In this document: positions 1 through 43,591 of the stretch, piece by piece
Layout of the letters: each line of letters starts with the position of its first letter
Position numbering within the stretch: the stretch's first letter is position 1
NCBI GenBank assembly: GCA_011369465.1
Contig: DRQG01000090.1
Coordinates: 1-43,591, forward strand
DNA length: 43,591 nt
Direction of reading: 5' to 3'
DNA from: Caldithrix abyssi
GTDB taxonomy: Bacteria > Calditrichota > Calditrichia > Calditrichales > Calditrichaceae
Translations under genes and position numbers: made by a program
Notes under the pieces: generated by a model
Database searches by the model: none
Seen by the model: only the letters and a program-made list of their open reading frames with translations
What the model was told of the DNA's origin: nothing

Positions 1-1542
1 AAGCAAGTCATCCTTGCCAAGCAGATTGCACTCAGTCTCAGAAAATATTTTGAAGATCAAATACGCAGCCTGAAGATATTAGCCGCTCTGTATGGAAAAG
101 GCAACCTTCACCGGTTAAACCTAAATGAACGATTGGATTATTTTCTTGACAGGAATATTTACGACGAGGAAATCCTGTTCATTAATTCGGGCTATAATGT
201 GGATTATCATTTGAGGCGCAGGGATATCCATACCAACCCTACTGAAGTTCCACCCGAATTAGTTGGTAAATCTTTCAAGTTTGAACAAATATCCGGGCAA
301 AAGACGGGGGTAACCATTCGCTTAGTCCGATCAAGAGATGTTAAAGACAGCAAGGTGCTTATTTCGGTGCCGGCCTTTGACAGGAATAATGATTACCGGG
401 GTTTAGTGATCGAGATAATTAACCTGAACAAAATCCTCAAAGAGATCATTACCCCTTTTATGGATACGTACGGAGCGCATGCTTTTCTGCTTTCTGACAG
501 CAGCGAAATTTTATACCATCCCTACCATCCGGAGCGTACGTTTAAGAAATTCAACAACCCGAGCAGGAGCTGTAAGAAATGCCATCAGGATTTTTTATTG
601 GAGAAACGGATGCTCAAACTGGAATCGGGGTGGGGAACAAAAGAAGATTATGGGGATAAAAAACTGCTGTCGTTTGCTAAAATTCAATTGGCCAATATCA
701 GCTGGATAACAGCGGTTAAAACCCCCTACGATGAGATTGCCCGAGCAAACCGGCGGCAATTTTGGATTTTCTTCTTCCTCAGCGCCTCGATGATGCTTTT
801 TGTGCTTCTGGGGAGTATGGCATTTTATAAAATAGCCAAAAAGCACATCGAATTGGAGAAGGAAAAACAGCTTCGTCATCAGGAACACCTTGCCTTTATA
901 GGCGAAATGTCCACAAGGATAGCTCATGAAATTAAGAATCCGTTGGCCAGCTTGCAAACAGGTATCCAGCTGGTGGAATCGACTCTGGAAATGGATGAAG
1001 AGACGCATGAATATTTTAAACGTCTCACCGGTGAAATTCACAGAGTGGATGAAATTGTTAAAGGATTGTTGGCGTATGCCCGTGACGAACAGATAAAGCG
1101 AATCAAGACCGACCTGACGGCCCTTGTGCAAAATGTAATTCGATTGATACAGCCAACCATAAAGGACAAATCGATCGAATGGAAACTCTCGATACCGTCA
1201 AGCAGAATAATGCTTATGGCAGACGAGCAAAAAATGGAACAGGTGTTATGGAATTTGATTATAAACGCAGTCCAGGCCGTCAAGGATTCGGGGCAGATTG
1301 AAATTATTTTACAGAAAGAGAAAAATAAAAAAATACATATAAAAATAATTGATAACGGTTGTGGTATATCCGGTAAGAATTTATCCAAAATTTTTCAGCC
1401 TTTTTTCAGTACACAGTCGCAGGGGACCGGTCTGGGTTTAGCCATCAGTAAAAAGATCATACAGGCACACGGAGGAAGAATCCGAGTTGAAAGCAAGGTC
1501 GGACACGGTACCTGTGTAGAAATTATTTTAACCGGGGTCTAA
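1..1542 (+). CDS. Sensor histidine kinase with CXXCH motif in its periplasmic sensor (5' end cut by window)
   Basis: The frame is open to base 1, so the gene begins outside the window and the apparent TTG start at 133 is not real. Counting base 1 as residue 1, 513 residues are visible. A Cache-like extracytoplasmic sensor carries C-K-K-C-H at about residues 191-195 (bases 571-585), a c-type haem attachment motif. One membrane helix follows at about 255-276. The kinase core has an H-box with the phospho-acceptor His near 310 (AHEIKNPL), an N-box (NLIINAVQA), a D-box (DNGCGISG) and a G2 box (GTGLGLAISKK). The response regulator gene starts one base after the stop, so the two are clearly cognate. 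Haem binding would suit a redox or gas sensor for the cytochrome genes downstream; that link is inference. The signal sensed is unknown. Confidence 0.9.
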   Translation, partial: KQVILAKQIALSLRKYFEDQIRSLKILAALYGKGNLHRLNLNERLDYFLDRNIYDEEILFINSGYNVDYHLRRRDIHTNPTEVPPELVGKSFKFEQISGQKTGVTIRLVRSRDVKDSKVLISVPAFDRNNDYRGLVIEIINLNKILKEIITPFMDTYGAHAFLLSDSSEILYHPYHPERTFKKFNNPSRSCKKCHQDFLLEKRMLKLESGWGTKEDYGDKKLLSFAKIQLANISWITAVKTPYDEIARANRRQFWIFFFLSASMMLFVLLGSMAFYKIAKKHIELEKEKQLRHQEHLAFIGEMSTRIAHEIKNPLASLQTGIQLVESTLEMDEETHEYFKRLTGEIHRVDEIVKGLLAYARDEQIKRIKTDLTALVQNVIRLIQPTIKDKSIEWKLSIPSSRIMLMADEQKMEQVLWNLIINAVQAVKDSGQIEIILQKEKNKKIHIKIIDNGCGISGKNLSKIFQPFFSTQSQGTGLGLAISKKIIQAHGGRIRVESKVGHGTCVEIILTGV

Positions 1543-1543
1543 T

Positions 1544-2920
1544 ATGCATCAACAAATATTACTGGTTGAAGATGAAGAAAATTTGTCCTATTTCATAAAA
1601 AAAAGCCTGGAAAAAGAGGACTATTCCGTTTCGATAGCCCACACCTTAAAGGCGGCCAGGCATCTTATTAAAACGGAATTTCCCGACCTGCTTTTGCTCG
1701 ATCTGAATCTGCCGGACGGGGACGGTTTGGAATTGTATTCCGAATTGAAGGAAAATGATTACGACATTCCCTGCGTGATCATCACTGCACACGGTTCCAT
1801 CCAGTCGGCAATTAGGGCTATGAAGTCGGGTGTGGATGATTATGTTGTTAAACCGTTCGACATGAATCAACTTTCTCTTCTGGTTAAAAACCTTATGCAA
1901 CGCTTCAAACTGAAAAATCAATTAAACTATTATCGGCACAAGGCTCAATGCGGAAAAGACCATCACTTTTTTGAAAGCACCGTTCCCGCCCTGCAAGAAG
2001 TACAGCATCTGGCGCGTAAAATAGCAAAAGTGCCGACCAGCACGGTGCTGATTGAAGGGCCTACGGGCAGCGGTAAAGAAATGTACGCTCGGTATATCCA
2101 CAATATTTCCGCCCAATCTTCGGCTTCGTTTATAGAAGTAAACTGTGCCTCTCTTTCCGAAACCTTATTAGAGAGCGAATTATTCGGGTACGAACCCGGA
2201 GCGTTTACCGATGCCAAAAAACGCAAAATCGGTTTGATCGAATTAGCTCATGGCGGGACGCTTTTTTTAGATGAGATCACGGAAATGTCCACACATCTGC
2301 AGGCCAAATTGCTGCGTTTTATCGATAATCTAACCTTTAAGCGGCTTGGGGGTGTGAGCAATATAAAAGTGCGGGTACGAATTATTGCGGCTACTAACCA
2401 GGATATTGAACAATTGGTTAAAGAACAAAAATTCAGGGAAGACCTCTTTTACCGTTTAAGCATGTTCCGCCTTTATATCCCCCCTCTCTCCGAAAGAAAA
2501 GAAGAACTCCTGCTCATCGCCCAATATTTAATCGATAAGATATCAAAACGATTAAATAAACGGGTGGAACTCTCCGAAGAATGTCATGATATTATACTCA
2601 ATTATCCATGGCCGGGCAATATGCGCGAGCTGCACAACGTTTTGGAAAGGGCGATCATTTTGATTAATGGAAACCTGATCACACCGGATCATCTTCCAAA
2701 AGATATCAAGTTGGCAGAGAGCAGCAATAACAATTTTGAAGCCGGTCTGCAAAATCTTGGAAACCGCTCCTTGCGCGAATATCTGGGTAGTATCGAGAAA
2801 GCGATACTGGAACAGGCCCTAAAAGCCGCCGGTGGTAACCAGATTAAAACATCCAAATTGCTAAAGGAACCCCGTCACATCATCCGTTATCTGGTAAAAA
2901 AACACCGCCTGGATAATTAA
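1544..2920 (+). CDS. NtrC-family sigma-54-dependent response regulator with variant GAFTDA loop
   Basis: This 458-residue protein has the standard three-part layout. The receiver domain (1-120) has phospho-acceptor Asp53 in LLLLDLNLPD and the conserved Lys in VVKPFD near 103. The AAA+ domain (about 145-375) has Walker A GPTGSGKE (172-179), Walker B TLFLDE and the FREDLFYRL segment. A Fis-type helix-turn-helix ends the protein. The sigma-54 contact loop, normally GAFTGA, reads GAFTDA at 219-224. The gene lies one base after the haem-motif kinase and is almost certainly its partner. As a family it activates sigma-54 promoters. I found no convincing -24/-12 site in the intergenic regions I scanned by eye, so its targets are unknown. 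Confidence 0.93.
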   Translation: MHQQILLVEDEENLSYFIKKSLEKEDYSVSIAHTLKAARHLIKTEFPDLLLLDLNLPDGDGLELYSELKENDYDIPCVIITAHGSIQSAIRAMKSGVDDYVVKPFDMNQLSLLVKNLMQRFKLKNQLNYYRHKAQCGKDHHFFESTVPALQEVQHLARKIAKVPTSTVLIEGPTGSGKEMYARYIHNISAQSSASFIEVNCASLSETLLESELFGYEPGAFTDAKKRKIGLIELAHGGTLFLDEITEMSTHLQAKLLRFIDNLTFKRLGGVSNIKVRVRIIAATNQDIEQLVKEQKFREDLFYRLSMFRLYIPPLSERKEELLLIAQYLIDKISKRLNKRVELSEECHDIILNYPWPGNMRELHNVLERAIILINGNLITPDHLPKDIKLAESSNNNFEAGLQNLGNRSLREYLGSIEKAILEQALKAAGGNQIKTSKLLKEPRHIIRYLVKKHRLDN

Positions 2921-2931
2921 CACCATATAAA

Positions 2932-2951
2932 TGTGGCTAATTTTATCCACA
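2932..2951. promoter_or_regulatory. Imperfect 20-bp palindrome, possible operator
   Basis: TGTGG and CCACA flank an AT-rich centre that is itself nearly symmetric (TAA..TTA). It lies 11 bases after the regulator stop codon and could be a protein binding site or a weak transcription stop. No T-run follows, so I favour a binding site. A second palindrome sharing GGCTAA lies about 90 bases downstream. Confidence 0.35.
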
Positions 2952-3023
2952 ACATAACTTGTTGTATTTTAATATGTTAGAAAAATACTATATCTTCGTT
3001 GCTGCTTGACATCCCCATAGAAT

Positions 3024-3037
3024 GGCTAAATTTAGCC
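3024..3037. promoter_or_regulatory. Perfect 14-bp palindrome GGCTAAATTTAGCC, possible operator
   Basis: This perfect palindrome shares GGCTAA with the site at 2932-2951. A TTGACA hexamer at 3006-3011 lies just upstream and a poor -10 match (TAAATT, 3027-3032, 15-base spacing) falls inside it. A promoter overlapped by an operator is possible. The next gene is the CheY-like receiver, 118 bases downstream. Confidence 0.35.
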
Positions 3038-3154
3038 TTCCACATCTGCTGGGGAAATTCTCAATCTTCTTTAAAAACAAATACTTAACCTACATATTCT
3101 ATTACCGGCACAATTGTTGGATATACCGGTTGGCAAGACAATGAAGGATAAACA

Positions 3155-3523
3155 ATGCGCATAATCATTGCAGATAATGAAATCTTTTTTGCTGAGAACG
3201 TTGCTCGTTATTTGCAATATGAATTTGACGCGGATGTAGAATATGTGGGATCGGCTTCGGAGGCTGAAGAGTCGGTCAACAAAACCCATTTTAATCTGAT
3301 AATTGGTGATTTGGATTTGCCGGATTCGAATGACGGTGTGTGGCTTTTGAAAATTGCGGCGGCGCATCCGGATTTAAACATAATGATTACTTCGGCCCGG
3401 GAAATTCCATCGAAGATTAAAAATAACAAACATATACGCTTGAGAGGTTATTTCGAAAAACCGTTCGATTTGCTCGAATTAAAAAAGAAAATATTACAAC
3501 TGATCGAAGCTCATACAATATGA
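3155..3523 (+). CDS. Stand-alone CheY-like receiver protein
   Basis: This 122-residue protein is a single receiver domain with no output domain. Visible residues are the acidic pocket (D7, E9 in IIADNE), phospho-acceptor Asp52 in IIGDLDLPD, the switch Thr79 in MITSAR and Lys102 in EKPFD. It probably acts by protein contact or as a phosphate relay or sink. It lies between the kinase/NtrC pair and the respiratory genes, so it may belong to the same circuit, but nothing in the sequence proves this. AGGATAAAC precedes the ATG. A 7-bp hairpin (GCTCATA/TATGAGC, 3509-3525) overlaps the stop codon without a clear T-run. Confidence 0.85.
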   Translation: MRIIIADNEIFFAENVARYLQYEFDADVEYVGSASEAEESVNKTHFNLIIGDLDLPDSNDGVWLLKIAAAHPDLNIMITSAREIPSKIKNNKHIRLRGYFEKPFDLLELKKKILQLIEAHTI

Positions 3524-3652
3524 GCCGGTAAGTTTAATATTCATAAATAGATTGCGGATTTTTAACGGTGTAAAATCCAAGACCAACGCACCTAACTCGT
3601 TTTTCTGTAAAATAGATTCCGTTCTATACATTTTTAATGAAATGGAGCAAAT

Positions 3653-5302
3653 ATGAACGATGCCTCAGAGGATTTTAGTGGTAACATTAGCCATTATCTC
3701 AAACAACTCGAACAGAGAATCCAGCGGATAGAGCAACATCTGGGCCTATCCGGGGAAATAGAGACGGAAGCGTTGGACGAACCTACTGCTTCTGAATCCC
3801 AACCTGTCGTGGAAGAAGATGCCCTGGAATATAGAATCGGGCAGTTTTGGATGGCGAAAATCGGGATTGTGGTTTTGGCTTTGGGGATTGTTTTTCTGCT
3901 GACTTTTCCGTATAAGGATGTAGCCCCTTTTCTTCCCAGTTTATTCGGTTACTTGATAGCCGGTGCAATTTTTGTGTTGGCGCGATATTTACATGATTCT
4001 TTTTCCTATATTTCACGGTATCTGGTGGGTGGAGGATTAGTTTTATTTTATTTCTCAACCTTGCGTTTGTATTTTTTTAGCGCCGAACCCCTCTTAAACA
4101 ACCTTACAATAGAAATTGCTCTGTTGCTGCTGGTTGTGGCCGTTAATCTGGTCGTTTCCTGGCGGCGTCAATCGGTTTATCTTACCGCTATCAGCTTAAC
4201 ACTGGGATATATTACCGTAATCCTCAGCAATCAGGCCATTTTTACTTTTTTAATGATTGCGATTCTCTCCACGTTAACAGTTTACCTGAAACTAAAATTT
4301 CGCTGGGACAATTTGATTTTTCTGGGTATCATATTAAGTTATTTTACTCATTTAAATTGGTTTATGAATAACCCGCTCCTGGGTAACGAATTACAACTAC
4401 TCTCATCGCCATCCTGGCATGCCTATTTTTTACTCCTGTATGCAGTAATATTTGCTGCTGGCAACTATTTCCGCGAAAAAGACAAACCGGAAGACGATTT
4501 ACTGATCGCCAATACGGTTTTGAATTGCCTGGGCTGCTTCGTCCTTTATTTCTTCATCACTTTGATTAAGATGAAAGCGGATTTACCGGTATATCATTTA
4601 ATTGCTTCTGTAGTGTTTGTTGCGGTAGCTATTGCGTTCTGGATTAAGGAGAGAAGTAAATATTCGACGTTTGCTTATTCTATTATTGGCTTTATAGCGC
4701 TTAGTGTGGCCATTATAGACGCCTTTGATATTCCGGATTTCTTTATTCTTCTCAGCTGGCAGAGTCTGCTGGTTATTTCCACCGCAATTTGGTTCCGCTC
4801 CAAAATAATTGTGGTGGCCAATTTCTATATATATCTGATTGTATTTATTGTTTACCTGCTTATGGCCGGCAAAGTGAGCACCATCAGTCTGAGTTTTGGT
4901 ATTGTTGCCCTGCTCAGTGCCCGTATTATGAACTGGCAGAAGGAGCGTTTAAACCTGAGAACAGAATTGATGCGCAATTCCTATCTCGCCTCGGCCTTTT
5001 TTATTTTCCCATATACGCTTTATCATCTTGTGCCTCGCGCTTATCTGGTACTCTCATGGGTTGGTGTGGCTTTGTTTTACTATCTGTTAAGCCTTTTGCT
5101 TAAGAATAAAAAATATCGCTGGATGGCGCTGAGTACCTTGTTATTAACCGTATTATACATATTTATTATCGGTATCATCAGTATGGAACCGGTTTACCGA
5201 ATCATTTCATTTCTGGTGCTGGGTGTTGCTTTACTGGTTATTTCCTGGCTATATGGTAAAACAAGGATGAAAAAAGGCCACGGAGAGGCCAATGAAATTT
5301 AA
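3653..5302 (+). CDS. DUF2339-type polytopic membrane protein
   Basis: This 549-residue protein starts with a soluble, acidic, partly coiled-coil segment (residues 1-62). A long succession of hydrophobic helices then fills the rest, beginning at IGIVVLALGIVFLLTFPY. This layout and the first-helix sequence match DUF2339, a membrane protein family of unknown function. An ATGGAGC ribosome site precedes the ATG. The end overlaps the start of the 8-haem cytochrome gene by 11 bases, which suggests translational coupling and links it to the respiratory locus. Its role there cannot be read from sequence; assembly, anchoring or transport are all possible. Confidence 0.75.
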   Translation: MNDASEDFSGNISHYLKQLEQRIQRIEQHLGLSGEIETEALDEPTASESQPVVEEDALEYRIGQFWMAKIGIVVLALGIVFLLTFPYKDVAPFLPSLFGYLIAGAIFVLARYLHDSFSYISRYLVGGGLVLFYFSTLRLYFFSAEPLLNNLTIEIALLLLVVAVNLVVSWRRQSVYLTAISLTLGYITVILSNQAIFTFLMIAILSTLTVYLKLKFRWDNLIFLGIILSYFTHLNWFMNNPLLGNELQLLSSPSWHAYFLLLYAVIFAAGNYFREKDKPEDDLLIANTVLNCLGCFVLYFFITLIKMKADLPVYHLIASVVFVAVAIAFWIKERSKYSTFAYSIIGFIALSVAIIDAFDIPDFFILLSWQSLLVISTAIWFRSKIIVVANFYIYLIVFIVYLLMAGKVSTISLSFGIVALLSARIMNWQKERLNLRTELMRNSYLASAFFIFPYTLYHLVPRAYLVLSWVGVALFYYLLSLLLKNKKYRWMALSTLLLTVLYIFIIGIISMEPVYRIISFLVLGVALLVISWLYGKTRMKKGHGEANEI

Positions 5303-6125
5303 GTTCAATCCGGATGATCTGAAATCGTTGGTTAAAAAATCTTTTTCATCGGATAACATAAATAAGAGACGGCAATCTATGAAATTTTTTTGGAAAAATC
5401 TTCCGGAACAGATAAGAAGACTTTCTGTTGTAGCGGTAATATTGTTCGCCCTGCCATTGGTTGTGAGGCAGCTTCTAATTCCGACGGATTTCGGTAAATA
5501 CGGACATTACCGCGCCTCGGCCCTGGATGAAATTGTTTCGCAGGAAATTCATTACGCTGGCCGGGAATTGTGTAATGAGTGTCATGATGATGTGGTTGAA
5601 GTAAAATACAACGGATACCATAAAACCCTAACCTGCGAGGTCTGTCATGGGCCCGCCTTTGCTCATACGGAGGACGACGCTATCGAGCTGGAAGCGCCGC
5701 GTAAGAGGTCGTATTGCCCTACCTGCCACGAATATCTTCCTTCCCGGCCTTCCGGCTTTCCACAGATCATTTCGGCAAGGCATAATTCAAGAAAGGCTTG
5801 TATAAAATGTCACGATCCTCATGACCCGAAGCCGCCCGAAACGCCCAGGGAGTGCAAAGCCTGTCATGCGGAAATAAGTTATACCAAAGCGGTTTCGAAA
5901 CATGTGGATATTCCGTGTACGCGTTGTCACCAAACGCCGGAAGAACACAAAATCAGACCACGGGAAGTCCTGCCGTCCAAACCGCACAACCGTGAATTTT
6001 GCGGCTCGTGTCATGCCTTGGATGCTGAGAGTTCTGAAGACATACCAAGAATTGACCTGTTCGAACATGAGAGAAGATACAATTGCTGGCAATGTCATTA
6101 TCCGCATTTACCGGAGGCAAATTGA
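5292..6125 (+). CDS. Membrane-anchored octahaem cytochrome c
   Basis: This 277-residue protein has a short cytoplasmic N-terminus, one membrane anchor at about 44-63 (VVAVILFALPLVVRQLL) and a periplasmic part with eight CXXCH motifs: CNECH (from 94), CEVCH, CPTCH, CIKCH, CKACH, CTRCH, CGSCH and CWQCH. It is expected to bind eight covalent haems and carry electrons in the periplasm. GGAG at 5282-5285 precedes the chosen ATG. The stop overlaps the next ATG (TGATG), so it is coupled to the FeS protein. The order cytochrome c, Tat-FeS protein, NrfD resembles the Hmc/Nhc cytochrome-rich complexes of sulfate reducers. The exact subfamily is not clear. Confidence 0.92.
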   Translation: MKFKFNPDDLKSLVKKSFSSDNINKRRQSMKFFWKNLPEQIRRLSVVAVILFALPLVVRQLLIPTDFGKYGHYRASALDEIVSQEIHYAGRELCNECHDDVVEVKYNGYHKTLTCEVCHGPAFAHTEDDAIELEAPRKRSYCPTCHEYLPSRPSGFPQIISARHNSRKACIKCHDPHDPKPPETPRECKACHAEISYTKAVSKHVDIPCTRCHQTPEEHKIRPREVLPSKPHNREFCGSCHALDAESSEDIPRIDLFEHERRYNCWQCHYPHLPEAN

Positions 6126-6931
6126 TGAAAAAATGGCAATCTGAAAATGCAAATGGAATGAAACGCAGAAAATTTATCAAAAACATCTTGTTTTCGCTGG
6201 CTGCACTTACGACGCCGGCGGTTTTATCCGCACAAGAGGCACTGAAGAAATTGCAGACCTGGATTATCGGTGAAGATTACAATCCCTTTGAGCATTACTG
6301 GGGCATGGGAATTGATATAAACAAATGTATCGGCTGCGGGAAGTGTGCCGATGCCTGTAAAAAAGAAAACGACGTTCCCAAAGCGCCTTTCTTTTTCAGA
6401 ACCTGGGTGGAACGCTACCGCATTTTTAAAAGCGGAAAAACCTTCGTCGATAGTCCTAACGGCGCCATTAACGGATTTCGCAAACCGTATTACGAGAGTG
6501 AGGATAAAGATAAGGTAATCAGAAGCTTTTTTGTCCCTAAAATTTGTAACCATTGCGATAATCCGCCGTGCGTTCAAGTCTGCCCGGTCGGTGCTACCTT
6601 TAAAACCCCGGACGGGGTGGTGCTGGTTGACGGAGATTACTGTATCGGCTGCCGTTACTGTATCCAGGCCTGCCCCTACGGCGCCCGTTTCCTGCACCCG
6701 GAAAAAAGAACCGCAGAGAAATGCACCTTCTGCTACCACCGCGTCGTAAAGGGGTTGGTGCCGGCTTGTGTAGAAATTTGCCCCACACAAACGCGTATCT
6801 TCGGTGAAATTAAGAAAAAAGCCAGCCCGCTAATGCGCTTTATGCGTAAACACAAAATAGGCGTGCTTAAACCCTCCCTTAATACCGAGCCAAAAGTTTA
6901 TTATGCCAATCTTGATATGGAGGTACGATAA
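6125..6931 (+). CDS. Tat-exported ferredoxin-like subunit with four [4Fe-4S] clusters (HybA/NrfC/HmcB type)
   Basis: I start at the ATG at 6125, which has GGAGG at 6113-6117 and overlaps the previous stop by one base; the frame is open further upstream but without support. The 268-residue protein opens with a Tat signal (MKRRKFIKN, then a hydrophobic run). Sixteen cysteines form four cluster motifs: CIGCGKCADAC (from 68), CNHCDNPPCVQVCP, CIGCRYCIQACP and CTFC...CVEICP. The protein should lie on the periplasmic side and pass electrons between the NrfD-type partner and the multihaem cytochrome. It lacks the C-terminal helix of E. coli HybA and is closer in layout to NrfC/PsrB. A Met at residue 12 is an alternative start. 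Confidence 0.92.
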   Translation: MKKWQSENANGMKRRKFIKNILFSLAALTTPAVLSAQEALKKLQTWIIGEDYNPFEHYWGMGIDINKCIGCGKCADACKKENDVPKAPFFFRTWVERYRIFKSGKTFVDSPNGAINGFRKPYYESEDKDKVIRSFFVPKICNHCDNPPCVQVCPVGATFKTPDGVVLVDGDYCIGCRYCIQACPYGARFLHPEKRTAEKCTFCYHRVVKGLVPACVEICPTQTRIFGEIKKKASPLMRFMRKHKIGVLKPSLNTEPKVYYANLDMEVR

Positions 6932-6933
6932 TC

Positions 6934-8163
6934 TTGGAAGAAATAATTCAACACTTAACACCATTGGTTAAAGAAATCAGCGGCTATATTTACCCTAACG
7001 AAATCGAAATGCACTGGAGCCTGCTTATCGTTTTATACCCCTACATAACGGGATTGGTGGCCGGCGCCTTTATTCTGGCATCGCTGGTAAAAGTTTTTAA
7101 CGTGAAAGAATTACAGCCGGTGTATCGTATTTCTCTTCTCACCGCCCTGGCTTTTATGTTGGTTGCTCCTCTGCCCTTGCAAGCCCATTTAGGCCATCCC
7201 GAAAAATCATTCGAAATATTTCTTACGCCCAATGTAACTTCGGCCATGGCCATGTTTGGTTTCGTGTATATGTGGTATTTGATGGCTGTGCTGCAACTGG
7301 AAATCTGGTTTGATTACCGCAAGGATCTTATTCTGTGGGCACGGCAGGAAAAGGGGATCAGAAAATGGATCCACCGTTTCACATCTTTCTTTTCTAACGA
7401 CATCTCGGAAAAGGCAATCGCCTTTGATGAAAAGGCGGAAAAAATTATTACCATTCTGGGCATCCCTTCGGCCTTTTTACTGCACGGCTATGTGGGATTT
7501 ATTTTCGGATCCGTTAAAGCCAACCCCTGGTGGTCCAGCGTGTTGATGCCTATTGTATTTCTCTTCTCAGCCATCGTTTCGGGGATCGCCCTGGTTTTGC
7601 TTATCTATATGATTGTAACTCCAATGCGTTCCAAACAGGTGGACATGAATTGCCTGGACAAGCTGGCCAGTTTTCTGTTTTATGCCATGATCGTGGACTT
7701 TTCATTGGAAATTCTCGATTTCATCCACCGCATTTATGAATCGGAGGAATCCATCCATATTCTTTCCGAACTGGTATCCGGCAAACTGTTTATCAGTCTG
7801 GTTGTAGTGCAGCTGCTTATCGGTATGATTATTCCGCTTGGGGCCATAGCGGTGACAAAGGCGTTTAAAGCCCCGGCAGAGCTGAAAAAGTTAATCTATT
7901 TTACTTCGGCTATTCTGGTACAGGTTGGTATTTTTTCCACCAGATGGAATGTAGTGGTGGGCGGCCAGCTTTTTTCGAAAAGTTTTAGAGGATTGACCGC
8001 TTACAAAATGACCTTTTTGGGATTGGAAGGGCTGCTTGTGGCCATTGCTATTCTCGTTTTGCCTTTAATCATCCTTTATGTTCTGTTCAAATTACTGCCG
8101 CCCTGGGAAGAAGCACGTATGAAAATACCCGTAATACAGGAAAATATAAATGAAAATAACTAG
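6934..8163 (+). CDS. NrfD/HybB/PsrC-family quinone-reactive membrane subunit
   Basis: This 409-residue polytopic membrane protein fits the NrfD/HybB family, which contacts the quinone pool without binding haem. It starts with TTG, supported by a strong GGAGGT at 6919-6924 at good spacing; no ATG is better placed. Helices include LYPYITGLVAGAFILASLV and VSGIALVLLIYMIV. The PLPLQAHLGHPEKSFEIF loop, with His-Leu-Gly-His-Pro, is typical of the family. It lies directly after the 16Fe protein, its usual partner. Together with the octahaem cytochrome they could form a cytochrome c-quinone oxidoreductase module. Quinone reduction and quinol oxidation are both possible. Confidence 0.92.
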   Translation: MEEIIQHLTPLVKEISGYIYPNEIEMHWSLLIVLYPYITGLVAGAFILASLVKVFNVKELQPVYRISLLTALAFMLVAPLPLQAHLGHPEKSFEIFLTPNVTSAMAMFGFVYMWYLMAVLQLEIWFDYRKDLILWARQEKGIRKWIHRFTSFFSNDISEKAIAFDEKAEKIITILGIPSAFLLHGYVGFIFGSVKANPWWSSVLMPIVFLFSAIVSGIALVLLIYMIVTPMRSKQVDMNCLDKLASFLFYAMIVDFSLEILDFIHRIYESEESIHILSELVSGKLFISLVVVQLLIGMIIPLGAIAVTKAFKAPAELKKLIYFTSAILVQVGIFSTRWNVVVGGQLFSKSFRGLTAYKMTFLGLEGLLVAIAILVLPLIILYVLFKLLPPWEEARMKIPVIQENINENN

Positions 8164-8193
8164 TATAATCAGCTAATTAATTTGGAGAACCGA

Positions 8194-8634
8194 ATGTCTA
8201 CAAGTCGTCGAAAATTTATTAATCTATTGCTTGGAGGCGGTCTATTAGGATGGCTTGGAAGTATTTTCTATCCCGTATTTTCTTATCTCAAACCACCGCC
8301 TGTTCCCGAAGCCAACGTGAATTCGGTAAAGGCGGGACCCGTTGCGGACTTTCCTAAAAATAGCGGTAAAATTATCAAGTTCGGTAGAAAGCCCGTAATC
8401 CTCATAAAGATGGATACAGGAGAATTACGCGCTTTTTCGGCCACATGCACCCATTTGGATTGTATTGTTCAGTACCGGGACGATTCCAAACAAATATGGT
8501 GCGCCTGCCACAACGGTATCTATGATCTGAGAGGGCGGAATGTTTCCGGTCCTCCGCCCAGGCCTCTGGATGAATTCGCTGTGAACATCGTCAACGATGA
8601 AATAATAGTATCAAAAATGAAAGAGATTGGTTAA
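8194..8634 (+). CDS. Rieske [2Fe-2S] protein of a bc/b6f-type complex, Tat-exported
   Basis: I place the start at ATG 8194, six bases after GGAG; this puts MSTSRRKFIN at the N-terminus, a Tat signal, followed by a membrane anchor. The 146-residue protein has both Rieske boxes: CTHLDC (Cys85, His87, Cys90) and CACHNG (Cys103, Cys105, His106). The cluster ligands would be Cys85, His87, Cys103 and His106, with a Cys90-Cys105 disulfide. It lies 31 bases after the NrfD gene and two bases before cytochrome b. It should accept electrons from quinol at the Qo site of that cytochrome b. Confidence 0.95.
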   Translation: MSTSRRKFINLLLGGGLLGWLGSIFYPVFSYLKPPPVPEANVNSVKAGPVADFPKNSGKIIKFGRKPVILIKMDTGELRAFSATCTHLDCIVQYRDDSKQIWCACHNGIYDLRGRNVSGPPPRPLDEFAVNIVNDEIIVSKMKEIG

Positions 8635-8636
8635 TT

Positions 8637-9719
8637 ATGTTTAAAAAGACGAATGAAAAAATATACCACTGGATGGATGAACGGTTTAATTTAACCCCTC
8701 TCATTGAATATATGCAGCATAAACAAGTTCCTGTGCACAAGCATAGTGTTTGGTATTATATGGGCGGCGTCGCTCTGTTTTTGTTTATCGTGCAGGTATG
8801 CTCGGGGATTTTATTGCTGCTTTACTATCAGCCCGGGGTGGACAGCTCTTACGAAAGTGTACGCTTTATTATGACCAAAGTGAATTTCGGCTGGCTGGTA
8901 CGTTCGGTGCACAGCTGGTCGGCCAATTTGATGGTCTTTTTTGTTTTTGTGCACATGTTTTCCACCTTTTTCACACGAGCCTTTCAAAAACCGCGCGAAC
9001 TGACCTGGGTAACCGGTTTTATTCTGCTGGCACTGGCTATGGGATTCGGATTTTCCGGGTATTTGCTGCCCTGGGATGAACTGGCTTTTTTTGCCACAAA
9101 GGTTGGTACCGACATCGCCGGTGCGGTTCCGTTTATCGGAGAGGCTATAAAAATTGTATTGCGCGGCGGCGAAGATGTAACCGGTGCTACGCTTTCCCGT
9201 TTTTACGCCATCCATGTGGCCATGATTCCCGCTTTGTTTACTGTTATCCTTAGTCTTCATCTGCTTTTTGTACAACGCCAGGGCATGCACGAGCCCGACT
9301 ATTATAAAAATCTGAAACCCGAACAGAAAAAAACGATTCCTTTTTTTCCGAATTTTGTTCTTCGGGATGTCCTGTTGTGGCTTATCGTGCTTAATGTGCT
9401 GCTTTTTCTGGCTGTGTACTTCCCGTGGGAGCTGGGTCCTAAAGCCGATCCGTTTGCCTCCGCGCCGGAGGGTATCCGACCGGAATGGTATTTTATGTTT
9501 ATGTTTCAATCCCTCAAGCTGCTCCCCGCTCATGTCTGGTTTATGGAAGGTGAAGTGGCCGGCATTCTGCTTTTTTCTGTCGCCGGGTTAGCATGGATGC
9601 TAACGCCATTCTGGAGCATTAAATTTGATAAAAGCGCCAGATTCAATCCTATGCTGTTTATCGGAATTGCCGTTATTGCTTTTATCATTTTTATGACAAT
9701 ACTTGGATATTTAATGTAA
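8637..9719 (+). CDS. Cytochrome b of a Rieske/b complex (fused b6 and subunit IV type)
   Basis: This 360-residue integral membrane protein carries the four haem-ligating histidines: His92 and His106 on one helix, His193 and His208 on the next. The second pair has 14 residues between them, as in b6-type rather than mitochondrial-type proteins. The Qo-site PEWY motif is present at 282-285. The C-terminal helices correspond to subunit IV, so b6 and subunit IV are one chain. Together with the Rieske protein it forms the core of a quinol-oxidising complex. No cytochrome c1 or f gene is nearby; the nonahaem cytochrome overlapping its stop (TAATG) is the likely electron acceptor, which is inference. 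Confidence 0.95.
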   Translation: MFKKTNEKIYHWMDERFNLTPLIEYMQHKQVPVHKHSVWYYMGGVALFLFIVQVCSGILLLLYYQPGVDSSYESVRFIMTKVNFGWLVRSVHSWSANLMVFFVFVHMFSTFFTRAFQKPRELTWVTGFILLALAMGFGFSGYLLPWDELAFFATKVGTDIAGAVPFIGEAIKIVLRGGEDVTGATLSRFYAIHVAMIPALFTVILSLHLLFVQRQGMHEPDYYKNLKPEQKKTIPFFPNFVLRDVLLWLIVLNVLLFLAVYFPWELGPKADPFASAPEGIRPEWYFMFMFQSLKLLPAHVWFMEGEVAGILLFSVAGLAWMLTPFWSIKFDKSARFNPMLFIGIAVIAFIIFMTILGYLM

Positions 9720-11014
9720 TGGGAAAAATAAATATGAAAAATATTTTCTTAAGAATAGTGGTATCAGGACTTTTTCTGCTGTTCATAAAACCGGACTTCA
9801 TCTTAGGGGATGTAGAGACGTTAATGAAAACGGACAATTGTATATCTTGCCATATAGAGGAAGAAGAACTGCCCGAAGACTTCAATAAACACGATATACA
9901 TATGCAAAAGGATCTTTCCTGTTCCGGCTGCCACGGCGGAAACCCGGCCAGCGACGACATGGACGAGGCCATGAGCATTGAGGCGGGTTTCGTAGGAGTG
10001 CCCTCCAAAAAAGAAATACCGGAATTTTGCGGTAAATGTCATTCGGATATCGGTTTTATGCGTTCGTATCAGCCGCGAATCCCCACCGATCAGACGGATC
10101 AATATTACAAAAGCCTGCATGGCCTGCGCCTTAAAAAAGGAGACACGAAGGTAGCGGATTGCTCAAGCTGCCACACCGCACACAGCATCATGCCGGCCAG
10201 TGATCCGCGTTCCAGTGTGTACGCCCTGAACGTACCGGAAACCTGCAATGCCTGCCACGGAGATGAGGAATATATGCAAGAGTATGAAATCCCAACAGAC
10301 CAATTCACGAAATTTGCCAAAAGTGTACACGGCGTAGCGCTGCTGAAAGAGCAGGATACGGGCGCTCCGGCCTGCAATGATTGCCATGGTAATCACGGCG
10401 CTATGCCGCCGGGAATTTCTTCCATCAGCCACGTTTGCGGTTCATGCCACGTAAACAATATGCAGTATTTCAGTGATTCCCGAATGGGAGCGGCTTTTAA
10501 AAAGGAAAAACTGCACGGCTGCGAAGAGTGCCACGGCAACCATGAAGTGCAAAAAACAAGCGATGAAATGATCGGCGTGGATGATAAAGCCGTGTGCAGT
10601 AATTGTCACGAACCCGATGACAAGGGAGCTGAAGTGGCAACGGAAATCCACAAGCAACTGACAACGCTGGCCACCACTTACGAAAAAGCTTTAGCTCAAC
10701 AGAAAGAGGTAGAGCATAAAGGTATGGACGATCTGGATATAGAATTTTTACTTCAGGAGGCCAAACAGAGTTTAACTCAGGCGCGCACATTGGTTCACAC
10801 CTTTGACTCGGTAAAAGTGACCGTTAAAGTAAAAGAAGGCCTGGGCAAGGCAGATTTGGCCATAAAAGAGGCGCAGGCGCAGATTGAGGATTATTATTTT
10901 CGGCGCAGGGGGTTCGGCGCTGCAACCTTTATCATCACCCTGCTGATTGTTGCCCTGTTCTTTAAAATACGTGAAATCGATCAGAGAAATTTAAATAAAG
11001 AAGATCGGAGATAG
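9719..11014 (+). CDS. Nonahaem cytochrome c with C-terminal membrane anchor
   Basis: This 431-residue protein has an N-terminal signal sequence or anchor (IFLRIVVSGLFLLFI) and nine CXXCH motifs: CISCH, CSGCH, CGKCH, CSSCH, CNACH, CNDCH, CGSCH, CEECH and CSNCH. A helical, charged segment follows at about 300-395. A C-terminal membrane helix (AATFIITLLIVALFF) and a basic tail end the protein. The ATG overlaps the cytochrome b stop; an in-frame ATG at 9734 is an alternative. Position and anchoring suggest it replaces cytochrome c1 as acceptor of the Rieske/b complex, or links it to the hydrogenase. It resembles NapC/NrfH-like and cytochrome c554-like multihaem proteins only in general layout. 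Confidence 0.92.
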   Translation: MGKINMKNIFLRIVVSGLFLLFIKPDFILGDVETLMKTDNCISCHIEEEELPEDFNKHDIHMQKDLSCSGCHGGNPASDDMDEAMSIEAGFVGVPSKKEIPEFCGKCHSDIGFMRSYQPRIPTDQTDQYYKSLHGLRLKKGDTKVADCSSCHTAHSIMPASDPRSSVYALNVPETCNACHGDEEYMQEYEIPTDQFTKFAKSVHGVALLKEQDTGAPACNDCHGNHGAMPPGISSISHVCGSCHVNNMQYFSDSRMGAAFKKEKLHGCEECHGNHEVQKTSDEMIGVDDKAVCSNCHEPDDKGAEVATEIHKQLTTLATTYEKALAQQKEVEHKGMDDLDIEFLLQEAKQSLTQARTLVHTFDSVKVTVKVKEGLGKADLAIKEAQAQIEDYYFRRRGFGAATFIITLLIVALFFKIREIDQRNLNKEDRR

Positions 11015-11037
11015 ACCTATGTTGTTTATGATTTATC

Positions 11038-11066
11038 CGGACAGTTCATACAATTCCTACTATTAT
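11038..11066 (+). promoter_or_regulatory. Possible sigma-70-type promoter for the hydrogenase operon
   Basis: The 134-base gap before the hydrogenase small subunit holds CGGACA (11038-11043), 17 bases, then TATTAT (11061-11066). A perfect TATAAT also occurs at 11077-11082 but with a poor -35. A short inverted repeat TAGTG/CACTA lies close to the start codon. The match is by eye only and weak. Confidence 0.3.
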
Positions 11067-11148
11067 AAAAGCTATTTATAATCCTACGCACTTGTTCTGT
11101 TCAGGAATAAGTAGTAGTGTTTTTTATCACTAACATAAGGGGTACTAA

Positions 11149-12267
11149 ATGATGAAATCAGAAACTTATAAGGAAGCTTTTGAGCGGGCCGGAATTCCCC
11201 GTCGGGAATTTTTAAAATTCTGTACCTATACGGCCGCTTTGCTGGGTATCGAGGCTTCCGGCTTGTCCAAAGTGGTTCATGCCATGGAAACCAAGCCGCG
11301 TCCTCCGGTTATCTGGCTGCATTTTCAGGAATGTACATGCTGTAGCGAATCCTTTATCCGTGCCTCGCATCCCATCGTAGCGGATATTATTTTGGATACC
11401 ATCTCCCTCGACTATACGGAAACACTTCAGGCGGCAGCCGGGCACCAGGCCGAAAAATGTTTACAAGATACGATGAAAAACTATTATGGAAAATATATCC
11501 TTCTGGTAGAAGGATCCGTTCCGGTTAAAGACGGCGGTATATATTGTACAATCGGCGGACGCACGGCGCTGGATATTCTTAACGAAACAGCCGAGGGCGC
11601 TGCGGCCGTGATTGCCTGGGGCAGTTGTGCCTCCAACGGTTGCGTTCAATCCGCCAAACCGAATCCCACGGGTGCAACCCCGGTGCACAAAATTATTAAC
11701 AAACCGGTAATCAATGTACCGGGTTGCCCGCCAATTGCCGACGTGATGGCCGCCGTGGTTACGCATATTCTTATTTTTGATAAAATTCCTGAGCTCGACG
11801 GACAGGGCAGACCGAAAGAATTTTATTCCCGTCGTGTGCACGATACCTGTTACCGTCGTCCCTATTACGATGCCGGTTTATTTGTGGAAAGCTGGGATGA
11901 CGAAAAAGCTCGCAAAGGTTACTGCCTGTATAAAATGGGCTGCCGCGGACCGGTTACCTACAATGCCTGTTCGGTTACCAAATGGAACGAAGGTACCAGT
12001 TATCCCATCCAGTCCGGACACGGCTGTCTCGGTTGCAGTGAAAACAGCTTCTGGGATAACGGTCCCTTTTATCAGCATCTGGCCTCATTCCCGGGATTCG
12101 GGATCGAAACGACTGCGGATGATATTGGAACGGTTATCGGGGTCGGCGCTTTGGCCGGAGTGGCCGCGCATGCCATTACCACCAATATCCGCAAAAGAAA
12201 GCTGATAAAAGAAAACATGGAAGAGTCCTCGGAGGAAAACCATAAAGTTGAAGGGGGTGAAGAATAA
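11149..12267 (+). CDS. hyaA: [NiFe]-hydrogenase small subunit, group 1, oxygen-tolerant six-cysteine type
   Basis: This 372-residue protein carries a Tat signal ([16 protein letters not shown]) and so faces the periplasm. It passes electrons from the NiFe site through three Fe-S clusters. The proximal-cluster ligands include Cys62, Cys64 and Cys65 (ECTCCSES), Cys160 and Cys165 (GSCASNGC) and Cys193 (PGCPP). Cys64 and Cys165 correspond to the supernumerary Cys19 and Cys120 of oxygen-tolerant enzymes such as E. coli Hyd-1 and Ralstonia HoxK, which hold a [4Fe-3S] cluster. The distal and medial ligands are present ([24 protein letters not shown]). A C-terminal membrane anchor ([17 protein letters not shown]) and basic tail follow. 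The TAA overlaps the ATG of the large subunit. Confidence 0.95.
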
Positions 12268-13994
12268 TGGCGAGAATCGTAGTTGATCCAATCACCCGCA
12301 TCGAAGGGCATTTGCGCATCGAAGCGGTTGTTGAAAACGGCGTCATTACCGATGCCTTTAGCTCAGGAACAATGGTGCGCGGTATCGAAAAAATATTACT
12401 GGGCAGAGACCCACGGGACGCCTGGGCTTTTACCGAGCGCGTTTGCGGTGTGTGTACCACTGTTCATGCGCTGGCCAGTGTACGGACCGTGGAAGATGCT
12501 CTGGGCATTAGCGTACCCAAAAACGCCGAATTAATCAGAAACCTGATGTTCTGCGCTCAGTATGTTCAAGATCATGTAGTGCATTTTTATCATTTGCATG
12601 CGTTGGACTGGGTGGATATCGTACAGGTGCTTTCGGCCGATCCGAAAGAGACCTCGAAAATTGCCCGATCCATTTCGCGTTGGCCTAAAAGCTCTCCGAA
12701 ATATTTTGCAGATGTGCAAAAACGGATCAAAACCTTTGTGGACAGCGGTCAGTTGGGGATATTTGCCAACGGATACTGGGGGCATCCGGCGTATAAGCTT
12801 CCACCGGAAGTTAATCTGTTAGCCGTGGCCCATTATCTCGAGGCTCTGGAATGGCAGAAGGAAGTAGTTAAAATTCATGCCATATTGGGCGGTAAAAACC
12901 CGCACCCCAATTATCTGGTTGGCGGGGTACCTCTTTCGATTAACACAGAAGAAGTGAATGCCCTCAATACCGAACGCTTGAATCACATCAATAAACTCAT
13001 CGGCGACGCCATCGTATTTGTGGAGCAGGTTTACCTGCCGGATCTGCTGGCAGTGGCGGGTTTCTACAAAGACTGGGCTTCTATCGGCGGCGGTCTGTCC
13101 AATTATTTGGCCTACGGCGATTTGCCTACGGCAAGTTATAATCAGCCGGAATCGTTTAAACTGCCGCGAGGCGCTATCTTAGACCGGAATCTGAGCGAAG
13201 TGCACGAAGTAAACGGACGCGACCAGAATGAAATTCGTGAATACATCACGCATTCCTGGTACGAATACGAAGGGGGTAACAATAAAAGTCTGCATCCCTG
13301 GGAAGGTGAAACCAAGTTCAATTTTACCGGTCCCAATCCACCCTTTGAACATCTGAATGTAGAAGAGAAATATTCCTGGCTTAAAACCCCGCGCTGGAAA
13401 GACCATGCCATGGAAGTGGGCCCCCTGGCCAGAATGTTAGTGGCATACGCTTCCGGCAGAACAGAGGTACAGGATGTGGTTAATGATGCGCTGGGGCGTT
13501 TGAATGTGCCGGTAGCGGCTCTTTTTTCCACCTTAGGCCGAACAGCGGCTCGCGGTCTGGAAACCCAGTTGGTAGCTCACTGGATGAAGGAGTTCTATGA
13601 CGATCTGATTGCCAACATTAAATCGGGTAACACCAGTACGTTTAATGATTCCAAATGGGATCCCGATACCTGGCCGGAAACTGCCGAAGGGGTCGGTATG
13701 ACGGAAGCGCCGCGCGGCGCTTTGGCGCATTGGATTCGGATTAAAGATAAAAAGATTGAAAACTATCAATTGGTTGTTCCCAGCACCTGGAATGCTTCTC
13801 CGCGTGATGCCAAGAATCAGCGCTCGGCATACGAACAATCGCTTATTGGAACTCCGGTTAATAATGAAGACCAGCCCCTGGAAATTATCCGCACAATCCA
13901 CTCTTTCGATCCATGTATTGCCTGCGCCGTACATCTCTATGATCCCGATGGCAAACATATTCATCAGGTACAGTTTAACCAGAGGGGGCTGTGA
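12267..13994 (+). CDS. hyaB: [NiFe]-hydrogenase large subunit
   Basis: This 575-residue protein holds the H2-activating NiFe site. The N-terminal L1/L2-type motifs include RIEGH and RVCGVC (Cys60, Cys63). The C-terminal motif is DPCIACAVH, giving Cys550, Cys553 and His556. The 19 residues after His556 form the tail that a specific protease removes once nickel is inserted. The length fits group 1 uptake enzymes. It has no export signal of its own; family knowledge says it crosses the membrane with the Tat-targeted small subunit. It overlaps the small-subunit stop by one base (TAATG) and the cytochrome b start by one base (TGATG). Confidence 0.97.
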   Translation: MARIVVDPITRIEGHLRIEAVVENGVITDAFSSGTMVRGIEKILLGRDPRDAWAFTERVCGVCTTVHALASVRTVEDALGISVPKNAELIRNLMFCAQYVQDHVVHFYHLHALDWVDIVQVLSADPKETSKIARSISRWPKSSPKYFADVQKRIKTFVDSGQLGIFANGYWGHPAYKLPPEVNLLAVAHYLEALEWQKEVVKIHAILGGKNPHPNYLVGGVPLSINTEEVNALNTERLNHINKLIGDAIVFVEQVYLPDLLAVAGFYKDWASIGGGLSNYLAYGDLPTASYNQPESFKLPRGAILDRNLSEVHEVNGRDQNEIREYITHSWYEYEGGNNKSLHPWEGETKFNFTGPNPPFEHLNVEEKYSWLKTPRWKDHAMEVGPLARMLVAYASGRTEVQDVVNDALGRLNVPVAALFSTLGRTAARGLETQLVAHWMKEFYDDLIANIKSGNTSTFNDSKWDPDTWPETAEGVGMTEAPRGALAHWIRIKDKKIENYQLVVPSTWNASPRDAKNQRSAYEQSLIGTPVNNEDQPLEIIRTIHSFDPCIACAVHLYDPDGKHIHQVQFNQRGL

Positions 13995-14683
13995 TGAATA
14001 AAAGTACTGCAGTGTATCAGAGGGTTTACGTCTGGGAATTCCCGGTACGACTGTACCACTGGGTAAACGGTATTTGTGTGGCTGTTTTGATTGTAACCGG
14101 ATTTCTCATTGGTAATCCGATAACGATTTCCTACTCAAACGAGGCCTATCAGCAATATTGGTTTGGTACGGTGCGGTTTATTCATTTTGTGGCGGCATTT
14201 ATCTTTTTCTTCAATTTTCTTGTACGAATTTACTGGGGATTTGTTGGTAACGTATATGCCCGTTGGCGGAATTTTCTGCCTTTCACCGGTAAACAGATCA
14301 GGGAAATGAAGGAGATTATCAAGGTTGATATCTTGCAAACAGATATTAAAGGCAGGATTTCCATCGGCCATAATGCATTAGCCGGTTTTATATATTTCCT
14401 GAGTTTTCTGGTATTTCTGTTTCAGGCATTTACCGGATTTGCCCTCTACTCATCGATGAGTTCATCGTATTTGCCCAAACTGTTTTCCTGGGTAATACCG
14501 TTGATGGGAGGTGATTTTGCTGTCCGGCAATGGCATCACGTTTTTATGTGGTTTTTTGTGGTGTTTGCTATTATTCATATTTACCTTGTGTTCTATCATG
14601 ACTACATTGAGGGCAGGGGAACAACATCTTCAATGATCGGTGGGTGGAAATTTGAGCGTAAATCAGATTCAAAGAAATCATAA
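13994..14683 (+). CDS. hyaC: Hydrogenase b-type cytochrome subunit (HyaC/HupC family)
   Basis: I start at the ATG at 13994, which overlaps the large-subunit stop; a GTG one codon earlier is less likely. This 229-residue protein has four membrane helices and conserved histidines in the HupC pattern: YVWEFPVRLYHW in the first helix, RFIHFVAAF in the second, GHNALAGF in the third and RQWHHVFMWFFVVFAIIHIYLVFYHDY in the fourth. The family binds two b haems, anchors the hydrogenase and delivers electrons to quinone. The gene gives the hydrogenase its own route to quinone, separate from the NrfD-type subunit upstream. Its end overlaps the protease gene. Confidence 0.95.
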   Translation: MNKSTAVYQRVYVWEFPVRLYHWVNGICVAVLIVTGFLIGNPITISYSNEAYQQYWFGTVRFIHFVAAFIFFFNFLVRIYWGFVGNVYARWRNFLPFTGKQIREMKEIIKVDILQTDIKGRISIGHNALAGFIYFLSFLVFLFQAFTGFALYSSMSSSYLPKLFSWVIPLMGGDFAVRQWHHVFMWFFVVFAIIHIYLVFYHDYIEGRGTTSSMIGGWKFERKSDSKKS

Positions 14684-15137
14684 CAACAAATTATTAATCC
14701 TTGGAATCGGCAATATTCTTATGGGCGATGAGGGTGTCGGTGTCCGCGTCGCCCAATATTTGTTTTCTCAAAAGCTGCCCGAGGGCGTTACATGCCTGGA
14801 CGGAGGAACCGGCGGTTTCCATCTTCTGGAACATTTGCAGGAGGCCGACACGGTTTTTCTGATAGACGCCATTAACGACGGACAACATCCCGGAACAATT
14901 ACGGTGTTAACGCCCCGCTACTCCAAGGATTATCCTGCCACGTTAACGGCTCATGATATCGGTTTGAAGGATTTAATTGATTCGCTTTACCTCCTCGGAA
15001 AAGTACCAAACATCCGACTTTTTGCCGTTTCTATAAAACTGCAAAGCGAACCGGTAATGGAACTTTCAGCGGAAATGGATAAAGCAGTGCCGCGTATCGC
15101 CGATCAAATTCTTAAAGAAACATTGCAAAGAATATAA
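14652..15137 (+). CDS. hyaD: Hydrogenase maturation protease (HyaD/HybD family)
   Basis: The N-terminus is uncertain: I choose TTG at 14652, four codons after a GTG at 14640; both lie within the end of the cytochrome b gene. The protein (about 161 residues) has the family core ILGIGNILMGDEGVGV. The nickel-sensing residues are Glu in GDEG, Asp in LIDAIND and His in TAHDIG (27, 72 and 101 with this start). The enzyme checks for nickel in the large subunit and cuts its C-terminal tail. It is the only maturation gene here; the hyp genes must lie elsewhere. Confidence 0.92.
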   Translation: MSVNQIQRNHNNKLLILGIGNILMGDEGVGVRVAQYLFSQKLPEGVTCLDGGTGGFHLLEHLQEADTVFLIDAINDGQHPGTITVLTPRYSKDYPATLTAHDIGLKDLIDSLYLLGKVPNIRLFAVSIKLQSEPVMELSAEMDKAVPRIADQILKETLQRI

Positions 15138-15183
15138 AACAGGAGTATCTTTGTAAAGAGTAAAATCACTTAAAAAATCGGAA

Positions 15184-15729
15184 ATGGAAAAAAAACGAAC
15201 CCTGCCTCTGGACGAGAAAATTCGAATTTTATCACGCATTATTCTTGATATTGTGGAAAAGGATAATCTTAAACGAGCATCCCGAATCAAGTTAACGCGT
15301 AATCAATTTTTAATCTTAAGAATTCTTTATAGGGCAGAACTGGATAAAATAGGCGATTTGGCAGATGTATTAAATATCAGCAAACCGGCAGTGAGTAAAA
15401 ATATTCATTTCCTCGTACAAAAACGACTGATCAAGCGGGAAGAAATCGAGGGAAACCGGCGTTCGCTGGGTGTCTCACTGTTGCAGAAAGGACGGGATAT
15501 TGTTGAAAGATATCTCAGCACCAGTGAGAAAAAAATTAAATCCGTCCTGGAAGGTTTTAGTGATGATGAAAGAGAATCCTTGAACCGGTTGCTGGATAAG
15601 TATATCTGTCTTACTTTAGAACAGGAAAGAGATTTTTCTCTGTTTTGTCTGCAATGCGGTGGAGAATACGAAGGAGAATGCCCGATTTCGGAGCATCGGC
15701 TGGGGTGTTATTTTCAAATAAAACAGTAA
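15184..15729 (+). CDS. MarR-family regulator with C-terminal cysteine cluster
   Basis: This 181-residue protein has a MarR winged helix-turn-helix at about 38-100 (LTRNQFLILRILYRAE...GDLADVLNISKPAVSKNIHFLVQKRLIKR, then the wing EIEGNRRSLGVSL). After the usual dimer helices it carries a tail with Cys155, Cys158, Cys166 and Cys175 (C-x2-C-x7-C-x8-C), which could bind an Fe-S cluster or zinc. Cys142 is also present. It follows the hydrogenase protease by 46 bases on the same strand. A redox- or oxygen-responsive repressor of the hydrogenase locus is an attractive inference, not shown by the sequence. The ribosome site is weak (GGAA close to the ATG). Confidence 0.82.
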   Translation: MEKKRTLPLDEKIRILSRIILDIVEKDNLKRASRIKLTRNQFLILRILYRAELDKIGDLADVLNISKPAVSKNIHFLVQKRLIKREEIEGNRRSLGVSLLQKGRDIVERYLSTSEKKIKSVLEGFSDDERESLNRLLDKYICLTLEQERDFSLFCLQCGGEYEGECPISEHRLGCYFQIKQ

Positions 15730-15857
15730 ATAAGTTTGTATTTTTCTGTTTTTAATATTATTCACTATCAATGATCAAGTTTAATCGATTTTCAGATATT
15801 CCGGATTTTTTCCGCAGAAAATAAACACCGCAAAACATCATTATACAACCCGATACT

Positions 15858-16700
15858 ATGCTCAGCAGGTTCATTTCAAACAAACCGCTTTTTATTTTAC
15901 TTTTGATGCTGCATGTTCTCATCGCCCGGAATGTGTTTATAACTGTGGAGCCAGTGGAAACCGTTGAGCAGCGCTTTGCCCCGCCGCCGGGTTTTAAACG
16001 GCTGCCTGTTGCAGACAACAGCTTTGCCGCCTGGCTGCGCAAGCTGCCGCTGCTGCCTCAGGGGCAGCCGGTGCGCGATTACCGCAATCGTATTTTCAAA
16101 AAAACCGGGGATTCCACCGTTGCCGCGGTGGCGGCCTATAATATTCGCGGACGTAAACTGGAACAGTGCATGGATATTATCGTACGCTTGCGGGCGGAAT
16201 ATCTGTGGCGTTCCGGTCAAAAAGCGGTCATCCGTTTCCCTCTGCCGGAAGGTACAGATTTTCGCTGGACGGACTGGGCCGGGGGGCTGCGGCCGGTCTT
16301 TCGCGGCGCTCATTTTCAATTGCAAAAATCCGCCGGAGCGGACAGCAGTTATGCAGCCTTCGAACAGTATCTGAATGTGCTCTTCGAATACTCGGGTACT
16401 CAGGCTTTTTATCATTACTACCCGGATATTGAACCCCGGCGGGTGCAGCCCGGTGATTTTGTGGTTAAAAAAGGTAAAAAGGGACATGCCGTTTTGATTG
16501 TGGACATGGCCGCCGACAGCGCCGGTAATACCGTGGCTCTTATAGGACAGGGTGATACCCCGGCCTGTCAGTTTTATCTGCTCAATTATCAAACAGGCAA
16601 TCCCTGGTTCCCGCTCGAACCCGCAGAACAAAAGGCCCTGCCGCTGCCCATAAAAAAGAAGATGTACTGGAAAGGTTTGCGTCGGTTTCCCGGTGAGTAA
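15858..16700 (+). CDS. DUF4846-type exported protein
   Basis: This 280-residue protein has an N-terminal hydrophobic signal or anchor (PLFILLLMLHVLIARN). The mature part contains GFKRLPVADNSFAAWLRKLPL near the start, CMDIIVRLRAEYLW in the middle and GDFVVKKGKKGHAVLIVDMA toward the end; I recognise these as the DUF4846 pattern. The GHAVLIVDMA segment resembles the histidine strand of NlpC/P60-like peptidases, but I see no clear catalytic cysteine, so no activity is claimed. It stands alone between the MarR gene and a convergent - strand cluster. No good ribosome site precedes the ATG. Confidence 0.7.
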   Translation: MLSRFISNKPLFILLLMLHVLIARNVFITVEPVETVEQRFAPPPGFKRLPVADNSFAAWLRKLPLLPQGQPVRDYRNRIFKKTGDSTVAAVAAYNIRGRKLEQCMDIIVRLRAEYLWRSGQKAVIRFPLPEGTDFRWTDWAGGLRPVFRGAHFQLQKSAGADSSYAAFEQYLNVLFEYSGTQAFYHYYPDIEPRRVQPGDFVVKKGKKGHAVLIVDMAADSAGNTVALIGQGDTPACQFYLLNYQTGNPWFPLEPAEQKALPLPIKKKMYWKGLRRFPGE

Positions 16701-17162
16701 ATAGTACATAGTACTTAGTATTTAGTACTGAGTCGTTGGATTGTAGGGGGCAGTTTAGAACGTTTATTGCTCACATTTCGAGCTGGCAGGGCCAGAGTGC
16801 GGATAGTTGCTATTTTAGCGATACCATCGTTTAGAGCGATGGTATCGCTAACCTTCCCGTTGCGCAGTTGGTTTTAAGACCTTGCCTTGCAGGAAAAAGG
16901 TGTCACAGGTAAACCGGTGGGCAAACCATCCGGATACATATAACCGCACGCCCAGGAAAGTGCGTTCCTCCCTTCGCTAAAAGCAGAAAAAGATTTTGTT
17001 TTACTTTTACCTGCAGATGAGGACCCTTTCACAAAAGGTAAACCAATAATTCATTTATTAAACTATTCGCTTGTATTCCCGTTTACCTTGTAATATTAAA
17101 GGTTGTATTTAAAAATAACCTTGTATTTTTAAAACCTGGTTTAAAAAAGGAAAATATCCATT
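16701..17162. other. Gene-free convergent intergenic region
   Basis: These 462 bases lie between two convergent genes. They begin with a TAGTA-rich repetitive stretch (16702-16731) and contain one striking hairpin at 16816-16850. The last 100 bases are AT-rich. I see no coding frame with protein-like composition. Confidence 0.7.
16816..16850. repeat. Perfect 14-bp-stem hairpin
   Basis: TAGCGATACCATCG (16816-16829) pairs perfectly with CGATGGTATCGCTA (16837-16850) around a seven-base loop. No T-run follows on either strand, so it is not a canonical terminator. It may be a bidirectional stop, a dispersed palindromic repeat unit or an RNA processing element. Confidence 0.8.
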
Positions 17163-18188
17163 TCATTGTTTCCGAAAAATATGGTGAAATCCCGCCAATA
17201 TCTGCCAGCCGCTCAATTCCTCCTTGCGGCCGGGCAGGGTATCGTTAAGGTAGCCGAAACGTAAAAAGAGTTCGCTGTTTTTACCCACATCGTATCCGGC
17301 TTTGGCGTACAGCCAGTTCTCGCTGTCCAACGGCGTATAGGTCAGATGATCTTCCACCACCTCGTTCCCGGCATTGCGGATAAAATATTTTATATATACA
17401 AACAAAGACAGGCGGTCGGAAAGATATTTACCGGCCACAAGGCGCACGCTGTGTTCGACGACCGTTTTCCGGTTAAGACGATTTTGTTCCAGAACAAGCA
17501 GATAAGCGGCGTTAAAAATATAATCCTGTGCATAGCGAACGGCCAATAAAGGCCCAACCCGTGTACCGCTGTTCCGGCCGCGTTCACTGTACGGGATGCT
17601 TTCATGTATTAGAAAGCGTTCAACATAGAGTTTAAGCTGGTAGTTCAGCTTATCCCTGAACCGACCGCCGATGCCGCCCTGGGCGTTGTAACTGTCCAGA
17701 CGCATGAAAGGTTGCCCGCTGATATCGCGGTAAAAATAGCCCAATTGAGCCAACCAGGCCGCCCCCGTCTTGCGCGGCCAGGAGCCCTGAGCGGCGAGAT
17801 AAAATATATTGTACCGGATGTTTGCGTTTTGTCCCAGATCGTAATAGTAGAAACGGTAATTGAGATCAAACCGCCAGGCGAATGCGGATTTATTCTGACC
17901 GCCGAGGGTAAAAATCGATTTGGTTTTAACAGCATATTGGCTTCTGTCCGCGCCATAAACCTCGGGCGCCAGGCGGATTTTCAACTGGAAATAGGTTTGG
18001 GTGTAAGTTTTGTCATAGCGCAGGTTACCGATCAGCCGCATGAGGGATTTATCCGCATAGTTTTCGGTAAGAAATGCGCCGCCTTCTCCCGTAGCCTGAA
18101 CTAGCAGCCGCTCCCGATTCCCGCCGAACAGAAGTGATAACATCCCGAAATGTGCCAAAAAGAAACCGATAAGAAGCGATTTACGCAT
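17163..18188 (-). CDS. Probable outer-membrane beta-barrel protein
   Basis: This 341-residue protein starts with a signal peptide (MRKSLLIGFFLAHFGMLSLLFGG). The rest alternates polar and aromatic residues in many short strands, such as FDLNYRFYYYD, NYQLKLYVERFLI and SLFVYIKYFIRN, which is typical of a transmembrane barrel. It ends in IFRKQ rather than the usual C-terminal Phe. I do not recognise a named family. It is the last gene of a - strand run and follows a coiled-coil periplasmic protein by 56 bases. Confidence 0.6.
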   Translation of the reverse strand: MRKSLLIGFFLAHFGMLSLLFGGNRERLLVQATGEGGAFLTENYADKSLMRLIGNLRYDKTYTQTYFQLKIRLAPEVYGADRSQYAVKTKSIFTLGGQNKSAFAWRFDLNYRFYYYDLGQNANIRYNIFYLAAQGSWPRKTGAAWLAQLGYFYRDISGQPFMRLDSYNAQGGIGGRFRDKLNYQLKLYVERFLIHESIPYSERGRNSGTRVGPLLAVRYAQDYIFNAAYLLVLEQNRLNRKTVVEHSVRLVAGKYLSDRLSLFVYIKYFIRNAGNEVVEDHLTYTPLDSENWLYAKAGYDVGKNSELFLRFGYLNDTLPGRKEELSGWQILAGFHHIFRKQ

Positions 18189-18244
18189 AGGCCATATTTG
18201 TAGGTAAATTGGATTTTCCGCGCCATAGATAAGCTATTCAGCGC

Positions 18245-19207
18245 TTACTGTCCGAGTTTTTCCGTGATAAATTGACGATAGAGAAGCAAATACTCTTTCA
18301 CTTCATTCAACAACTTCAGGTAGCGTTCCACTTTTTGTTGCTGCAAGGGGTTATCGGAAGAAGCCTGACCCGAGGTTACCAAATCGTCATACAAACGGTT
18401 GATGGTTATGATACGATTATTCAATTCGCTTGTGGTTATTCCGGGACCGGTAGCGGTATAATCCGTATTCCCTGTTCTGCCCTGAGCATTTATCCCGGCC
18501 AACTGATCTTGCGGTCCGAAAAACAATCCTTCGTTTACATCATCCAAAAACAGTTCGGCCTTGGCCGCCAGTTTTTGCTGCTTCCGGATGGTGCTCTCCG
18601 TGCTTTCCACCGCCTGTAACTGCGAGTCGATTTCGGCCAGGGATAAGACGAGATAGTCGTCGCGCAGCACCATGCCCAGGCTGTCTTCCGTTGGCGGCGG
18701 CAAGCGCTGCGGATCAAAATGAACCCGTTGCAGATGCGGGGCAAACTGCAAACGTTTTGCATAAAGACGCAGCAACTCCCTGTGCCGTTGTTCTTTGTTT
18801 TGTACGGAAGATTCGTTTTGCAGAGAATCGATCTGTCGGCCGTAATAGGCGCGCAGCCGGGCTTTTTCTTTTTCGCTATCGCTGAGCAGGGCATTGTATT
18901 CCGTTTGCAGACTTTCGATTTTTTGGGAAACGGATAAGGCCCGGGCCATTTCGCTTTTGATGACCTCCTCATCCGGTTCGGGAAGTGCCTTCAGAGAATC
19001 AATGCGGGACAGTCGTACCTGTAATTTCTGCTGTTGATTTTGTATGTTCGCCTCCAGGGTTTTGATCCGCTCAATCAAGTTTGCCACTTTTTTTTCCCGG
19101 TTAACTATATTCTCCTGTGATTGGGCAGACAAAAATGTACAGAAGATGGCCAGAAAAAGAGACACCCTGATGAATATTCCCATTCGTGTTAAAAACGTTT
19201 CACTCAT
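18245..19207 (-). CDS. Exported coiled-coil protein of unknown function
   Basis: This 320-residue protein has a signal peptide (IFIRVSLFLAIFCTFLSAQS). Long amphipathic heptads follow (ERIKTLEANIQNQQQKLQ, SVSQKIESLQTEYNALL), so residues about 35-160 should form a coiled coil. A second helical region lies at the C-terminus. There is no enzyme motif. The start may be Met1 or Met9; neither has a clear ribosome site. It begins 28 bases after the sulfatase-nucleotidase stop and is probably co-transcribed. A periplasmic structural or envelope role is a guess. Confidence 0.6.
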   Translation of the reverse strand: MSETFLTRMGIFIRVSLFLAIFCTFLSAQSQENIVNREKKVANLIERIKTLEANIQNQQQKLQVRLSRIDSLKALPEPDEEVIKSEMARALSVSQKIESLQTEYNALLSDSEKEKARLRAYYGRQIDSLQNESSVQNKEQRHRELLRLYAKRLQFAPHLQRVHFDPQRLPPPTEDSLGMVLRDDYLVLSLAEIDSQLQAVESTESTIRKQQKLAAKAELFLDDVNEGLFFGPQDQLAGINAQGRTGNTDYTATGPGITTSELNNRIITINRLYDDLVTSGQASSDNPLQQQKVERYLKLLNEVKEYLLLYRQFITEKLGQ

Positions 19208-19235
19208 AAATCGTGTACCAGATTTAATAGCTTTG

Positions 19236-22148
19236 TTAGTCCCGGGCTATATCGATTTGTCGGCCTACATCCGGCATTGTTATCGTTTTTCTTGTTTTGA
19301 TATAGTCCGCGATATACTCTACAACAATTTTAGGAAGAATAGCAAGGCGTTTACCGTTTTTCAGCATGGTAAAACCGTCGCCGCCCGTGGCCAGAAAATA
19401 GCTGCAGGCAATGGTGTAGTTTTTGTTCGGATCCAACGGCTTCCCGTTGACGGATGCCTCAATGAGCCGCTGACCGACCGGCCGGCTGGAATCATATTTT
19501 AATCGCAGGCCGGAAAACTGCACCAGACCGTAAACCAGTTCCAGGCTGTATTCGATGAGAGATTGTAACGCTGTTCCGCTGATTTCCACAATAACCAGAT
19601 TATCCACAAAAGGATAAATATTATCCAGTTCTTCTTTGGTGATCGGTCCCGTATTCAAGTCGGCGCGGATGCTGCCGGGATTTACCATAGCGATTTCGGC
19701 CCCGCTGGCCTCTTTAAGGGCGTCGGCCAGAAAATTACCCAGGTTTGATTCCCGGTAATATTTTCTGTAACCGGTTTTTTCGTTGTAGCCGATCACTTTG
19801 GACAGGTGCGAATATTTCTTTCTTGCCTTTTCTATCATTGCGAAAATGTCGGGATCGGCTGCTATTTTATCGGAAACGACGGGAAGCAATTTTCCGTCCA
19901 ATAAATCAACCCGTTGTTCCGTTTTATTTATTCTGAGCTTCATATACCCCAGATATTTTCCCTGACCAAAGGTCATGCTGATGAGAGTGCCGTTTTGGGG
20001 ATGACGAACAGGCTCCCACAACCCGTTATCCGAATGGCCGCCTAAAATTACATCGATCCCTTTAACCCGTCCGGCCAAGGCATAATCTTCGTCAAAGCCG
20101 CGCTGTACTTCCGGGTCGGCTTCTTTATCCGATTGCATGGGAGCGCTGCGGTTTTGATGGGTCAACAGAACGATCAAATCGACATCATCCCGCAATTTGT
20201 CCACCAGTTTCTGAACGATGGGAACCGGATCACGGGCTTCCAGCTCTTTTACATTATCGGGAAGAATGGTGTTTTTGAAGGCCTCGAGACCCATTACGCC
20301 AATCACTCCAATGCGTACACCCTGTTTTTCCAGAATTGTGTAAGATTGCGCATAGTGAATATCTGTGTTTTTATAAAATATATTGGCGTTTAAAACGGGA
20401 AAACGGGCCCGCTGTTTCACATCCAGCAGCTTTTGCCAGCCGTATTCAAATTCATGATTGCCCAGGGCCATGGCCTCGTATCCCATTGCGTTGTACAAGT
20501 CGAAGGGCAGCGCACCGCGGGTGGCTTTAGATAAAGCGCCGGTGAAAATATCGCCGGAATCAAATAAAAAGGTGAGGTTCTCTTTCTTGCGCATTTGTTT
20601 GATTAAAGCGGCTAAATGCGGGATACCGCCGATGTGGTTTATATTATTGTCCCAATAGGCGTCAATCGGATCATAAACACTCTCGATATCGTTGGTATAT
20701 AAAAGGGTTACTTCACGGACGGATGGCGGCTTACTTTCGGGACGCAAAGGATCATCGGCAATGCTTTTTTTGATGTCGCGGATTGACCTTTCCAAACGGG
20801 CAACGACGTCCGGATGCTGCCGGCTCACCTCCTTTACTTCATAGGGATCTTCTTTAAGATTATAAAGCAGACTTCTGTTAAGGGATTCATCCGAAATCAA
20901 CTTCCAATCGCCGTCGCGCACAGCGTACACATAGCCTTCGGGGTCGTCGGCCGGGCGGGTTTCGAAGGCCCAAAAAAGCGGTTTGTCTCTTTCAATTTTT
21001 TGATTGTCAAAAAGCGGCGAAAAATCGATTCCGTCAATTTCCCGGTCATCGGGGATGGGAATATCGAGGATTCCGCAGACCGTCGGCAATAAATCGTAGC
21101 CGTGCAGCGGTTCATCCGACACACTACCCGCTTTAATCTTTCCGGGAAAACGGATGATACAGGGGACACGGATGCCACCTTCGTACAGGTCGGCTTTCCG
21201 ACCTCTTAATCCACCGGTGCTGCCATACATATTTACTTCCCACCAGTATCTCCACTGGTTGGTAACCGGGCCATTATCACTCAGGAAAATAACCAGTGTA
21301 TTGTCCCGTAAATCCATCCGTTCCAACTTGTCGAGCAGTCGTCCGATTTGATAATCCATATATGTGACATTGGCGTAGTACTCTCCGGGACTGCGGTCTT
21401 CCAATTTGCTAATATCTATCTTGCCGTGAGTGAAGGCGCTGTACATCCGGTTAAAAGAATCCGGGCTGGCTATTTGAGAGTGCGGTTCCACCATGGGCAC
21501 ATACAAAAAGAACGGTTTGCTTTTATCGCGCTGTTCTAAATAGTCGATGGATTTATCAATAACCAGTTGTGCCGTAAAGCCCTCTGTATTGCCTAACGGT
21601 TTTCCATCTTCAAAAAAATTTGTCGGATTTTTATGGTTGGGTATGGCAAAGGCATGAAGGGCGAGCCATTTATCAAAGCCGTGATCCTGAGGCTGCGGAT
21701 GGTCGGTTTGACCGAGACCGCCATTGAGATGCCACTTACCGGCCATAAAGGTCTGATAACCTTCCTTTTTGAGAAGCGTGGCAAGAGTGATTTCCTGTTC
21801 ATGTAAATAAATATCTTCCCCTTCCGGTATCCAGCTTTTGATGCCGCTTCGGTATGGCGTTCGTCCTGTAAGAATGCCGGCCCGGGAAGGGGAACACAAT
21901 GGGGAAGGACTGTAGAAATTGGTAAAACGCATTCCTTCGCCGGCTAAACGGTCCAGGTTGGGTGTCGATATATATGGATTGCCGTAACACGCTAAGTCTC
22001 CATAACCGAGGTCGTCAACCAGTATCAAAAGGATATTAAGTTTGGAAGACTGGGCGTAAGCGGCTGCGCTGTACATCAAAAGAAAAATGAAGAAGATAGA
22101 ACGCAAAAAATAATTCTGTATTGAAAACTGTTTGTTATCCGGAGTCAT
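19236..22148 (-). CDS. Sulfatase / 5'-nucleotidase fusion protein, exported
   Basis: A signal peptide opens this 970-residue protein, and AAGGAG precedes the ATG. Residues about 35-470 are a type I sulfatase: metal-binding Asp45-Asp46, CSPSR with formylglycine site Cys85 and Arg89, AGKWH (Lys138, His140), EPHS (His223) and SDNG (Asp291, Asn292). Residues about 478-970 are a UshA-type 5'-nucleotidase/cyclic phosphodiesterase: TNDIES (485-490), FDSGD (529-533), GNHEFE (from 563), LTHQNR and GGHSDNGLWE, then the C-terminal nucleotide-binding domain (NFLADALKEAS, YFLATGGDGFTML). Glu489 replaces the usual metal-binding His of TNDxH. A periplasmic or surface scavenger of sulfate and phosphate from one substrate is possible but unproven. 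Confidence 0.9.
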   Translation of the reverse strand: MTPDNKQFSIQNYFLRSIFFIFLLMYSAAAYAQSSKLNILLILVDDLGYGDLACYGNPYISTPNLDRLAGEGMRFTNFYSPSPLCSPSRAGILTGRTPYRSGIKSWIPEGEDIYLHEQEITLATLLKKEGYQTFMAGKWHLNGGLGQTDHPQPQDHGFDKWLALHAFAIPNHKNPTNFFEDGKPLGNTEGFTAQLVIDKSIDYLEQRDKSKPFFLYVPMVEPHSQIASPDSFNRMYSAFTHGKIDISKLEDRSPGEYYANVTYMDYQIGRLLDKLERMDLRDNTLVIFLSDNGPVTNQWRYWWEVNMYGSTGGLRGRKADLYEGGIRVPCIIRFPGKIKAGSVSDEPLHGYDLLPTVCGILDIPIPDDREIDGIDFSPLFDNQKIERDKPLFWAFETRPADDPEGYVYAVRDGDWKLISDESLNRSLLYNLKEDPYEVKEVSRQHPDVVARLERSIRDIKKSIADDPLRPESKPPSVREVTLLYTNDIESVYDPIDAYWDNNINHIGGIPHLAALIKQMRKKENLTFLFDSGDIFTGALSKATRGALPFDLYNAMGYEAMALGNHEFEYGWQKLLDVKQRARFPVLNANIFYKNTDIHYAQSYTILEKQGVRIGVIGVMGLEAFKNTILPDNVKELEARDPVPIVQKLVDKLRDDVDLIVLLTHQNRSAPMQSDKEADPEVQRGFDEDYALAGRVKGIDVILGGHSDNGLWEPVRHPQNGTLISMTFGQGKYLGYMKLRINKTEQRVDLLDGKLLPVVSDKIAADPDIFAMIEKARKKYSHLSKVIGYNEKTGYRKYYRESNLGNFLADALKEASGAEIAMVNPGSIRADLNTGPITKEELDNIYPFVDNLVIVEISGTALQSLIEYSLELVYGLVQFSGLRLKYDSSRPVGQRLIEASVNGKPLDPNKNYTIACSYFLATGGDGFTMLKNGKRLAILPKIVVEYIADYIKTRKTITMPDVGRQIDIARD

Positions 22149-22195
22149 TTGCCGCTCCTTTATGTAAGAAACAAAGATACCTTCGTTTAAACTGT

Positions 22196-23569
22196 TTACG
22201 CGCCGGCGTTCTCCCTCAAACCGAATTTTTCCAGCTTGTAATACAAAGTGCTGGTTCGGATACCCAAAATCTTTGCCGCCCGGTTTTTTACGCCGTCGGC
22301 TTCTTTGAGCGCCTGCAGCAACAGATGGCGTTCAAAGGCGTACAAAGCCTCTTCCAGCGGCAACGATTCAAAACCGCGGGTGATTTCGGTCGGTGTGTTC
22401 AGGAACCGGGCAATCAGGACGGCCGGGATATCGTCGCTATCGGAAATGATATGCAACCGCTCGATCAAATTTTCCAGTTCGCGGATATTGCCCGGCCAGC
22501 TATACTCCTGCAACAGCCGCATACCTTCATCGTCTATGTGTTTTTCCTGTCCGCGTTTTTGGTTGAACCGTTTCAGAAAATGCCGCACCAGTGCGGGAAT
22601 GTCGTCCCGGCGCTGACGCAAAGAGGGCAAACGGATGGGAATGACGCTGAGACGATAGTATAAATCTTCGCGAAAGATGCCCCGGTTAAGCAGGGCTTTC
22701 AGATCGCGGTTGGTGGCCGCAACCAGCCGCACATCCACTTTGAGCGTCTGTTCGCCGCCCACCCGTTCAAATTCCTGATCCTGCAGGACGCGCAGCAATT
22801 TGACCTGCATGGCCTGGGAAATATCACCGATTTCATCGAGGAATAACGTGCCGCCGTCGGCCAGTTCAAAGCGTCCTTTTTTCTGCCTCAGGGCACCGGT
22901 GAAGGCGCCTTTCTCGTGACCAAACAGCTCACTTTCCAGCAGATTATCGTTTAGAGCGCCGCAGTTTACCTTGATAAACGGGCCCCCGCTGCGCGGACTG
23001 TTACGGTGGATAGCCCGGGCCACCAATTCTTTGCCGGTGCCGCTTTCGCCTTCGATCAACACGGCGCTGTCTTCCCGCGCCACCTGACGAATCAGGGTAA
23101 AAATTTCCTGCATTGCCGGAGAAGAACCGACCATTTCAGCATATCCCTGAGCCGTTTCTTCCGCAAGATATTCATTTTCGGCCCGCAGACGATCGATCAG
23201 TTTTTCCTTTTCCAACCGTTCAACAATTTGTCGGACACGCAGGCGCAGTTCTTCGGGCGAGAACGGTTTGGTCAAAAAATCGGCAGCGCCCAGACGCATG
23301 GCTTTTACGGCGTCCTGCACCGTGCCGTAAGCGGAAATAAGCAGCACCTCGGTTTGCGGACGAATGGATTTTACCTTTTCCAGCACCTGCAAACCGTTCA
23401 TCCCCTCCATACGCAGGTCGGTAATTACCAGTGCCGGATGATGGGTTTTAATATACTCCACGGCCGCTGCTCCCTCGGCAAAATCGGCGGTGTCGTATCC
23501 TTCACGGCGCAGACTTTCGCTCATCCCCAGCCGCATGGTGTCGTTATCTTCGATTATAATAATTTCCAT
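22196..23569 (-). CDS. NtrC-family sigma-54-dependent response regulator
   Basis: The 457-residue protein has a receiver domain with phospho-acceptor Asp51 and Lys101, an AAA+ domain with Walker A GESGTGKE (174-181), a canonical GAFTGA loop (221-226) and Walker B LFLDE, and a Fis-type C-terminal helix-turn-helix ([23 protein letters not shown]). It activates sigma-54 promoters as a family. The sulfatase-nucleotidase gene starts 47 bases downstream on the same strand. The nearest histidine kinase, at 25803-27215, is separated by three small genes and is the likely partner by proximity. Confidence 0.93.
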
Positions 23570-23673
23570 TTAACCCTATTTTAAGTAAAATAAACAGAAC
23601 CACGAAGAACATCTAAAGTACATAGGTAATTTTTGATTTACTACACATCCGTCCTAAATAGATAGAAAAGGTT

Positions 23674-23825
23674 ACGTAAAATATAAGTATTTACGAGTTT
23701 CCCCCTATTAAGGCTTGTACGCAGTGGCGTGGGGACTATGGGGGTGTTTTGCGCAAAACATAAAGACAATCTATTAGACGATTTTACAACCCCCTAACCC
23801 CCTTTTTTAAGGGGGAATTTTACGT
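23674..23825. repeat. MITE-like palindromic element, copy 1
   Basis: The outer ends ACGTAAAAT (23674-23682) and ATTTTACGT (23817-23825) are perfect inverted repeats. Inside, TTTCCCCCTATTAAGG (23698-23713) faces a C-rich arm ending in TTTTTTAAGGGGGAA (up to 23817). The core resembles the element at 39636-39735. No coding capacity. Confidence 0.55.
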
Positions 23826-23909
23826 TTCAGACTATTATATATCGTAATTTAAGTAGCTGCTTATCATTTAAGACAGCTATGAATTTACTAAATATTAATA
23901 TTTTATTTT

Positions 23910-23936
23910 CTCTGTGTCCTCTGTGATCTCTGTGTT
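23910..23936. repeat. Three tandem copies of CTCTGTGNN
   Basis: The 9-base unit CTCTGTG plus TC, AT or TT occurs three times without interruption, just downstream of the lipoprotein gene end. It resembles low-complexity intergenic repeats known from many genomes. Confidence 0.7.
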
Positions 23937-23959
23937 ATTATTAATAAGTTAGGATTTTT

Positions 23960-24409
23960 TTATATTTTCTTTTGTTTTATTGCTGCCACAAGCGTATCCG
24001 GGCCGCTTACTTTTTCCACATGGCAGCGGCAATCGTCCGTTGTGAAGTAGAACTGCCCGGAAGCGGACAGGGTGTCATTCTCCGCCTCAAAAATAACCGG
24101 TTCGCCGCCTTCCTGCAAACTGCGTATGTAAGCATCGGTCATCACTACGTACATTCCGGGATCGCCGTAAGACCAGTTCTGCTCAATATCAAATTCCCGG
24201 CCGCTTTGCGGATTATAAATGTTTATGCGCAAAGAATCCAGCGGCTGTTTGTGTTGATCGACTACGGTAACGGTGTAAACTCTGAATTCCTGCGAACAGA
24301 TGCAATCTTTTAAATCCGAAAAAGCGTCGCAGGAAAAAAGAAAGGCGAATATGATTACAGCGGCAAACCATGTTTTTCCACTTAATGTTTTTGAACGATT
24401 TGAAGCCAT
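23960..24409 (-). CDS. Small lipoprotein with C-terminal cysteines
   Basis: This 149-residue protein has a basic N-terminus and a hydrophobic run ending in a lipobox-like FLFSC, so it is probably lipid-anchored. The mature part begins DAFSDLKDCICSQEF and then has an Ig/carboxypeptidase-regulatory-like beta segment (VYTVTVVDQHKQPLDSLRI). The C-terminal segment contains DDCRCHVEKVSGPDT. I recognise no named family. It is the last of a run of small envelope genes on this strand, 33 bases after its upstream neighbour. Confidence 0.65.
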   Translation of the reverse strand: MASNRSKTLSGKTWFAAVIIFAFLFSCDAFSDLKDCICSQEFRVYTVTVVDQHKQPLDSLRINIYNPQSGREFDIEQNWSYGDPGMYVVMTDAYIRSLQEGGEPVIFEAENDTLSASGQFYFTTDDCRCHVEKVSGPDTLVAAIKQKKI

Positions 24410-24442
24410 ATCATAGACCTTTCCGAATGATAAAAAATCCCT

Positions 24443-24940
24443 TTACTTAATTTCAATTCTTACGTTGTCAAGATAATACTCATAATACGCCACCCGCGAT
24501 TCCATCGGTTCCGTTGTAGAACAACTCGTACATCCGTGTCCATTGTCCGGTTCATAATATTCATCTATTGCTTTCAATCTGTTTGGGTCAATAAAGTAAG
24601 GCGGACTGTAAATAACCGGTTTGTCGGGCCGGACAACGCCCGCTTTTAGCGAATCGAACAGCAGGTAATCGCTAACCACTATGGAAAAATACCCAGCGGT
24701 ATCGGTTAAAGCAACCGGTTGTTCCGTGCCCGTTTGAATGCCTTTAATCGCCTGATACGCGGGCATATATTCGGCCTGCATGCCGTATAGCTGGACGGCA
24801 AAATTTTCCTTGTTGACAAGGCTGTCTACTTTAACAAAACCGCTGACATAGTATTTATAGTATGGCCGCGGCGGCAAGCTGGAAAAAGAGATATTCAACG
24901 CGAAAAAAAACAGCGCTAAAAGCGTGAATGACTTTGGCAT
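24443..24940 (-). CDS. Exported protein of unknown function
   Basis: I start at the ATG at 24940 (MPKSFTLLALFFFALNISFSS), which has AAGGAA upstream and gives a clean signal peptide; the frame extends to 25018 but that part overlaps the previous gene. The 165-residue protein has a beta-rich body with one CTSC pair in a GHGCTSCSTTEP segment. No family is recognised. It starts 10 bases after the stop of the lipoprotein at 24951. Confidence 0.6.
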   Translation of the reverse strand: MPKSFTLLALFFFALNISFSSLPPRPYYKYYVSGFVKVDSLVNKENFAVQLYGMQAEYMPAYQAIKGIQTGTEQPVALTDTAGYFSIVVSDYLLFDSLKAGVVRPDKPVIYSPPYFIDPNRLKAIDEYYEPDNGHGCTSCSTTEPMESRVAYYEYYLDNVRIEIK

Positions 24941-24950
24941 ACAATTTCCT

Positions 24951-25784
24951 TTATTTGGCGGCAACGTCGTACGAAACAAGTTCCAAATTCTCATAATAAT
25001 CAAAATACCCCAACTCATCGCCCGTTTGAGTTGTCAGGATACCATTTAAGGCCTGAATCCGGCGTTTGAGCAGCCCTTTTTTCGAAATATATTCGAATAG
25101 AGCAAGGTCCTCATCCGGTGTATCTTTTCCGTCAAAATAATATAGCCAGCGGATGGTAAAGGCTTCAAAATCACCGGCCGGCAGGTTAATCGGTCCGTAA
25201 TCAGTGATATATTTTTCTATGCGAAAAGAATCATTAGCCAAATCCCAGCGCTTCCCGATGAATAGCGGATAACTCAAAATCGGTCTGGGCGGGTCGTAAA
25301 AGATAAGGGAATCGCTGCGCATTGATAAGACGTCAGGATAATAACCGGATAGCGCGTCGCTTAGGTTTTGCAGGCTGGCGTAAGTTCGTCCCTTAAAGCG
25401 AAACTGTAAGCGATTGGTTTTGGGCAAACCGGGTACAAAATGTGCCGGAAGATAGGCAACCTGAAATAAGCCGCTGGCATCCTGTTGATAAAAATTGATG
25501 GAAAACAGGGAATCATTTCTTTGGGATGTTTTGGCTATGATCGGGACAGCGCTTAAATTATTTTTCAGGGTAACCAAGTCTCCAACTGTGACCTCGATAT
25601 AAAAGGTATCTGCCATCATAAACTGTTCTTTAAGAGAATCCGGCCGGATGTTAGTAATCTGAATGGTTCGACGGTACTCCCAGTGATTGCCAGCATTTAG
25701 CGGATAACTGAAATCGGTTGGCGGGGCAGGGCCATTGGTGCAGGCGATTATAAAGATTGCAATAAACAATGTCAGAGCTTTCAT
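24951..25784 (-). CDS. Lipoprotein of unknown function
   Basis: This 277-residue protein has a short signal ending in the lipobox IIACTNG. The mature part opens FSYPLNAGNHWEYRRTIQI, a pattern common in exported Bacteroidota-type beta proteins that begin with a 'YPL..G..W.Y' segment. The body is beta-rich and has no catalytic motif. It starts 18 bases after the histidine kinase stop and belongs to the same run of genes. It could be a sensory or envelope partner of the kinase; this is inference. Confidence 0.65.
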   Translation of the reverse strand: MKALTLFIAIFIIACTNGPAPPTDFSYPLNAGNHWEYRRTIQITNIRPDSLKEQFMMADTFYIEVTVGDLVTLKNNLSAVPIIAKTSQRNDSLFSINFYQQDASGLFQVAYLPAHFVPGLPKTNRLQFRFKGRTYASLQNLSDALSGYYPDVLSMRSDSLIFYDPPRPILSYPLFIGKRWDLANDSFRIEKYITDYGPINLPAGDFEAFTIRWLYYFDGKDTPDEDLALFEYISKKGLLKRRIQALNGILTTQTGDELGYFDYYENLELVSYDVAAK

Positions 25785-25802
25785 AAATGGTTGTTCCTCA
25801 AA

Positions 25803-27215
25803 TTAAGTAAGAATTTGCAGCTTAAATATGGTTCTTTGTGCTTTGTCAGTAACCAGCTCCAGCCGGGCGTCGTTTTCTTCGGCCAATTTACGGCTGATGG
25901 CCAGCCCCAGTCCCGCGCCGTCCTTTTTTGTGGTAAAAAAGGGCTGGAAAATATCTTCTCTGTTTTTGATACCGATACCCCGGCCGTTATCCTGAACATA
26001 AATACCGTCCGCTTCGGAGGCAATGATAATTTGTCCCCCCTCGGGCACGGCGTCGATGCTGTTGGAAAGCAGATTGACAATGATTTGTAACAGATGCTGG
26101 CGATCGAACAGCAGAGTGGATTGGTTGATGCGTTTTTCCAAATAAATATTTTTCCTTTGCAGCGAAGAGCGCAGAGTTTGTTCGGCTTCATTCAACAAAT
26201 CGGCTATATTGACTTCGGTCGGATTGGCCGGCATGGGACGACTGTATTGCAGATAGTCGGTGATCTGCGTTTTTAACCCCTGTACTTCTTCCTGTATTTT
26301 TTGAATGTATGAACGTTGTTCTTCGCTTAAGCGATTATCTTCCAGAAGCAGGCCGGCCAGCAGCTCGATACCGCCCAAGGGGTTGCGGATTTCGTGGGCA
26401 ATTTGCGCCAGCATTTCTTCCTTTTCCTTCTGTTTCTGATGCAGACTTTTCTGCATTCTTACCAGCGCCTGCGCGAGTACAGCCAGTTCACCGTGGATAT
26501 CCCGCGGCGCCTGTTCGTAAAACTGCCCCTGTCCGATGCTTTTGCTAAAACCAACCAGCTTTTCGATGGGTCGTGATAGCGCGCCGGAGAGCAGCCAGGC
26601 AGCCAATAGTACAAAAACAAAACCGATAAAACCGATTCCGAGAAAAGTGTAAGTCAGCTCGTCCAGTTTAGCCAGCCGACGGGCGTTTTCCCGAATACCC
26701 AGATACCAGTCGTCGTTGAAGCGGTAGAAACCCCACAGGTACCAGCGGTCGTCCAATCCTTTGAAGGGCAGGGAAGCGGCGGTCTCGCCCGGTTGTATGG
26801 ATCGAATCTCACGGCGGTTAATTTTCAATTGCTCGGTGCCGATGCCGGCTTTTGCAGCGTAAATACGCGTATAATCGCTGTTGAAAATAAAAATGTTGCT
26901 GAGTTCCTGTTCCTTCTGCTTTTTTTTGAGTTTTTTTTCGATGTAACGGTACGCCCGGCTTACCGTAGCAGCCTGGATATAATTGAAATAATCGGTTTTA
27001 AAATCGGCCGCCAGCAGGGCGCACACCTGGCGAACCTGGTCTCGCAGTTGAGCCTGATAAATATCCTTTCCGGTTACATAGGCTATGCGGGCCAGGGCCG
27101 CCACCAGCACCAGGGTAAAAATACCGAAAATGAGTATGATACGGGCGCGGATGGTAATATTGAAAAAATATTTTATTAGCCTGGTATTCAGTTCTCGAAG
27201 TCCTGTCGAATGCAA
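25803..27215 (-). CDS. Sensor histidine kinase (HAMP-containing)
   Basis: This protein of about 470 residues has membrane helices at about 25-46 and 190-211 around a periplasmic sensor. A HAMP segment follows (ALSRPIEKLVGFSKSIGQGQ). The kinase core has His274 in AHEIRNPL, an N-box (IVNLLSNSIDAV), a D-box (VQDNGRGIGIKN) and GAGLGLAISRK. The track start is TTG at 27215 with no clear ribosome site, and no ATG lies close before the first helix, so the exact start is uncertain. The NtrC-family regulator at 22196-23569 is the probable partner. Small lipoproteins lie on both sides. Confidence 0.88.
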   Translation of the reverse strand: MHSTGLRELNTRLIKYFFNITIRARIILIFGIFTLVLVAALARIAYVTGKDIYQAQLRDQVRQVCALLAADFKTDYFNYIQAATVSRAYRYIEKKLKKKQKEQELSNIFIFNSDYTRIYAAKAGIGTEQLKINRREIRSIQPGETAASLPFKGLDDRWYLWGFYRFNDDWYLGIRENARRLAKLDELTYTFLGIGFIGFVFVLLAAWLLSGALSRPIEKLVGFSKSIGQGQFYEQAPRDIHGELAVLAQALVRMQKSLHQKQKEKEEMLAQIAHEIRNPLGGIELLAGLLLEDNRLSEEQRSYIQKIQEEVQGLKTQITDYLQYSRPMPANPTEVNIADLLNEAEQTLRSSLQRKNIYLEKRINQSTLLFDRQHLLQIIVNLLSNSIDAVPEGGQIIIASEADGIYVQDNGRGIGIKNREDIFQPFFTTKKDGAGLGLAISRKLAEENDARLELVTDKAQRTIFKLQILT

Positions 27216-27227
27216 TGTATAAACCGT

Positions 27228-27629
27228 TTAGTGCTTTGCCACAGTCAAAGTTAATGGACCATGGGTGTATTCAATTTTTTGTAACGAAATTATAACGGTA
27301 TCCGGAACAACATAGGTAAATTTAAACTTTTCCCATGTTCTTGATGTTACGGTACCGCAAATTGCCCTTGCCCGTAGTAACAATATTCTGTTCTGATACT
27401 TCGTATCGAGATAAATACCCTCTTCCTTGATCGACCACCCCTCAATCGTTACCGAAAGATTTCTATTAACATCAGATTCGGTTCTTAAGGATATAAAACT
27501 ATGCTCGGAATCCAGACCCAATTCCTGGTAGCTGTTTGAAAAAGGGGCATATACAGCCACGGGTTCCGTTTGCGTTTTACAGTTTGTTAGAAACAGTAAA
27601 AGGGAAAGATAAATAAACGTTTTTACCAT
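27228..27629 (-). CDS. Small lipoprotein of unknown function
   Basis: This 133-residue protein has a signal peptide with lipobox LLFLTNCKT. The remaining part is a single beta-rich domain with one further cysteine (RAICGTV). No family is recognised. It lies 13 bases after the serpin stop and 12 bases before the kinase, so all three are likely on one transcript. Confidence 0.6.
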   Translation of the reverse strand: MVKTFIYLSLLLFLTNCKTQTEPVAVYAPFSNSYQELGLDSEHSFISLRTESDVNRNLSVTIEGWSIKEEGIYLDTKYQNRILLLRARAICGTVTSRTWEKFKFTYVVPDTVIISLQKIEYTHGPLTLTVAKH

Positions 27630-27642
27630 AAAATATACTTTT

Positions 27643-28878
27643 TTAGTTCCACTCCGGCTTAACCATCTTACCTATAAATAAAATCGTTCCGCTGTGTTTC
27701 TCCCGAATGATGAAGATGAAAGGACGATTGAAAGTTACGTAAAAATCCACATCTTCGCCAACGGAAGTACGGCTAAATTCCACAACAGTGACCGCAGCGG
27801 CTTCCGTGCCTTCCTCATCCGTTTTAACGAAGGTCTTGTGCAAAGCACGGGTAATAAATATTTGTTCGTCGGGATTGATTCGGCTGAAATCGGCATCAAG
27901 CGAAAACGCCACTGCCATGCCCATGGAACCTAAAATTTCTTTTAAACCGGTAAAATATTCCATAGTAAACTTGGGAAGCGCCACCGTCCCCTTTTTGGTT
28001 TGCATGCTTTGCAGGTATTGGTTCCATTCGTCTTGCTGTAAATTTGTAATTAAATCATCCAACGCATAATCGTTTGCAGGAAGAAGCGCAGTCATGGAAA
28101 AGCTGCCGTTGCCGTAGGGCAGGTCAACCACCTGTACCTGCTCGTCCTGGTAATACCCGAGCTCGGCGGTTATTTTCATCATGGAACAGGTGATCGATCG
28201 TGCCGGCGTGATATAAAAGGGCTGCTCGGCTGTGTACTTTTTGTCAAACTGATATTGCCAGAGCGCTTTAAAGTAGATGGCATTGATCAGGTAAAGCACG
28301 GCCTCTTTCGGAATAACGTCGAGTATTTGCGTAATTTTATGATGCGTTTTTTGCGTTACCCAACCGTTAATGATATCAACGGCCGAAGGCAGTGAAAAAT
28401 CCAAAGCCTCTACATCGGCCTGAAAATATTTTTGGTTGTTCTCGATAAAAGACGGCAGCACGGAAAAATCCTGCCGGTACCAGATGGAATTGGCGTTTTC
28501 GAAAATCACCTGCGGATCGATGGAAACGAGCAATTGAATCAGGCTGCGATAATTTTTATTGATTTGTTCCCGGGTCAATCCGTCCAATTCCAGCGTATTA
28601 CGGATAGCCTCGTACGTTTCACCTTCCGCACCGTTGAGAGCCATGCCAAAGGCCATCGATACACTCAAAGGAGAAATGAACAAATTAGTATCCGGCTGCG
28701 CTTCGCTTATGGCTGCAAACAACTTTAAACCAAAATCCCGGCCGGATTGCACGAGTTGTTCTTCTGCAAGGGTAAGCGGACGAACATAATTTACCTCTTC
28801 TAAGGGCGATAAATCCCTTTTACAGCTTATTAGCAGGCCAACCAGAACGAGCATAAAGGTTAAAATTGATTTTTTCAT
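27643..28878 (-). CDS. Serpin-family protease inhibitor, lipoprotein
   Basis: This 411-residue protein has a lipobox (LLISCKR, Cys19) and a complete serpin fold: FISPLSVSMAFGMALNGA, NSIWY, LINAIYFKALWQ and DFYVTFNRPFIFIIREKHSGTILFIGKMVKP at the end. The reactive-centre hinge is EEGTEAAAVTVV from 355; with Gly357 as P15, Thr371-Ser372 would be P1-P1' and Arg370 P2. An inhibitory rather than non-inhibitory serpin is expected from the small residues in the hinge. AGAGGAGG precedes the ATG. It would protect the cell surface against serine proteases. The target protease is unknown, and a shift of the true P1 to Arg370 is possible. Confidence 0.93.
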   Translation of the reverse strand: MKKSILTFMLVLVGLLISCKRDLSPLEEVNYVRPLTLAEEQLVQSGRDFGLKLFAAISEAQPDTNLFISPLSVSMAFGMALNGAEGETYEAIRNTLELDGLTREQINKNYRSLIQLLVSIDPQVIFENANSIWYRQDFSVLPSFIENNQKYFQADVEALDFSLPSAVDIINGWVTQKTHHKITQILDVIPKEAVLYLINAIYFKALWQYQFDKKYTAEQPFYITPARSITCSMMKITAELGYYQDEQVQVVDLPYGNGSFSMTALLPANDYALDDLITNLQQDEWNQYLQSMQTKKGTVALPKFTMEYFTGLKEILGSMGMAVAFSLDADFSRINPDEQIFITRALHKTFVKTDEEGTEAAAVTVVEFSRTSVGEDVDFYVTFNRPFIFIIREKHSGTILFIGKMVKPEWN

Positions 28879-29134
28879 CTCGTATTGCCTCCTCTTTAAT
28901 TTTTTAAAATTTCAAAGCAAATAGCATTTGTTTGCGGCAATTTGAATTCAATAAATAAATTCGAATGTCGAACCTTCAAATCATAAAAACCGGCTTTGAG
29001 TTGGACTAAATTACTCGAATTCTTCCTCTTACGCTGTTTGGTCCTGTCCGGATATTTTCTAATGTTTCAACTTTTTCTACCCGTCATGTATCGCATATTG
29101 CGCTTCGAACAAGAATCATGTCATCATTATAATT
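28879..29134. other. Intergenic region upstream of the serpin gene
   Basis: These 256 bases are AT-rich and presumably hold the serpin promoter on the - strand. I could not identify a convincing promoter or operator and see no reading frame. Confidence 0.5.
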
Positions 29135-29548
29135 TTATGGAACAGCGATAAAAGTTCCCCAACTGATGACGCCGGGAAAACCTGAGTAAATCCATTTACC
29201 TTTATAAATACCATTTTTTATTTTGCCGCTTAAAGTCACATTATTATCCACCCAGTTGGGATTCAGATTGATCCAAATATTCGAGTCTTCTCTATTGCCC
29301 CTCAGTTTTCCTGCACCGATTTGCGGGCCAGTCGTGGCGCCGCCGGCGATTTTATATAAATGCCAATGACCGCTTATGGAACCGGAAGGTTCAATTTCCA
29401 GCCAAAGGAAACCGGTTACTATTTTTGTACCTGCGGAATCGTAGGCTGTGTATGCATACACGCCATTGTTTAGGGAGCCAACGCCGGTTTTATCACAAAA
29501 CGTCAAAAATGTCAGGATGAAAACGATAAATACGCAATTTTTCAACAT
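29135..29548 (-). CDS. Small lipoprotein of unknown function
   Basis: This 137-residue protein has a signal with lipobox LTFLTFCDK. The mature part is glycine-rich and beta-rich (GFLWLEIEPSGSISGHWHLYKI, LSGKIKNGIYKGKWIYSGFPG), like a small lipocalin-type or barrel-shaped domain. I do not recognise a family. It follows the outer-membrane protein gene by 23 bases. Confidence 0.6.
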   Translation of the reverse strand: MLKNCVFIVFILTFLTFCDKTGVGSLNNGVYAYTAYDSAGTKIVTGFLWLEIEPSGSISGHWHLYKIAGGATTGPQIGAGKLRGNREDSNIWINLNPNWVDNNVTLSGKIKNGIYKGKWIYSGFPGVISWGTFIAVP

Positions 29549-29571
29549 ATACTCCTTTTTTAAGAAATTAC

Positions 29572-31374
29572 TTACAAACTCAATTCAAAGGCCAGCCACC
29601 ATTCGGCCACATGCAGGTCGGGTTCTGCTTCCGGGTCCACCAACATACGCACTTTAAAATGCTCCGAGACATCGACATCCAACCCGCAGAGCACCTGCAC
29701 GTAATTTTCACTAAATGTACGATCGGGTTCGCGATAGCGTTCACCAAAATAGGTTTCCTCATCCACTGTGCCGTTATGTTCCTTACGTCTTACCGTAAAA
29801 TACGCCGTCGTCTGATCCTCTATGCGCCACAACCGCCATATTTTATTGGCGCTCAACATAAGGTGCCAGTTTTCGCCCAGCTTGAACCGCAGCATAACGG
29901 GGATTTGCACGGTTTGCCGCCAGGCGGTGTATATCCATTCCAACTCTTTGTCTTCGTAGAGGCGGTATCGATTAGTGTAAATGTGGGTCTTATCCTGTTC
30001 GTAATTATGAAAGTAATGATAATAGTAGGAACGGTTATTCACCAGAGCCGGTTCCCGGCTGATAATTTCCATCCGGGAACGTTTAAAGTACAGGCCGAGA
30101 TAAATCTGCGTGCGGGCGGTTTCATTGAGCAGCAGAGAAAGTTGTGCTTCGTGCTCGTAACGCTTTTTTTTGCCGCTTCCTTTACGCTGATCATCGACTA
30201 CCGACCAGGACAGGTATTGGGAATCATACCAGGCGTTATTGGAGTGGCTGGCATAGCGCGAGGTATCAAAAATAACCGAGCTGTTAGTCAGTTCGATCTG
30301 CGTTTGGCGGTAAGTATAATACCCGCGCAGGCGTCGCTGGGGAGCCAGATTCAGTGTAAAATGAAGAGTACCGTGCCAAACCTGACCGTCGTGCCGCCAA
30401 TTTTGATTCTCCCGATTGCGACGGTACGAAAAATACCAGTTGTCCGGTTCGCTGCCCGGCCGGTTGTCGTACAGGGAAGAATCCCCTAAAGCATAGCGCT
30501 GCTTTACTTTACCTTTCAGATAGCCCAAAGAAACGCCGGCTTCGCCTATCTCTTCTCTGCGGTAAAGTAGCCCTGCACTAATATCGCTGTGTCCGTAATC
30601 CTGGTATTTTTCCCGATAGGAGCGATTGTATTGAAGGGTTTGTTCCTCGCTGGTACTGTAGGGCGGATTATAAAACCGGCCATACACGCCTTCTCGACGG
30701 TTCAGAACCCAGTTGGCGCCCACGCCTGCTTGCCAGCGGGATGATAATGCCCAGGATAAAAAAGCCGAGGCCCGCTGCCCGAAATCGATCATTTCGTCAT
30801 CGCCACCCCGGCGATCAACGACCGGTACATCGGCACTAACCATTGCCCGGCCGGCATAATCATATCCATAGCGGGCATTGTATATCCAGGCGGGTGTTTG
30901 AAAATAAGGTCCCACACGATAAAGCACCTGCCAGGTAGCGCTCAGTTGAACCGATTTACCAAACGGGTACAATAGCAAACCGAGCGAAAAAATGGGTTGA
31001 GGCTGAGTTACAACCGTACTATACCAGCGGGGATCGATCACAACGGCAGCGCGGTCATAACTATTGTAAAGGAAAGGACGATAGCCGCCGTAGGGTACGA
31101 TCTCTTCCCGATCGCCGCGGAAATCAAGATATACAAAGGTGTTGCGGGAACTATCGGGACGCAGTGCCGCCGGATTAAGACGCAGATTAAGGAAGGGGTT
31201 ATCCAGCAAACCGGCCGCAGCCTGACCAAAATCTTTTAAATTATAGGGATTGAGATAGTAACTGCGGAAAAAATAATCGGCCGGTTCAAAACTTTTTTCC
31301 ACCACCCGTTCTCCCCGGTATTGGGCAAACAGTAGCAACGGCAGAAAAAGCATAAGCCAGGTCTTTTTACTCAT
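29572..31374 (-). CDS. Large outer-membrane beta-barrel protein
   Basis: I start at ATG 31374, preceded by AGGAG, giving MSKKTWLMLFLPLLLFAQ as signal peptide; the frame runs to 31416 but without support. The 600-residue protein is tyrosine- and aromatic-rich with many amphipathic strands and ends AFELSL. The first 60 mature residues contain FGQAAAGLLDNPFLNLRLNPAAL, similar to exported Bacteroidota/Calditrichota barrel proteins whose N-terminus lists 'NPA' segments. Function is unknown; a porin-like or structural role is possible. Confidence 0.65.
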   Translation of the reverse strand: MSKKTWLMLFLPLLLFAQYRGERVVEKSFEPADYFFRSYYLNPYNLKDFGQAAAGLLDNPFLNLRLNPAALRPDSSRNTFVYLDFRGDREEIVPYGGYRPFLYNSYDRAAVVIDPRWYSTVVTQPQPIFSLGLLLYPFGKSVQLSATWQVLYRVGPYFQTPAWIYNARYGYDYAGRAMVSADVPVVDRRGGDDEMIDFGQRASAFLSWALSSRWQAGVGANWVLNRREGVYGRFYNPPYSTSEEQTLQYNRSYREKYQDYGHSDISAGLLYRREEIGEAGVSLGYLKGKVKQRYALGDSSLYDNRPGSEPDNWYFSYRRNRENQNWRHDGQVWHGTLHFTLNLAPQRRLRGYYTYRQTQIELTNSSVIFDTSRYASHSNNAWYDSQYLSWSVVDDQRKGSGKKKRYEHEAQLSLLLNETARTQIYLGLYFKRSRMEIISREPALVNNRSYYYHYFHNYEQDKTHIYTNRYRLYEDKELEWIYTAWRQTVQIPVMLRFKLGENWHLMLSANKIWRLWRIEDQTTAYFTVRRKEHNGTVDEETYFGERYREPDRTFSENYVQVLCGLDVDVSEHFKVRMLVDPEAEPDLHVAEWWLAFELSL

Positions 31375-31596
31375 TCTACGCTCCTTATAAATTATGGATT
31401 GGCAGGAAGAAAGCAAACGGTTTGATAAATAATGATCAAAAAATATGCCGTTTAATTAAAAGGATGAAAACCGGCCAAAAGAGCTGCAAAATGCGGTAAA
31501 AAAAGTTCAATAATAAAAAGTAGAGCGGATTATTGATTCGGATTTTTGAATGATTGTCGGAAATTTGATAATAAAATGAAAACAACCATTTTGGAA

Positions 31597-32532
31597 TTAT
31601 GGCTTTTTCAATATATTCAGGTAAACCGTATCCGTTACTGCCGAGCCAAACACGCCGATGCCGTCGCCTTCGATATCGAATAAAGGTTGATGCAGATTGC
31701 CGTCAGGTTCCTGTACCCGTTTATGGGTATTGTAAAAATGGTAAAAATTCCGATCTCCGGCATACAAGACAAGCCGATATCGTCCGTAAAACCAAATCAT
31801 ATACCAGTTTACTTCGATCACCGAAAGATCGCCCTGTCGGTTTTCCGGTCTCGTCCATTTGGCCCGGTACTGAAAATCTTCGATGTTTGCCCCTCTTTCC
31901 ATGGCCTTACGAATGTCCGTTCCCACTGGGTTCTCATAAATAAAACTTTCCACGCTGGCGTCCAGTCCGGCTACAGAGAGCAAATAAAAGGCGGCGTCGG
32001 GCGACTGGCGGTAAGCCACGCGCGGCGAGATCAGGTTGCCGTTCCCGTCTTTTTGCCGGTAGTACAGGTCGCCGTAAACCGAATGGGCCAGGTCAATTTG
32101 CAGACCCGGGCCGGGTACGGTAGTGGTTGACGCTGCGCTCAAGGCCTGCCCGTCGATAGTGGCATTGACCTGTAAACGATAGCTTTGTTCGTAAGCAATG
32201 CGCCAATTGCTCTCAGGAGATTCGAAAAAACCAAACGCGCCGTTAAATACGAGCGGATGCACACTGCCGTCGCTCAAATCGGTGATGGATACATCGGCGT
32301 CGGCCAGGGCTATCTTTTCTTTGTCGATGGTCGCGCCTACCGGAAAGTTGCGGGTGATAAAAATACGCGTCGGGCGCTTATCCGGATACAGGTATCCGTT
32401 AATGACAATTTTGGGCTCGTAGGTGCTCTCGTCAATTTCCACCGAGGTTTTCCCGCAAGCGAAGAGAAGGCTTAATGCTAATGTGAATAATACATATTGT
32501 ATGGTTTTACTTTGTACCATCGTTTTTCTCAT
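31597..32532 (-). CDS. DUF4249-type lipoprotein (partner of the TonB receptor)
   Basis: I start at the ATG at 32532 (MRKTMVQSKTIQYVLF); the frame runs further into repeat DNA. An alternative start is the Met at 32520. The 312-residue protein has a signal with lipobox LLFACGK and a beta-sandwich opening YEPKIVINGYLYPDKRPTRIFITRNFP, then ADADVSITDLSDG, the DUF4249 pattern. In Bacteroidota such genes commonly follow a TonB-dependent receptor, as here. The pair would take up or handle an unknown substrate at the outer membrane. A 398-base repeat block separates it from the receptor gene. Confidence 0.75.
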   Translation of the reverse strand: MRKTMVQSKTIQYVLFTLALSLLFACGKTSVEIDESTYEPKIVINGYLYPDKRPTRIFITRNFPVGATIDKEKIALADADVSITDLSDGSVHPLVFNGAFGFFESPESNWRIAYEQSYRLQVNATIDGQALSAASTTTVPGPGLQIDLAHSVYGDLYYRQKDGNGNLISPRVAYRQSPDAAFYLLSVAGLDASVESFIYENPVGTDIRKAMERGANIEDFQYRAKWTRPENRQGDLSVIEVNWYMIWFYGRYRLVLYAGDRNFYHFYNTHKRVQEPDGNLHQPLFDIEGDGIGVFGSAVTDTVYLNILKKP

Positions 32533-32930
32533 GTTTATTAGTTCTGTTTTCTTTTTTTCATCCTTCGACTTGCCGGTTACAGCGTCACCCTGAGTCCATC
32601 GAAGGGCGACGCGTCCCCGGCTGTGTGATGACAAAACAGCGTCATGGTGAGCCCCTGTAGTGATCCCTTCGACTTCGCTCGGGAATCACCTGTCGAACAA
32701 TCTCGCACCAAAACGCGGGATAAGCCGATACTTGATGGACACATGTCATCCTTCGACTTGCCCGCCTGAGGCGGGCGGGGCTCAGGATGACAAAACAGCG
32801 TCATGGTGAGCTATGTCGAACCATGACGCGGCATGAAACGGTATCAGAATAGCCTCTTGTCATCCTTCGATCCCGACAAGTCGGGACAGGCAAGGTTCCG
32901 GGCGCGTTAACGAATCGCCTTTCCTGTATA
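32533..32930. repeat. Repeat block between the TonB receptor and DUF4249 genes
   Basis: Several imperfect copies of a 'TCATCCTTCGACTTGCCC' type unit occur here in both orientations. A 26-base exact direct repeat is at 32627-32652 and 32786-32811 (starts GATGACAAAACAGCG). A hairpin at 32745-32791 pairs GTCATCCT with AGGATGAC, with an inner CCCGCC/GGCGGG stem. No gene is seen; frames through it are artefacts. Confidence 0.75.
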
Positions 32931-35261
32931 TCAAAACTCAAACTTCACCCCCAATGTAGGTAAAATAGGAAACATATCGAAGGTATCCACTGTTTGGATA
33001 ATTTTATCTTCCTGCTCTTCATTCTTGTATTGAATAAACCAGACATTTTCCCGGTTGCCGATATTGATGATTTGCAAATAGGGCGTCATCATCCATTTGC
33101 GAAAGCGCATTTCGTAGCTGAGGCTAATATCCAGCCGGATATACGCCGGCAGCCGGAAATTATTGATCGAAGTGGGGTAGAGGAATATCTGGTTGTAATC
33201 CTGATCCGGGACGCTGTTGCCCACATAGGTGGAACTGGTTAAAGTTATGGGTTGGCCGGAAGTATAAACAAAATTGACGCCGGCCAGCCAACGACTGCTG
33301 TCGGTATAGGAAACCGCCCGGCCTGCAATCTCCCTTCCCAGGTTTTTAACATCGATGTTTAACACCGCGTTTACAACATGGGTACGGTCATGGCGCGGCT
33401 CGAAAGGCTTCTCCTGATTGATCCCGTCCACTGTATATTCCGTCCTGGCCAGACTGTAAGCCAGCCAGCCGGTTACCGACCCGTACCGCTTGCGCAGCAT
33501 AATTTCCAGCCCAGCCGAATATCCATCTCCCCGGTCAAATAATCCCTTTGTTTCCGTGTAAACAGGTCGCCCTGTGGCATCATAGGAACTGGGTTCAAAA
33601 TCAAGGAAATAATTTTTTAGTGCGTATAAATTGGAATACGTTTTATAGTAAGTTTCTATTTCAAATTCGATATTTTGGGCCACTTCCTGCTGAAAGCCGA
33701 TAATGTAGTGCACGGCTCTGGAGTGGTCATAGTTTTGATCGGAGGTGGTCCAGATATCGGCAATAAAGGGGCGGGGAATCTTATGCAAATACTGATAATA
33801 GATACCGGTGGAAGCCTTTAAGTTCATGGACTTACTAAGGCGGTATTTGAGCGAGAAACGCGGCGCCCAATCGTTGAACGGACGATCCGCCTGAAAGTGG
33901 TTATAGCGCAGTCCGCCCTCCACCAGCCAGCGCGAAGTGGGCCGGTATTGCAACGCGGTATAAGCCGATAAATAGCTTCGTTTACGATTTAGATCCAAAA
34001 TGCCGCCGGGCGAATCCGACTGCATTACGGTACTCAGATTTTTTTGCTCAAAACCAAACCTTGCCTGCAAGGTGTTCGATAGAGCGTATTCCAATTGTCC
34101 TTTGAAACTGATATCCGAAAGGTCGTTTTCTTCCTGCAGGCCGATTTCCGTCACGTCAAATTGCGAATTAAAAAAACTGGCTGTTACCCAAAAATTAGAA
34201 AACAGATGCGGGCTGAATACATGCGTCCAACGCATACTGGCCGTCAAATTACCCCAATCATAGTGAATGGACGGCGCGTCCTCGGCTTCCTGGCTAAAAG
34301 CATAGTCGAGAAAATCGTTACCCTTATAAAAGCTGACGGATAATTTATTAGCGGGATTAATATCAAAAAATGCTTTAATATGTCCGTCATAAAAATAGTA
34401 ATCCGGCAGATCATCATAAAACAATTTCACGGTTTCGCCCACATAAGTGCGGCGCAGCGAAGTTGAAAGGGAACCGAATTGCCCCAGGGGTATTTGCAGG
34501 GTGGTTTTTGCCGAAAGCAGACTGATTTCTGCCGTTCCTTCAAATGAATTTCGGTTACCGTCCAGATTGGTTACATTGAGCACGGAGGATAACCGCCCGC
34601 CGTAATCGGCGCCAAACCCGCCTTTGGAAATTTCGATATCTTTGATGGCGTCCGTGTTGAAAGTGGAAAACAGACCGAAGGCATGCTCCGGGTTGTACAC
34701 ATCGGCGCCGTCAATTAAATACAAATTCTGATCGGATGTCCCGCCGCGCACATAAATTTCCGATGAAAAGTCCGAGATGGGCAGAATACCGGGCAGGCTT
34801 TGCAGGGTGCGCATTAAATCGGCTTCGGCTACGGCAGGCAGGTGGCGGATTTCCATGGGGGAAATGTTGATTTGCGATATAGGTTCGCGGAACATTTTGA
34901 CTGCCGTGCTTACCGAATCTGCTGTAATAACGATGGCTTCGCTCTGCATCACAACGGGTTTTAAGCGGATATTTAGTACAAGGGCCTGGCCGGGTTGAAG
35001 TTTAATTTTTTTGCTAAAATCGGCATAGCCGATATAGTTACAGTGTAGTAATACCTCACCGGCAGGAATATCGGTTACCGAGTAAAACCCGGATTTATTG
35101 CTTACGGCGCCGTGTTCACTGTCCTGCAGGTAGACGTTAGCGCCGATTAATGTTTCGCCATTGGTCGCATCAATAACAAATCCGCTGATGCTGGCATCCT
35201 GTCCATGTGATGCCGCCAAATAAATAGATAGAACAGTAAAAATGAATATTACTTTGTTCAA
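32931..35261 (-). CDS. TonB-dependent outer-membrane receptor
   Basis: This 776-residue protein has a signal peptide (IFIFTVLSIYLAASHG), an N-terminal carboxypeptidase-regulatory-like domain (about 25-110, ISGFVIDATNGETLIGANVYL and SGFYSVTDIPAGEVLL), a plug domain (about 130-240, with VRGGTSDQNLYLIDGADVYN) and a 22-strand-type barrel ending in LGVKFEF with the terminal Phe. It imports a large or scarce substrate using TonB energy. The start overlaps the preceding gene by four bases (ATGA). The upstream sigma/anti-sigma genes suggest its synthesis is controlled by an ECF sigma factor. The substrate is not deducible. Confidence 0.93.
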   Translation of the reverse strand: MNKVIFIFTVLSIYLAASHGQDASISGFVIDATNGETLIGANVYLQDSEHGAVSNKSGFYSVTDIPAGEVLLHCNYIGYADFSKKIKLQPGQALVLNIRLKPVVMQSEAIVITADSVSTAVKMFREPISQINISPMEIRHLPAVAEADLMRTLQSLPGILPISDFSSEIYVRGGTSDQNLYLIDGADVYNPEHAFGLFSTFNTDAIKDIEISKGGFGADYGGRLSSVLNVTNLDGNRNSFEGTAEISLLSAKTTLQIPLGQFGSLSTSLRRTYVGETVKLFYDDLPDYYFYDGHIKAFFDINPANKLSVSFYKGNDFLDYAFSQEAEDAPSIHYDWGNLTASMRWTHVFSPHLFSNFWVTASFFNSQFDVTEIGLQEENDLSDISFKGQLEYALSNTLQARFGFEQKNLSTVMQSDSPGGILDLNRKRSYLSAYTALQYRPTSRWLVEGGLRYNHFQADRPFNDWAPRFSLKYRLSKSMNLKASTGIYYQYLHKIPRPFIADIWTTSDQNYDHSRAVHYIIGFQQEVAQNIEFEIETYYKTYSNLYALKNYFLDFEPSSYDATGRPVYTETKGLFDRGDGYSAGLEIMLRKRYGSVTGWLAYSLARTEYTVDGINQEKPFEPRHDRTHVVNAVLNIDVKNLGREIAGRAVSYTDSSRWLAGVNFVYTSGQPITLTSSTYVGNSVPDQDYNQIFLYPTSINNFRLPAYIRLDISLSYEMRFRKWMMTPYLQIINIGNRENVWFIQYKNEEQEDKIIQTVDTFDMFPILPTLGVKFEF

Positions 35262-35677
35262 TATCGTTCCTTTTTCTTTTGAGGCTTGGGCTGTCCGGGT
35301 TTTCTTTTGGTAATCATCCAGGGTGGTTTTCTGCGTAACATGCGCTCCAGACGCCGATACTGTTTTTCGTTGAGTAAAGGTTTTGCACTTTGTAAAAGTG
35401 AATCGCTTCTGGACTTTATCTGTTCACGGAATTGCCGGCTCAGTTCCTGCACATCGCTATGGAACTGTTTTAAAAGTTGGCGCAGTTCTTTCCTGTGGGG
35501 CGGCGCCGGGCGGATAGCGCGCTCCATCCTGTCAATAAAACGATTTTGCTGGCGCAGTGTTTCAATGCGTTTGTTTGTGACGTATTTTTGCACTTGTATA
35601 GCGCCGACAGCGCCGATGATTATTCCGGATATCAATGTGGCAGTAAATAATATTGTTGTTTTTGTTTTAATATTCAT
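35258..35677 (-). CDS. Small membrane-anchored, Spy/CpxP-like helical protein
   Basis: This 139-residue protein has one N-terminal membrane helix (ILFTATLISGIIIGAVGAI) and a basic periplasmic part of amphipathic helices (RKELRQLLKQFHSDVQELSRQFREQ, LLNEKQYRRLERML). This resembles heavy-metal-sensor or Spy-like proteins that accompany ECF systems. The tail is rich in Lys, Arg and Pro. It overlaps the anti-sigma gene and the receptor gene by four bases each, so all are translated together. Its function is inferred from context only. Confidence 0.65.
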   Translation of the reverse strand: MNIKTKTTILFTATLISGIIIGAVGAIQVQKYVTNKRIETLRQQNRFIDRMERAIRPAPPHRKELRQLLKQFHSDVQELSRQFREQIKSRSDSLLQSAKPLLNEKQYRRLERMLRRKPPWMITKRKPGQPKPQKKKERY

Positions 35678-36105
35678 TGTTCACCCTCCACGGTCAGATA
35701 TTGAGCGGGATCAAAAACTTCTTCAAGGGATGTTTGATGGAGGCCCAAAACGGTTTCCCAGGTGATAACGTCTGCACGGCTTAAATTATACGTGACAATT
35801 CCGGTGAGCAAAACGGCAGCGGCGATAGCCGTAGGCCGTACAAAACGCGAAAAAATATGCAGGAAAATTTCTTCTTTATCCGGTACATTATCTTTTTCCA
35901 AAGCCGTCATCACTTTGCCTGCAAAATCCTTTCCAAAGGATGTATCCGGTAGATTTTTAATTCTTTCCCGCATGAAGCGCAGCCGCTCCTGCTCCTGCCG
36001 TAATTCGGATGAAACTGATAACGCTTTCTGTAAACGGGTCATTTCATCGGCGCTTAACGTTTCGTCAAAAGAACGATACAATAAATCCAATGTCTCTTTA
36101 TCCAT
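35674..36105 (-). CDS. Probable anti-sigma factor
   Basis: This 143-residue protein has a cytoplasmic N-terminus of about 90 residues (DLLYRSFDETLSADEMTRLQKAL, then RQEQERLRFMRERI), one membrane helix (TAIAAAVLLTGIVTYNL) and a short periplasmic tail. This matches single-pass anti-sigma factors, although the zinc HxxxCxxC motif is absent. It begins inside the end of the ECF sigma gene (8-base overlap). It should hold that sigma factor inactive at the membrane until a signal arrives. Confidence 0.75.
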   Translation of the reverse strand: MDKETLDLLYRSFDETLSADEMTRLQKALSVSSELRQEQERLRFMRERIKNLPDTSFGKDFAGKVMTALEKDNVPDKEEIFLHIFSRFVRPTAIAAAVLLTGIVTYNLSRADVITWETVLGLHQTSLEEVFDPAQYLTVEGEQ

Positions 36106-36646
36106 TATTCACCTCCAAAAGGGGTGTTAATATTTGGCGCAGCTTTTTCTGGGCCCGGTTCAACCTTGATAAAACCGTACCCAGTGGTATGTTGAGGATT
36201 TCAGCCGTTTCTTTGGTGGAATAACCGTCGATAAGCCGCAAAACAATGACGGCCCGCTGGTCTTCATCCAGTTGGGTAATGGCCCGGCGGATAAGCCGGA
36301 TTTCCTCACTGTGCTCATTCTCTTCTGCAGCGGGAATCCCTGATAGTTGATTATCGTTGTTTTCCCGGAACAGTTCTTTCTGTTTTTTACGGCGCTGCAG
36401 AGCGTTAAGGGAAAGATTGATGGCAATCCGCGTCAGATAGGTAGCTACGGCCGAATCATGCCTGAAACGAGGCAGGGCGCGATAAAAGCGGATAAAAACC
36501 TCCTGTGCCACATCTTCCGCTTCGGCTGTTTTGCCCAGCATACCAATGACTGTTGCCGCTACCTGCCCTTCGTAACGACGGATAAGTTCGGCATATACCG
36601 GCGTATTGCCCGCTAAAACCTCTGCAATAATTTGCCGATCGGTCAA
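36098..36646 (-). CDS. ECF (RpoE-like) sigma-70 factor
   Basis: I start at TTG 36646, with GGAAGG seven bases upstream, giving a typical N-terminus (LTDRQIIAEVLAGN); a GTG at 36703 is the longer alternative. The 182-residue protein has region 2 (YAELIRRYEGQVAATVIGMLG, AEDVAQEVFIRFYRAL, ATYLTRIAINLSLN) and region 4 (LDEDQRAVIVLRLIDGYSTKETAEILNIPLGTVLSRLNRAQKKL). It should direct transcription of its own operon and possibly other envelope genes, under control of the anti-sigma factor whose gene overlaps its end. Confidence 0.93.
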   Translation of the reverse strand: MTDRQIIAEVLAGNTPVYAELIRRYEGQVAATVIGMLGKTAEAEDVAQEVFIRFYRALPRFRHDSAVATYLTRIAINLSLNALQRRKKQKELFRENNDNQLSGIPAAEENEHSEEIRLIRRAITQLDEDQRAVIVLRLIDGYSTKETAEILNIPLGTVLSRLNRAQKKLRQILTPLLEVNNG

Positions 36647-37169
36647 AAACGGTCCTTCCGTGTTTTCTATATTAGACCTGTGCAGCCCTCGTCTTATTCC
36701 CACCTTTTAATAAAGGTTATAACTAAATAAAGAGAATTGCAAATTATGGGAAGAAAAACAGATCACACCAAAAATAATTGGTATGGTTACGATAATAGCA
36801 TGTTCAACCGTAGTTGTTAAACGGGCTGATATTTTCATTCGTCCCTTCGGGACTTCTATTTAATAATGGGAATCTTCGTTTCCCACAAATGAATTTGGGG
36901 GCTATGTGCATTACGTCCCTCACGGGACGTTTTCAGCGATTGATGTCTTCAGCTATTGCCAAACGGATTAATGGGTTGTTGTAATAATGGTCTAACGGAG
37001 ATCATTTTTAAAATGAAAATCCCAAATTAAACATAAAACATGGGATAAGGTGCGGACAAAAAGAATCGCGGAGCGATGTTATGCTTTTAGCCCGCATTTT
37101 CAAATGCGGGTGTTTGTTGATACCCCCAAAAAAACGATTGTCCCGTACGGGACAAGTGAATTGTCAATG
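36647..37169. other. Gene-free intergenic region with a hairpin cluster
   Basis: These 523 bases separate the sigma factor gene from the membrane protein gene. They hold several GTCCC/GGGAC hairpins (see 36836-37153). No protein-like reading frame is present. Confidence 0.65.
36836..37153. repeat. Cluster of GTCCC/GGGAC and CCCR/YGGG hairpins (REP-like)
   Basis: GTCCC-TTC-GGGAC lies at 36840-36852 and ACGTCCC-TCAC-GGGACGT at 36913-36930. CCCGCATTT-TC-AAATGCGGG lies at 37091-37110, and the palindrome GTCCCGTACGGGAC at 37140-37153. The right half roughly mirrors the left. This is like a REP or decayed IS200/RAYT-type palindromic element, but no transposase is present. Confidence 0.6.
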
Positions 37170-37700
37170 CTATTTATTGCTTCCGGTAACAAGCCATTTA
37201 ATAAACAAAAACATGACCAGCAGGATACTGGCGAAAACCAGGCTCCATTTAATCGGAGTAAAAATAGCGGCCGCTTTTGCCATCGCCAAAACGGGCCGGT
37301 CAATTCCGGTAAGCAGAACAGCCAGCGACACGTTTTCCAAAAGATCGAACAAAGCCGCAGCAAAGGGCAGCAGACGAAGATAGTTCCACCTGCTTTCAGC
37401 AGCAATAAGCGGTTGCAACAATCGGGTTATCAACGCTGCCAAAAGCAGGGAATAGGTCACCGGATAGAGTACATCAATAAAAAACGCACTTAAGAAGTAT
37501 GCCGAGCGTTCCGCCGGTGTGAAACTCTGCAAAAGTTGAACAACCTGTTCGCCGGTGTAATAGAATTTGGCATCCGGCATCTTTTGGGCATCTATACCGG
37601 CCAACGGGAAAATTACTGTGGGAAAAATAACGGTGATAATAAATAAGATTACAAGATGTTGTTTGGTTGACAAACGGTCTAATACATTGAAAATACGCAT
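37170..37700 (-). CDS. Small polytopic membrane protein of unknown function
   Basis: This 176-residue protein has about four membrane helices: HLVILFIITVIFPTVIFPLA, FFIDVLYPVTYSLLLAALI, LLPFAAALFDLLENVSLAVLL and SLVFASILLVMFLFIKWLV. The second-third helix segments (DVLYPVTYSLLLAALI and AALFDLLENVSLAVLL) recur in a widespread uncharacterised membrane family. It stands alone between two gene-free stretches. The function is unknown. Confidence 0.7.
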   Translation of the reverse strand: MRIFNVLDRLSTKQHLVILFIITVIFPTVIFPLAGIDAQKMPDAKFYYTGEQVVQLLQSFTPAERSAYFLSAFFIDVLYPVTYSLLLAALITRLLQPLIAAESRWNYLRLLPFAAALFDLLENVSLAVLLTGIDRPVLAMAKAAAIFTPIKWSLVFASILLVMFLFIKWLVTGSNK

Positions 37701-38113
37701 ATTTTTAGCTTCTTTTTATGGGTGATGGGATGTATAATTTACCAAAGCAGCTTTTTAACCGTTAAGGATAAAATAAAAAATATAACTTGTTAGGGCAAAT
37801 ACTCAATTGATTACCGTATATTACCGTATTTTGAATTTTATGCTGGGATTGGATGTAAGATGTTCTCTCGAAATTGCTTCCACGATAATTAATTCCATTA
37901 AAAGGATGGTTTCGACCGGCAAAATGTATGGCGGAAAAACCTGCCTTATTTTTGCAAGGTAAATCCATTCTATCGTTGAATGACGCCGGATAGTTTACTG
38001 ATCCAAATAAAATTCTCTGTATTTAAATTGATTCAAATTTTAGATTGATGTATTTTACACTTTTCTATTACAGAACGGATTATATCATTAAGTAAATCAG
38101 AAATACCAGCATT
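37701..38113. other. Gene-free intergenic region between divergent genes
   Basis: These 413 AT-rich bases separate a - strand and a + strand gene. A TTACCGTAT repeat occurs twice near 37812-37831. A 68-codon frame on the - strand has no family resemblance, no ribosome site and no typical composition. Promoters for both genes should lie here, but none is clear by eye. Confidence 0.55.
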
Positions 38114-39460
38114 ATGTTAAAAAATGGCATCATCCCCAAAAACGAACCGGATATCCGCGTGGGCATCGTCCTGCCGGAAGACCACTTTACGGAAATTGAA
38201 TTCGTTACGCCTGTAAAACCGGGCTATCGTGTACAGGGCGAGAAACAAAATGAGGCGCTTAAAACCGAAACGGCTTATCAGGTTCGGCTGGATAATGGAA
38301 AAACCGCTTTATATGAAAATGATACTCTGTTACTCACCGCCGACATGCTGCGCATTGTCCCGCAAGAAACACAGCCTTCCATTTCACCTCGACAGGGCTT
38401 ACGCTTAAAACGGGTGATCAGCGGTCGGGATTTCCATTGGAAGAAATATATCGACGTCACTCTGTCCGGAACGCTGGAATTTGCCGCCTATGAGAACCAA
38501 CTTATCGTTACCAACGAATTGCCCATCGAGCATTATTTGATGTGCGTGGCCACCTCGGAAATGGGCGCCGAATGCCCGGAGGCCCTTATCGAGGCGCAAA
38601 CCATCGCCGCCCGTTCATGGATGCTGGCCAATGTGGAACAAAAACATATTCACCTGGGCATGGACGTCTGCAATGACGACTGCTGCCAGCGCTATCAGGG
38701 TACAACCTTTTTGACCGAACAATCGATTAAAGGCGCCCTGCAAACCTACGGGCAAACCTTGCTGTATGGCGACCAAATTTGCGACGCCCGCTATTCCAAA
38801 AGCTGCGGCGGGGTGATGGAATCCTTTTCCACAATATGGGAAGGTGCGGATCTGCCCTATCTGCAGGTGATTGCCGATGCCAAAAAGGAATTGCCCGAGT
38901 GGCGCAAACCGCTTTCGGATGAAGCGAACTTTCGACAGTGGGTAAACAGCGTACCGGCTTCTTTCTGCAGCCCGCATTTTATCCCGGAAGAGCAGTTAAT
39001 CCGCTACCTGGGCAGCGTGGATGAGGAAGGGCAATATTTCCGCTGGCAGGAGACTATCGGGCAAAGCGATCTGACGGCGCATTTGAATCGGCTGCATGGG
39101 TTAAAAGCCAAAGCCGTACGGCAGATGAATATTCTGGAACGGGGCGGTTCCGGTCGCATTATTACCATGCATGTGGAACTCATTGGCCCGGATGATGAAA
39201 TTTTACAACTGGAATTAAAAAAAGATTTTATAATCCGCCAGTCCCTGTATCCAAAATTTTTATACAGCTCAGCCTTTGTTGTTGAGTATGAACCATCCGA
39301 TGCTGAAATACCAGAGCGTTTCCGCTTCAGAGGCGTAGGGTGGGGGCATGGTGTGGGCTTTTGCCAGATCGGAGCTTTGGGCATGGCTCTTGCCGGTTAT
39401 TCGGCCCGGGATATAGTAGCGCATTATTTCCCGGGAAGTAAATTGGAAAAGATTTACTGA
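38114..39460 (+). CDS. SpoIID/LytB-domain protein
   Basis: This 448-residue protein contains the SpoIID core: NELPIEHYLMCVATSEMGAECPEALIEAQTIAARSW, then DVCNDDCCQRYQG, YSKSCGGVMESF and, near the C-terminus, GWGHGVGFCQIGALGMALAGYSARDIVAHYFPG. The family acts on peptidoglycan (lytic transglycosylase in SpoIID). An N-terminal region (1-95) carries small beta segments of the kind found in SpoIID proteins. No signal peptide is seen in this frame (MLKNGIIPKNEPDIRVG), which is unusual for a wall-active protein. No ribosome site is clear. Confidence 0.88.
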   Translation: MLKNGIIPKNEPDIRVGIVLPEDHFTEIEFVTPVKPGYRVQGEKQNEALKTETAYQVRLDNGKTALYENDTLLLTADMLRIVPQETQPSISPRQGLRLKRVISGRDFHWKKYIDVTLSGTLEFAAYENQLIVTNELPIEHYLMCVATSEMGAECPEALIEAQTIAARSWMLANVEQKHIHLGMDVCNDDCCQRYQGTTFLTEQSIKGALQTYGQTLLYGDQICDARYSKSCGGVMESFSTIWEGADLPYLQVIADAKKELPEWRKPLSDEANFRQWVNSVPASFCSPHFIPEEQLIRYLGSVDEEGQYFRWQETIGQSDLTAHLNRLHGLKAKAVRQMNILERGGSGRIITMHVELIGPDDEILQLELKKDFIIRQSLYPKFLYSSAFVVEYEPSDAEIPERFRFRGVGWGHGVGFCQIGALGMALAGYSARDIVAHYFPGSKLEKIY

Positions 39461-39764
39461 GGAAATGAAATGATGAATTATTGAATTGTTGAACCCTTAT
39501 TGCAGAGGAGTGATGGAGCGTGGGATCAGTATATTTAGATTGAGCAGTACGCCGTCTCTAAACTTCTTTATCGCTTCCAGACCATCAATTCAACAATTCA
39601 TTTATTCAATAAACATACTAAGTTGCATACTATATTTCCCCTTAAAAAAGGGGATTAAGGGGTTGTATCTCACTTCAAGTTTACGATTACATTATGTTTG
39701 GAAGACAACCCCTTGGCCCTTTTGCTAAGGGATAACTCATTTATCACCTGTTTGCGGAGTGTCC
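39461..39764. other. Intergenic region with inverted repeats
   Basis: This 304-base stretch contains two separate inverted-repeat structures: TGAATTGTTGAA (39482-39493) with TTCAACAATTCA (39589-39600), and the C/G-rich element at 39636-39735. No protein-like frame. Confidence 0.7.
39636..39735. repeat. MITE-like palindromic element, copy 2
   Basis: The left arm TCCCCTTAAAAAAGGGG... ends in AAGGGGTTGT; the right arm starts ACAACCCCTTGG and ends CTAAGGGATAA, forming an inverted repeat around about 40 bases. The arm sequence resembles the arm at 23786-23817. Confidence 0.6.
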
Positions 39765-41642
39765 ATGAGTAACAAAGAAAGATCCCCCTGGTTCTGGGTT
39801 CCCTCTCTGTATTACGCCGAAGGTATTCCCTATGTAATCGTAATGATGGTTTCTGTGGTAATGTATAAACGTCTGGGCATATCCAATACCGATATCGCTT
39901 TGTACACCAGTTGGTTGTATCTGCCCTGGGTTATCAAACCGTTGTGGAGTCCGTTGGTGGACATCCTGCGCACCAAGCGCTTTTGGATTGTAACCATGCA
40001 GTTGATCATCGGCGCCGGGCTGGCCGGTATCGCTTTGACGATTCCTCTGCCCAACTTTTTTAAATATACATTAGCCTTTTTCTGGCTGCTGGCTTTCAGT
40101 TCGGCTACCCATGATATTGCCGCCGACGGATTCTATATGTTGGGACTCGATGACCATAATCAAGCCTGGTTTGTGGGAATTCGGGCTACCTTCTACCGTT
40201 TTGCCATGATTACCGGTCAGGGATTATTGATTATTCTGGCCGGTTTCATAGAAAGCCACAGCGGTTTGCCTACGGTTGATATTACCGCCGAAAGTCGTCC
40301 GACTATGGAACAGCAGCGGTTTGTTCATCCGGACTCTGTCCGCTTTCCCGAAGTAGCCGGCGAAACACGCATTATTACTGTCCCGAAAAAAATAACCATA
40401 CCTGCCCGTCCGCGCAGTAAAAAGGAAGTGGATTCCCTGCTTGCTTTTGTGAAAGAATGGAATATCCAACACGGATTTGCCCGTGATGAAGCGGCCGAGC
40501 AGCAGCAGGCAGCAGCGGCCAATGGAGAGGAACCATCCTGGTGGCATGAAACGGTGGTGCAGCCGTTGGAAGAATATTTGCGCCGGCATTTCGGCAAAGA
40601 GACAGCCGTTGCCGGCGGCGATTATACAGGCAATATCGGTATCGTTTATTTTCGTCTTTCCTCCGCCCCGGGTGATGAAGCGCCGGTGGTCATCAATTTC
40701 GGCCGCTCATCCGGCGATAAAAGTATTTTTATGCAGGAAGAACCGGCGCTGGGCAGTCGTCTGGAATTTGACAATCACAACTGGAACATCCCGGCATTGG
40801 CCGTCATCCATCTCGATCCTAAGCTGCGCATAGAATCCGAGGCGACCTTTAGCGCGCAGGCCGGTAATATTCCTTTAGCCTGGTCGATTACCTTTTTTGT
40901 GCTGGCCGCCCTGTTTATCGCCTTTTTTCTTTATCATAAATTCATTTTGCCTTATCCGCCGGCCGATAAAGCCGCGCCCGTGCAAAGCGCGGGGGATTTT
41001 TTCAAGGAATTTGTCAACACCTTTGCCCTCTTTTTCAAGAAGAAACGTATCTGGGCCATTCTGCTTTTCCTACTGCTGTTTCGTTTGGCTGAGTCGCAGT
41101 TGAGCAAACTGGCGCCGCCCTTTCTGCTGGACAAACAGGAAATGGGCGGTCTGGCTCTCACTACCGGAGAAGTGGGATTTATTTACGGCACCGTCGGTTT
41201 GCTTTTCCTCTCTTTGGGAGGCATCCTGGGCGGTTTTCTGGCCGCGCGGCACGGTCTTAAGTTCTGGTTATGGCCCATGGCTATCGCCATCAATTTGCCG
41301 GATGTGGTGTATGTGTATCTTTCCTATACGCTTCCCGACAACCTGTTCATCATTAATGTATGTGTGGCCATCGAGCAGTTCGGCTATGGATTCGGCTTTA
41401 CGGCCTATATGTTATATATGATTTACGCTTCGGAGGGTGAGCATAAAACAGCGCATTTTGCCATCACCACCGGTTTTATGGCCCTGGGCATGATGATACC
41501 CGGCATGTTCAGCGGCTGGCTGCAGGAAATCATCGGCTACCAGCATTTTTTCATCGAAGTGATGATTGCCACCATTCCCAGTTTCCTGGTATTATTCTTT
41601 ATTCCTTTGGATAAAGACTTTGGTAAGAAAAAAAGCGGCTAA
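39765..41642 (+). CDS. AmpG-like MFS transporter with a large extracytoplasmic insertion
   Basis: I start at ATG 39765, with GGAG five bases upstream; a GTG at 39759 is the longer alternative. The 625-residue protein has MFS helices of the AmpG type: WFWVPSLYYAEGIPYVIVMMVSVVMYKRLG, LPWVIKPLWSPLVDILRTKRFWI and ATHDIAADGFYM in the N-terminal half. The C-terminal half begins near residue 410 and ends FFIPLDKDFG. Between the halves lies a hydrophilic stretch of about 215 residues (roughly 168-380), far longer than usual, followed by one helix (AWSITFFVLAALFIAFFLY). The substrate may be a muropeptide or another cell-wall product, by family only. Confidence 0.85.
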   Translation: MSNKERSPWFWVPSLYYAEGIPYVIVMMVSVVMYKRLGISNTDIALYTSWLYLPWVIKPLWSPLVDILRTKRFWIVTMQLIIGAGLAGIALTIPLPNFFKYTLAFFWLLAFSSATHDIAADGFYMLGLDDHNQAWFVGIRATFYRFAMITGQGLLIILAGFIESHSGLPTVDITAESRPTMEQQRFVHPDSVRFPEVAGETRIITVPKKITIPARPRSKKEVDSLLAFVKEWNIQHGFARDEAAEQQQAAAANGEEPSWWHETVVQPLEEYLRRHFGKETAVAGGDYTGNIGIVYFRLSSAPGDEAPVVINFGRSSGDKSIFMQEEPALGSRLEFDNHNWNIPALAVIHLDPKLRIESEATFSAQAGNIPLAWSITFFVLAALFIAFFLYHKFILPYPPADKAAPVQSAGDFFKEFVNTFALFFKKKRIWAILLFLLLFRLAESQLSKLAPPFLLDKQEMGGLALTTGEVGFIYGTVGLLFLSLGGILGGFLAARHGLKFWLWPMAIAINLPDVVYVYLSYTLPDNLFIINVCVAIEQFGYGFGFTAYMLYMIYASEGEHKTAHFAITTGFMALGMMIPGMFSGWLQEIIGYQHFFIEVMIATIPSFLVLFFIPLDKDFGKKKSG

Positions 41643-41670
41643 CGGCCTAATAGCCTGTTTTGCGTAACAT

Positions 41671-41730
41671 GCTTTGCGAAATGGGATTCCGAACCAGGTT
41701 CAGAATCCCATAAGCAAAGCGCTTTTCCGT
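41671..41730. terminator. Long hairpin between convergent genes, probable bidirectional terminator
   Basis: Three paired segments nest around a one-base loop: GCTTTGC (41671-41677) with GCAAAGC (41714-41720), ATGGGATTC (41681-41689) with GAATCCCAT (41703-41711), and GAACC with GGTTC (41691-41701). That is 21 bp of stem, followed by TTTT. It lies between the transporter and cysK, whose genes converge. A CACTCCGGAGTG palindrome at 41766-41777 follows. Confidence 0.65.
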
Positions 41731-41791
41731 CTTTGCGGGATCAGCATTCCGATTCAGACCGGATACACTCCGGAGTGATCGGATTCGCTTT

Positions 41792-42712
41792 TTATACCGG
41801 ACTTAACAATCCCGGGATAGACAAATAGCGTTCACCCGTATCATAGTTGAGCGTTAACACTTTTTTAGAGGATTCCGTCTCCCTTAATTTCTTAGCTACG
41901 GCGGCCAAGGAAGCTCCCGAACTGATACCACCCAAAATGCCTTCCTTTTGGGCGGCCAGCCGTACATACCGGAACGCCTCATCCTTTCCTATTTTGATGA
42001 TCCCGTCCAATAGTTCTGTTTTCATAATAGAAGGAATAAAGCCTGCTCCAATACCCTGAATGGGATGAGGCCCCGGCTTACCACCGCTTAATACCGGCGA
42101 AAGTTCCGGCTCAACCGCAAATATTTTGAGCGCAGGCCATTCTTGTTTCAGTATTTCTGCCAGCGCCGTAATATGTCCGCCGGTTCCAACTCCGGTGATT
42201 ATCCAATCCAGACCGTTGGGAAAATCGTTTAAGATTTCCCGGGCGGTTGTCTTTTTATGTGCTTCCACATTGGCCGAATTATCAAATTGCATGGGCATCC
42301 AACTGTTCTTAAGAGAAGATGCCAATTCGTGTGCGCGTTCGATAGCTCCTTTCATGCCCAGCTCGGCCGGCGTTAATTCGAATTCGGCCCCGTAAGAAAT
42401 CATAAGGCGACGCCGTTCCACTGACATGGATTCCGGCATGACCAGAATAAGCCGATATCCTTTTACCGCTGCCACCATTGCCAATCCCACTCCCGTATTT
42501 CCCGAAGTGGGTTCGATAATTACGCTGTCTTTGTTTAAAAGGCCTTTTTGTTCGGTGTCTTCTATCATGGCAAGGGCGATGCGGTCTTTAATGCTGCCGC
42601 CGGGATTGGATCGTTCCAGCTTTACCCAAATCTCGTGTTTGGCGTCAAAAAGTCGGTTAATGCGTACATGGGGCGTGTTACCTATCTGTTCAAGTATATT
42701 TGTAATGTTCAT
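41792..42712 (-). CDS. cysK: Cysteine synthase (O-acetylserine sulfhydrylase)
   Basis: This 306-residue PLP enzyme makes cysteine from O-acetylserine and sulfide. PLP-binding Lys42 lies in [17 protein letters not shown] (69-74) is the substrate loop, and GTGGH and SSGAS form the phosphate and Ser contact regions. The length is normal for CysK. It follows the serine acetyltransferase gene by 16 bases on the same strand, the classic pairing. Family members such as CysM or CBS-like enzymes are possible alternatives; the TSGNTG and partner gene favour CysK. Confidence 0.93.
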
Positions 42713-42728
42713 GATTATTCTCCTATTG

Positions 42729-43574
42729 TTAAATATGAAACATGAGTGTGTGGTCTGTAGTCATTTTTGATTGAATACGGATCTCCGATGTATTGTAAAC
42801 AACGGAATGAGGGGGCACAGACTGAGTTAACCAGACATTGCCGCCGATAACGCTATCGTGCCCAATCACCGTCTCACCGCCTAAAATGGTCGCACTGGAG
42901 TAGATAATTACATTATCTTCAATGGTCGGATGCCTTTTCTTGTCGGCCAAAACCTTAGAAACGCTCAGAGCGCCTAAGGTTACGCCCTGATATATTTTTA
43001 CATTGCTGCCGATTACTGTGGTTTCGCCTATAACAATTCCCGTAGCATGATCTATAAAAAAGGACGGCCCGATTTCCGCGCCGGGATGGATATCGACACC
43101 GGTCTTGATATGGGCATACTCTGTAATCAGGCGGGGAAAAACAGGAACCTTGGCCCGATAAAAGATGTGAGCGACACGGTAAGCATAAATGGCGTAAAAT
43201 CCAGGATAAGCGGAAATTACTTCATCCAGGCTTTCTGCCGCCGGATCCCCTTTAAAAATTGCCTCTGCATCTTTCCACAACAATGTGTACACATAGGGAA
43301 GTTTGGCGAAAAAATCCAAAACTAACTGGCCGCCGCTCAACCCCCGAGAAGCAACAAGCGGTTCCACAATATCCGTTAAAAGACGCTCTATGGTGGACAA
43401 TTCATTTTGTATCTCCGAAAGATTTTTACATTTTTCATGTTTACCGAAATGCGGGAAAAGCAGCGCCAGAAGTTCTTCCAGAAAATGCTCTACTTCTGCT
43501 TTAAGCGGAATGTTATTTTGATACATGGCATGTTTTTCAAGTATTAATTCGCTGAAACGGTTATATATAGTCAT
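42729..43574 (-). CDS. cysE: Serine O-acetyltransferase
   Basis: This 281-residue enzyme acetylates serine with acetyl-CoA, the first step of cysteine synthesis. A helical N-terminal domain (about 1-150) precedes a left-handed beta-helix of hexapeptide repeats (about 165-260), including [41 protein letters not shown]. The [10 protein letters not shown] and GVTLG segments carry the catalytic His and substrate-contact residues of the family. The C-terminal part ([24 protein letters not shown]) continues the helix. It belongs to the longer EpsC-like subtype. cysK follows 16 bases downstream. Confidence 0.93.
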
Positions 43575-43591
43575 CCTTAATACCTCAATAA

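Follow-up and report, generated by a model that had tools for sequence, protein, structure and literature searches.

The window, which is the whole 43,591-nt stretch of Caldithrix abyssi DNA analyzed here (contig DRQG01000090.1), contains a gene whose product joins a sulfatase to a 5'-nucleotidase. Is this fusion genuine, and what kind of molecule would call for both enzymes on one chain?

Two complete enzymes in one open frame

Both enzyme families are well known, and the join of the two appears to be new. The gene is a single open frame with an ATG start that encodes 970 aa without an internal stop, and its product consists, in order, of a putative signal peptide, a complete S1 (formylglycine-type) sulfatase, a 9-residue linker, and a complete UshA/CD73-type 5'-nucleotidase (Table 1). 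Pfam matches cover residues 38-363 (Sulfatase, 4.9e-65), 321-460 (SGSH_C), 505-706 (Metallophos, 5e-9), and 791-930 (5_nucleotid_C, 9.5e-40). The best solved relatives by sequence are the E. coli arylsulfatase 3ed4 for the sulfatase half (1.6e-120, residues 26-469) and the E. coli nucleotidase 3ivd for the nucleotidase half (4.9e-91, residues 478-959). An AlphaFold model of the whole fusion, based on a six-row alignment, has a mean pLDDT of 52 and is too poor to use. The reading in the preliminary description, a sulfatase and a UshA-like nucleotidase in one exported chain, is borne out by the intact frame, both sets of Pfam domains, and the putative signal peptide.

Table 1. Coordinates in the window of the fusion gene, its parts, and its conserved neighbors
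Feature	Coordinates	Strand	Basis
Complete fusion gene, sulfatase then 5'-nucleotidase	19236..22148	(-)	ORF and Pfam
Putative N-terminal signal peptide, residues 1-33 (...MYSAAAYA/QSS)	22050..22148	(-)	By eye: hydrophobic stretch plus AXA-type site
S1 sulfatase domain, residues 34-470, its C-terminal part of the SGSH_C type	20739..22049	(-)	Pfam; PDB 3ed4 chain 1.6e-120
Sulfatase signature C85-S-P-S-R89, Cys-type formylglycine site	21882..21896	(-)	Alignment
Linker PESKPPSVR, where unfused sulfatases stop	20715..20741	(-)	Ends of L022, L024, and L061 compared
Metallophosphoesterase domain of the 5'-nucleotidase	19875..20714	(-)	Pfam Metallophos; PDB 3ivd 4.9e-91
TNDIES motif, E489 replacing the His metal ligand	20679..20696	(-)	Alignments
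GGHSD motif, D707 replacing His/Gln/Asn of metal site 1	20028..20042	(-)	Alignments
5_nucleotid_C substrate-binding domain; N823, R828, F847, F918, and D924 kept	19359..19778	(-)	Pfam and alignment
Sigma-54 response regulator, conserved neighbor on one side of the insertion	22196..23569	(-)	Pfam and relatives
Conserved hypothetical gene on the other side of the insertion; directly after the regulator in relatives	18245..19207	(-)	Relatives
Third gene of the conserved operon, a conserved hypothetical	17163..18188	(-)	Relatives

All catalytic positions of an S1 sulfatase are present in the alignment (D45, D46, C85-S-P-S-R89, K138, H140, H223, D291, N292, and K318), and with them the C/S-x-P-x-R signature and the metal and catalytic set D, D, K, H, H, D, N, K by which S1 membership was judged. 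In the genome of the window (98.5% complete), the anSME family has no match and no FGE carries the active-site pair of Cys; those cysteines are missing from its two FGE-family proteins, and the maturase model does not recognize two SPASM radical-SAM proteins. Because no recognizable formylglycine-generating enzyme is found in this genome, sulfatase activity in this host is not assured: either the maturase was overlooked, or another route is used, or the sulfatases are inactive here. The genome (G000; L077, L078, L080, and L081) encodes several Cys-type sulfatases, yet without a recognizable formylglycine-generating enzyme.

Recurrence of the fusion and its insertion into the window's lineage

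Intact fusions occur in five further assemblies at 59-67% identity (L020, L021, G672, G649, and G667). L020 and L021 are Saprospiraceae metagenome-assembled genomes whose fusions are 66-67% identical to that of the window over residues 10-961 and 19-961, and the other three were found by searching 248 genomes of Saprospiraceae. The linker position, the domain order, TNDIES, and GGHSD are conserved across the window and these five. An assembly error or a missed stop is ruled out by these intact copies, and the frame check recommended in the preliminary description thereby has its answer, as the fusion is full length in all five. Based on the domain order, linker position, and TNDIES/GGHSD motifs shared by independent assemblies, we propose a sulfatase-nucleotidase fusion family. 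Two other copies are incomplete, one cut by a contig end (G698) and one losing its frame near residue 774 (G471). Frame changes appear to break the copies in G471 and G662 (L060 9734-10222 and L066 7819-8510), which are possibly pseudogenes or assembly errors.

Each half also exists alone. Unfused sulfatases that are 61-66% identical and stop at the linker occur in L022, L023, L024, G501, and G643, stand-alone TNDIES nucleotidases are found at 58-60% (G607, G593, and G494), and more distant stand-alone nucleotidases have the TNDYES or TNDFES form (G064 and G062). Separate genes ending at about residue 475 had been named in the preliminary description as evidence against the fusion; unfused orthologues of both halves do exist, with sulfatases that end at the linker, but they coexist with a conserved fusion, so the fusion is not shown to be erroneous. 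In the trees, the fused rows group together with a few separate copies. The AU test does not reject a tree in which all fused rows form a single clade (p 0.38 for the sulfatase and 0.065 for the nucleotidase), so the history could comprise either a single fusion followed by splits or two separate fusions. Phylum-wide searches, with strict cut-offs and few candidates scored per genome, found almost nothing beyond Saprospiraceae, and the clade is therefore narrow.

The closest sequences to the fusion come from Bacteroidota, and no copy was found in about 60 genomes related to that of the window. Three genomes of the same family have the sigma-54 regulator gene (59-64% identity) with homologues of g18245 and g17163 immediately after it, and in the window the fusion gene lies exactly between the regulator gene and g18245. 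A native gene of the window's lineage is ruled out by its absence from these relatives and by the direct adjacency of the flanking genes in the three genomes. Because it is inserted in a conserved operon and absent from about 60 relatives, the fusion gene was horizontally acquired.

Elsewhere in the window, we observed a bacterial serpin gene (27643-28878 (-), Pfam 8e-109), a gene for a nickel-dependent hydrogenase large subunit (12267-13994 (+), Pfam 1.2e-242), and a DUF4846 gene (15858-16700 (+)) with a 270-aa open frame almost wholly antisense to it (15897-16709 (-)).

The rebuilt metal site of the nucleotidase half

The nucleotidase motif had been read in the preliminary description as TNDIES, with Glu at the usual His position. 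This Glu is real and is present in every clade row spanning the site, but it is half of the change only: the second variable ligand of the same metal site is altered too, to Asp (D707), which had been overlooked. The alignments place the nucleotidase positions of the fusion at D487, E489, D533, N564, H565, H664, H705, and D707. Site 1 of CD73 and UshA consists of Asp, His, the bridging Asp, and one residue that varies (Asn in CD73 and Gln in UshA), and the Asn of CD73 is seen at this position in our alignment. Site 1 of the fusion is formed by D487, E489, D533, and D707 and is therefore all-carboxylate, while site 2 (D533, N564, H664, and H705) and the catalytic H565 are kept.

The Glu is not unique to the fusion, as unfused Bacteroidota nucleotidases carry it too. 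All TNDxE rows have Asp at position 707, except the deep-branching G064b, which has Glu with His, and almost all TNDxH rows carry His there. In the simplest history, His would have changed to Glu first and His to Asp second; each ligand change would have occurred once, and the Glu/Asp pairing is therefore not a statistical covariation. TNDIES is a property of the clade and one half of a double change at metal site 1.

Like the UshA/CD73 ecto-5'-nucleotidases, the C-terminal half has Metallophos and 5_nucleotid_C, the site 2 ligands, the catalytic N-H pair, the base-stacking clamp F847/F918, and the phosphate-binding R828; unlike them, it has Glu and Asp in metal site 1, E489 standing in place of the TNDxH His, and a sulfatase partner. 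The nucleobase clamp and N823, R828, and D924 are conserved among the fused forms, and the roles of these five residues are presumably those seen in CD73/UshA structures. Because the nucleobase-stacking Phe residues and the phosphate-binding Arg are kept, the C-terminal half is probably still a 5'-nucleotidase. A CpdB-like (3'-nucleotidase) identity is ruled out by the model scores (UshA 1e-54 vs. CpdB 2e-23). The window's genome also has a nucleotidase paralogue (L002, C15) with the motifs TNDLRG, GIND, and GHIP; because these metal motifs are degraded, the paralogue is possibly inactive.

Candidate substrates and their genomic context

The genes beside unfused sulfatases of the same subfamily point to nucleosides. 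In L022 and L024, the sulfatase gene and a uridine-phosphorylase-like gene lie tail to tail (PNP_UDP_1 about 1e-25 for the latter; the nearest NCBIfam model is uridine phosphorylase, with a score under the cut-off), followed by genes for molybdenum hydroxylase subunits. A cluster in G501 contains genes for an adenosine deaminase (1.8e-19), a purine nucleoside permease (NUP, 8.1e-112), a second sulfatase, and a MacB-type protein, then the unfused sulfatase gene and, at the contig end, a divergent TNDIES nucleotidase gene. In G643, a TNDxH nucleotidase gene lies immediately upstream of the unfused sulfatase gene on the same strand. Uridine-phosphorylase-like, adenosine deaminase, and purine nucleoside permease genes adjoin unfused sulfatases in L022, L024, and L061. 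The nucleoside probes matched none of the 149 genes at 20 further sulfatase loci drawn from these Bacteroidota genomes, a comparison that is suggestive, as the probes were picked after the test loci had been seen; L022 and L024 share synteny, leaving perhaps three or four independent cases. No nucleoside gene is found beside the relatives in L023, G607, G646, G494, and G222 (the flanks of L023 and G607 are short) or among the immediate neighbors of the fusions themselves.

We propose that the fusion is exported and has two hydrolase activities, recovering sulfate, phosphate, and nucleoside from nucleotide- or nucleoside-type molecules that carry sulfate, a reading to which we give an even chance. 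The N-terminal S1 sulfatase of this presumably secreted enzyme would take off the sulfate, probably as the first step, and the C-terminal 5'-nucleotidase would hold the base between two aromatic side chains and remove the 5'-phosphate with a pair of metals; the first of the two metal sites (D487, E489, D533, and D707) would bind its metal through carboxylates. APS-like 5'-phosphosulfates, or sulfate-ester 5'-nucleotides, could be processed in this way in two steps on one chain. Nucleotidase activity of the C-terminal half is likely, a nucleoside-type substrate for the sulfatase half has about even odds, and the passage of one molecule through both steps in sequence is speculative. The preliminary description had favored a nucleotide-type substrate for both halves, such as PAPS or PAP. 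The nucleotide class draws support from the nucleoside genes beside the unfused relatives, the Tsx-type channel gene of E. coli among them, and their absence from the 20 control loci, while PAPS fits less well than APS, chemically the simplest substrate, because, by the UshA and CpdB scores above, the second domain is a 5'- rather than a 3'-nucleotidase and a 3'-phosphate would be left. Cleavage of a P-O-S bond by S1 sulfatases is not documented in the literature that we found. To our knowledge, no S1 sulfatase has so far been assigned to nucleotides.

The two activities could instead be independent, tethered for convenience and acting on different molecules, with the acquisition of sulfate and phosphate outside the cell as the shared gain. 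Each half occurs alone on different contigs, as this would allow, and some Saprospiraceae fusions have sulfur- or phosphate-type rather than nucleoside neighbors: an alkanesulfonate-monooxygenase-like gene adjoins the fusion in L020, L021, and L057, with a Na/Pi cotransporter gene nearby in L020 and a gene for a Cys/Met-family PLP enzyme in L057. General scavenging of sulfur and phosphate does not predict nucleoside genes beside same-subfamily unfused sulfatases, and we regard independent activities as rather unlikely. Less probable still is a sulfatase acting on a sulfated polysaccharide or glycolipid, with the nucleotidase domain as an incidental passenger. Most S1 sulfatases of marine Bacteroidota are glycan enzymes, the G222 relative lies beside another sulfatase gene and a fucosidase-like gene (by inspection), and the L020 fusion has GH1-like and MFS_2 genes nearby; however, the G222 sulfatase is a distant relative, only about 40% identical, the close separate copies with nucleoside neighbors have no glycan utilization locus around them, and the fusion to a nucleotidase is conserved.

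The altered metal site itself, with two ligands changed together, raises the question of whether the C-terminal half has a different chemistry, as a sulfo- or thiosulfohydrolase like SoxB or as a non-catalytic binding domain. SoxB has the same fold and acts on a sulfur ester, and its NCBIfam model does match the C-terminal half (7.3e-49), but at 166.5 bits against a curated cut-off of 550, and the motifs and partners differ; a SoxB-like identity is ruled out by this score. Metal site 2 is intact, as are the catalytic His and the residues that bind the nucleotide, the top match among solved structures is the nucleotidase 3ivd, and the second changed position tolerates Gln in UshA and Asn in CD73. 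We therefore consider a changed chemistry the most improbable of these readings.

We found no report of a sulfatase-nucleotidase fusion or of a bacterial nucleoside sulfatase in the open-access literature; the SulfAtlas paper is silent on nucleotidases, and the UshA survey on sulfatases. Natural UshA-CpdB fusions have been described (PMC10454023), which likewise join two nucleotide-salvage hydrolases, although the partner there is a second nucleotidase and not a sulfatase.

In E. coli, relatives of both halves are encoded separately. The arylsulfatase 3ed4 (dnaJ-nhaA locus) belongs to the same S1 subfamily by tree and is 43% identical to the fusion over the whole domain, but it is stand-alone and Ser-type (SSPSR); its gene starts 20 bp after an OmpK gene that matches Channel_Tsx (3.1e-13). 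The CFT073 nucleotidase 3ivd/3ive, the closest solved relative of the C-terminal half (36%), and its two paralogues are encoded beside Tsx (1.5e-69) between metL and metF; unlike the fusion, it is stand-alone and retains TNDxH and GHAH. A regulator-like gene is present in each islet, and the two are paralogues (25%, 1e-34). CFT073 has both islets, and Nissle 1917 has the sulfatase islet and the nucleotidase gene; OmpK is found in 1255 and the sulfatase in 1259 of 5426 E. coli genomes, each counted separately. We also observed that the islets comprise Tsx with three nucleotidases and OmpK with the sulfatase (L055 17056-24246 and L073 7163-10825), and that their paralogous regulator-like genes bear an IS1-type zinc ribbon.

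As a tentative extension, somewhat short of an even chance, a distinct S1 sulfatase clade would be specific for nucleotide- or nucleoside-linked sulfate, the fusion would processively convert an exported or released sulfonucleotide such as APS to sulfate, phosphate, and nucleoside, and the 3ed4 and 3ivd islets of E. coli would encode that pathway in unfused form. The fusion and the context of its unfused relatives offer a concrete substrate class, cheap to test, for a sulfatase whose crystal structure is known (3ed4) and which roughly one in four of the complete E. coli genomes searched carries. The nucleotidase half would offer a natural two-carboxylate variant of the much-studied di-metal site of CD73 and UshA, in which it may be asked how metal identity and specificity are set.
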